Positions 1-50,367 of a stretch of DNA of 50,367 bases are shown one piece after another (positions within the stretch are counted from its first letter, which is position 1; every line of letters starts with the position of its first letter). Origin of the DNA: Anaerobacillus alkalilacustris (lineage in GTDB: Bacteria > Bacillota > Bacilli > Bacillales > Anaerobacillaceae); contig NZ_MLQR01000003.1 in NCBI RefSeq assembly GCF_001866005.1, forward strand, positions 1 to 50,367, written 5' to 3'. The position numbers were made by a program, and so were the translations under genes. Below the pieces are notes generated by a model. It saw nothing but the letters and a program-made list of their open reading frames with translations. It had not been told where the DNA came from and ran no database searches.

Positions 1-107
1 TTCGTATAAAAATCTAATTTCAGTGTTTTCACCTGTTCTTCAAATAATTCAAGATTTATTGGTGAAAACCATTGTCCAAATGAAGTTTTTCGTGTAATCT
101 TGTCCAT
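1..107 (-). mobile_element. IS4-type transposase, N-terminal fragment
   Basis: The reading frame runs off the left edge; only the first 35 codons are present. The peptide starts MDKITRKTSFGQWFSP and continues with LELFEEQV and LDFYT. This is the N-terminal pattern I know from IS4-family DDE transposases of Bacillaceae (S/T-SFG-W-SPIN...LDYYTKKL). The ATG at 107 has an AAAGGAC ribosome binding site (positions 115-121 on the plus strand) at good spacing. No catalytic DDE residues are inside the window, so completeness cannot be judged. The terminal inverted repeat should lie between about 171 and 260, but I could not fix it. Confidence 0.7.
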
Positions 108-114
108 GAGATGT

Positions 115-170
115 GTCCTTTATTAGTGGATTTGGACGGGTTACCACCTGACTTATCCATTATAAAGGAC
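115..170 (-). promoter_or_regulatory. Fold-back hairpin over transposase promoter and RBS
   Basis: Plus-strand arms 115-131 and 155-170 are a near-perfect inverted repeat of about 16 bp (GTCCTTTATTAGTGGAT against ATCCATTATAAAGGAC, one bulge). Read on the minus strand, the downstream arm holds the transposase RBS (AAAGGAC). The upstream arm holds a perfect -10 box TATAAT (159-164). A transcript begun at this -10 would start near 152, inside the loop, and would lack the first arm, so its RBS stays free. A transcript reading in from outside carries both arms and buries the RBS. The -35 is weak (TTTTAT near 182-187). Confidence 0.6.
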
Positions 171-361
171 TTTTTCTTTGCATAAAATAATTTATTGAAG
201 ATTTCGAATGTTTTTAATAGTAAAACAAAATTAGTGCAACACTAGTGAAGCAGCTTGAAAGAACTAAAATAAACATGGAAGTTCAAAAAAACAAATATGA
301 TTAAAACTCTTAGTATAGCAACTTATAGAGCGCTTTCGAGAATTTTCTGAAAAATCTAGTG

Positions 362-412
362 TGTTAGAAAACTTATCAAATTTGTTGTTATGAATTTTCA
401 GAAATATATAAT
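362..412 (+). promoter_or_regulatory. TnrA-like box and promoter of amt
   Basis: TGTTAGAAAACTTATCA at 362-378 fits the TnrA/GlnR pattern TGTNA-N7-TNACA with one mismatch. A -10 box TATAAT lies at 407-412 (extended context ATATATAAT), with a poor -35 (TTGTTG at 382-387, 19 bp spacer). That is typical of activator-dependent promoters. With transcription starting near 419 the box is centred close to -49, the position of TnrA activator sites such as that of nrgA. A small inverted repeat TTAACA/TGTTAA at 418-434 sits at the start of the leader. Confidence 0.6.
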
Positions 413-474
413 CTAACTTAACAACAGATGTTAACGACAAGTTAACTAATACAAACAAAAGGGAGTGTTGGAAA

Positions 475-1743
475 ATGGATCCTATCTTTTTAATGAATAA
501 TGTTTGGATCATCATTTGTTTTACGTTAGTACTATTAATGCAAGGTGGATTTATCTTACTTGAAGCAGGTTCTACAAGAATGAAAAATGCCGGTCACATT
601 GCCGGAAAAACAATTTTCACAGTTGGTGTTGCTTCAATCATTTTCTGGGCAGTAGGTTATGGATTTATTTATGGTGAGAGTATTGGACTTATAGGTTTTT
701 CAGATTTCTTCTATGGTGATTTTACAAGTGTAGTAGACGGCTTAGCTGGATCAGTTGACTTTATCTTCCAATTAGCATTTGCTGCAATTGCTTTAACAAT
801 AGCATTCGGGGGATTTGCAGAACGAGGAAAGTTATCAGCTTATGTATTATTTGCAATTCTTTTCTCAGCATTTATTTACCCGGTAGTTGCTCACTGGATC
901 TGGGGAGATGGTTGGTTAGGAAGTTTAGGAAAACAAGACTTTGCTGGATCAACAGTAGTTCACTTAACTGGTGCAATGGCAGCACTAGCTGCTACAATAA
1001 TCTTAAAACCTCGTATTGGGAAATATAACAAAGACGGTTCAGCTAATGATATTCAAGGGCATAACCAAGTGTATACAGCTTTAGGTGTACTTGTACTTTG
1101 GGTAGGTTGGTTTGGATTTAACGCTGGTAGTACGTTAGGTGTAGATGATGCATTCTTTGGGTATGTTGCATTAAATACAAATCTTGCAGCTGCAGCTGGT
1201 GCAATTGCCGCAATGTTTATCGTATGGGCTGTATCAGGTAAAGCAGACATTCCTACAACATTAAATGGAGCTTTAGCAGGTCTAGTTGCAATCACAGCAT
1301 CGTGTGCGTTTGTAGCGCCTTGGGCTGCAGTATTAATTGGTACTATTGCTGGTTTAATCGTATTCTATAGTATGAAATTCTTTGATAAAGCACGTATTGA
1401 TGACCCAATTTTCGCTCTTTCCGTTCACGGTGTAGCAGGTGTTTGGGGGACAATTTCTACAGGGTTTTTTGCAACACCTGAATTAGCAGAAATGAATGGT
1501 GGAGCAGCTGGTTTATTCTACGGTGGTGGATTCGGACAATTAGGAGTACAAACAATTGGTGTCGTTGCTTCTGGAATATTTGCTTTCGTAGTAGCATTCA
1601 TTATCTTGAAAGTTATGGATAAAACAATGGGTGGTATCCGTGTAACTGAAGAAGAAGAGATCATTGGACTTGACCTAAGTGAACATGGTAGCTACGGATA
1701 TCCAGAGAGCATGCCTAATTCTTCAGAAAAGACTGGAGCTTAA
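475..1743 (+). CDS. amt: Ammonium transporter, Amt family
   Basis: A 422-residue integral membrane ammonium channel of the Amt/NrgA family. The family signature DFAGSTVVHLTGA lies at residues 155-167. The two pore histidines are His163 and His318 (ALSVHGVAGVWG). Length and the roughly 11 hydrophobic segments match the family. The ATG follows GGGAGTG. The TnrA-like box upstream suggests induction under nitrogen limitation. In B. subtilis the partner gene is the PII protein glnK (nrgB). No PII gene follows here; the next gene is a GlnD-like nucleotidyltransferase, which is unusual. Confidence 0.95.
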   Translation: MDPIFLMNNVWIIICFTLVLLMQGGFILLEAGSTRMKNAGHIAGKTIFTVGVASIIFWAVGYGFIYGESIGLIGFSDFFYGDFTSVVDGLAGSVDFIFQLAFAAIALTIAFGGFAERGKLSAYVLFAILFSAFIYPVVAHWIWGDGWLGSLGKQDFAGSTVVHLTGAMAALAATIILKPRIGKYNKDGSANDIQGHNQVYTALGVLVLWVGWFGFNAGSTLGVDDAFFGYVALNTNLAAAAGAIAAMFIVWAVSGKADIPTTLNGALAGLVAITASCAFVAPWAAVLIGTIAGLIVFYSMKFFDKARIDDPIFALSVHGVAGVWGTISTGFFATPELAEMNGGAAGLFYGGGFGQLGVQTIGVVASGIFAFVVAFIILKVMDKTMGGIRVTEEEEIIGLDLSEHGSYGYPESMPNSSEKTGA

Positions 1744-1805
1744 TACCCTTTAAAACTTAAAAAGTTTCTTGATCACCATTCTAATATGGGGAGATTGATT
1801 TTAGA

Positions 1806-2774
1806 TTGAAAAGTTATGAAGAATTAAAACAATGGCGCAAACAGTATATTCATTCAGTTTCCTGGGATCATCAGAAGTTGAACTCATTTCATGATGAATT
1901 AATGAAAAAAACTGTACAAATCGCCCTTGAGAAAGTAGAAGGTGAGTGGGGGCATCCCCCTACTCACTTTGCTTTCTTTGTAATGGGAAGTGCAGGAAGA
2001 GAGGAACAATCGGTCTGGAGTGATCAAGACCATGGAATTGTATATGATCACTCAACAAAAGAGTGTCAAGAATATTTTCTTAAACTCGGTGAAGAAATTA
2101 CAGATGGGTTAGCACTTGTTGGCTACGAACGCTGTGAAGGGAATGTAATGGCGTCTAATCCTTTTTGGTGTAAATCATTATCAGAATGGAAAACTCAAAT
2201 TAATATCTGGTTTGATAAAGCGGACTGGGAATCACTACGGTATTTTTCTACTTTTTTTGATTCGCGTGCATTGTACGGAGATGATAACTTAGTAGATAAA
2301 ATAAAAGTCTATGCAATGAAAAAACTTGATGAACAACCATTCCTCTATAAAAGGATGTATGAGAATGTCGGTTTTATCAAGAAAGGAATCGGCATATTTG
2401 GGCAATTATTACCTGAACAAAAAGGTGAAGATGCTGGTTGTATTAACTTGAAGCAAACCATCTTCTTCCCATTTGTAAACTCATTACGGTTGTTAGCTCT
2501 AATGGAAAAAATTACTTCTTCTCCTACGCTTGAGCGCTTTCAGCAGTTACCGGAACACTTTCACTCATTAAAGACATATCAAGCAGATTTTATGAAACTT
2601 TTAAATTATCGCTTATACTTTCAAAAAGAAGCAACTAATTATAAAAAAGTTCATCTACTCAATATAAAAGCTTTATCAACAAATGAAAGAAAAGAATTAA
2701 AGAAAATGATGAAAAAAGGATACAAACTCTTTGCTATAACAAAGGATATTATAGAAAAAAGGTGTTCTCGATGA
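1806..2774 (+). CDS. DUF294 GlnD-like nucleotidyltransferase
   Basis: A 322-residue protein with a nucleotidyltransferase core: FFVMGSAGREEQSVWSDQDHG at residues 58-77 has the GS...D-x-D metal site (Gly61-Ser62, Asp73, Asp75) seen in the N-terminal half of GlnD and in DUF294 proteins. The C-terminal half fits the DUF294 substrate-binding domain. Most DUF294 proteins also carry cNMP-binding and CBS domains; this one has neither. The start is TTG, preceded by GGGGAG about 12 bases upstream. It lies 62 bp after amt and its stop overlaps the next start (ATGA). Modification of a protein by nucleotide transfer is inferred from the fold; the target is unknown. Confidence 0.85.
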   Translation: MKSYEELKQWRKQYIHSVSWDHQKLNSFHDELMKKTVQIALEKVEGEWGHPPTHFAFFVMGSAGREEQSVWSDQDHGIVYDHSTKECQEYFLKLGEEITDGLALVGYERCEGNVMASNPFWCKSLSEWKTQINIWFDKADWESLRYFSTFFDSRALYGDDNLVDKIKVYAMKKLDEQPFLYKRMYENVGFIKKGIGIFGQLLPEQKGEDAGCINLKQTIFFPFVNSLRLLALMEKITSSPTLERFQQLPEHFHSLKTYQADFMKLLNYRLYFQKEATNYKKVHLLNIKALSTNERKELKKMMKKGYKLFAITKDIIEKRCSR

Positions 2775-3505
2775 ACATGAACCAGATGTTTCAATATTTA
2801 AAACAGTTATCTGGAAAAGTAAGTCCGAATATGTATGCTTCCGTCATGAATCAAAACACAGCAAGTAACATTGCATTTGTAAGGCAGCTTCAGAGGGATT
2901 TAAAGAAGCAGGATATTTTGGAGGTGCCGTTTTCTGAATTAAAGTTAGTTGTCTTTGATTTAGAAACAACTGGTTTTTTCCCCAATAAAGGAGATCAAAT
3001 AGTATCGATTGGTGCTGTGAAAATGGAAGGTGAAAAAGTATTAGAGGATGAAACCTTTTATTCACTAATTCATAATACAGTAGGCTTAAGTAATGAAATT
3101 GAACAATTAACGGGAATTACAAAGGATGAATTATTAAAAGCACCGCCAGTCGAAACAGTCCTCAGCAATTTCTATCAATTTATTAAAAGCGCTCCTCTTG
3201 TAGCGCACCATGCTAGCCATGAAAAAAGCTTTATGCAACACGTTACATGGACAGTCTTGAAAACGCGCTTCGAACACCGGGTGATTGATACCTCATTTTT
3301 AACTAAAATAGTTGAACCAAAAACAAATTTAGTAAGCCTTGATGATTGTTGTAAACACTTTGGAATTAAGATTGAAAGAAGACATCATGCATTACATGAT
3401 GCTGTTGGTACAGCAAAGTTGTGGTCTGAAACCGTACGCGAAATACAAGGACTTGGATTTCAGCATCTTAAAGATGTTTATTCTTATTTAGCAACATTAA
3501 AATAA
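2771..3505 (+). CDS. DnaQ-like 3'-5' exonuclease (DEDDh)
   Basis: A 244-residue protein with an exonuclease core after an N-terminal extension of about 57 residues. Exo I is VVFDLETTG (Asp63, Glu65) and Exo III is HHALHDA (His205, Asp210), the DEDDh signature of the Pol III epsilon/RNase T group. I chose the ATG at 2771 over the GTG at 2762 because AAAGGTG precedes it properly and it makes a 4-base ATGA overlap with the nucleotidyltransferase, which indicates translational coupling. DUF294 plus exonuclease pairs are known next to transporter genes in proteobacteria. Here the transporter is Amt. Substrate unknown. Confidence 0.85.
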   Translation: MNMNQMFQYLKQLSGKVSPNMYASVMNQNTASNIAFVRQLQRDLKKQDILEVPFSELKLVVFDLETTGFFPNKGDQIVSIGAVKMEGEKVLEDETFYSLIHNTVGLSNEIEQLTGITKDELLKAPPVETVLSNFYQFIKSAPLVAHHASHEKSFMQHVTWTVLKTRFEHRVIDTSFLTKIVEPKTNLVSLDDCCKHFGIKIERRHHALHDAVGTAKLWSETVREIQGLGFQHLKDVYSYLATLK

Positions 3506-3541
3506 AGAAACAACTTGACGGAAAAAAGGAGTGGAGGTGGC

Positions 3542-3901
3542 ATGAAAAATAAAATTCCTCAACATTTAGCAATCTTCCCAATTAGTAATGTCGTGGAAAT
3601 GACTAATTTAACTGCACGACAAATTCGTTATTATGAGGAACAAGGTTTAATTAATCCGTTGCGAAATAAAGGTAATCAACGAATTTTCTCACTTAATGAC
3701 ATTGAACGCTTACTTGAAATTAAATCTTATATTGATCAAAAAATTAATATTGCTGGTATTAAAGCTATTTTCTCCTCGAAAAAACAAGAGGACAATGTAA
3801 TAGTGACTAACGATTTCACCTTTTCGGAGACAGAGTTAGAAGAAATTTTTTCGTTTGTTCAAATGAAAATGGCACTGTTAAAAGGAAATAAGGAAAAATA
3901 A
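3542..3901 (+). CDS. GlnR/TnrA-family MerR-type regulator
   Basis: A 119-residue DNA-binding protein. The N-terminal winged helix TARQIRYYEEQGLINP, then GNQRIFSLNDIERLLEIK and INIAGIK, is close to GlnR and TnrA of B. subtilis, with the GlnR-type FPI and AGIK motifs. The C-terminal tail (FSETELEEIFSFVQMKMALL) is shorter than in GlnR and does not match the tails of GlnR or TnrA through which glutamine synthetase signals. The ATG at 3542 is chosen over an upstream TTG at 3515 because GGAGGTGG sits just before it. Placed at the end of the amt cluster, it is probably the nitrogen regulator acting on the box at 362. It may be a third paralogue rather than TnrA itself. Confidence 0.8.
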   Translation: MKNKIPQHLAIFPISNVVEMTNLTARQIRYYEEQGLINPLRNKGNQRIFSLNDIERLLEIKSYIDQKINIAGIKAIFSSKKQEDNVIVTNDFTFSETELEEIFSFVQMKMALLKGNKEK

Positions 3902-3930
3902 AATGGTTTCCAGATGGGAACCATTTTTCG
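3902..3930 (+). terminator. Rho-independent terminator of the amt cluster
   Basis: Stem ATGGTTTCC/GGGAACCAT (one G-T pair) with a 4-base loop followed by TTTTT, right after the regulator stop codon. Confidence 0.85.
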
Positions 3931-4179
3931 TTTGGGTAAAATTAACAATTTATATAAACATCACAAAAATATTTCATTTTTATATGGAAAGATATCGGGT
4001 TGCATATGTTTGTACCTCATAAAAATGTTGATTTTATTTTTTACAAATTTAGCATAAGTTATTAAAGCTTACATTATTTATTCACACTCATAATGGCTAG
4101 TTAAACTTTATTGGTTGAAGTGTGAAGTTATGCAAAAGAACGAAAAATGAATAAGATACTATAAAAAGAGGTGGATTAG

Positions 4180-4704
4180 TTGAAATTAAAAGGAAAGAAA
4201 GTAATCCAAATAGTTAGTGATGATTTTGAAGATTTAGAACTTTGGTATCCTGTACTCCGTTTACGGGAAGAAGGGGCTCAAGTTGATATCGTTGGTGAAG
4301 AAGCTAATGTGAAATACATTGGTAAATATGGTGTTCCTATTGAAAGTAACCTAGCTTTTAAAGAAGTCGATCCAAATGAGTATAATGCGTTATTGGTACC
4401 TGGTGGATGGTCCCCAGATAAATTACGTCGCTATGAAGAAGTACTTTCGATGACAAGAACGATGGATATACAAAAAAAACCAATCGGTCAAATCTGTCAC
4501 GCTGGTTGGGTGTTAATTTCTGCGAATATCTTAAAAGGTAAGAAAGTAACAAGTACACCTGGCATTAAGGATGATATGATGAATGCTGGAGCAATCTGGG
4601 TAAATGAACCAGTAGTTGTTGATGGTCATATTGTGTCTAGTCGTCGTCCACCGGATCTTCCAGATTATATGAGAGAGTTTATTAAGGTCTTGGCTGATAA
4701 GTGA
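4180..4704 (+). CDS. DJ-1/PfpI family protein
   Basis: A 174-residue protein of the DJ-1/PfpI class I glutamine amidotransferase-like fold. The nucleophile elbow is GQICHAGW (Cys106, His107) and the conserved acidic residue lies in DDFEDLE (residues 14-20). The strand-turn LLVPGGW (71-77) is typical. Relatives include general stress proteins YfkM and YraA, and glyoxalase/deglycase or peptidase activities are reported in the family; which applies here is not visible. The TTG start follows GAGGTGG. The stop codon TGA (4702-4704) lies inside repeat R1, which begins at about 4699. Confidence 0.85.
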   Translation: MKLKGKKVIQIVSDDFEDLELWYPVLRLREEGAQVDIVGEEANVKYIGKYGVPIESNLAFKEVDPNEYNALLVPGGWSPDKLRRYEEVLSMTRTMDIQKKPIGQICHAGWVLISANILKGKKVTSTPGIKDDMMNAGAIWVNEPVVVDGHIVSSRRPPDLPDYMREFIKVLADK

Positions 4705-4827
4705 ACTCGTTTCAGCAAGCTGATACATCGGAAAATCTGGTGGAGAGTCTACTCCACCAGATTGGAAAATCCCACCTACGCTACGCTTAGAGGTGTAGGT
4801 CTTTTACCCTAAAAAAATTCAGATAAA
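4699..4827 (+). repeat. Repeat R1, copy 1 (three-hairpin element)
   Basis: About 129 bp, nearly identical to the reverse complement of 12094-12219. It runs from AAGTGAACTCG to TTCAGATAAA. Hairpin 1 is GTTTCAGC/GCTGATAC (4708-4725, one mismatch). Hairpin 2 is an 11-bp stem at 4735-4745/4752-4762 with loop AGTCTA. Hairpin 3 is CACCT/AGGTG, with a loop longer than in copy 2 because of a small CGCTA duplication. The fourth base pair of hairpin 2 is T-A here and A-T in copy 2. The first bases of the repeat supply the stop codon of the DJ-1 gene. Confidence 0.85.
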
Positions 4828-4839
4828 TTTTTAAAAGTA

Positions 4840-4867
4840 AAGGGTGACTTTTTGTAAAGTCATCCTT
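4840..4867. other. Intergenic hairpin
   Basis: A 12-bp stem AAGGGTGACTTT/AAAGTCATCCTT (one G-T pair) with loop TTGT, just after repeat R1. No T-run follows on the plus strand, so it is not a standard terminator for the gene on its left. Confidence 0.5.
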
Positions 4868-4941
4868 CCAGAAATGTAACTATAAGAGCTATGGTTATAC
4901 TATAATAAAGTTTAGAGCGATGGAGAGAAGGAGGAGAAATA

Positions 4942-6099
4942 ATGATATTAACAGAAACGAAAAATAATCAAGACCGTTTAAAAATTTTAGAAGATATTGT
5001 CAAACCTTTTCATGGAAGAGCATGGGAGTATGATCAAAAAGCCTCTTTCCCAGTTGAGAATATTGAGGATTTAAAAAGAAACGGTTATCACACATTAACA
5101 GTACCTAAAAAGTATGGTGGGTCTGAAATTTCACTACTTGAGCTTGTTCAATTACAGGAAACAATTGCGAAAAGTGACGGTTCAACAGCATTGTCAATTG
5201 GTTGGCATATGGGTATTGTCAAACACTTAGGGGAAAAGCAAACATGGAAAGAGGAAATATACAAAAGGTTTTGTGAAGATGTACTTCATAACGGTGCGTT
5301 ATTAAACAATGCAGCTTCTGAGAGAGCAACAGGTAGCCCAACAAGGGGTGGGAAGCCGGAAACGACAGCGGTTCGTAATCAAGATTGTTGGGTTATAACG
5401 GGAACAAAAATATTTACAACAATGGCTCCTTTTCTCGATTATTTTGTAGTTAGTGCTCAAATACATAATTCAGGTGAAATTGGTAATTTTTTAATTCATA
5501 AAAGTTGTAAGGGAATTAGAATAGAAGAAACGTGGGATTCTGTTGCGATGAGGGGGACAGGAAGTCATGATTTAGTACTTAGTGAAGTGGAAGTGCCTCT
5601 AGAAAATCTAGTAGAAAATATCACACCTGGGAAAAAACAAGCAGCAGGTTGGTTGTTGCATATTCCAGCTTGTTATTTAGGAATTGCAAGAGCTGCCCAA
5701 GAGTATGCAGTACGTTTTGCCAGTAGTTATACACCTAATAGCATTGAGGGATCGATCGCTGACTTACCGTTTGTGAAACAAAAAATAGGAGAGATGGAAC
5801 TATACATAAAACAAAGTCAGCATTTCTTATATTCTGTTGCAAGATCCTGGGATGAAAAAGAAGATTTTGAGCGTCAGAAAATGCTAGGTGAATTAGGAGC
5901 AGTAAAACATTCTGTCGTGAACCATGCGATGCAGGTAGTTGATTTAGCAATGCGTGTGACAGGGGCTCGTAGTCTTTCTGAGAAAAATCCATTGCAACGT
6001 TACTATCGTGATGTTAGGGCTGGTCTACATAATCCACCGATGGATGATGCTACGATTATGCTTTTAGCCTCTGAAATAATAAATCAAGTTAGTGAATAA
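4942..6099 (+). CDS. Acyl-CoA dehydrogenase family protein (YdbM-like)
   Basis: A 385-residue flavoprotein of the acyl-CoA dehydrogenase family. It has the N-terminal helical domain (residues 1-115), a middle beta domain with ERATGSPTRGG and GTKIFTTMAP, the sequence RGTGSHDLVL, and the C-terminal helical domain with MRVTGARSL and LQRYYRDVRAG. Sequence and length resemble B. subtilis YdbM, a member of uncertain substrate. The ATG follows GAAGGAGGAG. The gene directly abuts the DEAD-box helicase gene (about 40 bp), so co-transcription is likely. Substrate not deducible. Confidence 0.88.
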   Translation: MILTETKNNQDRLKILEDIVKPFHGRAWEYDQKASFPVENIEDLKRNGYHTLTVPKKYGGSEISLLELVQLQETIAKSDGSTALSIGWHMGIVKHLGEKQTWKEEIYKRFCEDVLHNGALLNNAASERATGSPTRGGKPETTAVRNQDCWVITGTKIFTTMAPFLDYFVVSAQIHNSGEIGNFLIHKSCKGIRIEETWDSVAMRGTGSHDLVLSEVEVPLENLVENITPGKKQAAGWLLHIPACYLGIARAAQEYAVRFASSYTPNSIEGSIADLPFVKQKIGEMELYIKQSQHFLYSVARSWDEKEDFERQKMLGELGAVKHSVVNHAMQVVDLAMRVTGARSLSEKNPLQRYYRDVRAGLHNPPMDDATIMLLASEIINQVSE

Positions 6100-6138
6100 G
6101 TGTTTTGTACAACAAAGAGGGAAGAAGAGGTGAGGTAC

Positions 6139-7347
6139 TTGGCAGACTTCCAAAAGCTAGGTATTAGCTCAACAATAGATAAAATTCTGAAAAAAAACGG
6201 AATAAGAGAAGCAACACCCATTCAAGAAAAAGCAATTCCTATTTTATTAAATGGGCAAGACATAATAGCCCAAGCACAAACCGGAACTGGAAAGACGCTA
6301 GCTTTTCTTTTACCGATTTTAGAAAAAATTAAAGTTGAAGACGTATCTATTCAAGCGTTAGTTGTGACTCCAACGAGAGAGTTAGCGATTCAAATTACCG
6401 CAGAAATAGAAAAATTAATTAGTAACGTCGAAGGTCTAAATGTACTTTCGGTTTATGGTGGACAAGATGTAGAGCGTCAAATTCGAAAATTAAATAAGGC
6501 GACGCAAATTGTCGTAGCGACTCCTGGACGCTTATTAGATCATTTGCGGAGAGAGACAATTGCCTTAACCAATGTATCTAAGTTTGTATTAGATGAAGCG
6601 GACCAAATGCTGCAAATGGGATTTTTAGAAGAAGTAAAACAAATAATTCAACAAGTAGGAGAATTTCGGCAAACAATGCTTTTTTCTGCTACTATGCCAA
6701 AAGAAATTCGTGAGTTAGCATTACAATATATGGAAAATCCAGCAGAAGTTCGTGTGAAAAGCGAACAAATTACAGTTGATAAAATAAACCAAGTTGTCAT
6801 CGAAACGACAGATCGAGCCAAACAACAAACACTAAAAACGTTAATTAAACACTATCACCCGTTTTTAGCAATTATATTTTGTCGAACAAAACGTAGAGCT
6901 AAAACATTAAATGAAGCGTTAAAAGAAAGTGGCTTTCTTTCTGATGAACTACACGGTGACTTATCACAAGCAAAACGTGAAGATGTTATGAAGAGGTTTC
7001 GTGAAGCAAAGCTTCACTTGTTAGTGGCTACTGATGTTGCAGCACGGGGCTTAGACGTCGAGGGAGTTACGCACGTTTTTAACTATGACATCCCTCATGA
7101 TGTAGAAAGTTACATTCATCGCATTGGCCGAACAGGAAGAGCTGGAGATGAAGGTGTAGCGGTGACCTTAATAGCACCAAAGGATCGAATGTTTTTGGAA
7201 ATGATCGAAAAAGGGCTTCGAATGACTCTTGATAGGAAAGTGTTTGAGCTGCCTAGTGCTCAAAAAGAATTCCGAAAGAATGTAGGGAAGTTTACTAAAA
7301 AACAGGAAAGACAAAAACGTCGAAATTATATTAAGCGGACAAGATAA
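6139..7347 (+). CDS. DEAD-box ATP-dependent RNA helicase
   Basis: About 402 residues. All helicase motifs are present: Q motif ([10 protein letters not shown]), I (AQTGTGKT), Ia (TPTRELA), II (DEAD), III (SAT), IV (AIIFCRTK), V ([10 protein letters not shown]) and VI ([10 protein letters not shown]). The C-terminal tail is short and basic ([14 protein letters not shown]), like the shorter Csh-type helicases that act in rRNA processing and mRNA decay. The frame opens at 6100, but GAGGTGAGG sits just upstream of a TTG at 6139, which I prefer. GTG at 6130 is the alternative. I cannot say which of CshA to CshE it corresponds to. Confidence 0.93.
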
Positions 7348-7506
7348 ATACCATCACAATCGGGAATGCTTATCTTTCTTAAACTAAATAATATACCGAC
7401 TGATTGTCACACACCAGCTACCGTAAGAGGAAGCAAGTGAAGGTTATGAAAAGTTTAACTAACGAATTGACGATTGTTTAAAAGGTTGTCTTGAGACCTT
7501 AAACAA

Positions 7507-7535
7507 AAAAGGTTCACTCTGTATAGAGTGAACCT
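7507..7535 (-). terminator. Terminator of the minus-strand gene at 7545
   Basis: Stem GGTTCACTC/GAGTGAACC with loop TGTATA (7511-7534). On the minus strand it is followed by CTTTTTTG, the T-run of an intrinsic terminator. Confidence 0.85.
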
Positions 7536-7544
7536 TGACTTATG

Positions 7545-7757
7545 TTAGCACTTGTAATAGCCAGTTTTTGTTTTAGTAATTTTTCCAATTTCCACAAAAC
7601 GTTCTAAAATATTTTTAATACCCATAGTATTTTTCTGAGTATCTTGTAACTGTGGATTTGCTGCTTTTAAGCATTTCGCTGCGTCCTCGTAGGAAATAGC
7701 CTTTTTTGAGTCTTTTACAATTTTCAGTAACTGGGTTGCATAATTCTTTTTACTCAT
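7545..7757 (-). CDS. Small protein of unknown function, possible winged helix
   Basis: A 70-residue basic protein (KKNYATQLLKIVKD ... ISYEDAAKCLKAANPQL ... ILERFVEIGKITKTKTGYYKC). The pattern helix, helix, helix, then a hairpin IGKITKTKTGYY looks like a small winged-helix fold, but I do not recognise the family. An RBS GGAAGGGTGATG precedes the ATG and a strong terminator follows, so it is a genuine single-gene transcript. Cys28 and Cys70 are the only cysteines. Confidence 0.7.
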   Translation of the reverse strand: MSKKNYATQLLKIVKDSKKAISYEDAAKCLKAANPQLQDTQKNTMGIKNILERFVEIGKITKTKTGYYKC

Positions 7758-7816
7758 TATTTCATCACCCTTCCGTTAATCTCTTTATTATAACACAATA
7801 AGTTTTTAAAAGATAC

Positions 7817-8041
7817 TTAGGTTGGGGAATGAGTTTGATTTTCCCAGTCATTAAAAGATCCTGTCCCATTACAACTATAACACCGATAATCAAATGAAGG
7901 CATATAAACGTAAGCATTACCTATCGGGGCATGATAGCCCTTACCGCGACATTCAGGACAAATCCCTTGATCTCTCATTTTTTCTAATTTCTTCTCACGG
8001 TTGGCTGCAATCATATCAAAAAAGTGGTTGAAAATTCCCAT
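7817..8041 (-). CDS. Small protein with paired CxxCxGxG zinc motifs
   Basis: A 74-residue protein. After a helical N-terminus (residues 1-25) come CPECRGKGY (Cys28, Cys31) and CYSCNGTGSF (Cys54, Cys57), two CxxCxGxG half-sites as in the DnaJ cysteine-rich domain, enough for one zinc ion. No J-domain is present. Similar short proteins occur in Bacillus. The ATG at 8041 is preferred over GTG 8050 because GGAGTG lies 8 bases before it. Role unknown; a redox or protein-binding zinc ribbon is a guess. Confidence 0.75.
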   Translation of the reverse strand: MGIFNHFFDMIAANREKKLEKMRDQGICPECRGKGYHAPIGNAYVYMPSFDYRCYSCNGTGSFNDWENQTHSPT

Positions 8042-8561
8042 TTGTAACACTCCATTTTATTATATTTTCTAATAGCTTGTGGGAAAATATGGTTTTTATT
8101 CGTTTTTTAAAAAATTAAGTCTTTACATATACAAAAATAGGAAAGCTAGACACCGGTAATGTCTTTAAAATATCTTTAGTTAGTGGTAATCTTACTGCAA
8201 ATTAAGAGTGAGATAAAAAATGTGAAGATAGTAAGAAGTGTTGTTGCTAGTACTATACATTATACGAACGTTTTTCGTTAAATGTGCTTAGCTTTTTTGT
8301 GTATAAGTAATTTATTGTAATCTTGGAAGGAAAGTCGTATATATTACAAATTTTCATTAATTTCAAGCAAGTATAATCAAGTTATGGACAGTAAAATGAT
8401 GTCATGTGCTAGTAAAATACAAATTTTCTCAATATAACGAAAATACGTACAATCTTCTGGATTAAATTATTGATTTAGCTTTAGCTTTTCAAGCCTGATG
8501 AGCACATCAATAAATGATTAAAGAAAATTGTGATACGATACTTAAAAAGAGGTGAGAAATA
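8042..8561. other. Intergenic region, about 520 bp
   Basis: AT-rich divergent spacer between the CxxCxGxG gene (minus) and the gene at 8562 (plus). It must hold promoters for both. I see no convincing -35/-10 pair, no terminator, no RNA gene and no ORF with an RBS. There is a weak inverted repeat ATTATTGAT/ATCAATAAAT around 8466-8514. Confidence 0.5.
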
Positions 8562-8861
8562 GTGGCTTTTGGAATTAAAAGGGAAGAATTAATAGCTTGG
8601 AAAGAAAAAGTGCAGCGTGGAGAAATCGCCTATCTTACGCATTACTGGTATGACCCGCGTTTTCCGGATTGTAAAACTGTCACTAAAGTTGGGTGTGCAG
8701 ATCTTGAGCGCTTATCTAACTGGGGAAAACAATATAACATACCAACAAAATATATAGATAACCGATCTAAATATCCTCATTTTGACTTATTGGGTATTCG
8801 TCAAATAGAAATATTAACGAAAGAAAATATGTTAGATCAACTATCTAGATTTAATAGGTAA
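8562..8861 (+). CDS. Conserved small protein (YneQ-like)
   Basis: A 99-residue soluble protein with GTG start after GAGGTGAG. It contains LTHYWYDPRFPDCKTVTKVG and YPHFDLLGIRQ, a pattern I recall from the uncharacterised YneQ-type proteins of Bacillus. There is no known catalytic motif; His-Tyr-Trp-Tyr-Asp and Cys48 are notable. It lies 26 bp before the HemD-like gene and is probably co-transcribed with it. Confidence 0.75.
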   Translation: MAFGIKREELIAWKEKVQRGEIAYLTHYWYDPRFPDCKTVTKVGCADLERLSNWGKQYNIPTKYIDNRSKYPHFDLLGIRQIEILTKENMLDQLSRFNR

Positions 8862-8887
8862 ATAAAAGATGAAAGAAGTGAAAAATC

Positions 8888-9697
8888 ATGAGTTTAACAG
8901 GAAAAAAAGTTGTTATTGCTGGTTCTAGAAAGTTAGAGGAAATGAGTTTATTAGTAGAGAAGCAAGGTGGGGTGCCTTTAATTCGGTCTTTACAAGGTAC
9001 TGTATTTTTAGCGGAAAAGCAGGTTGAGCCAACACTTCAAAAACTGGTTCAAGAAGGATGTGACGTAATCATTTTTACGACTGGAATAGGTATTGAAACA
9101 TTGATTGATATTTCTGATAAAATAGGAATTAAAGAACAATTTCTTAACCTTGTAAAAACTGTAGATGTTGCTTCAAGAGGCTATAAGTCGTTTGCTGCTT
9201 TAAAAAAACTTGGTGTTCATCTAGTAGCAGTAGATGAAGACGGAACAACTGATGGACTAATTCGTGCATTACAAAACTATAACTTTTCTGGAAAAAAAGT
9301 TGCCGTACAGCTTCATGGTGATTTAGCACCTCGTTTAATTCAGTTTCTTGAAGATCATGGTGCTACTGTGCAGCAAATCCTACCGTATCAACATACACTA
9401 CCTAAACAAGAGACTGTTGAACTTCTTTGTAAGGAATTACAAGACCAAGAGGTGGATGCTGTTTGCTTTACAACAGCTATTCAAGTTCGTTCCCTCTTTC
9501 AATATGCAAGAGAATATAATCTTAATGACTTGGTCGTCCATGCTTTTCAAAATCATGTCCTAGCTGTAGCAGTAGGGAAGATTACAGCTGAAGCGTTACG
9601 TGAGGAAGGCATAAATAATTATTTGTCGCCTGATAGAGAACGTATGGGTGCTATGATTATGGAGTTAGCTCAATTTTATAAAAATAAATTAATATAA
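8888..9697 (+). CDS. Uroporphyrinogen-III synthase (HemD)-like protein
   Basis: A 269-residue, two-domain protein with the HemD fold: VVIAGSRKLEEMSLLVEKQGG at the N-terminus, DVIIFTTGIGIETL (about residues 58-71), a second Rossmann-like half starting FSGKKVAVQLHG, and DAVCFTTAIQVRSL (about 195-208). It is not in a hem operon but follows the small gene at 8562. Bacillus genomes often carry such a HemD paralogue (YjjA-like) besides the true hemD. Whether this one makes uroporphyrinogen III is unknown. ATG after GAAAGAAGTG. A terminator follows. Confidence 0.8.
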   Translation: MSLTGKKVVIAGSRKLEEMSLLVEKQGGVPLIRSLQGTVFLAEKQVEPTLQKLVQEGCDVIIFTTGIGIETLIDISDKIGIKEQFLNLVKTVDVASRGYKSFAALKKLGVHLVAVDEDGTTDGLIRALQNYNFSGKKVAVQLHGDLAPRLIQFLEDHGATVQQILPYQHTLPKQETVELLCKELQDQEVDAVCFTTAIQVRSLFQYAREYNLNDLVVHAFQNHVLAVAVGKITAEALREEGINNYLSPDRERMGAMIMELAQFYKNKLI

Positions 9698-9703
9698 AAT
9701 GAG

Positions 9704-9741
9704 AAAAGCACACTAAATAGCAACATTATTAGTGTGCTTTC
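9704..9741 (+). terminator. Terminator after the HemD-like gene
   Basis: Stem AAAGCACACTAA/TTAGTGTGCTTT with a short loop; the T-run is short (TTTCTGT), and the reverse strand also has TTTTCTC, so it may act in both directions. Confidence 0.75.
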
Positions 9742-10097
9742 TGTATTCCATAGTAATTGAAACGTAAAAGTTTAGGTGGGTAATTATTTATGTTTCTAGA
9801 AGGAATGGCAAAATTTTTTGATAAATGAGTGAAAATGACACCTCATTTTAAAAAATAAGATTAGTGTTTCTTTAAATTGTTATTCCCATCATAGAATTGA
9901 ATTATTTGGCAATAATAATGACAAATAAAATTCTCTTTACTAGTTTTCGTGTTTTAATGAATATCATACTTCAATAATTTCATCACAGATATATATATAG
10001 TTCCCGTGGACCGTTTGAAACTGAATATATATTTACCGGCTCGTTTTTAGTAATAATGAAAATCAATTAATTAAATAACTTTTGGTGAGGTATTAAA
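9742..10097. other. Intergenic region, about 355 bp
   Basis: AT-rich spacer upstream of the CBO0543-type gene. It probably contains that gene's promoter, but I cannot identify a reliable one. No RNA gene, repeat or supported ORF seen. Confidence 0.5.
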
Positions 10098-10643
10098 ATG
10101 CATGATCCAAGTAAAATAAAGGAACTATATGAACACATAAGTATTAGTACATATGATAAATTTTCAATATGGTTAAATAGTGTAGTATTTACATGGCAAT
10201 GGTGGGTAGGAGTAGGACTAAGTATTATTCCTTGGATATTATGGATTTTCTTCAGAAAAAAAGAGAGTACGCTAAGGTTATTGTCGGTAGGGTTCTTTGT
10301 TATGTTTTTATCAACCTTTTTAGACTCTATCGGAGCTCAACTGGGTCTTTGGTACTACAAGTATGCTCCTCTTCCTTTTATTCCAGCTTTTTTTCCTTGG
10401 GATACAACATTGATGCCTGTTGTCATCATGTTTTTACTTCAAATTAAACCAAAAACGAGTCCTTATTTTAAAGGATTGATTTTTGCAGTTGGTACATCAT
10501 ATGTGGGTGAACCTTTTTTTATTTGGATCGAACTTTACCAACCGGTTGCTTGGAAGCATATACACTCCTTGCCCATTTATTTTCTGATCTATTTAATCTC
10601 TAACAAAATTTATCAAGGAAATTCTTATTATAAAATTACTTGA
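10098..10643 (+). CDS. CBO0543-family membrane protein
   Basis: A 181-residue integral membrane protein with about five hydrophobic segments (residues 34-52, 60-78, 93-113, 126-146, 160-175). Conserved features such as IFFRKKES, FLDSIGAQLGLW-YY, FPWDTTLMPV and YVGEPFFIWIELYQPVAWK match the uncharacterised CBO0543 family common in spore-forming Firmicutes. ATG after GGTGAGG. It lies 45 bp before the amine oxidase gene, same strand, and is possibly co-transcribed. No function known. Confidence 0.8.
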   Translation: MHDPSKIKELYEHISISTYDKFSIWLNSVVFTWQWWVGVGLSIIPWILWIFFRKKESTLRLLSVGFFVMFLSTFLDSIGAQLGLWYYKYAPLPFIPAFFPWDTTLMPVVIMFLLQIKPKTSPYFKGLIFAVGTSYVGEPFFIWIELYQPVAWKHIHSLPIYFLIYLISNKIYQGNSYYKIT

Positions 10644-10688
10644 CCTCGTTTCGGTAAGTTAAACAAACAAGAGAAAGGGGATTAAATC

Positions 10689-12032
10689 ATGTCAAATACT
10701 CATGAGGTTGATGTGATTATCATCGGAGCGGGACTTTCTGGATTATCAGCAGCATTAAAATTAGCAAAGCAAAAGCTTTCATTTGTTGTTTTAGAAGCAA
10801 GAGACCGACCTGGTGGAAGAATTGAGAGCTTAAGGGCAGAGGCGAATATCCCAATTGATATAGGTGCTCAGTGGATAAGTGGAAAACATCTTCGTTTAAA
10901 AAAATTAGTTTCTCAATTTGGCTTACATACGGTATCTACATTTAAAAAAGGGAAAAACATTTATGACTTAAATGGGAAATTAGTAAAAAGCAAGCAACCG
11001 CCAATACCATTTATATCACTTATGGATACCCTTCAATTTACAAGACAATTAAATAAAATTAGTAAACAGATAAATAATAATGCACCATGGGAATTTGGTG
11101 AGGCATTACACTATGATAAGGTTTCTATTGAGCACTTGTTACAAACAAAAATGTATACACGTGATGGAAGGAAATACTTTTCATTATTACTTGAAGAAAA
11201 TCTATGCTCTCATTTGTATGAAGTTTCAGCACTTGATGTTTTATGGTGTATAGCAACGGCAGGTTCAATTCAAGCTATTCAATCTTCTGAGTCTTACCAT
11301 ATAAAAGAAGGTGTTGGAACGTTAATACAACGTATAGCTGAAGATTTAAAAGATAATATTTATTATGATTGTCCGGTTTACTCAATTTCAGATCATGAAA
11401 ATTTTGCAAATGTACATGTGAAAAATTTTTGTTGGAAAGCAAATAAAGTAATTGTTGCACTACCGCCTAACTTACAAGCAAAGATTGATTTTAATCCACC
11501 ACTTCCTGCTTCTCGTGCGCAGTTATTAGAACGTGCTGGATTACCATCTGTAACAAAGATTATGATTGTCTATCAAAGGCCATTTTGGAGAAAACAAGGA
11601 CTTAGCGGTATATCCTATTCCGATATAGGGCCTATAAAGTTGACGATGGATACTTCCCCTCAAGATGAAAAAAGAGGGGTATTATCAGTAATTGTTAGTG
11701 GTCAATCAGCAAGAAGGCTTGAAAATCTTCCTTATGATAGGAGGAGGAATGAGGTCATTAAATGTTTAATACGATTTTATGGTGAGGAAGCAGCATATCC
11801 TTTGGAATATTTTGAGAAGAATTGGTCTGAAGAACAATGGACTAGAGGCGGTTATGGTTTTCATTTCCCCCCTGGTATCATAACGAATTACAATTCTACG
11901 TTACTAAAATCGGTAGGTTCACTACATTGGGCTGGATCAGAAACAGCTACAGAATGGAGATTGTATATGGAAGGGGCCGTGCAATCAGGGGAAAGAGCAG
12001 CAAAAGAAGTGATAAAAAGGTTAGAAAGGTAG
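10689..12032 (+). CDS. Flavin-dependent amine oxidase
   Basis: A 447-residue FAD enzyme of the monoamine oxidase family. The dinucleotide-binding motif VIIIGAGLSGLSAA lies at residues 9-22, followed by VLEARDRPGGRI (the second FAD-binding signature). The C-terminal FAD motif is HWAGSETATEWRLYMEGAVQSG in outline. No signal peptide, so it acts in the cytoplasm, oxidising an amine to an aldehyde with release of ammonia and peroxide. Substrate not deducible. ATG after GAGAAAGGGG. Its 3' flank holds a degraded R2 repeat and then an R1 copy. Confidence 0.88.
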   Translation: MSNTHEVDVIIIGAGLSGLSAALKLAKQKLSFVVLEARDRPGGRIESLRAEANIPIDIGAQWISGKHLRLKKLVSQFGLHTVSTFKKGKNIYDLNGKLVKSKQPPIPFISLMDTLQFTRQLNKISKQINNNAPWEFGEALHYDKVSIEHLLQTKMYTRDGRKYFSLLLEENLCSHLYEVSALDVLWCIATAGSIQAIQSSESYHIKEGVGTLIQRIAEDLKDNIYYDCPVYSISDHENFANVHVKNFCWKANKVIVALPPNLQAKIDFNPPLPASRAQLLERAGLPSVTKIMIVYQRPFWRKQGLSGISYSDIGPIKLTMDTSPQDEKRGVLSVIVSGQSARRLENLPYDRRRNEVIKCLIRFYGEEAAYPLEYFEKNWSEEQWTRGGYGFHFPPGIITNYNSTLLKSVGSLHWAGSETATEWRLYMEGAVQSGERAAKEVIKRLER

Positions 12033-12057
12033 TGTGCTGCTAACTTTAAACAATATT

Positions 12058-12093
12058 TGGAAAGCTGACTAGCTCCAATTTCTACGAGCTCAG
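12058..12093 (+). repeat. Repeat R2, degraded fragment
   Basis: GGAAAGCTGACTAGCTCC and CTACGAGCTCAG correspond to GGAAGCTGTCTAGCTCC...CTACGAGCTCGG of the R2 copies near 20135 and 29156, with several substitutions. It directly abuts R1 copy 2. Confidence 0.6.
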
Positions 12094-12219
12094 TTTATCT
12101 GAATTTTTTTTTGGGGTATAAGACCCCCCACCTCTAAGCGTAGGTGGGATATTCCAATCAGGTGGAGTAGACTCTCCACCTGATTTTCGATGTTTCAGCT
12201 TGCTGAAACGAGTTCACTT
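12094..12219 (-). repeat. Repeat R1, copy 2 (inverted relative to copy 1)
   Basis: About 126 bp, reverse complement of 4699-4827 with few differences. All three hairpins are intact: GTTTCAGC/GCTGAAAC (perfect here), the 11-bp stem at 12157-12167/12174-12184 with a 6-base loop, and CCCACCT/AGGTGGG at 12127-12148. The A-T pair 12160-12181 replaces the T-A pair of copy 1. As in copy 1, the sequence AAGTGAACTCG at its edge gives the stop codon TGA of the adjacent gene, here the M20 hydrolase. Structured A-tract at the far end (AAAAAAAAATTCAG). Confidence 0.85.
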
Positions 12220-13377
12220 TGAAGCTATAAATTCTTCCTTAATTGTTGCTAATAAATCAGGATTTGTTATTACATCAAAGGCGGTATTAGCCATTGATTT
12301 TGCACCTAACATTAAACCTTCAAATCCTTGATCACTCAAGGCAGCTTCCCGAAATTCATTCGTATGGCATGCATGTGGCTGATCACAAATTTTGACATAT
12401 GGATGAATCGATGGGACAACATGACTGACGTTGCCCATATCTAATGAGCCTCCACTTTCTTTACTGTGAATTTCTTCTTCTTTTATTCCTAGTTGAATTA
12501 AATTATCTGTAAAAGCTTGTGATAATGCTTCATTTGTATTCAAGTCATCATAGGAAAGCTCATAAAAAGAGGTTTCTAATCTAGTACCTGTAGCAAGGGC
12601 AGCCCCTTCTGCACACCTTTTTACTTTTTCTAGTAGCTCGTTTAAATAGCTACGGTGTTGGGCACGAACATAAAATTGGGCAACAGCGTAATCAGGAACA
12701 ATATTCGCAGCTTTTCCACCTTCAGGGATAATTCCGTGAATCCGAACATCGGGTGTGACGTGCTGTCTTAATGCATTAATTGAATTAAAGGTTTGAATAA
12801 TAGCGTCCAGTGCATTAATACCTTCGTGTGGGGCGGCAGCTGCATGAGCAGGCTTACCAAAAAATTCAAACTGAATTGCATCCATTGCAAGGGAAGAACC
12901 ACTTTTTTCATGACGGTATAATGGATGAACCATCATGGCAACATCTAGATGATCAAAAATTCTAGCTTCAGCCATTGTCACCTTCCCACCATGAGTTTCT
13001 TCTGCAGGAGTACCATAAACGTATATCTTTCCACCGACTTCTTTCAATGCTTTACTTAATCCAATTGCTGCGGCAATGGCCATTGTCCCGATTAAATTGT
13101 GGCCACAAGCATGTCCAATTTCAGGTAGGGCATCGTATTCTGCCATAAAACCAATAGATGGACCAGGTGACCCACTATCAAAAACTGCTTCAAAAGCAGT
13201 AGCAAGTCCTACTGTCCCTAGTTCAACTTGAAAATTATGTTTTTTTAGTTCATCTGAAAGGATCTTTGAAGCTTTAAATTCCTCATGACCCAACTCAGGG
13301 TTTTGACCAATATATTGACTAATTTTATAAAATTCTTTACGTAATTGTTCAATTTCTTCGATAATTTTGTGTTTCAT
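12214..13377 (-). CDS. M20-family amidohydrolase (AbgB/PM20D2-like)
   Basis: A 387-residue metallohydrolase. Metal and catalytic motifs: IGHACGHNL, PAEETHGGK and a late His in HACHTNEF; the dimerisation insert has KPAHAAAAPHEGINALDA. The pattern FMAEYDALPEIGHACGH is that of the AbgB/PM20D2 branch, which cleaves p-aminobenzoyl-glutamate or dipeptide-like amides. The ATG at 13377 is chosen because GGAGGTAGG lies before it; the frame extends upstream to 13401 without an RBS. It is cytoplasmic, divergent from yvgN, and its stop codon lies in repeat R1. Exact substrate unknown. Confidence 0.88.
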   Translation of the reverse strand: MKHKIIEEIEQLRKEFYKISQYIGQNPELGHEEFKASKILSDELKKHNFQVELGTVGLATAFEAVFDSGSPGPSIGFMAEYDALPEIGHACGHNLIGTMAIAAAIGLSKALKEVGGKIYVYGTPAEETHGGKVTMAEARIFDHLDVAMMVHPLYRHEKSGSSLAMDAIQFEFFGKPAHAAAAPHEGINALDAIIQTFNSINALRQHVTPDVRIHGIIPEGGKAANIVPDYAVAQFYVRAQHRSYLNELLEKVKRCAEGAALATGTRLETSFYELSYDDLNTNEALSQAFTDNLIQLGIKEEEIHSKESGGSLDMGNVSHVVPSIHPYVKICDQPHACHTNEFREAALSDQGFEGLMLGAKSMANTAFDVITNPDLLATIKEEFIASK

Positions 13378-13474
13378 CTTCCTACCTCCGTTATTAATCA
13401 TTTGTTTATTTTACCATTAATGAGATATAATTTTGTAGTAAAGCGAAATAAATTTTTGAGGAGTGTGAGGAGAA

Positions 13475-14311
13475 ATGAAAAATTTGCAAAGCACAGCTAC
13501 ATTACATAACGGTGTAGAAATGCCCTGGTTTGGTTTAGGGGTCTTCAAAATGCAAGATGGCCAGGAAGCTGTAAGCGCTGTTAAATCGGCCCTAGAATTA
13601 GGCTACAGAAGTATTGATACAGCATCTGTTTATCGAAATGAAGAAGGAGTAGGTCAAGCAATTGCTGAATTTAGTATACCTCGCGAAGAGCTTTTCATTA
13701 CAACGAAGGTTTGGAACTCCGAACAAGGCTATGAAACGACACTTGCAGCTTTTGATGAAAGTATGAAAAAATTAGGGTTAGACTACTTAGATCTTTACTT
13801 GGTGCATTGGCCAATGCCTGAAAAGGGTAAATATAAAGAAACTTGGAAAGCGTTAGAAAAGCTCTATAAAGACGGCCGTATTCGAGCAATTGGAGTTAGT
13901 AATTTCCAAGTTCACCACCTAGAAGATTTAATGTCAGATTGTGAAATCGTACCAATGGTTAACCAAGTAGAGTATCATCCACGTTTAACACAAAAAGAAC
14001 TTCATGATTTCTGTAAGAAAAACAAAATTCAGCTAGAAGCATGGTCACCACTTATGCAAGGCCAGCTTCTTGATGATCCAACATTAATGGAAATCGCGAA
14101 CAAATATAATAAGTCTGTAGCTCAAGTCATTTTACGTTGGGATTTACAAAACGAAGTTGTAACTATTCCTAAGTCCGTAAAGCCTGAGCGAATGAAGGAA
14201 AATGCTGATATTTTTGATTTTGAGTTATGTACTGAAGATATGAAGAAAATTAATAGTTTAAACGAAGATCGTCGTGTTGGTCCTAATCCAGACGAATTTA
14301 ATCGAGAATAA
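13475..14311 (+). CDS. yvgN: Aldo/keto reductase, glyoxal reductase type
   Basis: A 278-residue NADPH-dependent aldo/keto reductase. The catalytic tetrad is Asp48, Tyr53, Lys78 and His111 (SIDTASVY, TTKVWN, LVHWP). The NADPH-binding end IPKSVKPERMKENADIFDFEL is complete. The sequence is very close to B. subtilis YvgN, which reduces methylglyoxal and glyoxal, including the ending RVGPNPDEF. ATG after GGAGTGTGAGG. Single gene with its own terminator. Confidence 0.92.
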   Translation: MKNLQSTATLHNGVEMPWFGLGVFKMQDGQEAVSAVKSALELGYRSIDTASVYRNEEGVGQAIAEFSIPREELFITTKVWNSEQGYETTLAAFDESMKKLGLDYLDLYLVHWPMPEKGKYKETWKALEKLYKDGRIRAIGVSNFQVHHLEDLMSDCEIVPMVNQVEYHPRLTQKELHDFCKKNKIQLEAWSPLMQGQLLDDPTLMEIANKYNKSVAQVILRWDLQNEVVTIPKSVKPERMKENADIFDFELCTEDMKKINSLNEDRRVGPNPDEFNRE

Positions 14312-14360
14312 TTCATAGAAAAAGTGTTTCCTAATATGGAAGCACTTTTTTCTATGAATT
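14310..14360. terminator. Long terminator hairpin after yvgN
   Basis: Arms AATTCATAGAAAAAGTG..TTCC and GGAA..CACTTTTTTCTATGAATT pair over about 20 bp around loop TAATAT. T-rich on both strands, so it may work in both directions. Confidence 0.8.
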
Positions 14361-14454
14361 CTAAGAAGAATTCTAATAAACAATAAAGGAAAATACGTGG
14401 CGTTGTAGAAATTTATTTTAATACAAAGTTTTGGTAAGGGAGAAAACCTAATTT

Positions 14455-15038
14455 GTTCCAATCTAACGAAATACCTAAGCACCATAAGGAGCAAATAAAT
14501 ATTATGATGACTGAACTTAACCTGCTCAGATCATTATTAATGATTATTTGACATTAGCAAAACCCCAAGCAGGAAATAATGGTACTATCGTTTAAAAGAA
14601 CAAGCAGAATTAATCGTTCAGACGATGAATTCTTATGCCTAAATGAAATGCGTAAAAATAACTATAGACAAAAGAGGTAACGAACCTTTCCTAGTTTTTG
14701 GCAATAAAGAGAAAATTCAACAGGTTTTCGTAAATATTATTAAAAATGCCATCGAAGCTAGTTGTGAATCTGGAGAAATACAAATTACATTATTCCAGGA
14801 AATTGATTATCATGTTATTACTATTTGTGATCAGGGGAAGGGATTAACAGAAACGGAAATTGAACGATTAGGAACACCCTTTTATTCTACAAAAGAAATA
14901 GGAACCGGGGTTGGTTCTTTCAATTACATATAGCATTGTAAAATCAATGCACGGTCGTATCGATGTTACTAGTAAACAAGAGGTGGGGAACTTTTTTTTA
15001 CTATTAAGTTCCCAGTTTCTAGAGAAAAGGTTTTGTGA
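14455..15038 (+). pseudogene. Decayed sporulation-type sensor histidine kinase
   Basis: Fragments in different frames join into the C-terminal half of a KinA/KinB/KinE-like kinase. They are NEIPKHHKEQINIMMTELN, then (shifted) IINDYLTLAKPQAG, then GNKEKIQQVFVNIIKNAIEA with CDQGKGLTETEIERLGTPFY, then (shifted) LSITYSIVKSMHGRIDV, then (shifted again) TIKFPVSREKVL and a stop at 15038. At least three frameshifts and in-frame stops separate them. The N-box, G1 and G2 motifs of the HATPase domain are recognisable. The sensor half and the phospho-acceptor His region are missing. No RBS drives any fragment. Confidence 0.85.
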
Positions 15039-15245
15039 ATGGTAATAATTGTAATGATCAAGAATAGTTATTATTTCAAATGGATTAATATATGAAAGTG
15101 AGAATTTAGTCATCTAAATAATAGTTATTAATCTTGCCATCATTGTTTATTAGTTTTGCAATGATGGTTTTTCGGGGTACTCTTCAGAAGGATGGAGCGC
15201 TTTTGTATTGTTTGTATAACATTGAAAGTTAAGGAGTGTTTAGAG

Positions 15246-16211
15246 ATGAGTGAGAGAATTGTCATAATAACAGGAGCTAATTCAGGAATAGGGAAAGCAG
15301 CAACCGAAAAGTTTGCGAGGGCTGGCTATCATGTTGTCATGGCATGTAGGAATCTCGAAATTAGTAAGCAAGTTCAAGAAGAAATAAAGGAGGTTACAGG
15401 TTCTAGCCGCGTAGACTTAATGCAAATAGATGTATCTTCATTTAACTCTATTCGTACTTTTTGTTCCGAATTTAAAAACAAATACCAAAAGTTAGATGTT
15501 CTAGTGAATAATGCAGCATATTTTAATCATGGTGAGAAAAAATTTCAGCTGTCTAACGATAATCTTGAATTAACATTTGCTACAAATTTATTTGGACCAT
15601 TCTTATTAACACAACTGCTAGTTGATGAGCTTGCAAAATCAGAAGATCCTAGAATTCTAAATGCCTGCACGACAAATATCCGTCACTTCTTTGATCCAAA
15701 ACGGGAAATTGAGCTTGATAACTTATATGGAGAGAAAGATGAGCCTTACAACGTTTATAAACGTTATGGCGATTCAAAGATGGCATTATTAATGACGACA
15801 ATTAAAATGGCAGACGAATACAAGAATAAAAATATAAAAGTTAATGCGATACAAATTCCTGCCATTAAGATATCTAAAAGGACAATTCAAAAAATAGATT
15901 CTGTTTGGTGGAGAACAGCCGCGAGAATTCAAAATTTGTTTACTCCAAATCCTTCAACAATGGCTGAAACGTACTTTTCCATTTGTACTTCAAAACAATG
16001 GAGCGATGTAACAGGTAAATTAATTAATGATAAGGTTGAAGTCGTTCAACCATCTCAATATGGTGCCAATGGGCGTGATAGTATAAAACAATTTTTTGAT
16101 AAAGGAGTTTATCCTAAATATGCAGATAACAAAGAAATGATCGAATATATATGGGAATTATGTACTGAACTGACGAAATGTTCAAAGGAAGAAGAAATCG
16201 TTTTTTGTTGA
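15246..16211 (+). CDS. Short-chain dehydrogenase/reductase
   Basis: A 321-residue SDR. NAD(P) motif TGANSGIGKA at residues 9-18, NNAA at 88-91, and YGDSK giving Tyr174 and Lys178. The catalytic serine about 30 residues before the tyrosine is replaced: the expected VSS position reads ILNACTTNIRH, so Thr would have to serve. Architecture resembles retinol-dehydrogenase-like SDRs, with a C-terminal extension unlike the usual 250-residue enzymes. The ATG at 15246 follows AAGGAGTG; an in-frame ATG at 15192 has no RBS. Substrate unknown. Confidence 0.85.
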   Translation: MSERIVIITGANSGIGKAATEKFARAGYHVVMACRNLEISKQVQEEIKEVTGSSRVDLMQIDVSSFNSIRTFCSEFKNKYQKLDVLVNNAAYFNHGEKKFQLSNDNLELTFATNLFGPFLLTQLLVDELAKSEDPRILNACTTNIRHFFDPKREIELDNLYGEKDEPYNVYKRYGDSKMALLMTTIKMADEYKNKNIKVNAIQIPAIKISKRTIQKIDSVWWRTAARIQNLFTPNPSTMAETYFSICTSKQWSDVTGKLINDKVEVVQPSQYGANGRDSIKQFFDKGVYPKYADNKEMIEYIWELCTELTKCSKEEEIVFC

Positions 16212-16325
16212 AGGGAGTATCCAAACCTATCTTGAAGATATTAAAAAATGTAGTGGTAGTATCCTTGTTGTAAAAAAAAGGATCATTTATAACTTTTCAT
16301 GGCAAAATAAACTAATGCCCATGTG

Positions 16326-16352
16326 AAAAAGGCAAGGGAGCAATCCCTTGCC
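16326..16352 (-). terminator. Terminator of the YjcZ-type gene
   Basis: Stem GGCAAGGG/CCCTTGCC (16331-16352); on the minus strand a TTTTT run follows. Confidence 0.88.
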
Positions 16353-16363
16353 TAGTTAGTCTG

Positions 16364-16489
16364 TTATTTTATATAAGCTGAACCTACAATAACCAGTAGG
16401 ATAAACAGAACAACGATTAGTGTGAACCCACTACCTGTGCCGTGAGCACTAGGATATGCGTGAAATTGTTGTGGTGCGCCATACATCAT
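16364..16489 (-). CDS. YjcZ-family sporulation peptide
   Basis: A 41-residue peptide, MMYGAPQQFHAYPSAHGTGS followed by a single membrane segment FTLIVVLFILLVIVGSAYIK. The Gly-rich head and this hydrophobic tail are characteristic of the YjcZ family of small spore-associated membrane peptides. AAGGAGGG precedes the paired ATG codons and a strong terminator follows. Expression late in sporulation is inferred from the family; no clear sigma-K or sigma-G promoter was identified. Confidence 0.85.
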   Translation of the reverse strand: MMYGAPQQFHAYPSAHGTGSGFTLIVVLFILLVIVGSAYIK

Positions 16490-16589
16490 GGAAAACCCTC
16501 CTTTTTGTTTGGCTACACTATATAGCTATGTAGAAACGATAAAAACGGATGGGTATTAGACTTAAATACGTAAAAAATTAAGTATTTGC

Positions 16590-17645
16590 CTAAGTATTAA
16601 AAATCTCCTGTAAGATAGGATCTTCGTCAAGTAATTGTATTGCTTTGTTTCTATTTATTTCATCGTGAATAAAAGTATAGCGGTTTGGTTTGATGCTAGG
16701 TGCTAGTTTTATTGCGTTTATATACTCTTCTTTTACTAGCTGTAAACCTTTCACGTAATCAAAAAATCCTGTACGTTGTAAAACTTTATTCACTCTTTCT
16801 GCTCGGTGCTCTTGAACATGAGCCATGATGTATGTTGCGATCCCTACTTGAATTCCGTGCATTTCGGGTTTTATTGAGATTTTATCAAGAGCATGAGAAA
16901 TAAGATGTTCCGAACCACTTATTGGTGAACTATTTCCACTAATAGCAGTAGCAATTCCTCCCATAGTTGCTGAACTTATTAGCTCTTTTAGAAATATCGT
17001 GCTATTAATATCATTCATGGGTGTGCGAACAAAACTGTTAACAGCTTTTTTACTTAGCATAGACGCAAAGGCGTTAACAAGACAGACACCTTGACGTTCT
17101 TCAAACTCCCAATCATAAAGTGCTGTAATATTACTCATTAAGTCACCGACTCCAGCTAGTAGAAAATGTTTTGGTGCGTGTTGAATCATATTTAAGTCAG
17201 CAATAATTCCATATGGAACTTTCGCTGGAACAGTCGTTTTCTTACCGTTCACGTGAATGGAACAATTACTACTAGCAAACCCATCATTTGAAGCAGAGGT
17301 AGGGATGCTTATGAATGGACTTCTTCTAGAATAAGCAATATATTTACCATAATCTATAATTGATCCGCCACCGATGGAGATAACGACGTCATAACGCGGC
17401 ATAGCAAATGCTTTCTTTATTAGATCTTGGATGTCCAAATTGGAATGGAGAATAACTGTTTCAACCTCTATCCCTTTTGTAGAGTTCTCAATATCATCTT
17501 TGAAAGCTTCAAATGTAAAATCGTCATATAATATTACAACATTAAAAAAATGATGTTTCTGTAAAATATTCCCCAACTTATGTATGGCCCCATTATTTAT
17601 TTCCAAAATAGCTGGTATGGGTACACTAGTCACAGGATTGTTCAT
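16590..17645 (-). CDS. sn-Glycerol-1-phosphate dehydrogenase (AraM/EgsA-like)
   Basis: A 351-residue iron-containing-alcohol-dehydrogenase-fold enzyme. NAD(P)-binding GGGSIIDYGKY at residues 92-102, SIPTSASNDGFAS at 113-125, AKVPYGIIADL, and metal ligands in GVGDLMS, GSEHLISHALD and MHGIQVG match glycerol-1-phosphate dehydrogenases such as B. subtilis AraM and archaeal EgsA. These convert dihydroxyacetone phosphate to sn-glycerol-1-phosphate. The gene overlaps the upstream HAD phosphatase by 4 bases (ATGA), so the two are translationally coupled. No PcrB-type prenyltransferase is nearby. Confidence 0.85.
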   Translation of the reverse strand: MNNPVTSVPIPAILEINNGAIHKLGNILQKHHFFNVVILYDDFTFEAFKDDIENSTKGIEVETVILHSNLDIQDLIKKAFAMPRYDVVISIGGGSIIDYGKYIAYSRRSPFISIPTSASNDGFASSNCSIHVNGKKTTVPAKVPYGIIADLNMIQHAPKHFLLAGVGDLMSNITALYDWEFEERQGVCLVNAFASMLSKKAVNSFVRTPMNDINSTIFLKELISSATMGGIATAISGNSSPISGSEHLISHALDKISIKPEMHGIQVGIATYIMAHVQEHRAERVNKVLQRTGFFDYVKGLQLVKEEYINAIKLAPSIKPNRYTFIHDEINRNKAIQLLDEDPILQEIFNT

Positions 17646-18304
17646 ACAGTCATAACTCCTTTTTCTTGTAAATATATCTCCACCTCATTAAACGTTTCCA
17701 CAGGAACAAAGCTCACACCTTTCTCCTCTAGGATCTCTTGAAGTGCATCTTTAGCAAATGTGATGTCTGCATAAACGGCAGGGTGGCTATCTGGTTCACT
17801 ATCACCGATAAAGTAAACATTTTCATACTCTTTTTTTAAGTCTTGGATGACTTTAGACTTATCAATCCCATATCGACTAGAAAAGTGGTGATGGTTTTCA
17901 TCGATGTTTAAATGTACATTTTTTTCATGGAAAAACCCAGGGTTAGAAAGTACTTTTACGTTTTTTATATTATAGTCTTTCAAAAGGTGATGTATATAAT
18001 AATCTGTTCCTGCGCTTAAGATGTATACATCACCGTTATTATTTTGAACATTTTTGAAAAAGGTAGGTACATATTCGTCAATCGCTATTGAGACAATGTC
18101 GTTGATTATTTTTTCTTCGTCCTGGTGAATGGATAAAAAGACTTCTTTAAGAAAATCAATGTCTAATAGTTCCCCAGCTTTCCATTTTTTATATAGTTCT
18201 TGTCCTTCAGGGAAATATTTTTCAATAACTAGCCAATAAAAATCCTGTTTTGAAATTGTTCCATCAAAATCTGATACAAACGCCCATTTTTTCAATTTCT
18301 TCAA
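17642..18304 (-). CDS. HAD-family phosphatase (MtnX-like)
   Basis: A 220-residue HAD-IB phosphatase. Motif I is SDFDGTIS (nucleophile Asp12, acid Asp14), motif II is ILSAGTD, and motif IV is YFIGDSEPDSHPA. Size and the helical cap resemble MtnX, the methionine-salvage phosphatase, but no methionine-salvage gene is nearby. Its stop overlaps the start of the glycerol-1-phosphate dehydrogenase, which suggests its substrate is made or used by that enzyme. ATG start; the preceding GGAG is weak (TAGGAGTTGAAGAA). Confidence 0.85.
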   Translation of the reverse strand: MKKLKKWAFVSDFDGTISKQDFYWLVIEKYFPEGQELYKKWKAGELLDIDFLKEVFLSIHQDEEKIINDIVSIAIDEYVPTFFKNVQNNNGDVYILSAGTDYYIHHLLKDYNIKNVKVLSNPGFFHEKNVHLNIDENHHHFSSRYGIDKSKVIQDLKKEYENVYFIGDSEPDSHPAVYADITFAKDALQEILEEKGVSFVPVETFNEVEIYLQEKGVMTV

Positions 18305-18324
18305 CTCCTACATAATTTAGTTTG

Positions 18325-18416
18325 TTTTTATCCCACTCTTATGCCTGTGGTATAAGTTAAACTAACAATCTAGTGGGGATGGAATAAAACCCTCACTGAT
18401 TGAAGTTCAGCTTTAT
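18325..18416 (+). repeat. Repeat R3, short copy
   Basis: It begins TTTTATCCCACTCTTA and ends AACTAACAATC..AGTGGGG...ACTGATTG..GTTCAGCTTTAT. The same two ends flank a longer middle at 27416-27572. Stem CAATCTAGTGGGG/CCCTCACTGATTG closes the 3' half. The AGTGGGG arm could also pair with the TCCCACT at the 5' end, giving two exclusive folds. It lies in the divergent spacer between the HAD gene and the gene at 18527. Confidence 0.7.
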
Positions 18417-18526
18417 TATTATGTAATCAATAGTGTTCCACAGTCGGCAGCGTAATACAAGGTTTTTGTAATAATAATCACTAATTTTGTGAAAGATGCC
18501 CATATTAATAAGAAAGGAGGGGTTAG

Positions 18527-18976
18527 GTGATAACATTTAGAGGAGATGCATGGAAGTTTTATTGTAAATTAAGAAGAACTAAGAAAAAAGGTAGAAATTT
18601 AAATGAATTAAAAGAACTAAATGAGCTAGATGAAATTCAAACTTTTTATGAAACAATAGAAGATAGAGCATTAATAAACATTCGTTATCGAATGTTAAAA
18701 GAAAAAAAGGGTTCTGGGATGATACCGGTTTTTGTAAGTGCAATTCCTTGGCTATTATTTATTTTTTCAAAGCAATTACAACAGTGGTTGTTCCAAGAGG
18801 GTGCTTACTTATGGGTTGTATTTATTATTCTTTATGTATTCATTTTACTTACAAGTGTCATTGTTCATTTTCGTGAAAATGCATGGGCGCATGTACATAC
18901 AGAGATGATCGAAGATATATTATCGAAACGTAATGGTGGTGAAAATCACAAGAAAAAAAGTCATTCATATTATTAA
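18527..18976 (+). CDS. Hypothetical membrane protein
   Basis: A 149-residue protein with GTG start after AAAGGAGGGG. Basic and acidic helical N-terminus (residues 1-62, with NELKELNELDEIQTF), two transmembrane segments (about 65-83 and 92-112), and a cytoplasmic His/Lys-rich tail. I do not recognise the family. The small gene at 19079 follows after about 100 bp. Confidence 0.7.
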   Translation: MITFRGDAWKFYCKLRRTKKKGRNLNELKELNELDEIQTFYETIEDRALINIRYRMLKEKKGSGMIPVFVSAIPWLLFIFSKQLQQWLFQEGAYLWVVFIILYVFILLTSVIVHFRENAWAHVHTEMIEDILSKRNGGENHKKKSHSYY

Positions 18977-19078
18977 GAGAAGAGCGGATGTAGTTGACGG
19001 TTTCAGGCTTTGGAGAAAAAAGCTGATTTAGCACCTAGTTTCACTCTGGAAAAACCTGATATAAAGGAGTACTGAAAA

Positions 19079-19204
19079 ATGAGTCGTGAAAAAGAACAAA
19101 CTCAGAAAAAAGAGTGCAAATTAGAGGATCTATTAAGCAAAATCAAAGATGAAAATAAACATGAAGAACACATAAGAGATACACAAGGAAAAGTAAAGTT
19201 ATAA
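19079..19204 (+). CDS. Small charged hypothetical protein
   Basis: A 41-codon ORF with a good RBS (AAAGGAG) and a strong terminator 38 bp downstream. The peptide MSREKEQTQKKECKLEDLLSK is followed by IKDENKHEEHIRDTQGKVKL: highly charged, helical, one cysteine, no membrane segment. Family not recognised. The RBS, terminator and position after a gene on the same strand support it as real. Confidence 0.6.
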   Translation: MSREKEQTQKKECKLEDLLSKIKDENKHEEHIRDTQGKVKL

Positions 19205-19241
19205 TAAATTATTTTGCAGTTAACAAAAGAAAAATTAATAT

Positions 19242-19273
19242 AACACACCAATAAGCTAATTGGTGTGTTATTT
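19242..19273 (+). terminator. Terminator after the small gene at 19079
   Basis: Stem AACACACCAAT/ATTGGTGTGTT followed by ATTTTG. Confidence 0.8.
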
Positions 19274-19331
19274 TGTGCTGTTTTCTCTTCCGAAGCTAAA
19301 TGGTATACTAAATAATTTCGGAAGTTTAATA

Positions 19332-19715
19332 CTACTTGAAATAATCAGTTTTAAGTGAGTCTAATATGTCTAAAGACTTTTTCGCAAAAGGAGTACGATC
19401 TTCGGCTAGTTCTTTCACTAATTCATTCAATGCGGTTTTTAATGATTCTTCATAAGTTGGTACTTCGCTTTCATACGGTTTTACGTATACTTTTGGAATA
19501 TTTACTTGTTCACAAAAAGCTAAGGCTCGTCGTTCATGAAAAAATCCTACATCTATCTTTTTAGGATTATGGAGATCACCTTGTGTAGGGTGTTTGAGAA
19601 CGGCTAAGACACGTATGACAAAATTTAATTCTTTTATTACTGTGATTTCCCCTATGTATTTCCCTGTTTTATAAATCCCTGTAACAATTTGGCCAACTTC
19701 AAATTGTTGAGTCAT
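19332..19715 (-). CDS. kapB: KapB, kinase-associated protein
   Basis: A 127-residue protein matching B. subtilis KapB along its length: EVGQIVTGIYKTGKYIGE, VLAVLKHPTQGDLHNPKK, FFHERRALAF, PYESEVPTYEESL. KapB is needed for KinB-dependent activation of the sporulation phosphorelay. Despite its lipoprotein name there is no signal peptide or lipobox here. ATG after AAAGGGTG. In B. subtilis it sits beside kinB; here no intact kinase gene is near, but a degraded kinase lies 4.3 kb away. Confidence 0.9.
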   Translation of the reverse strand: MTQQFEVGQIVTGIYKTGKYIGEITVIKELNFVIRVLAVLKHPTQGDLHNPKKIDVGFFHERRALAFCEQVNIPKVYVKPYESEVPTYEESLKTALNELVKELAEDRTPFAKKSLDILDSLKTDYFK

Positions 19716-19814
19716 GCAATCACCCTTTCATTCGTTTTTAATTATTTTATCACGTTTTGTCTCGTTTCCACTATGTTAACGTTTAAAATATACATTAGTT
19801 TTTTTTCATAGTAA

Positions 19815-20104
19815 TCAGAATTTATAAATTTCTAACTTGGAAACTGTCTAGCGCAAAGCAGCCTACGAGCTCGGTCACTTCAGTCAAGCTACTAACTTCA
19901 ATAACTACATGAATAACGTCTCTGAATAGCTTCATGCAGCTTTGCTCCTGCGGTTACTCGTCGCACAAAACACTGCTTCGAGGAAGCTTACTACGAAGCA
20001 ATAATAGAAGACGCAGAAGCACGTAGAAAGCCAAAGAGCGGCTTCTGTCAAAGGCCTTCCAGTGCCTTTCGCTCGTGACCAAGGCGCCTTGCGCTTTTCT
20101 TACA
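19815..20104 (+). repeat. Repeat R2, long copy A
   Basis: It starts ATCAGAATTTATAAATTTC, continues TTGGAAACTGTCTAGCGC and TACGAGCTCGGTCACTTCAG, then a roughly 150-bp middle including GCTCCTGCGGTTACTCGTCG, and ends AAGCCAAAGAGCGGCTTCTG, GGCCTTCCAGTGCC, GCTCGTGACCAAGGCGCC. It matches copy C at 29132. Arms such as AGCGGC and GGTCAC/GTGACC give a long imperfect fold. Visibly GC-richer than the surrounding sequence. Confidence 0.75.
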
Positions 20105-20118
20105 AGGTAAGAAAGTAT

Positions 20119-20258
20119 AAAATTTCTAACTTGGAAGCTGTCTAGCTCCAGCGCCTACGAGCTCGGTCACTTCAGACCTTTTCGGAAGCCAAAGAGCGGC
20201 TTCTGTCAAAGGCCTTCCAGTGCCTATCGCTCGTGACCAAGGCGCTTGCGCTTTTCTT
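20119..20258 (+). repeat. Repeat R2, short copy B, in tandem with copy A
   Basis: Same ends as copy A without its middle. AAATTTCTAACTTGGAAGC, CTGTCTAGCTCCAGCGCC, GAGCTCGGTCACTTCAG, then directly GGAAGCCAAAGAGCGGCTTC, AAGGCCTTCC, GCTCGTGACCAAGGCGCT. AGCGCC near the start pairs with GGCGCT at the end, and GGTCAC with GTGACC, so the unit can close on itself. Confidence 0.75.
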
Positions 20259-20327
20259 GTAGTAGAGGTTTTATTCCAGTGTTCCAGATTTTTGAAAAAG
20301 CTGAACATAAAGTTAAAGCTTTTTTCG

Positions 20328-20357
20328 TTGTGCCTTTTGTAAAAATGAGAGTATAAT
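20328..20357 (+). promoter_or_regulatory. Candidate promoter of exoA
   Basis: -35 TTGTGC (20328-20333), 18-bp spacer, perfect -10 TATAAT (20352-20357), about 45 bp before the exoA ATG. Confidence 0.5.
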
Positions 20358-20403
20358 CTAACATGTTGTTATATTATTAAAGCAAGGAGATCAAAATAAC
20401 GGT

Positions 20404-21159
20404 ATGAAATTAATATCTTGGAATGTGAATGGACTAAGGGCTTGTGTTAAAAAAGGATTTTTAGCCTTTTTTGATGAAATAGATGCAGACATATTTTGCG
20501 TTCAGGAAACTAAGTTGCAAGAAGGTCAAATTGATTTACAGCTAGAAGGATATAATCAATATTGGAACTATGCTGTAAAGAAAGGTTATTCAGGAACTGC
20601 AGTTTTTACAAAAAAGGAGCCTCTATCCGTTCAATATGGTCTTGGTATCGAGGAACACGACCAAGAAGGTAGAGTAATCACTTTGCAGTATGATGATTTC
20701 CACTTGGTTAACGTGTATACACCAAATGCAAAACGTGACTTGTCTAGACTTGAATACCGACTTTGTTGGGAAGAGGATTTCAGGTCCTATTTACTTGAAT
20801 TAGAAAAGGTAAAGCCTGTGATCATTTGTGGAGATTTAAATGTTGCTCATGAGGAAAAAGATTTAAGAAATCCAATATCAAACCATGGTAATTCTGGCTT
20901 TACAATTCAAGAGCGCGGAAAGATGACAGAGCTACTTAAGAGCGGCTTTGTTGATTCTTATAGACACCTTTACCCGGATAAAGAGGGAGTATACACGTGG
21001 TGGTCCTATATGAATAAAGTCAGGGAACGTAACATTGGCTGGAGAATTGATTATTTTGTTGTTTCCGATAATATAAAAGAAAAGATCGTCGATGCGAAAA
21101 TTCATGCAGATATCATTGGTAGTGACCACTGTCCTGTACAATTACTTATAGATTTGTAA
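20404..21159 (+). CDS. exoA: Exodeoxyribonuclease III (AP endonuclease)
   Basis: A 251-residue Mg-dependent nuclease of base-excision repair. Motifs: ISWNVNGLRA at the start, CVQETKLQ (Glu34 metal ligand), CGDLNVAHEEKD (catalytic Asp and Asn) and GSDHCPV near the end (catalytic Asp-His). It matches B. subtilis ExoA in length and sequence, including WNYAVKKGYSGTAVF and RNIGWRIDYFVVS. ATG with AAGGAG about 14 bases upstream. Confidence 0.95.
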   Translation: MKLISWNVNGLRACVKKGFLAFFDEIDADIFCVQETKLQEGQIDLQLEGYNQYWNYAVKKGYSGTAVFTKKEPLSVQYGLGIEEHDQEGRVITLQYDDFHLVNVYTPNAKRDLSRLEYRLCWEEDFRSYLLELEKVKPVIICGDLNVAHEEKDLRNPISNHGNSGFTIQERGKMTELLKSGFVDSYRHLYPDKEGVYTWWSYMNKVRERNIGWRIDYFVVSDNIKEKIVDAKIHADIIGSDHCPVQLLIDL

Positions 21160-21234
21160 AAAATTAAAATTATTGGATAAAATCGAAATTTGTACAATGA
21201 AAAATGGTTATTTCTAGGAGGGGGAGATTTTTAT

Positions 21235-21296
21235 TTCTGAAAAATTTGTCAAAAAAATAATGGTTTCGAAAAATAATGTTGAATTTTCTTGAAATT
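21235..21296 (+). promoter_or_regulatory. CodY-like boxes upstream of ilvE
   Basis: AATTTTCTTGAAATT at 21282-21296 matches the CodY consensus AATTTTCWGAAAATT with two mismatches. A weaker one, with core TTCTGAAAA, lies at about 21235-21249 (four mismatches). CodY control of branched-chain amino acid transaminase genes is established in Bacillus. No T-box leader is present. Confidence 0.55.
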
Positions 21297-21386
21297 TCCC
21301 TTGTACATATCGATCAATAAAACTTAAAATGAAATTAACAGAAAAATTTAAATTGAACAAGAATTTTTGAAAAAGGGGATCAGTTT

Positions 21387-22460
21387 ATGAGTGCCACAGT
21401 AGTTGAAATTGTTAAATCAAAAAATTTAAAGCAAAAGCCTAATGATGATAAATTAGGTTTTGGAAAATATTTTACTGATCACATGTTTGTGATGGATTAT
21501 ACGTCTGAGAAAGGTTGGATTCAACCGAAAATTACACCCTATGAGCCAATTTCATTAGATCCAGCAGCGGTTATCTTCCATTATGGACAAACAGTTTTTG
21601 AAGGAATGAAGGCATACCGTACGAGCGATAATAAAATTCTATTATTTAGACCTGATGAAAATTTCAAAAGATTAAACATGTCTAGCGAACGTTTAGCTAT
21701 GCCGCCTGTAAATGAAGAAGAAGTACTAGAGTACTTAAAGCAATTAATCAATGTAGAAAAAGATTGGGTTCCAACTGCAGAAGGAACATCGCTTTATATT
21801 CGACCGTTTATTATTGCAACAGAGGCATTTTTAGGGTTAGCTGCATCAAAACAATATAAATTAGTCATGATTCTTTCACCTGTAGGTTCATATTATACAG
21901 GTGGGATAAAACCGGTTAGTATTAAAGTTGAAGAACACTATACAAGAGCTGTCCGTGGTGGAACAGGAATGGCCAAAACAGCAGGGAATTATTGTGCAAC
22001 GTTTAACGCACAAACAAAAGCAACTAGTGAAGGGTTCACTCAAGTATTATGGCTAGATGCGATTGAGAAGAAATATGTTGAAGAAGTTGGTACAAGTAAT
22101 GCATTCTTTAAAGTAAATGGTGAAGTTATAACTCCAGAATTAAGTGGGAGTATCTTACCTGGAATTACGAGAAAGTCCGTTATTGAAATGTTAAAAGATT
22201 GGGGAGTTCCTGTCACCGAAAGAAAAGTTTCCATTGAAGAAATTTTCCAATATCATAAAGAAGGAACTTTAGAAGAAGTGTTTAGTACAGGAACAGCGGC
22301 AGTTATTTCTTCAATTGGCGAGTTAGAATGGAATGGGCAAAAGATCACAGTTAATAACAATAAAATTGGAGATTTGTCTCAAAAATTGTATGACACATTA
22401 ACTGGCATTCAAACAGGTAAAATCGCAGATCCATATAACTGGACAACGGAAGTAAAATAA
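21387..22460 (+). CDS. ilvE: Branched-chain amino acid aminotransferase
   Basis: A 357-residue PLP fold-type IV transaminase that interconverts Leu, Ile and Val with their 2-oxo acids. FTDHMFVMDY, IFHYGQTVFEGMKAY, LYIRPFIIATE and the region GGTGMAKTAGNY (with the PLP lysine) match the IlvE/IlvK (YbgE) enzymes of Bacillus throughout, as does the ending LYDTLTGIQ. ATG after AAAAGGGGATC. A terminator follows, so it is a single gene. Confidence 0.95.
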   Translation: MSATVVEIVKSKNLKQKPNDDKLGFGKYFTDHMFVMDYTSEKGWIQPKITPYEPISLDPAAVIFHYGQTVFEGMKAYRTSDNKILLFRPDENFKRLNMSSERLAMPPVNEEEVLEYLKQLINVEKDWVPTAEGTSLYIRPFIIATEAFLGLAASKQYKLVMILSPVGSYYTGGIKPVSIKVEEHYTRAVRGGTGMAKTAGNYCATFNAQTKATSEGFTQVLWLDAIEKKYVEEVGTSNAFFKVNGEVITPELSGSILPGITRKSVIEMLKDWGVPVTERKVSIEEIFQYHKEGTLEEVFSTGTAAVISSIGELEWNGQKITVNNNKIGDLSQKLYDTLTGIQTGKIADPYNWTTEVK

Positions 22461-22468
22461 GTTTAGAC

Positions 22469-22506
22469 TGAAGTGCAAAGTGCATCGTGCTTTGCACTTC
22501 AATTAT
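22469..22506 (+). terminator. Terminator after ilvE
   Basis: Perfect 12-bp stem TGAAGTGCAAAG/CTTTGCACTTCA with a 9-base loop, followed by ATTATTTTG. Confidence 0.85.
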
Positions 22507-22530
22507 TTTGGATATTAAAGGTGATATAGT

Positions 22531-24576
22531 ATGAACGAATATGTAAGTGAGAAAAATGGAGTATTTCCATCTGTTTGCTCCCTTGACTGTCCAGATCAAT
22601 GTGGATTACTTATTACTAAGGAAGATGGTAAAATTGTAAAAGTTCAAGGTGACCCGGATCATCCAGTAACAAAGGGAAATATTTGTAATAAGGTACGCCA
22701 TATGACAGAGCGTATTTATGATCCAAAGAGACTTTCATTCCCTTTAAAGCGAGTTGGTGCTAAAGGAGAAGGGAATTTCGAGAGAATTTCATGGGATGAG
22801 GCAATTGAAACGATCCGTATGCGTTGGTCAAAATTAATCGATGAATCAGGTCCAGAAAGTATTCTACCTTATAGTTTTTATGGAAATATGGGTAAGTTAA
22901 ATTCTGAAGGGATGGATCGACGTTTTTTTCATCGATTAGGAGCGAGTCTATTAGATCGAACGATTTGTTCAGATGCGGGTTCTACAGGATATAAATATAC
23001 AATGGGTGGAGGGTTTGGAACAGACCCAGAAGAAACGATCAACACAAAACTTTTTATTTTTTGGGGCGTTAACGCGGTAAGTACAAATATGCATCAAGTT
23101 GCCATTGCCGAAAAAGCGAGGAAAAATGGAGCAAAAATAGTCGTAATTGATGTTCATAAAAACCAGACAGGACGTTGGGCGGACTGGTTTATTTCAATAT
23201 TACCTGGAACTGATGCAGCCCTTGCTTTAGGTCTTATGCATATATTGTTTGCGGAAGAACTGACAGATAATGATTTTCTAGAGCGTTATACAGTAGGGCA
23301 TAAACAGTTAAAGGAGCATGTGAAACAATATGATCCCAAAACAGTTTCCGCACTGACTGGAGTTCCAATTGAAAACATTTACAAACTAGCTCGAATGTAC
23401 GGTGAAACTTCTCCATCGTTTATACGTATAGGAAATGGAATGCAACATCATGATAATGGTGGAATGTGTGTTCGAACAGTTGCTTGCCTTCCTGCTTTAG
23501 TTGGTCAATGGCGTATCAAAGGCGGCGGTGCGATAAAAAGTAATAGTAGTATTTTAAATCATAATAGTGAAGCTCTCGAGCGTCTTGATTTATTAGAAAA
23601 AAAGGATACACGTATCATAAATATGAACGTGATTGGACAGGCACTTTTGGATAAGGATCAGCCAATTCGTTCATTATTTATTTATAACTGCAACCCGGCG
23701 ATAGTAGCACCGGAAGGAAATAAAGTTCGCGTGGGGCTAGCTAGAGAAGATTTGTTTACTGTTGTTCACGATTTATTTTTAACAGAAACAGCAATGTATG
23801 CAGATCTTGTTCTTCCAGCAACCTCATCCTATGAAAATACAGATTTCTATACGTCATATTGGCATCACTTTGTTCAAATTCAACAACCTGTTATTGAGGC
23901 TTACGGGGAAAGTAAATCTAATACGGATGTGTTTCGTTTGCTTGCACAAAGTTTTGGATTTGAAGAAGAATGCTTTAAAGATAGCGACGTGGAGATGATT
24001 CATCAAGGGTTGAATTGTAACAATCCTCATTTACTAGGAATAGATTACAAATCTCTTAGTGAGAAACAATATATAAAAGCAAAGAGGAAATCGATATTAG
24101 AGGAAAGGCTTCCGACACCTAGTGGAAAAATTGAGCTTTATTCTGAAGCTCTGACAATACAAGGATTTCCAGCATTGCCTTCATATATGCCTCTTGTAAA
24201 AGAGAGCGAGCATCCGTTTTTATTTATTCCTGCACCTAATCATAATTTTTTAAACTCTACGTTTTCTAACAATGAAAAGCATGTTCGTTTAGAGAAGGTG
24301 GCTAGAGTGCATTTAAATGAAACGGATGCTTTCAAACTGGGAATTGAAAATGGTGACAAAGTAAGAATCTGGAATGAACGTGGTGAATGTGAACTTCTTG
24401 CAGCAGTAGGACAAAATGTACTTCCGGGTGTTGTCGTTACGCAAGGTTTATGGGCTGATGCACTAGGGACAAAATATTTTGTCAACGCACTTACGCCTGA
24501 TCGAATTGCAGATATGGGTGGAGGAGCAACATTTTTCTCTGGAAGGGTAAGTGTAGAAAAGTTATCACAGAATTGA
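22531..24576 (+). CDS. Molybdopterin-dependent oxidoreductase (YoaE-like)
   Basis: A 681-residue Mo-bis-MGD enzyme. The 4Fe-4S cluster site is Cys16, Cys20, Cys24, Cys52 (CSLDCPDQC...GNICNK). Next come RISWDEAIETI, the DRTICSDAGSTG segment near the Mo ligand, KIVVIDVHKNQTGRWADWF and the C-terminal molydopterin dinucleotide-binding barrel (FLNSTFSNN..., NGDKVRIWNERGECEL). It resembles B. subtilis YoaE, whose substrate is unknown. There is no Tat signal, so it is cytoplasmic, and no electron-transfer subunit is adjacent. ATG after AAAGGTGA. Confidence 0.9.
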   Translation: MNEYVSEKNGVFPSVCSLDCPDQCGLLITKEDGKIVKVQGDPDHPVTKGNICNKVRHMTERIYDPKRLSFPLKRVGAKGEGNFERISWDEAIETIRMRWSKLIDESGPESILPYSFYGNMGKLNSEGMDRRFFHRLGASLLDRTICSDAGSTGYKYTMGGGFGTDPEETINTKLFIFWGVNAVSTNMHQVAIAEKARKNGAKIVVIDVHKNQTGRWADWFISILPGTDAALALGLMHILFAEELTDNDFLERYTVGHKQLKEHVKQYDPKTVSALTGVPIENIYKLARMYGETSPSFIRIGNGMQHHDNGGMCVRTVACLPALVGQWRIKGGGAIKSNSSILNHNSEALERLDLLEKKDTRIINMNVIGQALLDKDQPIRSLFIYNCNPAIVAPEGNKVRVGLAREDLFTVVHDLFLTETAMYADLVLPATSSYENTDFYTSYWHHFVQIQQPVIEAYGESKSNTDVFRLLAQSFGFEEECFKDSDVEMIHQGLNCNNPHLLGIDYKSLSEKQYIKAKRKSILEERLPTPSGKIELYSEALTIQGFPALPSYMPLVKESEHPFLFIPAPNHNFLNSTFSNNEKHVRLEKVARVHLNETDAFKLGIENGDKVRIWNERGECELLAAVGQNVLPGVVVTQGLWADALGTKYFVNALTPDRIADMGGGATFFSGRVSVEKLSQN

Positions 24577-24588
24577 AGGTTTTAGAAG

Positions 24589-24623
24589 AAAGTTATGATT
24601 AATAAATGATCATAACTTTTTTT
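24589..24623 (+). terminator. Terminator after the molybdopterin enzyme
   Basis: Stem AAAGTTATGAT/ATCATAACTTT followed by TTTTTTTC. Confidence 0.85.
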
Positions 24624-24626
24624 CAT

Positions 24627-24651
24627 AATCAGAATTTATAAATTTCTAACT
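24627..24651 (+). repeat. Repeat R2, left-end fragment
   Basis: AATCAGAATTTATAAATTTC followed by TAAC is the same left end as at 19813 and 29131. The match then stops. As at 29118, it directly follows a terminator T-run (TTTTTTTCATA). Confidence 0.6.
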
Positions 24652-24817
24652 GACCATAGTAGCAGAAGCCAGGAGGAATGGTGCATAAATTGGAAAGAGC
24701 GTGCACAAATGGGAGGATCGCAAAAAATTATTGCAGAGATGTAACGAGTAATGCCACTGTATAATCTCAATTGTTTGGTAGATAATAACAAAAAAATAAT
24801 TTGAGGTGAAAAGAGAG

Positions 24818-25399
24818 TTGAAGTATCTTTTTGTCGCTTTCTCGATGTTTGTTATGAGCATTTCTCTAAATACACTACTCGTAAGAAGTGATGATACATC
24901 TGAGTCACTTTCTCCTGAGTGTGTGGAAGAAGGAAAATTGAGAGATGAACTATTCAACAAAAAAGTAATGGAAGATATTATTAATAGCTTTCAACTTGAT
25001 ATCGACGACACTTATGAAAAATTTACAATAAGAGATATTGAGGCCGCACATTTGGCTTATGGAGGTAAAGAAAACGATCAATACTATCATACGTTGTCAG
25101 GTCTTTTTAAAAATATAAAAGCAAGTACAAGGGGTACACCAAGACTCTTTGTTAGACCTTATCATGCCTATTTCCTATACAAAGAAACGTCAAATACAAA
25201 TGTGATGGTATATTTGACTTTAAAAAATGATCACTGGGTTGTAGTTGAAGAAAAGAAGGTAGCAGGTAACATGATTGAATACGAACAATTAAAATGTGAA
25301 AAAAAGTATTTCCAAAAAAGAAAAAACACTAGTAATTCTAACTGGATACGGTCGAAACTATTTTCGGTCATTGTAAAACAGAATTTTTATGATATGTAG
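24818..25399 (+). CDS. Exported hypothetical protein
   Basis: About 193 residues. An N-terminal hydrophobic segment (LKYLFVAFSMFVMSISLNTLLV) after few charges looks like a signal peptide or anchor. The exported part has IRDIEAAHLAYGG, RLFVRPYHAYFLY and LKNDHWVVVEEKK, a compact mixed alpha/beta domain I cannot name. A TTG start at 24818 with GAGGTG 9 bases upstream is preferred; GTG at 24806 is the alternative. The basic C-terminus (KKYFQKRKN) is notable. Confidence 0.65.
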   Translation: MKYLFVAFSMFVMSISLNTLLVRSDDTSESLSPECVEEGKLRDELFNKKVMEDIINSFQLDIDDTYEKFTIRDIEAAHLAYGGKENDQYYHTLSGLFKNIKASTRGTPRLFVRPYHAYFLYKETSNTNVMVYLTLKNDHWVVVEEKKVAGNMIEYEQLKCEKKYFQKRKNTSNSNWIRSKLFSVIVKQNFYDM

Positions 25400-25465
25400 C
25401 GCATGTGAATTTTTTCTTCCCGTAATGATATTTTTCTTGGTCATACTTCTTGATTATCATTTATC

Positions 25466-25493
25466 CTCTCCAAATATTATCAGGAGAGTTTTG
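25466..25493 (+). terminator. Terminator-like hairpin
   Basis: Stem CTCTCC/GGAGAG with an 11-base loop followed by TTTTG. Confidence 0.55.
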
Positions 25494-25516
25494 TTACAGA
25501 TAGGTTAATCTATGTT

Positions 25517-25538
25517 TTGTAGACACATTGTCTAACAA
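25517..25538. promoter_or_regulatory. Palindrome before the DUF3231 gene
   Basis: TTGTAGACA-CAT-TGTCTAACAA is an inverted repeat (one extra base) just upstream of the RBS at about 25544. It could be an operator; no known regulator pattern is recognised. Confidence 0.35.
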
Positions 25539-25558
25539 CGATATGGAGGGATTTAAAA

Positions 25559-26080
25559 ATGGGAATCTTAAGTGGAAATCCAAAAGATGAACCAATGCAT
25601 TACGGCGAAGTATCTTCAATTTGGGTGTACCTGTCAGGAGTTAATAGTACGATTGCAGCATATCAAACGTTTATTAATCATACAGGGGATGGAGATTTAA
25701 AGAAATTCATTGAGGATAAAATCCGTAATGAGATGAAGCCACAGGTACAAGAACTAGAAGCCTTATTAAAAGAAAATGGAATTGCACTTCCACCAGCACC
25801 ACCTGAAAGACCAATAGCAAATTTGGAAAGTATTCCGGTAGGGGCACGGTTTAACGATAGTGAAATAGCTATGACTATTGCCAAAAACATTGCTACTGGT
25901 TTAGTTTCTTGTAGCCAAATTATGGGTGAAGCAATTCGTGAAGACATTGCTACAATATTTGGTAAATACCATGTGGAAAAAGCCACATATGGACTTCGTT
26001 TATTACGTATTCAAAAGGAAAAAGGTTGGTTAGTACCTCCACCACTTAATATTGAAGAACGTGAACTGGCGCACGTTTAG
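25559..26080 (+). CDS. DUF3231 family protein
   Basis: A 173-residue, mostly helical protein typical of the single-domain DUF3231 proteins of Bacillaceae. MHYGEVSSIWVYL, NGIALPPAPPERP and the second helical pair QIMGEAIREDIATIFGKYH, with AtYGLRLLRIQKEKGWLVPPP at the end. The family has a ferritin-like four-helix layout in prediction, but conserved Glu and His (E16, H33, H32 region) have no proven metal role. ATG after TGGAGGG. Single gene, terminator downstream. Confidence 0.82.
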   Translation: MGILSGNPKDEPMHYGEVSSIWVYLSGVNSTIAAYQTFINHTGDGDLKKFIEDKIRNEMKPQVQELEALLKENGIALPPAPPERPIANLESIPVGARFNDSEIAMTIAKNIATGLVSCSQIMGEAIREDIATIFGKYHVEKATYGLRLLRIQKEKGWLVPPPLNIEERELAHV

Positions 26081-26114
26081 TAGAAAAGTACAGAAATCAT
26101 AGACAATCAAAAGA

Positions 26115-26138
26115 AAGCCGATCACACTAGGTCGGCTT
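26115..26138. terminator. Terminator shared by DUF3231 and MFS genes
   Basis: Stem AAGCCGA/TCGGCTT in the convergent gap. It overlaps the last codons of the MFS gene. T-runs are short on both sides (TTGTTAAATT and CTTTTGATT). Confidence 0.6.
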
Positions 26139-27320
26139 GTTAAATTCATATAAACGAAATTTAAGCATTGATAAAATTCCGAATAAAGGTCCAACGGCAA
26201 GGAATAGAAATACCAACTCCCAACCGATATATGATTGTAATAAAGGAAAAAGTTGAATTGTAATAATGGTTATCATAAAACCGATACACATTTGAAATGT
26301 TAATGCAGTTCCTACGTACTCTATTTCTGCAAAATCTGAAACCGCTGCTGAAAATTGAGCTGAATCAGCAATAACGAAAACACCCCAAATTACTGCGACC
26401 ACCATCGTAAGCCAGATTGCTCTGCCAAATGTAAATCCAATGAGAACAGCACAAAGACCACTGATCCCCATTGATATAATTGTTAAACGAGCTCGGCAAA
26501 TTCTATCAGCAACATAGCCACCGAGAATGCACCCGATAGCCCCGGCAATTCCGATACAAATAAATGAAGCCAAAGCACTAAACCATGGCTTAATCTCGGG
26601 TGAAAATGTCATAAAGCTTGCTGTCATAAAGGCCGGTAGCCATGTCCACATGGCATAAAGCTCCCACATATGACCAAAATAACCGTAGTTTACTAGCATG
26701 ACAGGTCTATTTTGAATTACTTTTTTTAATAATGTAAAGGAAAAGGCAGTTTTGTTCATGGTGTTAGGAGCGTCTCTAACAATCCAACACATGATGATAG
26801 AAGCAAGCATGGCTAGGCTAGAACTACTAATTATAATAAAATGCCAATGAAAGCCTGAGAAAAATACAACGATAAAATGAGGGAGCGCTGAACCAATGGT
26901 TAAGGCAGCGATTAATATGCCAATTGCTAGTCCACGATTTTTCGGAAACCATTGTGTGAGAATTTTTACAGCTATCGGATAAACGCCGGCTAATGTTACA
27001 CCTGTTATAAAACGTAGAACAATACCTACCCATGCTGTTGTTGATAATAAAATCAAGGCATTAATAATTGCCCCTAATAGTGCCGAGAAAGCAAAGATTT
27101 TCTTTGCGTTAAATCGATCAGCTAAACCAAAATATGAACTAAACAGAGCACCAACAATAAAGCCAATGGGAACTGATGAAGTAATAAATGCTTCTGAAAA
27201 CGTACTTAACCCCCAAGCTAATCTTAAATCATGGATAATAACAGAGGCACTGAACCAAAGGCTTAGTGCAAATAATTGAGCTAGAGAGATCCACCATAAT
27301 GCGATCCAACGATAATGCAC
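26127..27320 (-). CDS. MFS transporter
   Basis: About 397 residues with 12 hydrophobic segments. The MFS loop 2-3 motif is present as GLADRFNAKK and repeated in the second half as GGYVADRICRAR. WFSASVIIHDLRLAWGLS in the first helix region and RFITGVTLAGVYPIAVKI resemble anion or cyanate-type MFS members, but the substrate is not deducible. A GTG at 27320 has AAGGAG at 7-base spacing; an ATG further up at 27353 lacks an RBS. A 9-bp palindrome AAAGAATTA/TAATTCTTT lies upstream at 27382-27401. Confidence 0.85.
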   Translation of the reverse strand: MHYRWIALWWISLAQLFALSLWFSASVIIHDLRLAWGLSTFSEAFITSSVPIGFIVGALFSSYFGLADRFNAKKIFAFSALLGAIINALILLSTTAWVGIVLRFITGVTLAGVYPIAVKILTQWFPKNRGLAIGILIAALTIGSALPHFIVVFFSGFHWHFIIISSSSLAMLASIIMCWIVRDAPNTMNKTAFSFTLLKKVIQNRPVMLVNYGYFGHMWELYAMWTWLPAFMTASFMTFSPEIKPWFSALASFICIGIAGAIGCILGGYVADRICRARLTIISMGISGLCAVLIGFTFGRAIWLTMVVAVIWGVFVIADSAQFSAAVSDFAEIEYVGTALTFQMCIGFMITIITIQLFPLLQSYIGWELVFLFLAVGPLFGILSMLKFRLYEFNKPT

Positions 27321-27415
27321 ATACATTCTCCTTAATTTTGATAAAAATATCATAACATACTTTTTTTCAATTCATAAAGTTAAAGAATTACATAATTCTT
27401 TATTTAGAGTTGTTG

Positions 27416-27572
27416 TTTTATCCCACTCTTAAGAGGCAGTCAGACCGCCACCTCAAAGCTTAAGAAAATCGAAAAGTTTAGGTTGGGGATTAACTGTCCC
27501 TAAAGGTCTGATATAGAATAACTAACAATCAGTGGGGGGTTCTTTCCCAATGATTGTTAGGTCAGCTTTATA
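27416..27572 (+). repeat. Repeat R3, long copy
   Basis: Same ends as 18325-18416 with about 65 extra bases in the middle. Internal pairs: CAGACC/GGTCTG (27442 region and 27508 region) and the 3' hairpin CTAACAATCA...TGATTGTTAG. The arm AGTGGGG can pair with the 5' TCCCACT or stay in the 3' hairpin. It lies in the divergent spacer between MFS and the hydrolase at 27726. Confidence 0.7.
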
Positions 27573-27725
27573 GGAATATTCTTCTTTAAAATTAAAAAAG
27601 AATAATAGATAATAAAAAGTACAAGTTATTTCTTCTAACAATGTGGAAATTAGTGTTATGATTACGATTGTTATTTTATCTTAGAATAGAAAAAACGTTA
27701 TCTCAGAGTGTAAAGGAGAGAAAAC

Positions 27726-29036
27726 ATGCATAATGAAATGACAGATTTTCCAAAGCGATTTTATCAAAGGTTACTATTAGATTATGATCATAAGTTAAAT
27801 GTTGAAGGAATTAATGGTAAGCGTCTTGCTGAGCGTTTAGCCAAATTAGCTGGAATTGGTTTAACTCCTAACAACGGTTCAAGTAGAATGGGTTTTTCTG
27901 AAGAAGAACGAAAAGCAAAGAAACTTGTTAAAGAATGGATGAAAGAAGCTGGCTTAGAAGTTCGTGAAGACGGAGCTGGCAATGTTTTTGGACGTTTAGA
28001 AGGAAAAGAGAATGATTCGCCTGTTGTGATGTCTGGATCTCACCTTGACACTGTACCTAATGGCGGCCACTTTGATGGTACTCTTGGTGTTCTACTTGCC
28101 TTAGAGGTAGTAGCAGCTTGGAAAGAAAAGGGCTACCAACCAACGAAACCTTATGAAGTAGTCATTTTCACTGATGAAGAAGGATCTCGGTTCAATGGTG
28201 GATTAAGTGGTAGTGGAGCAATGGTGGGAGAGGTGATTCGTGAGGAGCAGCTAAAACTAATTGATGTTTTTGGAAATTCATTTGAACAAGTACTCGAAGA
28301 AGCTGGCTTAACAGTTGATGGTTATTTATCAGCAAAACGTAATTTGAAGGAAATTGCAGCCTTTGTTGAAGTTCATATTGAACAAGGAAAACAATTAGAA
28401 AAGGAAAATTTACCTGTAGGCGTTGTAACAGGAATAGCAGGACCATGTTGGATAGAAGTATCGTTTTTAGGGATTGCAGGTCATGCTGGAAATACACCAA
28501 TGAATGATCGATCAGACGCTTTAACTGCAGCGAGCCAATTTATCTTACAAGTAGAAACGTTACCGAGTAAGGTTAGTCCTTCAGCAGTAGCAACTGTTGG
28601 CAAAGTTCATGTACACCCGAATGGAGTGAATGTAATTCCAGGTAAAGTAACTCTTTGTGTTGACATTCGGGATATACATAAAGAGACACGAGATCTTCTG
28701 GTAGATAAAATTACTGAATCAGCAAAACAGGTAGCAAGTGATCGAGGAATATCAGTAGAAATAACTGAGAATTTTCGAATTACACCTGTGCCAATTAGCA
28801 TTCAAATGCAAGGGAAAGTTATGAAAGCTGTTGAAAATCATGTGAGGTCATCCCATTTATCACCTAGTGGAGCAGGGCATGATGCAATGATTGTTGGCCG
28901 CCACCTCCCTATTGCCATGGTGTTTGTGCGGAGCAAAGGTGGTATTAGCCATAATCCAATGGAATGGACATCATTAAATGATTGTGTAATAGCGGCTCGT
29001 GTATTAAAAGATTTAGTTGAAGACCTTACGATGTAG
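27726..29036 (+). CDS. Zn-dependent amidohydrolase (N-carbamoylase/allantoate type)
   Basis: A 436-residue M20-family enzyme of the HyuC/AllC group. Metal site motifs: SGSHLDTVPNGGHFDGTLG, FTDEEGSRF, VEVHIEQGKQLE and SGAGHDAMI. Substrate-binding GIAGHAGNTPMNDRSDAL is typical. Members hydrolyse N-carbamoyl-L-amino acids, allantoate or ureidoglycolate, releasing ammonia. Without hydantoinase or purine genes beside it, the substrate stays open. ATG after AAAGGAGAG. Single gene with terminator. Confidence 0.9.
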   Translation: MHNEMTDFPKRFYQRLLLDYDHKLNVEGINGKRLAERLAKLAGIGLTPNNGSSRMGFSEEERKAKKLVKEWMKEAGLEVREDGAGNVFGRLEGKENDSPVVMSGSHLDTVPNGGHFDGTLGVLLALEVVAAWKEKGYQPTKPYEVVIFTDEEGSRFNGGLSGSGAMVGEVIREEQLKLIDVFGNSFEQVLEEAGLTVDGYLSAKRNLKEIAAFVEVHIEQGKQLEKENLPVGVVTGIAGPCWIEVSFLGIAGHAGNTPMNDRSDALTAASQFILQVETLPSKVSPSAVATVGKVHVHPNGVNVIPGKVTLCVDIRDIHKETRDLLVDKITESAKQVASDRGISVEITENFRITPVPISIQMQGKVMKAVENHVRSSHLSPSGAGHDAMIVGRHLPIAMVFVRSKGGISHNPMEWTSLNDCVIAARVLKDLVEDLTM

Positions 29037-29074
29037 TTCATTTTTTGTAAATAAAAATCCTAACGTGTAAAGAG

Positions 29075-29122
29075 AAACTAAGACTACTCGCTACCTAATT
29101 ATAGCTTGAGTCTTAGTTTTTT
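29075..29122 (+). terminator. Terminator after the amidohydrolase
   Basis: Stem AAACTAAGACT/AGTCTTAGTTT with a 22-base loop, followed by TTTTC. Confidence 0.7.
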
Positions 29123-29130
29123 CTTACAGT

Positions 29131-29412
29131 ATCAGAATTTATAAATTTCTAACTTGGAAACTGTCTAGCGCAAGCAGCCTACGAGCTCGGTCACTTCAGT
29201 CAAGTTTCTGACTTCAATGACTTTCTGGATTCCTTCTTTGAAGATACTTCATGCTACTTTGCTCCTGCGGTTACTCGTCGCACAAAACACTGCTTCGAGG
29301 AAGCCTACTTCGAAGAAGCCTACTTCGAAGCAGTGTTGTTAGACGCAGAAGCACGTGGAAGCCAAAGAGCGGCTTCTGTCAAAGGCCTTCCAGCGCCTAC
29401 GCTTTTCTTGAA
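29131..29412 (+). repeat. Repeat R2, long copy C
   Basis: Begins with the same 35 or so bases as copy A and shares the middle block (TTTGCTCCTGCGGTTACTCG, CACAAAACACTGCTTCGAGG). Within it AACACTGCTTCG and CGAAGCAGTGTT form a perfect 12-bp inverted repeat around a duplicated AGCCTACTTCGA unit. The right end is shortened: the GCTCGTGACCAAGG part is missing. It runs up to the stop codon of the lipoprotein gene. Confidence 0.75.
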
Positions 29413-30105
29413 TTAGTTGCTTTCTTCAATTAGTGTTAAAAATAATTGTCCATCTTGTTCATAGAAAAGGTATTTTACCTTATCATCTGTTTCAAGGGTA
29501 GAAATAGATGATCTAACTTCGTCAGTAAGACGATAAGCTTTTGGCTCCCCGTTACTATCAATAATCTCAACGGAATTGTTGTCAATTTGCCCAACGTAGG
29601 TACCGAGATTTTCTTGATTAATTGTAATTTCAATTTTTGATCTTAAATCATTGGTCTCTAATGCTACTGACCAAATTTCTAAAGTATATGTGCCATCTTC
29701 AAGGTTCACCAAATACTCTACATCGACTTCTGTTACATAATCTTTATTTGGAGCGATCGTTCTTTCGACGAACATTTCTGCAAACATTTTATCCATTGAA
29801 TACGTATATAGGTGCTCTTTGTTACTGTTTGTTATCGTATACTCATATTCTTGAGTACTGCTAAAGGACAAATCTATATCCTCGTCACTGTTATTTATCA
29901 ATGTAAAGAAATACTGACCGTCTAACAACTCAATTTTTGCAGTAACCATTTCTTCAAAGTTAACCACTTGTTTTTCAGCATCAGTAAGATTTTCATATTC
30001 GTTCCCGCTTGTTTGGTTTTCTGATGTCTCCCCACCAGTCCCACAAGCTGTTATTAATACAGTAACCAATGCGATAGATAATAAAATTTTCCATTGTTTT
30101 TTCAT
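29413..30105 (-). CDS. Lipoprotein with BsuPI-like domain
   Basis: A 230-residue lipoprotein. Signal peptide residues 1-20 (KKQWKILLSIALVTVLITAC) ends in lipobox ITAC with Cys21. After an acidic Ser/Thr linker, residues of about 57-150 read FFTLINNSDEDIDLSFSST, YEYTITNSNKEHLYTYSMD and APNKDYVTEVDVEY, the beta-sandwich pattern of the BsuPI family (intracellular proteinase inhibitor). A second small beta domain follows (VEIIDSNGEPKAYRL ... FYEQDGQLFLTLIEESN). Extracellular, membrane-anchored. ATG after AAAGGTGG-like GGGGGTAT. Inhibitor function is not shown for such lipoproteins. Confidence 0.82.
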   Translation of the reverse strand: MKKQWKILLSIALVTVLITACGTGGETSENQTSGNEYENLTDAEKQVVNFEEMVTAKIELLDGQYFFTLINNSDEDIDLSFSSTQEYEYTITNSNKEHLYTYSMDKMFAEMFVERTIAPNKDYVTEVDVEYLVNLEDGTYTLEIWSVALETNDLRSKIEITINQENLGTYVGQIDNNSVEIIDSNGEPKAYRLTDEVRSSISTLETDDKVKYLFYEQDGQLFLTLIEESN

Positions 30106-30506
30106 TTTTTATACCCCCAAAGGTGATTATTTTTTATTCAAATATGTAGTCGTTAAAGATAAAGAAATGTTTCAAATTTTTAATGAATTGCTTCATTCAT
30201 TATTCTCGTACTAAGAATTTATATCTATGTACGTTGAACTGTTCGTAACTAGGTATAGATTTATGTCGATCGATCCTAGTAATTATGATATTCACTCAAT
30301 TATAGAATAAATTTTTCTGCCAATTTCAGTACCGGGTAGTTATTATTTGATTTCAAGAAAATTGGTCAACAACTTTTGAAAATTTTGTCCCCAATACTAG
30401 TCATTTAGCCTTCGATTTGAATAATTCTCTATTTGGGGTCATGATTAGGTGGGTTAAAAACATAGTATGGTAATTAAGTAGAATATTGTACGGGTGAGGT
30501 GTTTTA
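30106..30506. other. Intergenic region, about 400 bp
   Basis: Divergent spacer between the lipoprotein gene and the PucR-type gene. It must contain both promoters. I see no clear sigma-A promoter, structured RNA or ORF with an RBS. The inverted sequence CTAGGTATAG...CGATCCTAG around 30248-30280 is weak. Confidence 0.45.
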
Positions 30507-32174
30507 GTGGGATTAACTGTTAGGGATATTGTCCAAATGTCAATTATGCAAACAGCTAAAATAAGGTGTGGGAAATCATTTTTAGATAAGAAAGTGGTTG
30601 AGTGGGTAACAGTGATTGAACTTCCGGTAGAAAATTTCGTGAAAAAAAACGAACTTGTATTAAGCACTGGTATCGGTTGTGAGGACGATCCAAACTTATT
30701 GGAACAATTTGTTAAAGATATTATTGATTCTGAGGCTTCTGTCTTAGGATTAGCCACAGGAAGATATATTTATGATATTCCAGACCAAGTATTGGAATTA
30801 GCGAAAAAACATCAATTTATCATTCTTGAAATTCCATGGGAGATTAGATTTGGAGATATACTAAAAATAGTTTTAGAGAAAATAAATCAAGATAAGCAAG
30901 GAGAACGACAGAAAGCAGAAACTGTCAGACAAGAACTAATCAACTGTGTTCTTCACGGGAAAAGTTTACAAGATATAGCTAATTTACTTTATAAATATAC
31001 AAAAATTCCAGTTGCGATCACAGATCAAACTCAAACAATTAGAGCAGAACGTCATTTTGATAAAAAGTTAATACAAGTTTTTTTCGAAAAAGAACTAGGG
31101 CAACTTCAGCAAATTCCTCATTTAAACATTTTATTTAGTGAACATCCACTTTATCATTTCATGGAAGAATATATGGTTAATGATCAAATGTGCTTCCAAC
31201 TCTCCATTTTAAACAATCAAAAAAGTCAAGGAAGTTTATTTATTCAGTTAGAGGATAGGGAACAGTTAACATGGTTTGTTATGAATGTGCTTGAACACGC
31301 CTTAACTGCTTGTGCACTTTATTTTGTTAAGGAAAATGCGGTAGAAATGACGAAAATTCGTTTAAATGATAATTTTATATTAAATTTGGCAAAAACGAAG
31401 GGAGTAGTGACAAGTCAAATTATTTCAAAAGCACAGTTACTCGGACATGATTTAACTCGTCCTTATATATGTATTGTTGGTGAAGTCTCTCTTAAAGAAG
31501 TTAAAAATAAACGTAAGGTTCAACAGGAAGTCAAATCTCTTCAAAGTTTAAATTATTACTTGCAAAAGGAAATTACTAATGCAGCTAAATTACTGCACAG
31601 ACGTAATATGATAACGTTTGAGGATGGTGAAGTCATTGTTTTTTTAGAAGCCGATCATCATCCATATATGGAAACAGCTAACCAATTTTTAGATATAATA
31701 GAACGAAGGTTATATGAATTATTAACAGGGGTTGTATTATCGTGGGGGATCGCTACACATAAAGATGGACATTATGCCTTCCATGAAAGCTATAAAGAAG
31801 CCAGTACTGCACTTGATATTGGCAAGCGACAGAAAGACGTTGGACAGCGTACATTTTTTAGTGATACGAAAATTAATCGATTGTTAATGGCTATTTCCAA
31901 AGATGATGAAATAGCTGAAATTGTGAAAACTACAATACAACCATTGCTTGACTATGATCGCAAAAGGCAAACTGATTTAATTTATACATTTATGATTTAT
32001 AACAAATACAAAGGTAATGTAAGTCAAACTGCAAGGGTCTTAAATTTACATCGTCAATCTTTGTTACATCGATTAAGAAATATCGAGTCTCTAACTCAAT
32101 TGTCATTAGTAGATTCTGATGATTTGTTTTTATTAGAGCTAAGTGTTCGCCTCTGGATGTTAAAGGAAATATAA
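30507..32174 (+). CDS. PucR-family transcriptional regulator
   Basis: A 555-residue regulator. The N-terminal PucR domain (residues 1-125, TVRDIVQM...VLSTGIG...LGLATGRYI) is a ligand-sensing domain. A GAF/GGDEF-like middle follows. The C-terminal HTH (about 490-550) has YNKYKGNVSQTARVLNLHRQ and LLHRLRNIESL, the PucR/CdaR helix-turn-helix. GTG start after GGTGAGGTG. It lies upstream of, and in line with, the ectoine-type operon, with a terminator between. I infer that it controls that operon, where proteobacteria use EnuR instead. PucR itself activates purine catabolism genes in B. subtilis. Confidence 0.88.
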   Translation: MGLTVRDIVQMSIMQTAKIRCGKSFLDKKVVEWVTVIELPVENFVKKNELVLSTGIGCEDDPNLLEQFVKDIIDSEASVLGLATGRYIYDIPDQVLELAKKHQFIILEIPWEIRFGDILKIVLEKINQDKQGERQKAETVRQELINCVLHGKSLQDIANLLYKYTKIPVAITDQTQTIRAERHFDKKLIQVFFEKELGQLQQIPHLNILFSEHPLYHFMEEYMVNDQMCFQLSILNNQKSQGSLFIQLEDREQLTWFVMNVLEHALTACALYFVKENAVEMTKIRLNDNFILNLAKTKGVVTSQIISKAQLLGHDLTRPYICIVGEVSLKEVKNKRKVQQEVKSLQSLNYYLQKEITNAAKLLHRRNMITFEDGEVIVFLEADHHPYMETANQFLDIIERRLYELLTGVVLSWGIATHKDGHYAFHESYKEASTALDIGKRQKDVGQRTFFSDTKINRLLMAISKDDEIAEIVKTTIQPLLDYDRKRQTDLIYTFMIYNKYKGNVSQTARVLNLHRQSLLHRLRNIESLTQLSLVDSDDLFLLELSVRLWMLKEI

Positions 32175-32215
32175 GGTGTATGCTACGAAGCTTGGTAGCT
32201 ATACCTTATTTTTTT
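32171..32215 (+). terminator. Terminator after the PucR-type gene
   Basis: Stem ATAAGGTGTATGCTAC/GTAGCTATACCTTAT with small bulges, followed by TTTTTTT. Confidence 0.85.
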
Positions 32216-32372
32216 GAGATAAAGTTATATTTCACTTGTTCGTCATTTTTCGTAGGAAATCTTACATTGTCTAACTATTTTGTATAAAATCATTCGTCCA
32301 AATTTCATACAATTTTAACATTCCGTATAAACCAAGAAATTAATATGATGATAGTAACAAATAACCAACATT

Positions 32373-32399
32373 TTTACACTATCGAGAAGTAAGTATAAT
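32373..32399 (+). promoter_or_regulatory. Candidate promoter of the ectoine-type operon
   Basis: -10 TATAAT at 32394-32399 with TTTACA at 32373-32378, spacer only 15 bp, so probably activator-dependent. It lies 55 bp before the first gene. Confidence 0.4.
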
Positions 32400-32454
32400 T
32401 TTTCTTCAGATGGTAGTTTAGCAAGGTTTTCTATTAACACAAGGAGGGGATCCG

Positions 32455-33663
32455 ATGCTTCCATTTGATATATCAGAATATCAAAACCGTTTAAGTGAGA
32501 CGAAGCAGCTTATGGCCCAGCGAGGAATTGAGGTTTTACTTGTTACGGATCCTGCAAATATTAATTATCTTTCTGGTTATGATGCTTGGTCCTTTTATGT
32601 GCATCAGATGCTAATGATTATTATAGATGAGGCTCAACCAATTTGGATTGGGAGAAATCAGGATGGTAATGGAGCCAAAAAAACAACGTGGCTATCTTCT
32701 GAAAATGTCATTGGTTATCCAGATTACTACGTTCACTCAACTATCCATCATCCAATGGATTTTATTGCCGATATTTTAAGGGGAATAGGGCATGGCAAAC
32801 GCTATATCGGAGTGGAAATGGATAATTATTATTTTTCGGCAAAGGCATATGCGCAACTGAGTAAGCATCTATGTTATGCAACGTTTAAAGATGCAGGGTT
32901 ACTAGTAAACTTCGTTCGACTAGTGAAGTCAGATCAAGAGATTGAATATATGAAGCGTGCAGGAAAAATTGCTGATCAAGCGATGAAAAATGGAGTTGAA
33001 TATGTACGTACTGGTTTAAGAGAATGTGATGCAGCTGCGAAGATCTATCAATCAATAATAGCTGGTACAGATGAGTATGGTGGGGATTATCCAGCGATTG
33101 CACCATTGTTACCCTCAGGGGAGAACACATCGAGTCCTCATTTAACGTGGACTGATCGTATGTTTAAAGAGGGAGATGAAGTTATCATTGAATTAGCAGG
33201 CTGTTATAAACGATATCATGTCCCACTCGCACGAACCATTACAATTGGAACTCCATCAGAAGAATTAAAGCGACTGTCTCCTATAGTTATCGAGGGTCTA
33301 AATGAAGTATTAGAAGCAGTCAAACCTGGTTTAACATGTGGTGAACTTGAGAGTGCTTGGTGTAAAAGTCTTAAGAAACATGGAATTGAAAAAGAATCAC
33401 GTTTAGGATATTCGGTAGGTTTAAATTATCCACCAGATTGGGGAGAGCATACGGCTAGTATTAGAAATGGCGATCTAACCATCTTAAAGCCGAATATGAC
33501 GTTCCACCTCATACCAGGACTTTGGTTTGATAATTATGGCATAGAGATTAGTGAAACGTTCAGAGTAACAGAAAAAGGGTGTGAAACGTTTACGACGTTT
33601 CCACGCCAATTAATCCTACAGGATCCTTTTTCATATACGAACCAAGATGGGAAAATTAGCTAA
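32455..33663 (+). CDS. doeA: Ectoine hydrolase-like M24 protein (DoeA/EutD)
   Basis: A 402-residue creatinase/aminopeptidase P-fold protein. Sequence agrees with DoeA of Halomonas as I know it: VTDPANINYLSGYDAWSFYV (30-49), VEMDNYYFSAKAY (120-132), GDYPAIAPLLPSG (210-222), SPHLTW, AGCYKRYHVPLART (248-261), YPPDWGE and FPRQL. The metal ligands of M24 peptidases are absent, as in creatinase, which fits ring hydrolysis rather than peptide cleavage. DoeA opens ectoine to N-acetyl-2,4-diaminobutyrate. ATG after AAGGAGGGG. First gene of a five-gene operon. Confidence 0.85.
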   Translation: MLPFDISEYQNRLSETKQLMAQRGIEVLLVTDPANINYLSGYDAWSFYVHQMLMIIIDEAQPIWIGRNQDGNGAKKTTWLSSENVIGYPDYYVHSTIHHPMDFIADILRGIGHGKRYIGVEMDNYYFSAKAYAQLSKHLCYATFKDAGLLVNFVRLVKSDQEIEYMKRAGKIADQAMKNGVEYVRTGLRECDAAAKIYQSIIAGTDEYGGDYPAIAPLLPSGENTSSPHLTWTDRMFKEGDEVIIELAGCYKRYHVPLARTITIGTPSEELKRLSPIVIEGLNEVLEAVKPGLTCGELESAWCKSLKKHGIEKESRLGYSVGLNYPPDWGEHTASIRNGDLTILKPNMTFHLIPGLWFDNYGIEISETFRVTEKGCETFTTFPRQLILQDPFSYTNQDGKIS

Positions 33664-33670
33664 GACATCC

Positions 33671-33704
33671 TTTTGCCTGTTAGTACTTTTATTAACAGGC
33701 AAAA
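33671..33704 (+). other. Intercistronic hairpin in the operon
   Basis: Perfect 12-bp stem TTTTGCCTGTTA/TAACAGGCAAAA with a 10-base loop, between the first and second genes. No T-run follows, so it is more likely an RNA-stability or processing element than a full terminator. Confidence 0.65.
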
Positions 33705-33729
33705 TCGTTCATTTAAGGAGGGTTTCTAT

Positions 33730-34917
33730 ATGAAGAAAACAAATATTGGTACTGAGGTCGTATGGGCGGGTGAGCGTGACTATCTTGCTTTTGGAGCAAC
33801 CCAAGTTCCTGTCGTTCATAGTGTATCTTTTGGCTATGACGATATGGATGAATGGTATGAAGTGGCAATTGGAAATAAGAAAGGCCATATTTATGGCAGA
33901 AATACCAATCCAACCGTTCAAGCTTTTGAAGAAAAGATTCGAATATTAGAAGGAGCAGAGGCTGCTACTAGTTTTTCAACTGGTATGGCTGCGATTAGTA
34001 ATACGTTAAGTACATTTTTATATCCAGGTGACCGTGTTGTATCAATAAAAGATACTTATGGAGGGACAAATAAAATATTTACAGAATTCTTACCGAAACA
34101 AAAAGTCGATGTAACCTTATGCGAAACCGGTAATCATGAAGAAATAGAGGATGAGATTGCCAAAGGTTGTAACGTTGTTTATATTGAATCGCCAACTAAT
34201 CCAACAGTGAAAATTACTGATATTTACCGTATTACAAAAGCAGCCAAAAAACAAAATGCACTGGTTATTGTTGATAATACGTTTGCCACGCCAATCAACC
34301 AACAACCTATAAAACTTGGTGTTGATCTTGTTATTCATAGTGCAACAAAGTTTTTAGGTGGGCATGCTGACGCTTTAGGTGGTGCAGTCTGTGGCGAAAA
34401 AGAATTAGTTGAAGCGATTTATCATTACCGAGAAATAAATGGGGCGACACTTGATCCGATGGCCGCTTATTTATTGCTTCGTGGTATGAAGACACTTTCT
34501 TTAAGAATTAATAGACAAAATGAAAATGCTATGGCCATTGCAAAATATTTGCAAACAGTAGATATGGTGGAAGCTGTGTTTTATCCAGGACTAATTGATC
34601 ATCCAGGCCATGAAATAGCGAAAAAACAAATGTCTAATTTTGGTGGAATGTTAAGTTTTGCAGTAAAAGGTGGCGTAGATACAGTTAGGCATTTATTACC
34701 GAAATTAAAATACGCAAATCGGGCAGCAAACCTAGGTGCTGTTGAAACAATAGTTGGTCCATCTAGAACGACAAGTCATGTAGAATGTACCCCAGAAGAA
34801 CGTGCAGCAATGGGGATCCCAGAAGGGCTAATTCGTTATTCAGCAGGAATTGAAGACATTGACGATCTTATTTATGATCTGAAGCAAGCATTTGATGCCC
34901 TACCAAAAGAGAGTTGA
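33730..34917 (+). CDS. Cystathionine gamma-synthase-family PLP enzyme
   Basis: A 395-residue fold-type I PLP enzyme of the Cys/Met metabolism family. PLP lysine Lys207 in HSATKFLGGH, Asp182 in VDNTFATP, SFSTGMAAIS (82-91), YGRNTNPTVQAFE and the C-terminal LIRYSAGIED are all present. The family performs gamma-elimination or gamma-replacement on amino acids with a leaving group at C4. In this operon the logical substrate is 2,4-diaminobutyrate or homoserine, not cystathionine; that is inference. Start at 33730 chosen for AAGGAGGG; the frame is open upstream to 33673. The next gene follows after 6 bp. Confidence 0.88.
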   Translation: MKKTNIGTEVVWAGERDYLAFGATQVPVVHSVSFGYDDMDEWYEVAIGNKKGHIYGRNTNPTVQAFEEKIRILEGAEAATSFSTGMAAISNTLSTFLYPGDRVVSIKDTYGGTNKIFTEFLPKQKVDVTLCETGNHEEIEDEIAKGCNVVYIESPTNPTVKITDIYRITKAAKKQNALVIVDNTFATPINQQPIKLGVDLVIHSATKFLGGHADALGGAVCGEKELVEAIYHYREINGATLDPMAAYLLLRGMKTLSLRINRQNENAMAIAKYLQTVDMVEAVFYPGLIDHPGHEIAKKQMSNFGGMLSFAVKGGVDTVRHLLPKLKYANRAANLGAVETIVGPSRTTSHVECTPEERAAMGIPEGLIRYSAGIEDIDDLIYDLKQAFDALPKES

Positions 34918-34923
34918 TCACCT

Positions 34924-36114
34924 TTGAATATAGCAACGAAAGCAGAAAGTCTTAAACAAGAACTTATTAATTGGCGTCGTCATTTGCATAGTAACCCAGA
35001 ACTAAGTTTTCAAGAAGTTAAAACGAGTGCGTATATTTTGGAACAGCTTAAAGCCATAGGGTTTACACAGTTTCATACTGGGATTGGTGGACACGGTATA
35101 GTAGCTACAATAAGTGGAAAAAAAGGGCCAGTCATCGGACTACGTGCAGATATGGATGCCCTACCAATTCAAGAAGAAACGGGATTAGAATATGCATCAA
35201 CTAATCATGGAGTGATGCATGCTTGCGGCCATGATGCTCATTCAGCGATGTTATTAGGTGCAGCAAAACTATTAAAAGAAGATGCAGATGCCGGATTGCT
35301 AAATGGTACGGTGAAACTAATTTTTCAACCAGCTGAAGAAAATACTGATGAACAAGGCCTTACAGGTGCCCCACACCTTTTACGATCAGGAGTCATTGAT
35401 GATGTGAAAGCAGCTATTGCATTGCATGTTTGTCCTTGGAGAAAAACAGGTGAATTACAGGTGAACAAAGGGCCAAGTATGGCTAACATCGACAATTTTA
35501 TGCTAACAATTAAAGGAGTAGGTGGACACGGTGGGTATCCACACCAAGGAAAAGATCCTCTCTGGATGGCAAGTTTCGTTCTACAAGGAATTTATAGTTT
35601 AACAAGTAGACGTGTGAACCCACTAGACGTAGCGGTAATAAGTGTAGGGGAAATACATGGTGGCACAACTGCTAATATAATTCCTAATCGTGTACAGATA
35701 AGAGGAACGATCCGTTCTTATAAAAAAGAAGTCCGACAACAGTTAATAGATGAATTGAAAATCGTAGCTAGCATCGTAGAAAGTTTAGGTGGTAGCTACG
35801 AACTTAAAATTGAACATGGTGAACCAGCTCTATACAATGATGAAAAGATTACAGAGGTTGTGAAACGAACAGCTAAAATTTTATATCCTTCAATAAACAT
35901 TTTGGAAGAGCCTTTTGGTTTGGGTGGCGAGGATTTTAGTTTTATTGCTGAGAAAATTCCTAGTATGATGTTTTTTTTAGGATGTGGGTTAAGAGGCGAG
36001 CTTCATTCGCCCTATTTTCAATTAGACGAAGATGCTCTTCCAGTCGGGACAGCATTACTAACGAAATGCGCTCAAAATCTATTACTCTATATTGGAGGTG
36101 AACAACACCTATGA
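34924..36114 (+). CDS. M20-family amidohydrolase, probable N-acetyl-diaminobutyrate deacetylase
   Basis: A 396-residue M20D metallohydrolase. Motifs: RRHLHSNPELSF, RADMDALPIQEETG, MHACGHDAHSAML (His99, Cys101, His103), FQPAEENTDEQG and LGGEDFSFIAEKIPS. The group removes acyl groups from amino acids (hippurate, N-acetyl-diaminopimelate). In this operon it would do the job of DoeB, deacetylating N-acetyl-2,4-diaminobutyrate; DoeB itself is from the unrelated AstE/AspA family. TTG start, weak RBS (AAAGAGAG), probably coupled to the gene before it. Its end overlaps the next gene by 4 bases. Confidence 0.87.
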   Translation: MNIATKAESLKQELINWRRHLHSNPELSFQEVKTSAYILEQLKAIGFTQFHTGIGGHGIVATISGKKGPVIGLRADMDALPIQEETGLEYASTNHGVMHACGHDAHSAMLLGAAKLLKEDADAGLLNGTVKLIFQPAEENTDEQGLTGAPHLLRSGVIDDVKAAIALHVCPWRKTGELQVNKGPSMANIDNFMLTIKGVGGHGGYPHQGKDPLWMASFVLQGIYSLTSRRVNPLDVAVISVGEIHGGTTANIIPNRVQIRGTIRSYKKEVRQQLIDELKIVASIVESLGGSYELKIEHGEPALYNDEKITEVVKRTAKILYPSINILEEPFGLGGEDFSFIAEKIPSMMFFLGCGLRGELHSPYFQLDEDALPVGTALLTKCAQNLLLYIGGEQHL

Positions 36115-37145
36115 ATATAGCATTTATAGGATTTGGCGGAGTCGGTCAGGCGTTAGCTAAGTTATTAGTAGAAGAAAAGAAGAAACTAGAAAAATTGTAT
36201 AGTTTACAACCAGTCGTAGTATCGGTTTGTGACAAAAAAAAAGGTTCGGTTTATCATCCAGAGGGATTAAATATTGAAAAAGTATTACAAGTAGTCAATG
36301 ATACCGGAAATGTTGAAAACTATCCAAATACCCCTGGTCTTATAAAAGGCTGGGACAGTATGAAAACGATTAAAAATTCAAATGCTGATATGATTGTTGA
36401 GGTAACCTATACTGATGTAAAAACAGGACAGCCAGCTATTGACCATTGTCGAACCGCTTTTAAACAGAAAAAAAGTGTCGTTACGACTAATAAGGGCCCT
36501 GTTGCAATCGCATACAAGGAGCTTTCTGATTTAGCAAAAAAGAACGATGTTTTCTTTGGTTTTGAAGGAACAGTTATGAGTGGAACTCCCGCACTTAGAA
36601 TGCCTACCGTGACATTAGCTGGAAATGATATTTCAGAAATAAAAGGAATTCTAAATGGAACGACTAACTTTATTTTAACGGAAATGGAACAAGGACATTC
36701 TTATGAAGATTCACTACTAAAAGCGCAAAAATTAGGGTATGCAGAAGCAGATCCAACTTCTGATGTCCAAGGCTATGACGCTCGTTATAAAGCAGTGATA
36801 TTAGCTAATTATATTATGGGGGGAGAAATAGTTACTGAAGATGTAACGTGTATGGGAATAACCGATTTAAACGAAAAAATGGTTCAAGAAGCTCTACGCA
36901 AGAAAAAGAAGTGGAAGTTACTTGCTCGAATTAAAAAAGAAAATGGGAATGTAATAGCGAGTGTAAAACCTGAACTGTTAGATGAAAATGACCCATTAGC
37001 AAGTGTGACAGGTGCGACAAATGCAATTATGTATGATTGTGATTTAGCTGGTCCGATATTTTTATCGGGAGCCGGAGCAGGTCTAGTAGAGACAGGTTAT
37101 TCTTTGTTAATTGATATCATTAATTACCAATGGCAATACAAATAA
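36111..37145 (+). CDS. Homoserine dehydrogenase without ACT domain
   Basis: A 344-residue NAD(P)-dependent enzyme. Rossmann motif IGFGGVGQA (residues 6-14), VTTNKGPVA, GTVMSGTPALR, GILNGTTNFIL and the catalytic stretch GYAEADPTSDVQGYDARYKA. The roughly 80-residue C-terminal ACT domain that gives threonine feedback in the biosynthetic Hom of Bacillus is missing. It links aspartate semialdehyde and homoserine. In a catabolic operon an unregulated form makes sense as an outlet for aspartate semialdehyde. ATGA overlap with the amidohydrolase gene, RBS GGAGGTG inside it. Confidence 0.88.
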   Translation: MNIAFIGFGGVGQALAKLLVEEKKKLEKLYSLQPVVVSVCDKKKGSVYHPEGLNIEKVLQVVNDTGNVENYPNTPGLIKGWDSMKTIKNSNADMIVEVTYTDVKTGQPAIDHCRTAFKQKKSVVTTNKGPVAIAYKELSDLAKKNDVFFGFEGTVMSGTPALRMPTVTLAGNDISEIKGILNGTTNFILTEMEQGHSYEDSLLKAQKLGYAEADPTSDVQGYDARYKAVILANYIMGGEIVTEDVTCMGITDLNEKMVQEALRKKKKWKLLARIKKENGNVIASVKPELLDENDPLASVTGATNAIMYDCDLAGPIFLSGAGAGLVETGYSLLIDIINYQWQYK

Positions 37146-37164
37146 ATGGGGAAGGTGGTGTGTG

Positions 37165-38609
37165 ATGCGGATGAAAATCCAATCACGGAAAATGCTTCTT
37201 GCAGGTGACTGGGTCTATTCGAATCAGTCGTTTGATGTCATAGATCCCCAAGATAATAAAATTATTGGAAAGTCCCATTAGCAACAAAGAAAGAGATGGT
37301 TAGTCCAATTGAAAAAGGTGCTGAAGCGTTTAGAAATTTTAAAAAATGGCCTACTCATAAACGAATAGAGGTACTCAATAGAGCGGCAGCCTTTATTGAA
37401 AAACATGCTGAGGAATATGCATATACAATAAGTTTAGAAGGTAGTAAAACAATAAGCGAAGCTAGAAGTGAAGTTCATCGCGCGATTCAAACTATTCTAC
37501 TAAGTGCTGAAGAAGCTAGACGAATAAATGGTGAAACAATAAACTTTGACCAGAGAGAAGGAAGTGAAAATCGATTAGGGTATTATTATCGCTTTCCTAT
37601 TGGGGTGGTCGGTGCAATCACTCCATTTAACGATCCTCTAAATCTCGTCGCACATAAAATAGGTCCAGCACTTGCATCAGGAAATGCTATCGTTGTAAAG
37701 CCAGCATCAGTAACACCAATAAGTGCTTTATTACTTGCCGAAGCATTTACCCAATCAGGTTTACCAAAGGGTTATCTATCTGTAATTACAGGTTCGGGTC
37801 GTGACATAGGTGAAACGCTTGTACGCCATCCATCTGTAAAGATGATATCTTTTACTGGAGGGTTAGAAGTTGGCAAAAAAATTATCCGTCAAGCAGAGCT
37901 TAAGAAGATAAATATGGAGTTAGGCTCTAACTCTCCAGTTATAATATTAAACGACGCAAATCTTGAAAAAGCCGTGAGTTCATGTGTTTCGGGTGCTTTT
38001 TCGGCAGTTGGACAGAATTGTATAGGTGTTCAACGTATTTTTGTTGAGAAACAAATTTTTGATAGCTTTTTAAAGAAATTTATTGAAGAAACAGCCTTGC
38101 TCAGGATTGGAAATAAAATGGATGAACAAACAAATGTTGGTCCGATGATTACTGAAAGAGAAGCCAAACGAGTTGAATTGTGGGTAAATGAAGCTTTAGA
38201 TGAAGGAGCACAGCTTAAATTAGGTGGAAAAAGGTACGGTAGCTTTTACGAACCTACAATTTTAACGGAAGTTCCAGCAACAGCCAAAATAGCGAAAGAA
38301 GAAATTTTTGGTCCAGTAGTAATGGTTACAGCTGTTGAAAGTTTGGAAGAAGCAATTGAAAAGTCTAATGCTGTAAATTTTGGTCTCCAAGCAGGAATTT
38401 TTACTTCTAACCTAGATAAGGCTTTCTTTACAATAAAGAACTTGCAAGTAGGCGGTGTGTTGGTAAACGACAGTAGTGATTATCGTATTGACGCCATGCC
38501 TTTCGGGGGGATAAAGGGATCAGGTTTAGGTCGAGAAGGGGTAAGGTATGCAATTGAAGCAATGACAGAGCCGAAAGTAGTATGCTTTAACTTGAGTAAA
38601 AATAAATAA
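37165..38609 (+). pseudogene. Aldehyde dehydrogenase, split by a one-base frameshift
   Basis: The ATG at 37165 (RBS AAGGTGG) opens a frame MKIQSRKMLLAGDWVYSNQS...DPQDNKIIGK that hits TAG at 37279. The rest, VPLATKKEMVSPIEKG to the stop at 38609, is in another frame. Adding one A to the AAA at 37269-37271 would join them as IIGKVPLATKK. The remainder is a complete NAD(P)-dependent aldehyde dehydrogenase: ITPFNDPLNLVAHK, SFTGGLEVGKKI, MELGSN (Glu) and GQNCIGVQR (catalytic Cys). In context it could oxidise aspartate semialdehyde to aspartate, the DoeC step. It is either a real mutation or a homopolymer sequencing error. Confidence 0.85.
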
Positions 38610-38624
38610 GTTATATTCGGTAGC

Positions 38625-38665
38625 AGAAAAGAAAGGAGTTGAAAGATTTTCTCCTTTCTTTCGTT
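38625..38665 (+). terminator. Terminator of the ectoine-type operon
   Basis: Stem GAAAGAAAGGAG-like arm with CTCCTTTCTTTC (38651-38662), loop TTGAAAGATTTT; short T content after it. Confidence 0.65.
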
Positions 38666-38837
38666 ATGTTTTAAGTCTATCTTAGAAGGTGGAATAATCT
38701 CTAGTCCTAAGTAGAATATTTGAGTGACAATACTGTTAAAAGTGTTTATGTTTGTTTCGCTTTAGAAATGTTATTATTATAATAAATAGATAACAATAGT
38801 TAATGTTATAGTATGAATTAAAAAGGGGAGTATTAAT

Positions 38838-39515
38838 GTGGAAAATAAGGAATTAATAAAACAGCAAATTCTAGATGCGTATCAATTTAGACACGCAACA
38901 AAGAAGTTTGATCCAACTAAAAAAATATCAGAGGCTGATTTTGATTTTATTTTGGAAACTGCAAGATGGTCACCGAGTTCGATTGGTCTTGAACCGTGGA
39001 AGTTTGTAGTAATTGAAAATGAGGACCTAAAGAACAAACTAAAAGAAGTGTCTTGGGGGGCTCAAGGTCAGATCCCAACTGCTAGTCATTATGTAGCTAT
39101 ATTAGCTAGAACTATGAAAGATACGAAATATGATTCTGAATATATAAAAAATCATTTATTGGAAGTTAAAGGATTGCCAGAAGATTTAATTGGTAAAGTT
39201 CATGAACGCTATAAAAACTTTCAGGAGTCAGATCAACACTTATTAGACAACGAACGCACAATGTTTGATTGGGCAAGTAAACAGACGTATATTGCTTTAG
39301 CAAATATGATGACGGCTGCAGCACAAATCGGTATTGACTCTTGTCCTATCGAAGGATTTAACTATGATGGTGTACATAAGATTTTTGAGGAAGAAGGTTT
39401 ATTAGAGGGTGGGCATTTAGATGTCTCTGTTATGGTGGCTTTCGGCTATCGTATCGACGAGCCACGACCTAAAACACGTAAGGCAAAAGAAGATGTTATT
39501 ACTTGGATAAAATAA
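38838..39515 (+). CDS. Nitroreductase-family NAD(P)H oxidoreductase
   Basis: A 225-residue FMN enzyme. RHATKKFDP (residues 18-26) binds the FMN phosphate, ARWSPSSIGLEPWKFVVI is the family signature, and GIDSCPIEGFNYDGV is the second FMN region. It resembles YodC/YdgI/MhqN-type reductases of Bacillus that reduce quinones or nitro compounds. GTG start at 38838 with GGGGAG upstream; the overlapping ATG is out of frame. Cytoplasmic; substrate not deducible. Confidence 0.9.
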   Translation: MENKELIKQQILDAYQFRHATKKFDPTKKISEADFDFILETARWSPSSIGLEPWKFVVIENEDLKNKLKEVSWGAQGQIPTASHYVAILARTMKDTKYDSEYIKNHLLEVKGLPEDLIGKVHERYKNFQESDQHLLDNERTMFDWASKQTYIALANMMTAAAQIGIDSCPIEGFNYDGVHKIFEEEGLLEGGHLDVSVMVAFGYRIDEPRPKTRKAKEDVITWIK

Positions 39516-39547
39516 AGAAAGACGCCCAAAGGGCGTCTTTCTTGCGT
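39515..39547 (+). terminator. Terminator after the nitroreductase
   Basis: Perfect 13-bp stem AAGAAAGACGCCC/GGGCGTCTTTCTT with loop AAA. T-rich right arm; works in either direction in principle. Confidence 0.85.
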
Positions 39548-39774
39548 CTTGCGGCGAGAGACTGCACTCCACATAGTGCATTACCATAAAGGTGTGTCAA
39601 TCTCGACTTATGCAACTTGAGCTCATCGCTTGTTTAATATAACACCATTACACAATAAATACAATAGGAAAATTTACCACTTTTAATTTATGAGGCAAAA
39701 TCACAATTTTTATGTAATTCAAATACAATAAGTAAGAAGGGCTTTTTACATAGTGGAAAAGGGGGAGAGATACT

Positions 39775-41241
39775 ATGTCTAATTTAGAGCGCTATTTTAA
39801 AGCATATCGAAAAAATATTGTGGGTTTGAACGAAACCTATCAAACACCGTACGGGAAAAAAAAGCTTCTTTACGCTGATTGGGTTGCTAGCGGAAGACTA
39901 TATAAGCCGATTGAAAAAAAGTTACTGACTACATTTGGCCCTTTTGTTGCAAACCCCCACACTGAATCAAATATTACTGGTTCGGCAATGACAGCTGCCT
40001 ATTCCTATGCAAGGAAACTAATTAAAAAGCATGTAAATGCTGATTTGGAACATGATATCCTAATTACATCAGGGGCTGGTATGACTGATGTTGTAAATAA
40101 ATTTCAACGAATGCTGGGGCTTAGGATCCTGGAAAAATACCAAAAACGAATGTACCTTACAAGCGAAAATCGTCCTGTTGTTTTTGTGACACATATGGAG
40201 CACCATTCGAACCACACGTCTTGGCTTGAAACGATTGCAGAGGTTATAGTAGTAGAACCTGACAAAAATAATTGTATAAGTCTTACAAATCTACGTAAAA
40301 CTGTAGAACAATACAAAAATCGCAAGCTGAAAATTGGTGTATTTACTGCATGTTCAAATGTGACCGGAATTGAAACACCTTATCATGCGATGGCTAGGAT
40401 TATGCATGAGTATGGCGGTTATTGTTTTGTAGATTTTGCATGTTCCGCTCCATATGTAAAGATTAACATGAGACCACATAATGAACTAGAGCGGTTGGAT
40501 GCAATTTTTTTCTCGCCTCATAAGTTTTTAGGGGGACCGGGAACGAGTGGTGTGTTAATTTTTAATAAAAATTTATATGAAAGTCATATTCCAGATCATC
40601 CAGGGGGTGGTACTGTTCTATGGACAAATCCATGGGGAGGGAAGAAATATTATCCAGACATAGAGATGCGTGAAGATGGAGGGACTCCTGGTTTTCTACA
40701 AGTAATAAAAACAGCACTTTGTATCACCCTGAAAGAGGAAATGGGGGAAGATAAAATCCTCCAAAGAGAAAAAGAACTGTTAAATTTAGCATTTAATAAA
40801 CTTATCTCAATTAGAGGACTAACCATTTTACAAGGAGATACGATAAAAAGACTTGGTGTTATATCTTTTACAGTTGAAGGAATCCATTATAATTTAATGA
40901 CGAAGCTATTATGTGATCGGTATGGGATCCAAGTACGTGGCGGTTGTGCTTGTGCAGGAACCTACGGTCATTATTTATTAAAAATAGGTAAAGAAAAATC
41001 GAAAAAAATTACAGATAACATCAATAAGGGAATTTTTTCAACTAAACCAGGGTGGGTACGTTTATCATTACATCCAACAATGACTAATTCAGAAATAGTT
41101 TTTATTACGAATGCGATAGCTGAAATCATTGAAAATATAGAAGAGTGGAAAAAAGATTATCATTATGATAAACATAGAAATGAATTTTTCCATGGTAGAA
41201 ATATTGTTCAAAATGTGAACAAATGGTTTCATAAATTTTAA
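39775..41241 (+). CDS. Class V aminotransferase (cysteine desulfurase-like)
   Basis: A 488-residue PLP enzyme of aminotransferase class V. YADWVASGRLY, HMEHHSNHTSWLE, FVDFACSAPYVKI, the PLP lysine in FSPHKFLGGPGTSGVL, and RGGCACAGTYGHYLL, which resembles the catalytic-loop Cys of NifS-type desulfurases. The C-terminal extension (after residue 420, basic and aromatic) makes it longer than the usual 380-410 residues. No isc/suf partner is adjacent, so its sulfur acceptor or alternative function is unknown. ATG after GGGGGAGAG. Confidence 0.85.
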   Translation: MSNLERYFKAYRKNIVGLNETYQTPYGKKKLLYADWVASGRLYKPIEKKLLTTFGPFVANPHTESNITGSAMTAAYSYARKLIKKHVNADLEHDILITSGAGMTDVVNKFQRMLGLRILEKYQKRMYLTSENRPVVFVTHMEHHSNHTSWLETIAEVIVVEPDKNNCISLTNLRKTVEQYKNRKLKIGVFTACSNVTGIETPYHAMARIMHEYGGYCFVDFACSAPYVKINMRPHNELERLDAIFFSPHKFLGGPGTSGVLIFNKNLYESHIPDHPGGGTVLWTNPWGGKKYYPDIEMREDGGTPGFLQVIKTALCITLKEEMGEDKILQREKELLNLAFNKLISIRGLTILQGDTIKRLGVISFTVEGIHYNLMTKLLCDRYGIQVRGGCACAGTYGHYLLKIGKEKSKKITDNINKGIFSTKPGWVRLSLHPTMTNSEIVFITNAIAEIIENIEEWKKDYHYDKHRNEFFHGRNIVQNVNKWFHKF

Positions 41242-41421
41242 AAAAATTGGTAATTACCCTTGGAAAAATTGCCGTAATTAGGTAAACTATAACTAGGAAA
41301 ATTCCTTATATATCAATGCTTAGAGCGGTTTCAACTGAAATTTTTTTTGAGGGGAAATGTAAGATTTTCTATCAAAAATAACCTCAAATACTTGTGGAAT
41401 CGTTTCTATTGCCCATGTTTT

Positions 41422-41435
41422 TAAAAGCGCTTACA
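41422..41435 (+). promoter_or_regulatory. cre-like site (CcpA) before the gene at 41495
   Basis: TAAAAGCGCTTACA matches the catabolite-responsive consensus TGWAANCGNTNWCA with one mismatch (second base). It lies 60 bp upstream of the start, near the expected promoter, so glucose repression is plausible. Confidence 0.5.
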
Positions 41436-41494
41436 TTATTGTCAGAAAAAGTGACGAGATATTGGTTTTTTTATATAAGTAGGAGGCGATTTCA

Positions 41495-42004
41495 ATGGAA
41501 AATTCTAAAGTTAGTACTCAATTTTTCACCAAAAGGGTAGAAGTATTGAATTTAAATATGAAACGCAAAAAGCAAATTTCAAAAAAATCTGTAAAGGTTA
41601 AAGACCTTAGTTACGCTCAAATAAATATTGATTATAGTGAAATTAAAAGAATAAAAGCCACTGTTCGTGGATATTTTGGGAAGGCCTTTACTGTGGACTT
41701 AAATTTAGAAAATTATCAAGGTGTATGGGCACAAGAAAGTGGGACGTATGATGAAACGGTAATCACATTTTCTAATGAAGAGTGTGAAAAATTTAGAGAT
41801 GAATTAAAAAATACGAATATACTTCATTGGAATCCTAAATATGAAAAGGCAAATTTAGTGGGTGGTAATAAATGGAGTGTACAAATCCTTACAGAGGAAG
41901 GGAAAATCTGTAAAAGTGGAAGTAATAAATTCCCTAAAGAGTTTGGGTTGTTTTGTAAATTGATCGAAGAAGTTTGTGGTCAAACTTTTGAAATTCCGTG
42001 TTAA
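41495..42004 (+). CDS. Hypothetical protein
   Basis: A 169-residue soluble protein. Basic N-terminus (residues 1-40, with MKRKKQISKKSVKVK), then a beta-rich domain ending in ILHWNPKYEKANLVGGNKWS, VQILTEEGKICKSGSNKFPK and FGLFCKLIEEVCG. The G-x-W-S-V...S-G-x-N-x-(Y/F)-P pattern recurs in small uncharacterised Firmicutes proteins, but I cannot name the family. ATG with AGGAGGCG upstream; terminator after it. Confidence 0.7.
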   Translation: MENSKVSTQFFTKRVEVLNLNMKRKKQISKKSVKVKDLSYAQINIDYSEIKRIKATVRGYFGKAFTVDLNLENYQGVWAQESGTYDETVITFSNEECEKFRDELKNTNILHWNPKYEKANLVGGNKWSVQILTEEGKICKSGSNKFPKEFGLFCKLIEEVCGQTFEIPC

Positions 42005-42018
42005 GAGTAATAATATAA

Positions 42019-42066
42019 GTGTCAGCTACTTCAAACTGTTAGTATTGGGGTGGCTGACACTATTTA
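42019..42066. terminator. Bidirectional terminator
   Basis: Stem GTGTCAGC/GCTGACAC (42019-42060), extended by CCAC/GGTGG-like pairing, then ATTTA. It lies between convergent genes. Confidence 0.65.
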
Positions 42067-42073
42067 CGTTATA

Positions 42074-42379
42074 TTAAAATTCAGGTAGATTATCTAAGTT
42101 GTTTTCTTTAATTCCATCTGGTTCACTTCGTAAAATGTCTCTTTCGTATTTATGAAATACATCAACATGAGCTAATAATCCTGCCTTTGCTTCATTTAGA
42201 GCTGTAATGTAATCTAATTCACGTCCACTCTCTGTTTTGAATGCAATTAAGTCTCCATCATTATTTTTACGAACAGCTACAATTTTTTCTTTACCTTCCT
42301 CAATGTTACCTTCAAAAATTTTAACTTCATTTCGATATTGTTCATAAATTTTTTCGAAATCTTGATTGTTGTTAACCAT
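42074..42379 (-). CDS. DUF3892-domain protein
   Basis: A 101-residue protein. Acidic helical N-terminus, then the DUF3892 pattern: IVAVRKNNDGDLIAFKTESG, ITALNEAKAGL and the characteristic end YERDILRSEPDGIKENNLDN-LP. Function unknown. ATG after AAGGAGGG. Confidence 0.78.
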   Translation of the reverse strand: MVNNNQDFEKIYEQYRNEVKIFEGNIEEGKEKIVAVRKNNDGDLIAFKTESGRELDYITALNEAKAGLLAHVDVFHKYERDILRSEPDGIKENNLDNLPEF

Positions 42380-42486
42380 GTAATCCCTCCTTACTGGTTT
42401 AGTTTGCGTTTTGTTTATAAAGTTATGAAGTTTATTTATAAACCTAAAGTGAAATAATTGAACAAAGGACAGAAAGGAGAATTCAT

Positions 42487-42765
42487 TTGCAAATATATTT
42501 TTCCCCAGAATTCATCAATCAAAATGCTCAAGTTTTAAATATAGTTACAGATCGGAATGAAGCTGTTGGATACTTATCATTTGTAATGGAAGAAACGAAA
42601 ATGTATGTGTTTGCCAATATGAAAGAAGAAGGAATTTGTGAAGATTTTAAAGATTTAATAAAACCGTATTTGCAAGGATTAACAAAAATAAATACTGAGT
42701 TAGAGGTTTATACTTTTATTTCTGTTGGTGGTAAGAAGGTAGATATCGAATTAGATAAGCAATAA
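42487..42765 (+). CDS. Hypothetical protein
   Basis: A 92-residue acidic protein with TTG start after AGAAAGGAGA. QIYFSPEFINQNAQVLNIVT, then EAVGYLSFVMEETKMYVFAN and VYTFISVGGKKVDIELDKQ suggest a small alpha/beta domain. Family not recognised. Confidence 0.65.
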   Translation: MQIYFSPEFINQNAQVLNIVTDRNEAVGYLSFVMEETKMYVFANMKEEGICEDFKDLIKPYLQGLTKINTELEVYTFISVGGKKVDIELDKQ

Positions 42766-42906
42766 TTTAATTGCTATAAGAATGAAAGTATTAGTAAAGT
42801 TAAAACATCCTCTAGTCGTAAGAAGTCTTTTTGCTGAATACAATGTACAAGCGGTCGGTTGTCCAACTGACTTTAGATGACTTTTTACAGACTGGAGGAT
42901 ATTTTT

Positions 42907-43539
42907 ATGAGCGTCTTTTTAGGTTACATATTTTTAGGACTTTCATTAGCCGCACCAATAGGTCCTGTAAATGCTGCACAGCTTGATAAGGGAATAAAAA
43001 ATGGATTTTTACATTCTTGGTTAGTTGGCTTAGGGGCAACTGTTGCCGATGCCATTTATATGCTTTTAGTATTTGTAGGCGTCGTTAACTTTTTAGAAAT
43101 TCCTTTTATGCAAACCTTTCTTTGGTTATTCGGTTTTTTTGTACTTGTCTATACAGGGTTTGAAAGTATTCTTGGTGCTCGGGAAGTTGCTACAATAAAT
43201 TATGAATATCGTAATAAAGCATCGTATTTAAAATCCTTTTTATCTGGTTTTTTTATATCGTTATTTAACCCATTAACGATTCTCTTTTGGCTCGGTATTT
43301 TTGGCTCTATTTTAGCGAAAACACTGACTCAAAATGAATTAAGTACGGTTTTGTTATATAGTGCAGCAATTTTTATCGGAATTACCGTTTGGGATATTAC
43401 AATGGCCCTTTTATCTAGTAATTTACGTAAATTTTTAACAAATCAGCTATTAGTAGTAATTTCAATTTTATCAGGAATATCGTTAATTGGTTTTGGTGTG
43501 TATTTTGGTATTCAAGCTGCTACTGTTTTATTTTCGTAA
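42907..43539 (+). CDS. LysE-family amino acid exporter
   Basis: A 210-residue membrane protein with about six segments. The LysE/RhtB signature GLSLAAPIGPVNAAQLDKG is near the N-terminus (residues 9-27), followed by LVGLGATVADAIYMLLVF and FISLFNPLTILFWLGIFG. Such proteins export amino acids. Start at 42907 preferred for CTGGAGGAT; the frame is open up to 42877. The last 20 bp overlap the end of the convergent permease gene. Confidence 0.88.
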   Translation: MSVFLGYIFLGLSLAAPIGPVNAAQLDKGIKNGFLHSWLVGLGATVADAIYMLLVFVGVVNFLEIPFMQTFLWLFGFFVLVYTGFESILGAREVATINYEYRNKASYLKSFLSGFFISLFNPLTILFWLGIFGSILAKTLTQNELSTVLLYSAAIFIGITVWDITMALLSSNLRKFLTNQLLVVISILSGISLIGFGVYFGIQAATVLFS

Positions 43540-44887
43540 AAACAGAAGGGGTTGATGGGTTTTTCGGTTTTTTCCAATGTTGTTTCATAAATAAGGTTAC
43601 GACCGCAATGATTGCAACAAAGGCAATACTAACAAAAAAACCAGGTCTACTTATTCCATGAAACAAGGTACCAATTACCGCTAATACAACAAGGAAAAAA
43701 CCGAGAAAACGCTTTGTGTTATCAATTGTCGTCATCTCTAGTAATTTTCCGTAAGAACCAATAATAAATAACCAATTATACAATAGCATTAAACCAGCAG
43801 CAGTAGTAATGTACTCATAAATCCGGCCAGGCATAATAATGGCTAATATTATTGAGACAATGATACCAACAGTAGTTAATAAAATCGCATTTATAGCTAT
43901 TTTATTATTTTTAACTCTTTTTGCTAGTGCTTTCGGAGCATCTTCATCTTCGGCTAACGTTACTAAAATCCTAATGACAGCAAATAATGAAGCAACCATG
44001 GTTGAAAATCCTGCAATAATAAAAACACCATTAAAAATATGAGTAACATAGGGGATTGCATAATTATTTAATGCCGTAACAAATGGGCTAGTATCGTTTG
44101 TGAAATTATTTAGAGTTACCATAAACAATGCAAGTCCAATTGAGCCGATATAAAGAAAAGATAAGGAAAAAAGCATTACTTTTCCGGCTTTTGGAGCGTC
44201 TTTCATATTCGTTAAACGTATTGCTAGTAAACCAACAATCTCAATACCACCAAAACCATAAAATCCAAAAATAAGTGATGGCATTAAACCTCTAATGCCA
44301 TTTGGGAAGATGCCATCATAAGTTCTAGGAAATCTAGCCGTCTCTTCAGCTCCGCCGAATACACCAAAAAGTGCGATAATGGCTAATACGATAAAAATGA
44401 CAATCGCTGCGAGCTTTAAAACCGCTAATAAATTTTCAACTCGATCGAAGCCTTTTGGACCAGCTAAGATGACAAGTAGCCCTAACGCAGCATAGCCACT
44501 AGCAAATATCCATAACGGAATGTCTGGAAACCAAAACTTTGTAAAAATCGATAGTGCGGTCATTTGGCTTCCCATAATAAGCATTTCTGAGAGGAAATAA
44601 ACCCAACCACTAGTAAATCCAGCCCAACGACCATAAGCTTGTTTAGCATATGTACGAAAAGACCCCTTTTGTGGGTTAGCAATCATCATTTTTGCCAATG
44701 CTTCATAAACAAAATAGGTACCTAACCCTGCTAGAGCATAAGCTAACAAGACGGAAGGACCGGCCATGTTAATAGCGATGCTTGATCCGAGGAAAAAGCC
44801 TGTCCCAATAGTACAAGCTACACCTAATAATGAGAGTTGCCACCAAGCTAAAGGCTTTTCTTCTTTTTCACCAGAAGCTGTCTTCAT
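43520..44887 (-). CDS. APC-family amino acid permease
   Basis: A 455-residue transporter with 12 hydrophobic segments. The first helix has the broken GTGFFLGSSIAINMAGPSVLLA of the APC superfamily; KGSFRTYAKQAYGRWAGFTSGW and FYGFGGIEIVGLLA also fit. It resembles the YtnA/YbgF group of amino acid permeases. Substrate not deducible. ATG after GGGGGGAT. Tail-to-tail overlap of 20 bp with the LysE gene. Confidence 0.88.
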   Translation of the reverse strand: MKTASGEKEEKPLAWWQLSLLGVACTIGTGFFLGSSIAINMAGPSVLLAYALAGLGTYFVYEALAKMMIANPQKGSFRTYAKQAYGRWAGFTSGWVYFLSEMLIMGSQMTALSIFTKFWFPDIPLWIFASGYAALGLLVILAGPKGFDRVENLLAVLKLAAIVIFIVLAIIALFGVFGGAEETARFPRTYDGIFPNGIRGLMPSLIFGFYGFGGIEIVGLLAIRLTNMKDAPKAGKVMLFSLSFLYIGSIGLALFMVTLNNFTNDTSPFVTALNNYAIPYVTHIFNGVFIIAGFSTMVASLFAVIRILVTLAEDEDAPKALAKRVKNNKIAINAILLTTVGIIVSIILAIIMPGRIYEYITTAAGLMLLYNWLFIIGSYGKLLEMTTIDNTKRFLGFFLVVLAVIGTLFHGISRPGFFVSIAFVAIIAVVTLFMKQHWKKPKNPSTPSVFTKIKQ

Positions 44888-44972
44888 TGTATCCCCCCTT
44901 ATTCCTACCTTATATATTTTGCGATATATATATAAAGTTTATGTATAAGGAAATCACAAGGGAGGAATTAGT

Positions 44973-45617
44973 TTAATAAAAGGAGTACTTTGTTTGGATA
45001 TTAGCGGTTATGGTAATTTCACCAGGTTGTATTGGCGTAGTTTCGGCTTTAGCAAGTAGCGGACCAGAAAATGGAACAATTGGAGCAGATATTAATTCGT
45101 CAACTTTTTGTGGAACTGGGTTAATCCTGACATTTAATTCATTAGCTAAAACTCGAGCCTTTCCATGGGCGTCTTTCATTGCTAGAGTTAGAGCTTTATG
45201 ATAATAGAGAGTAGGATGAGCTACTTTGAATTCAATATTTGTAACAGAGTTAGCACCATTTAAAACAGCGGTGTCAACAATTTTGCCGGTAAGCTCAATA
45301 TTATCAACCAGTATTTGTAGCTGATGATTAACTTGATAACCCCGAAAAATTTGCCTGCCGTCTTTGTAGTCGTATTGGACGTCAATACGATAAACAACAG
45401 TTTGGATGTTTTCTGAGCTTATTCCTAGTTGTAGCAAGCTATTTATTACTCTTGTAATAATCATAGCACTTTCTTGTTGAACTTCTTGTAATTGTTCCCC
45501 CTCAATAATAACACCAAGGGTAACCGCTGCTTGATCGGGAGAAATCGATAAAGAGCCTTCTCCATAAACCGTTATTAATGGAGGTGTTTGCTTCGGTATA
45601 CCAGATATTTGATACAT
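44973..45617 (-). CDS. SIMPL-domain (DUF541) protein
   Basis: A 214-residue protein: ITVYGEGSLSISPDQAAVTLGV at the start of the SIMPL domain, TVVYRIDVQYDYKDGRQIFRGYQV in the middle, then ANSVTNIEFKV and YHKALTLAMKDAHGKARVLA. These are the usual marks of YggE-like proteins. No signal peptide, unlike many relatives. ATG at 45617 with AAGGAGAT; an upstream in-frame start at 45647 lacks an RBS. Function unknown; relatives have been linked to oxidative stress. Confidence 0.87.
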   Translation of the reverse strand: MYQISGIPKQTPPLITVYGEGSLSISPDQAAVTLGVIIEGEQLQEVQQESAMIITRVINSLLQLGISSENIQTVVYRIDVQYDYKDGRQIFRGYQVNHQLQILVDNIELTGKIVDTAVLNGANSVTNIEFKVAHPTLYYHKALTLAMKDAHGKARVLANELNVRINPVPQKVDELISAPIVPFSGPLLAKAETTPIQPGEITITANIQTKYSFY

Positions 45618-45702
45618 ATACTTATCTCCTTTCAAAAGGTATATCATTACATAATATTAAGGAGATAAAAATAAAAGACCGTTTAATGGAGTTAGTTTGG
45701 AA

Positions 45703-45731
45703 TTAAAAAACAGCCCAGATTAAGGACTGTC
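45703..45731 (-). terminator. Terminator of the gene at 45755
   Basis: Minus-strand stem ACAGTCC/GGGCTGT with an 8-base loop followed by TTTTTT. Confidence 0.75.
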
Positions 45732-45754
45732 AAAAAATGTCATTTGAATTCCCG

Positions 45755-46048
45755 CTAAATTTTGAGCTTTTTTATTTCTTCTGTAACAATAAAAGCGAGC
45801 TCTTCATTTCCAAATACCGATAGAACGGTTAGAAGTGTTTCATCAGTTATACATTCGGATTCTTCTTTTGAAACGGTATTAGCTAAGGCTTCCTCTAAAG
45901 CGGCGTTACTAGATTGCTGTGGATAAGCTCTTTTATATAGTTGATTAGGGTCTAAATCATGATTAACACACCATTGGGCAAAAATGAGAATCATCATTTG
46001 CTCATCACGTAAATAGTTGTCAATTATTTGCTTATCTTTATCGTTCAT
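45755..46048 (-). CDS. Conserved small acidic protein
   Basis: A 97-residue protein: DKQIIDNYLRDEQMMILIFA, QWCVNHDLDPNQLYKRAYP, TDETLLTVLSVFGNEELAFI. It looks like an uncharacterised Bacillus protein family with helical structure. Two cysteines. AAAGGA upstream, rather distant, and a clean terminator downstream. Confidence 0.72.
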   Translation of the reverse strand: MNDKDKQIIDNYLRDEQMMILIFAQWCVNHDLDPNQLYKRAYPQQSSNAALEEALANTVSKEESECITDETLLTVLSVFGNEELAFIVTEEIKKLKI

Positions 46049-46206
46049 AATATTATTTTATCCTTTCTATGTGAGTGATTTCATAAGCTAAATAAAACAG
46101 ATAATTAGCTAAATTTAATTGCAAACGTACTAACTCAATAGATAAAAATTTATAATCAGACTTAGAAAATTAATTTGTTGAATAGGGATGAAGCAAACAA
46201 AACAAC

Positions 46207-46229
46207 AAAGGACTCACTAGGAGTCCTTT
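46207..46229 (-). terminator. Terminator of the gene at 46231
   Basis: Stem AAAGGACTC/GAGTCCTTT with a 5-base loop; TTTGTTGTTTTG follows on the minus strand. Confidence 0.75.
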
Positions 46230-46230
46230 A

Positions 46231-46410
46231 CTATTGTTCTGTTTTAGCTTCTAATTCCTCTTCAAAGTAAAAAGTTTGAGGGTTTTCATTTACAGTGTAG
46301 GAGTATCTTTTCATATTTGGGACGTATTTAAATTTATTAACTGTAACTGTTTGACCTGTTGCTAGGATGCTTACTTTATCATTCGTTTGAAATTTGTTTT
46401 TATTTTTCAC
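46231..46410 (-). CDS. Small hypothetical protein
   Basis: A 59-residue basic protein. The GTG at 46410 has a perfect AGGAGGG at 7 bases, whereas the longer frame (to 46476) has no RBS, so the short form is preferred. The peptide KNKFQTNDKVSILATGQTVT-V continues KFKYVPNMKRYSYTVNENP, a small all-beta domain of SH3 or KOW-like appearance. Family not named. Confidence 0.7.
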   Translation of the reverse strand: MKNKNKFQTNDKVSILATGQTVTVNKFKYVPNMKRYSYTVNENPQTFYFEEELEAKTEQ

Positions 46411-46476
46411 GTAAATCCCTCCTACTTGAATATCGCATGCTAAATCCATTATCGCATAATTAGACATTTTTTGCAC

Positions 46477-46842
46477 TTGTTCTAGTAAGTTTATTTATTG
46501 GAGTGAGGAGAATTGTAAAAGGAAATTATGTAATTATGTCGAAATGTTTATTAACATGAGTATTTTTATAATTACCAAAAGTGACTCACATAAATCTATA
46601 TTAAGTGACGTGCGCTTCAACGTAACTTAATATAGTACCTTATTGGCGAGAATAATCAATGATAAAATTGATTAACATGTTTATATTACATAATCCATTA
46701 ATACAGTGAATTAGGAGAAATAAAAGGATAGATAAATAAATTGAATAAGAAGGTAGAAACTATAATATATGACTCTTATTTGGATAGTTTCTTACAAAAC
46801 TCTTCTCAACATTAGAATTCATCCATAGAAGGGAGAGTATTT
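46477..46842. other. Intergenic region with strong hairpin at 46596-46635
   Basis: The spacer contains CTATATTAAGT-G-ACGT and ACGT-A-ACTTAATATAG, an inverted repeat of 11 plus 4 bp with a G-A mismatch and an 8-base loop. No T-run follows it (TACCTTATTGG), so it is not a terminator. It lies about 200 bp upstream of the SUV3-like helicase gene and could be in its leader. No ORF with RBS seen. Confidence 0.6.
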
Positions 46843-49380
46843 ATGGATCGAATAAACGACCTCTATACAGAGGCAATTAAACATACAAAGATAAAAGTAT
46901 ATGAAGACATTGATCGTTTTCTTGAAACAAAAACAGTTGCTCAAAGTTATAGTCAATATATAACTGAAAGAATTACTTATGTTGAACAAATATGGATTAA
47001 TGTATGGCTGAACATGACAAACAATGATGTTCCAAGAAAAGAAAAAAAACGATATTTATTTGAAAAGGGCTATCAAATTGAAGGGGTAGATAAAAAATTA
47101 ATTAATAAACTTTTTCGAAATGAAATGAGATCATTCCCGTCATTTGAAGTATTACAATGGCTAAATGAACAATTTCTTGAGAACGAAAATTCTTGGCGGC
47201 AAAGATACCCGATAGCACGAGCTAGCTATTTGGAGAGAATGGAAGAAGAGTGTTTAGCTTATAAAAAGCGCGAAATAAAAAATGAGATTGATGAATGCGT
47301 AGCAAGATACATTGAAGACAATTTTACTACTTTATACATTTTCGTTAGGAATTATGTAGCTATAAAACTTACTGCTGATTTTAAGAAGAAGCAGAAGTAC
47401 TCAACTGTTGAAGCTTATAAAATTGAAGAAAAGTTAGTAGAACAAGGTCATTTTGACCCTACAAAATATACAACGATGGTGACCTTTTTTACAGAGTTAA
47501 CTGGTGAAGTCCATAAAACTTTTCACTGGGAATATGTAACGTATGAATTTAAATATAAGTCATTAGTTGACAAGTATGTTACTGGTCTTGTTTCAAATGG
47601 TATTATTGAACAACTACGCTCGCCGATTGTAGAGGAATATGAAGAGATAACTAAACAATCTCTTACAATTACCCATTTAAAAGAAATGATCCAAGATTAT
47701 CTTTTAGCACTCCAATCCGATTATTTCTCAAAAATTAAAGCAGAGTATGTGGAAGATCTTTTGAAATTGGCAACGATACCTTTTGACCTCCGAGCTCATA
47801 TGGCTATTTATGAACACGACATAAAGGATCGAGAGCGAAAAAAAGAAGAAGAATTGGCTGAAATCGAGCGAAAAAAAGAAGAGGAAGCTCGAATGATAGA
47901 AGATATTTTCGGAAGAGAATACAGTCCATCTGCTGGTCGCAATATTCGTTATGTTCTTCATATAGGAGAAACTAATACAGGTAAAACGCATTATGCTTTG
48001 GAACAAATGAAAATAGCGGAAACGGGTTTATATCTTGCCCCCTTAAGATTATTAGCTTTAGAGGTATATGATAAATTAAACAAAGAAGGAGTCTCGTGTG
48101 GTTTAAAAACGGGTGAAGAGGAGAAGGAAGTAGAGGGTGCTAGTCATTTATCTTGTACTGTTGAAATGTTTCACGAAAAGTCATTTTTTGACATAGTCGT
48201 AATTGATGAAGCTCAAATGATTACAGATCGGGATCGCGGCTTTTCTTGGTATAAAGCAATTACTAAAGCCAATGCCAAAGAGGTTCATATTATTGGTAGC
48301 ATGAATTCAAGAGAAATGATTATTCAATTATTAGGTAACTCAGAAATAGAGATTCGTGAATATTACCGTGACATTCCTCTTATTGTTGAAAAAAAGGAGT
48401 TTAAGATTAATCATACAACGAAAGGTGATGCTCTCGTTTGCTTTTCAAGAAGGAAAGTATTAGAGACTGCTTCAAGGTTAGAAAATGCTGGGCATTCTGT
48501 AAGTATGATATATGGGAGTATGCCACCAGAAACGAGAAAAAAGCAAATGGAACGCTTTATAAATGGGGAAACAACAGTAATTGTAGCAACAGATGCAATA
48601 GGTATGGGATTAAATTTGCCAATACGTCGTATTATTTTCTTAGAGAATGAAAAGTTTGATGGTGTTAGGCGGCGCCGTTTAACTTCACAAGAAGTGAAAC
48701 AAATTGCAGGGAGAGCCGGAAGGAAAGGTATTTACGATGTTGGCAAGGTAGCGTTTACTGGAGAAGTAAAGTTAATGAGACGTTTACTACATCAAGAAGA
48801 TGTTTTGATTTCTACGTTTGCCATTGCGCCAACAAGTGCAGTGTTTGAAAGATTTCAGAAGTACTATAGAGACCTTAGTAAATTTTTTGAGCTTTGGTAT
48901 AAATTTGAAAGTCCAAAAGGTACAAGGAAAGCATCTTTATCAGAGGAACGAGAGCTCTACGCAACTATACGAGATACTGAAGTTGAAGCGCGTCTCTCGA
49001 TGATGGACCTTTATGGATTTTTACATTTGCCTTTTTCACAAAAGGATCCAGAGCTAATTAAGCAGTGGAGAGAAACGATGTTTGCACTTGTACGTCAAAA
49101 TGAGCTTCCTGAGCCTGTTATAAAAAGAGGTAGTTTGGAGGAGCTAGAGCTTTCCTACAAATCATTAGGTTTGCATCTTTTATTTTTGTATCGATTAGGA
49201 CGAGGAACAGAAGCAATATATTGGGAAAGAATTCGTCAAGAAATTAGTGATGAGGTTCATGAGCGACTAAAAACTGATGTTCGAACCCTCACTAAAAAAT
49301 GCAAGCGTTGTAGTAAAATATTACCATGGAACTTTAATTTTGCTATTTGTGATGCTTGTTTTGTAGCGAAAAAAAATTAG
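46843..49380 (+). CDS. SUV3-like DExH helicase with zinc ribbon
   Basis: An 845-residue protein. Residues 1-325 are a helical N-terminal domain without recognised motif. Then a charged linker (326-352), then a helicase core with Walker A GETNTGKTHYAL (375-386), YLAPLRLLALEVYDKLN, TGEEEKEVEGASHLSCTVEM, motif II VIDEAQM, VCFSRRKVLE, IYGSMPPETRKKQM, ATDAIGMGLNLPIRRIIF and QIAGRAGRKG. This order and wording matches SUV3, the mitochondrial RNA helicase. A C-terminal zinc ribbon CKRC...CDAC (about 824-838) is added. RNA unwinding is inferred. ATG after AAGGGAGAG. Confidence 0.87.
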   Translation: MDRINDLYTEAIKHTKIKVYEDIDRFLETKTVAQSYSQYITERITYVEQIWINVWLNMTNNDVPRKEKKRYLFEKGYQIEGVDKKLINKLFRNEMRSFPSFEVLQWLNEQFLENENSWRQRYPIARASYLERMEEECLAYKKREIKNEIDECVARYIEDNFTTLYIFVRNYVAIKLTADFKKKQKYSTVEAYKIEEKLVEQGHFDPTKYTTMVTFFTELTGEVHKTFHWEYVTYEFKYKSLVDKYVTGLVSNGIIEQLRSPIVEEYEEITKQSLTITHLKEMIQDYLLALQSDYFSKIKAEYVEDLLKLATIPFDLRAHMAIYEHDIKDRERKKEEELAEIERKKEEEARMIEDIFGREYSPSAGRNIRYVLHIGETNTGKTHYALEQMKIAETGLYLAPLRLLALEVYDKLNKEGVSCGLKTGEEEKEVEGASHLSCTVEMFHEKSFFDIVVIDEAQMITDRDRGFSWYKAITKANAKEVHIIGSMNSREMIIQLLGNSEIEIREYYRDIPLIVEKKEFKINHTTKGDALVCFSRRKVLETASRLENAGHSVSMIYGSMPPETRKKQMERFINGETTVIVATDAIGMGLNLPIRRIIFLENEKFDGVRRRRLTSQEVKQIAGRAGRKGIYDVGKVAFTGEVKLMRRLLHQEDVLISTFAIAPTSAVFERFQKYYRDLSKFFELWYKFESPKGTRKASLSEERELYATIRDTEVEARLSMMDLYGFLHLPFSQKDPELIKQWRETMFALVRQNELPEPVIKRGSLEELELSYKSLGLHLLFLYRLGRGTEAIYWERIRQEISDEVHERLKTDVRTLTKKCKRCSKILPWNFNFAICDACFVAKKN

Positions 49381-49412
49381 CCAGCTTATTTAAATTACTT
49401 TACTTACTACTT

Positions 49413-49449
49413 AGTAAAATAGAGCACCGCAATGGCGCTCTATTTTACT
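49413..49449. terminator. Bidirectional terminator
   Basis: Stem AGTAAAATAGAGC/GCTCTATTTTACT with an 11-base loop, between convergent genes; T-rich on both strands. It overlaps the last codons of the minus-strand gene. Confidence 0.8.
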
Positions 49450-49670
49450 TTGGGTGATTGATAATAATAAACAGCCCCTAATATAATTAGAAGAATTACA
49501 ACTACAACGACTAATGCAGCTCCAAAACCCGAACCATAACGTGATGGCGGTGGTGGTGGATATGCAGGAATAAAAACAGGTTGTGGAGTGTAACAAGGAT
49601 CTATTGGTTGTGGAGGACAGCATGGATTAATAGGTGATGTCGAATAAGTCGGTTCACCATAATATCCCAT
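49440..49670 (-). CDS. Small Pro/Cys-rich membrane protein
   Basis: A 76-residue protein. The head is Pro-, Tyr- and Cys-rich (INPCCPPQPIDPCYTP, PAYPPPPPSRYG) and carries three cysteines. A single membrane helix GAALVVVVVILLIILGAVYYY ends near the C-terminus. The layout resembles YjcZ-type spore peptides, but the head is different; spore association is a guess. ATG after AAAGGGGTG. Confidence 0.75.
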   Translation of the reverse strand: MGYYGEPTYSTSPINPCCPPQPIDPCYTPQPVFIPAYPPPPPSRYGSGFGAALVVVVVILLIILGAVYYYQSPKVK

Positions 49671-50010
49671 ACGAACACCCCTTTCATGGTTTATAGTACA
49701 AATTATGAAAGCTTATAATAAAATGATACATAAAATATGCCATTCTTTTAGGAATGGGCAATTAATAGACGGTTTTCCTAATAGATTTTAGTGTTTTTGT
49801 TGTATTAAATAATAAGTCAACAACTATTATTGAGGGGGCTAGCTTCAACACTCGAAAGCTGTGCAGTTATACTAATTCATTTGTGATAGGTTTACAAATC
49901 TTCGTTTAGCTTTTGCTTCGTTGTGAAAGATGAATGGTTCATAAATTAACTACTTTGATATAGTAATTGTAATAAAGGATTTTAAATAGCGAGGGTGGGC
50001 AAGGGAAGAA

Positions 50011-50103
50011 ATTAGCATTGGTTATAGAAGGTGTTATTGCATTTATGATTTCGTAAATGTAATTGCGGCATTAATCGTATTATTTCCTCTGGGGGCTCTA
50101 TAA
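50011..50103 (+). pseudogene. Possible remnant of a small hydrophobic peptide gene
   Basis: An open stretch reads ISIGYRRCYCIYDFVNVIAA and then LIVLFPLGAL with a stop at 50103. It looks like the end of a small membrane peptide, but no ATG, GTG or TTG with an RBS is in frame. A purine-rich GCGAGGGTGG lies 20-30 bases upstream, and a good terminator follows 20 bp downstream, so this once was, or with a frameshift still may be, a small gene. Confidence 0.3.
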
Positions 50104-50123
50104 CAGTTTAGTTAAAAGTATTT

Positions 50124-50167
50124 AATCTTATCTAAAATTCACTATTTTAGGTAAGATTTTTTTATTC
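50124..50167 (+). terminator. Rho-independent terminator
   Basis: Stem AATCTTATCTAAAA/TTTTAGGTAAGATT (one G-T pair) with a 7-base loop and TTTTTTT. It implies a transcript ending here, yet no intact gene is seen upstream on this strand. Confidence 0.8.
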
Positions 50168-50214
50168 AAATAATTAATAGGTTGTTATAAAATGGTTTTA
50201 TAGGAGGTGTTTTC

Positions 50215-50367
50215 ATGTATACACTAAAAGAAGCCGCAAACATTTTAGGGGTTTCTAGTTCCACGTTACGTAGGTGGGAAAAAGAAGGTAAAATTACTTC
50301 AACAAGAACTTCCGGAGGGCACAGGAGATACACTACCGAAGATTTATCTAACGTTAATAAAAATAAA
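50215..50367 (+). mobile_element. IS607-type recombinase (TnpA), N-terminal part
   Basis: The frame runs off the right edge after 51 codons. MYTLKEAANILGVSSSTLRR, then WEKEGKITSTRTSGGHRRYT is the MerR-like helix-turn-helix that begins IS607-family serine recombinases; RTxGGHRRY is characteristic. A plain MerR regulator is possible but less likely. ATG after AGGAGGTG. The serine recombinase domain and tnpB would lie beyond the window. Confidence 0.65.

Follow-up and report, generated by a model that had tools for sequence, protein, structure and literature searches.

A PucR-linked operon in a Bacillaceae genome that probably degrades ectoine to aspartate, with homoserine as the predicted intermediate

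Ectoine is a salt-protectant that is widespread as a solute in the sea and in soils and is also produced commercially. The locus described here lies in a 50,367-nucleotide stretch of DNA (the window) from a salt-loving Bacillaceae genome, and it raises the question of how an operon headed by a DoeA-like protein, and furnished with a cystathionine gamma-synthase-family (CGS) enzyme and a homoserine dehydrogenase (HSD), might carry ectoine to aspartate. With the doeABCD/eutABCDE systems of Halomonas elongata and Ruegeria pomeroyi it would share a DoeA-type first enzyme, deacetylation, and aspartate as the predicted end product via aspartate semialdehyde and an aldehyde dehydrogenase (ALDH); unlike them, it is without an AstE-type DoeB, a class III DoeD and a MocR-type EnuR, and has CGS plus HSD for one transaminase and a PucR-type regulator. 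Our reading, to which we assign a probability of roughly 0.6, is that the PucR-linked operon degrades ectoine to aspartate, with the CGS-family enzyme forming homoserine and a dedicated HSD converting it to aspartate semialdehyde. The M24 protein would open ectoine to N-acetyl-2,4-diaminobutyrate, the M20 enzyme would remove acetate, the PLP enzyme would eliminate ammonia from the gamma position and add water to leave homoserine, HSD would convert homoserine to aspartate semialdehyde, and ALDH would take the latter to aspartate. Every one of these reactions, the direction in which HSD works and the regulatory role of PucR we infer from gene content, order, homology, co-occurrence and an exchange of CGS and HSD for an aminotransferase, all of which are observed in the genomes.

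Re-derived coordinates confirm that the operon is real, with its genes in the order PucR, M24, CGS-family PLP enzyme, M20, HSD and ALDH (Table 1), and agree with the tight arrangement claimed in a preliminary description of this DNA: 66 bp between the M24 and PLP genes, a 6-bp gap before M20, a 4-bp overlap of M20 with HSD and a 19-bp gap between HSD and ALDH. For ALDH that gap and the ATG at 37165 stand, but the single open frame ending at 38663 that had been described does not, as the gene is broken near 37269, with its stop at 38609; the break is deduced from the ALDHs of four relatives, the start of which (residues 1-27 to 1-71) matches frame 1 and the remainder frame 3, and its cause may be either a true mutation or an assembly error. 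The start of the PLP enzyme is the ATG at 33730, preceded by an AAGGAGG-type site; a mechanical list of open reading frames places it earlier, at a TTG at 33673. The hairpin previously described in the 66-bp gap is present (13 pairs, -22.5 kcal/mol, z -5.0), and a terminator-like scan lists it as well, at 33671-33704. Its candidacy as a conserved regulatory element was rejected, as strong folds occur in that gap in few of the 29 relatives folded, and it is thus regarded as a local feature. A promoter scan gave no signal (30 sites vs 32.0 expected), and Rfam gave zero matches within the operon. As the same description had it, no transporter gene is found among the operon members; an MFS gene lies outside the operon at 26127-27353, on the opposite strand.

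Table 1. Coordinates of the operon genes and of the hairpin-bearing gap in the window.
Feature	Coordinates	Strand	Evidence
PucR-family transcriptional regulator	30507..32174	+	Pfam PucR 104.6 bits, GGDEF_2, HTH_30
DoeA/EutD-like, putative ectoine hydrolase, M24 fold	32455..33663	+	6twk 408 bits, TIGR02993 506 bits, tree
Intercistronic gap with hairpin, terminator-like or processing site	33664..33729	+	fold, terminator-like scan
CGS-family PLP enzyme	33730..34917	+	NF006097 742.9 bits
M20 amidohydrolase	34924..36114	+	TIGR01891 393 bits; DoeB2 model 230 bits
Homoserine dehydrogenase (HSD)	36111..37145	+	NF004912 430 bits; 344 aa
Aldehyde dehydrogenase (ALDH), frameshifted	37165..38609	+	Aldedh 507 bits on 37296-38606 part

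The assignment of the M24 protein as a DoeA/EutD-like, putative ectoine hydrolase is well supported. It had been called very like DoeA, and among solved structures DoeA is indeed its closest match by sequence (6twk; prolidase scores 120 bits and creatinase 1chm 57.7). In a tree it groups with DoeA on a branch supported at 100/99, with a long-branch warning, apart from three M24 peptidases of its own genome; the grouping with peptidases that the preliminary description had named as a refutation was thus not observed. The loss of M24 metal ligands claimed there holds for four of the five positions taken as ligands in an alignment with the Pyrococcus prolidase 1pv9, with one Glu kept, and DoeA 6twk displays the same kind of loss. 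The DoeA/EutD equivalog model TIGR02993 scores the protein at 506.2 bits, under its curated cut-off of 613, which is reached by none of 398 Bacilli genomes and by no member of the 261-genome family to which G375 belongs. A haloarchaeal DoeA-like branch (52-55% identity among the matches listed) has different gene neighbours in the two plasmids viewed.

The PLP enzyme exceeds the cut-off of 600 bits for NF006097 (PRK08249, CGS-family protein), and Pfam places it in the Cys/Met gamma-elimination/replacement family (Cys_Met_Meta_PP, 438 bits) and not among class III aminotransferases. It is likened to methionine gamma-lyase and cystathionine gamma-synthase by family, by the PLP chemistry of that family and by its best solved-structure matches, and differs from them in its separate branch, its YGGT motif and its operon context; the branch is separate at 100/97 from the four other strong family members of the same genome, although long branches were noted. 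From these features we predict a 2,4-diaminobutyrate gamma-lyase/hydrolase that yields homoserine.

The company that this enzyme keeps argues for such a role. Among 398 Bacilli genomes, our own included, CGS is present in 34 of the 36 that are DoeA-like vs 5 of the other 362, and in the 261-genome family of G375 the figures are 34/46 and 0 of 215. An M24 gene is near CGS in all 80 named loci, upstream and on the same strand in 79. These 80 were found via CGS and the remaining loci were partly picked for its absence, a choice to be borne in mind for the 109 M24 loci, of which 86 have CGS and HSD, eight CGS without HSD, 15 neither, and none HSD without CGS. A class III aminotransferase is found at 0/94 M24 loci with CGS and at 11/15 without it; those 15 have ALDH in 13 cases and HSD in none, and the 11 with the aminotransferase all keep M24, M20 and ALDH. 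Of the other CGS-less loci, two (L131 and L132) combine M24, M20 and ALDH with neither HSD nor a recognised aminotransferase in the vicinity, and two (L111 and L148) show M24 only. A DoeD- or AT112-type gene was counted in none of the 80 named operons; weak aminotransferase matches (25%, opposite strand) at four named loci were excluded from the count. In the M24 tree the aminotransferase loci form one clade, so that the swap amounts to a single event, the weight of which is exaggerated by locus-wise p-values. Because CGS and HSD are lost together and an aminotransferase appears where CGS is missing, the two enzymes likely equal DoeD alone, and would jointly replace it by a route from diaminobutyrate through homoserine to aspartate semialdehyde, with ALDH then forming aspartate. 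For the same reason homoserine is placed before the semialdehyde, and the earlier order, which put the semialdehyde first and homoserine or aspartate after it, is probably wrong. The equilibrium of HSD favours homoserine, and as such the fourth step would require the pull of ALDH.

A cluster of apparently the same type has already been published: PMC13188858 (April 2026) gives pucR-eutBCD-atf-abgB-thrA-adh as a putative Bacillota ectoine cluster, which we equate gene by gene according to position. Our preliminary description proposed an ectoine operon in which M20, CGS and PucR stand in for DoeB, DoeD and EnuR, and homology and the context in relatives bear this out; the layout itself has its precedent in that publication. 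Unlike in our reading, the PLP gene is apparently labelled atf in the available part of that paper, thrA is assigned a reductive role and the function of abgB-thrA-adh is left unexplained, and the word cystathionine is absent from its main text. It is conceivable, if improbable, that the PLP enzyme works as an aminotransferase and forms the semialdehyde directly, part of which HSD would reduce to homoserine and part of which ALDH would oxidise, as the label by cluster position and the reading of thrA in the available part of PMC13188858 would have it. The family membership of the protein speaks against this, and so does the loss of HSD whenever CGS is lost (HSD stands beside a class III aminotransferase in 0/11 cases), which an aminotransferase would not predict.

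We also consider it unlikely that the enzyme acts as a methionine gamma-lyase does, converting diaminobutyrate to 2-oxobutyrate and two ammonia while HSD and ALDH serve other ends. Methionine gamma-lyases are the closest solved structures, and CGS occurs without HSD in two enterobacterial plasmids viewed and in 7/80 named operons, which lack HSD and ALDH and keep M24 and CGS; however, HSD would be left without a role in the 73/80 that carry it, no 2-oxobutyrate-handling gene was noticed in the loci with genes listed, and 95/96 M24-linked enzymes have YGGT or YGGS in place of the lyase motif YGCT. A second motif, RNTNP, is present in 96/96 M24-linked CGS enzymes, with RMTNP or RMGNP in 3/4 and RNSNP in 1/4 of those in stand-alone triads of CGS, HSD and ALDH; this difference is suggestive only as a means of separating the two groups, and the CGS of L108, a locus cut by a contig end, has RNTNP.

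The M20 enzyme is predicted to be the N-acetyl-diaminobutyrate deacetylase. NCBIfam already has a DoeB2 model that matches M20 proteins (NF038260, cut-off 550 bits), below which both the window protein (230 bits) and a second copy on contig C27 (255 bits) score. The AstE/AspA domain PF04952 has 0 matches in the genome (90.85% complete), and the Klebsiella DoeB is matched in 0/80 named loci. M20 was counted in 64/80 named operons; in the genomes of the other 16, no operon-type M20 was found elsewhere (best 41% identity), and so the second step there would be skipped or performed by another enzyme. The PLP enzyme might instead act on N-gamma-acetyl-diaminobutyrate, giving acetamide and homoserine, with M20 merely salvaging the alpha isomer, which we think doubtful. 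Such a substrate, with its free alpha-amino group, is an aza-analogue of O-acetylhomoserine, M24 and CGS are the most constant pair while M20 is dispensed with in those 16, and H. elongata DoeA yields both acetyl isomers, 2:1, according to the available part of PMC3187862. Against it, enterobacterial plasmids have CGS after doeB, the product of which is diaminobutyrate, most operons keep M20, and other M20 proteins (33-41% identity) are present in all 16 genomes.

HSD passes the curated NF004912 cut-off of 373 bits; the genome has a further HSD of 423 aa, on contig C4, which aligns with it at 33% over 233 residues, and the operon enzyme is predicted to be dedicated to oxidising homoserine to aspartate semialdehyde, with ALDH as the predicted aspartate-semialdehyde dehydrogenase. 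The PucR-family protein, which probably regulates the operon, has PucR, GGDEF_2 and HTH_30 domains and no aminotransferase-like sensor domain, unlike EnuR (MocR); a PucR gene was counted in 62/80 named relatives.

Ectoine as the substrate is well supported by relatives and by the genome itself. Priestia plasmids carry pucR-eutB-pdxS-M24-cyclodeaminase-CGS-M20-HSD-ALDH, in which EutB is added and the cyclodeaminase is the EutC-like gene; in Priestia megaterium ATCC 14581 the operon is on plasmid pBMV_1. Klebsiella and Pluralibacter plasmids have doeA-doeB-CGS adjoining ehu genes. EutB-like genes occur in 32/80 relatives and EutC-like genes in 48/80; the window copy is without both. The genome has an ectoine synthase gene and, on contig C27, a second, fuller cluster that includes genes like EutB, EutC and Ehu and whose ALDH frame is open, unlike the broken window copy. 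The assembly carries a contamination flag of 5.92%; GC is 35.0% for the window, 37.8% for the C27 piece and 33.7% for the EctC piece, and the tetranucleotide correlation of the window is 0.954 with C27 and 0.990 with the EctC piece, vs 0.960-0.969 with two other Bacillaceae, which is compatible with one genome, short of proof. In the available part of PMC10203224, Aquibacillus and relatives have doeA, mostly without doeB, and ectoine is judged mainly an osmolyte and not a nutrient; this judgement counts against the reading of an ectoine-degrading operon, as does the M24 score below the DoeA equivalog cut-off.

In four loci the CGS-HSD-ALDH triad is present with neither M24 nor M20, in two of them beside S-methylmethionine-type genes (L106, next to an S-methylmethionine-permease-like gene and a homocysteine S-methyltransferase, and L107, which is alike). 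The canavanine-gamma-lyase operon reportedly continues with HSD and an aldehyde dehydrogenase. Canavanine utilisation was the first alternative on seeing the triad and was set aside, as EutB, EutC-like, Ehu, DoeA and DoeB neighbours favour ectoine. A role of the operon for a different gamma-substituted amino acid (canavanine or S-methylmethionine, for instance), with the DoeA-like protein a divergent hydrolase, is very improbable: the triads without M24 and the unreached TIGR02993 cut-off would suit it, but the EutB-, EutC- and Ehu-like genes, and DoeA and DoeB adjoining the same CGS family in Enterobacteriaceae, do not. The likeness to canavanine-gamma-lyase (Hauth 2022) is one of chemistry: in the available parts of PMC10018355 and PMC12508155, that enzyme uses PLP to cleave a gamma-substituted 2-aminobutyrate at the gamma position and so forms homoserine, but with hydroxyguanidine as leaving group, a plant toxin as substrate and other phyla as hosts.

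What is new here is the logic by which CGS and HSD would replace DoeD in two steps, which accounts for thrA and adh; among the results listed by literature searches there was no paper on the predicted conversion of diaminobutyrate to homoserine. Furthermore, a different function is suggested for the 'cystathionine gamma-synthase family protein' of many Bacilli and some enterobacterial plasmids. A broader proposal, which we hold at even odds, is that Bacilli use a CGS-type 2,4-diaminobutyrate gamma-hydrolase that leaves homoserine with release of ammonia (or of acetamide from the gamma-acetyl form), and that CGS-HSD-ALDH is a portable module that would turn several 2-aminobutyrates with a gamma substituent (diaminobutyrate from ectoine, probably S-methylmethionine and, by analogy, canavanine) to aspartate without transamination, and that may have replaced, or been replaced by, DoeD-like transaminases in evolution.

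The cystathionine-gamma-synthase-family PLP enzyme (CGS) of the operon travels with the DoeA-like putative ectoine hydrolase (M24). Among 398 Bacilli genomes, our own included, 36 had a strong DoeA-like match (>400 bits), 39 a member of the CGS family (E ≤ 1e-150) and 34 both (Fisher p 1.8e-41, ignoring the relatedness of the genomes); as a rule the best four candidates per genome were scored, the counts were made by reading lists, and G311 was counted as DoeA-like despite a match split in two pieces. DoeA-like matches stood without CGS in G056 and G375, and CGS without DoeA in G214, G312, G253, G266 and G351, the sequence of G253 being a 6.7-kb contig that breaks off beside CGS and M20, the predicted N-acetyl-diaminobutyrate deacetylase. 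Within the family of G375 (261 genomes), all 34 CGS genomes were among the 46 with a DoeA-like match. The named loci found through CGS are the best 80 of 211 confirmed stretches, a choice which skews them to close relatives; M24 was nearby in all 80, and upstream on the same strand in 79 (32 within 200 bp, 47 within 201-1300 bp). The full set of M24, CGS, M20, homoserine dehydrogenase (HSD) and aldehyde dehydrogenase (ALDH) was present in 59, the others comprising 14 without M20 only, five without HSD and ALDH, and two with M24 and CGS alone.

The nearest solved proteins to the M24 product by sequence are the DoeA structures 6twk, 6yo9 and 6twj (408 bits), as against 120 bits for prolidase and 57.7 bits for creatinase (1chm). 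The preliminary description had likened this protein to DoeA down to the loss of M24 metal ligands, and both points were borne out: four of the five M24 metal-ligand positions are replaced relative to 1pv9, DoeA displaying the same kind of loss, and in a tree of 66 rows, to which a long-branch warning is attached, the protein groups with DoeA and not with three M24 peptidases of its own genome (split at 100/99). This tree joins the DoeA-like proteins from Bacilli, haloarchaea and Proteobacteria in one group. The NCBIfam DoeA cut-off of 613 was reached neither by the window protein (506 bits) nor in any of the 398 Bacilli genomes. On two haloarchaeal plasmids (L010, L011) the DoeA-like proteins have 55% and 53% identity, more than the 49-51% of the proteobacterial ones; amidohydrolase and threonine-dehydratase-like genes lie close by, and CGS gave no match there.

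Within the operon, the intergenic gaps first described were correct on checking, and the end coordinate overshot by 54 bases. The ALDH gene is broken, the ALDHs of four relatives matching frame 1 at the start and frame 3 thereafter, and the HSD differs from a 423-aa HSD on contig C4 (33% identity over 233 residues). Control by PucR is predicted from its position. The amidase upstream of the PucR gene lies outside the operon, and the BsrF match adjoins a nitroreductase gene, directly downstream.

Coordinates of the features in the window and on contig C27 of the same genome
Feature	Location	Strand	Match
M20 hydantoinase/carbamoylase-type amidase	window 27726-29036	+	NF006771, 467.9 bits (cut-off 399)
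Operon, in this order: PucR, M24, CGS, M20, HSD, ALDH	window 30507-38609	+	profile matches
BsrF small RNA	window 39518-39629	-	Rfam RF01411, 77.9 bits
Second cluster (L023)	C27 747-13331

The gene neighbours of this operon type point to ectoine. Two Priestia plasmids have the order pucR-eutB-pdxS-M24-cyclodeaminase-CGS-M20-HSD-ALDH, in which eutB is annotated as a hydroxyectoine utilisation dehydratase and the cyclodeaminase is EutC-like. On one Klebsiella and one Pluralibacter plasmid, ehu genes lie beside an aminotransferase-like gene (which we name MocR/EnuR-like), doeA, doeB and a CGS about 61% identical to that of the window; their DoeA groups with Rhizobium DoeA (100/98), and on these plasmids CGS and DoeA have come together a second time, separately. 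The window's own genome encodes ectoine synthase on contig C1 (PF06339, 204 bits), preceded by ectA and ectB as read by eye, and in the C27 cluster EutB (TIGR02991, 366.6 bits, below the cut-off of 413) shares a strand with PucR, the opposite strand carrying M24, EutC-like, CGS, M20, HSD, ALDH (an open frame) and EhuB/C-like genes. In this cluster M24 and CGS are 62% and 74% identical to those of the window. No AstE-type domain was found in this genome (assembly 90.85% complete). We regard C27 as a second ectoine/hydroxyectoine-type cluster, and the organism as an ectoine producer and likely consumer. A Cytobacillus-like ectoine operon (L091) was also seen in a record titled Pseudomonas sp. 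ISL-84, a title that is probably wrong.

Each of the 12 genomes in the 261-genome family that have a DoeA-like match and lack CGS was surveyed. Ten ectoine-type loci (L112, L128-L130, L133-L138) have M24, M20, ALDH, a BCCT transporter and a class III aminotransferase in that order, with EutC following M24 in L137, and no HSD; PucR immediately precedes eight of them, and in L134 and L136 it sits some 6.5 kb upstream. An alanine-dehydrogenase-like gene (named by eye) comes next in L112. The other two genomes (G531, G536; loci L131, L132) hold EutB, M24, EutC, M20, ALDH and Ehu-like genes adjoining a fumarase/aspartase-superfamily gene, with no HSD or recognised aminotransferase nearby. Both kinds occur in G600, one locus having CGS and HSD (L140, no M20 or ALDH match) and the other the aminotransferase without BCCT (L141). 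Across 109 M24 loci, partly picked by presence or absence of CGS and related to one another, 86 had CGS and HSD, eight CGS only, 15 neither and none HSD only; the aminotransferase occurred in 0 of the 94 with CGS versus 11 of the 15 without, the remaining four being L131, L132 and the lone M24 genes L111 and L148. The aminotransferase loci form one clade on the M24 tree (100/100, one change), so the swap in Bacilli is a single replacement.

In H. elongata, according to excerpts of PMC3187862, DoeD turns diaminobutyrate into aspartate semialdehyde, which DoeC oxidises, and deletion of eutBC did not impair growth on ectoine. If the aminotransferase loci work as this DoeD does, CGS and HSD would jointly have to yield aspartate semialdehyde. 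HSD, in its oxidising direction, would use homoserine made by CGS; as homoserine is its substrate in the semialdehyde-forming direction, CGS should form homoserine. That CGS is found without HSD, and HSD never without CGS, is the pattern that a downstream HSD would give, provided that homoserine can also be drawn off to make threonine and methionine. PLP cleavage to homoserine has a precedent in canavanine-gamma-lyase, as described in parts of PMC10018355 and PMC12508155; among the papers listed by searches of open-licence PMC articles, none proposed a homoserine-forming diaminobutyrate enzyme. M20 is absent from 16 of the 80 named operons, and in those genomes we found only other M20 proteins (33-41% identity, versus 46-65% for operon M20), so direct cleavage of the gamma-acetyl form by CGS is a possible alternative.

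The predicted homoserine formation by CGS may also extend beyond ectoine. Four loci (L106, L107, L109, L110) carry CGS-HSD-ALDH near a GntR-type gene (named by eye) and a permease-like gene, with no M24 or M20 at the locus, and on the CGS tree their enzymes branch within the M24-linked group, beside the C27 copy (97/92). The best model for the L106 permease is S-methylmethionine permease (663.6 bits, below the cut-off of 716), the following gene is homocysteine S-methyltransferase (450.8, cut-off 215), and L107 is nearly the same in content; a route from S-methylmethionine to aspartate that would free dimethyl sulfide is possible in these two genomes (G214, G312). L110 has an amino-acid permease, an asparaginase-family gene and a fumarase/aspartase-superfamily gene as neighbours.

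In PMC13188858 the Bacillota cluster is put forward tentatively, as a putative one. According to the same paper, ectoine did not support growth of a Vibrio natriegens that has only eutDE-asnC-ssd-atf, so that gene content alone is not proof of ectoine use. In the Aquibacillus-group genomes of PMC10203224, again from excerpts, doeA was present in all and doeB in two strains, and ectoine was judged mainly an osmolyte. Nine Aquibacillus loci (L026-L028, L030, L033, L037, L039, L048 and the A. massiliensis isolate L029, now Sediminibacillus) all have CGS, M20, HSD and ALDH beside M24, a set which a search for doeB would overlook.
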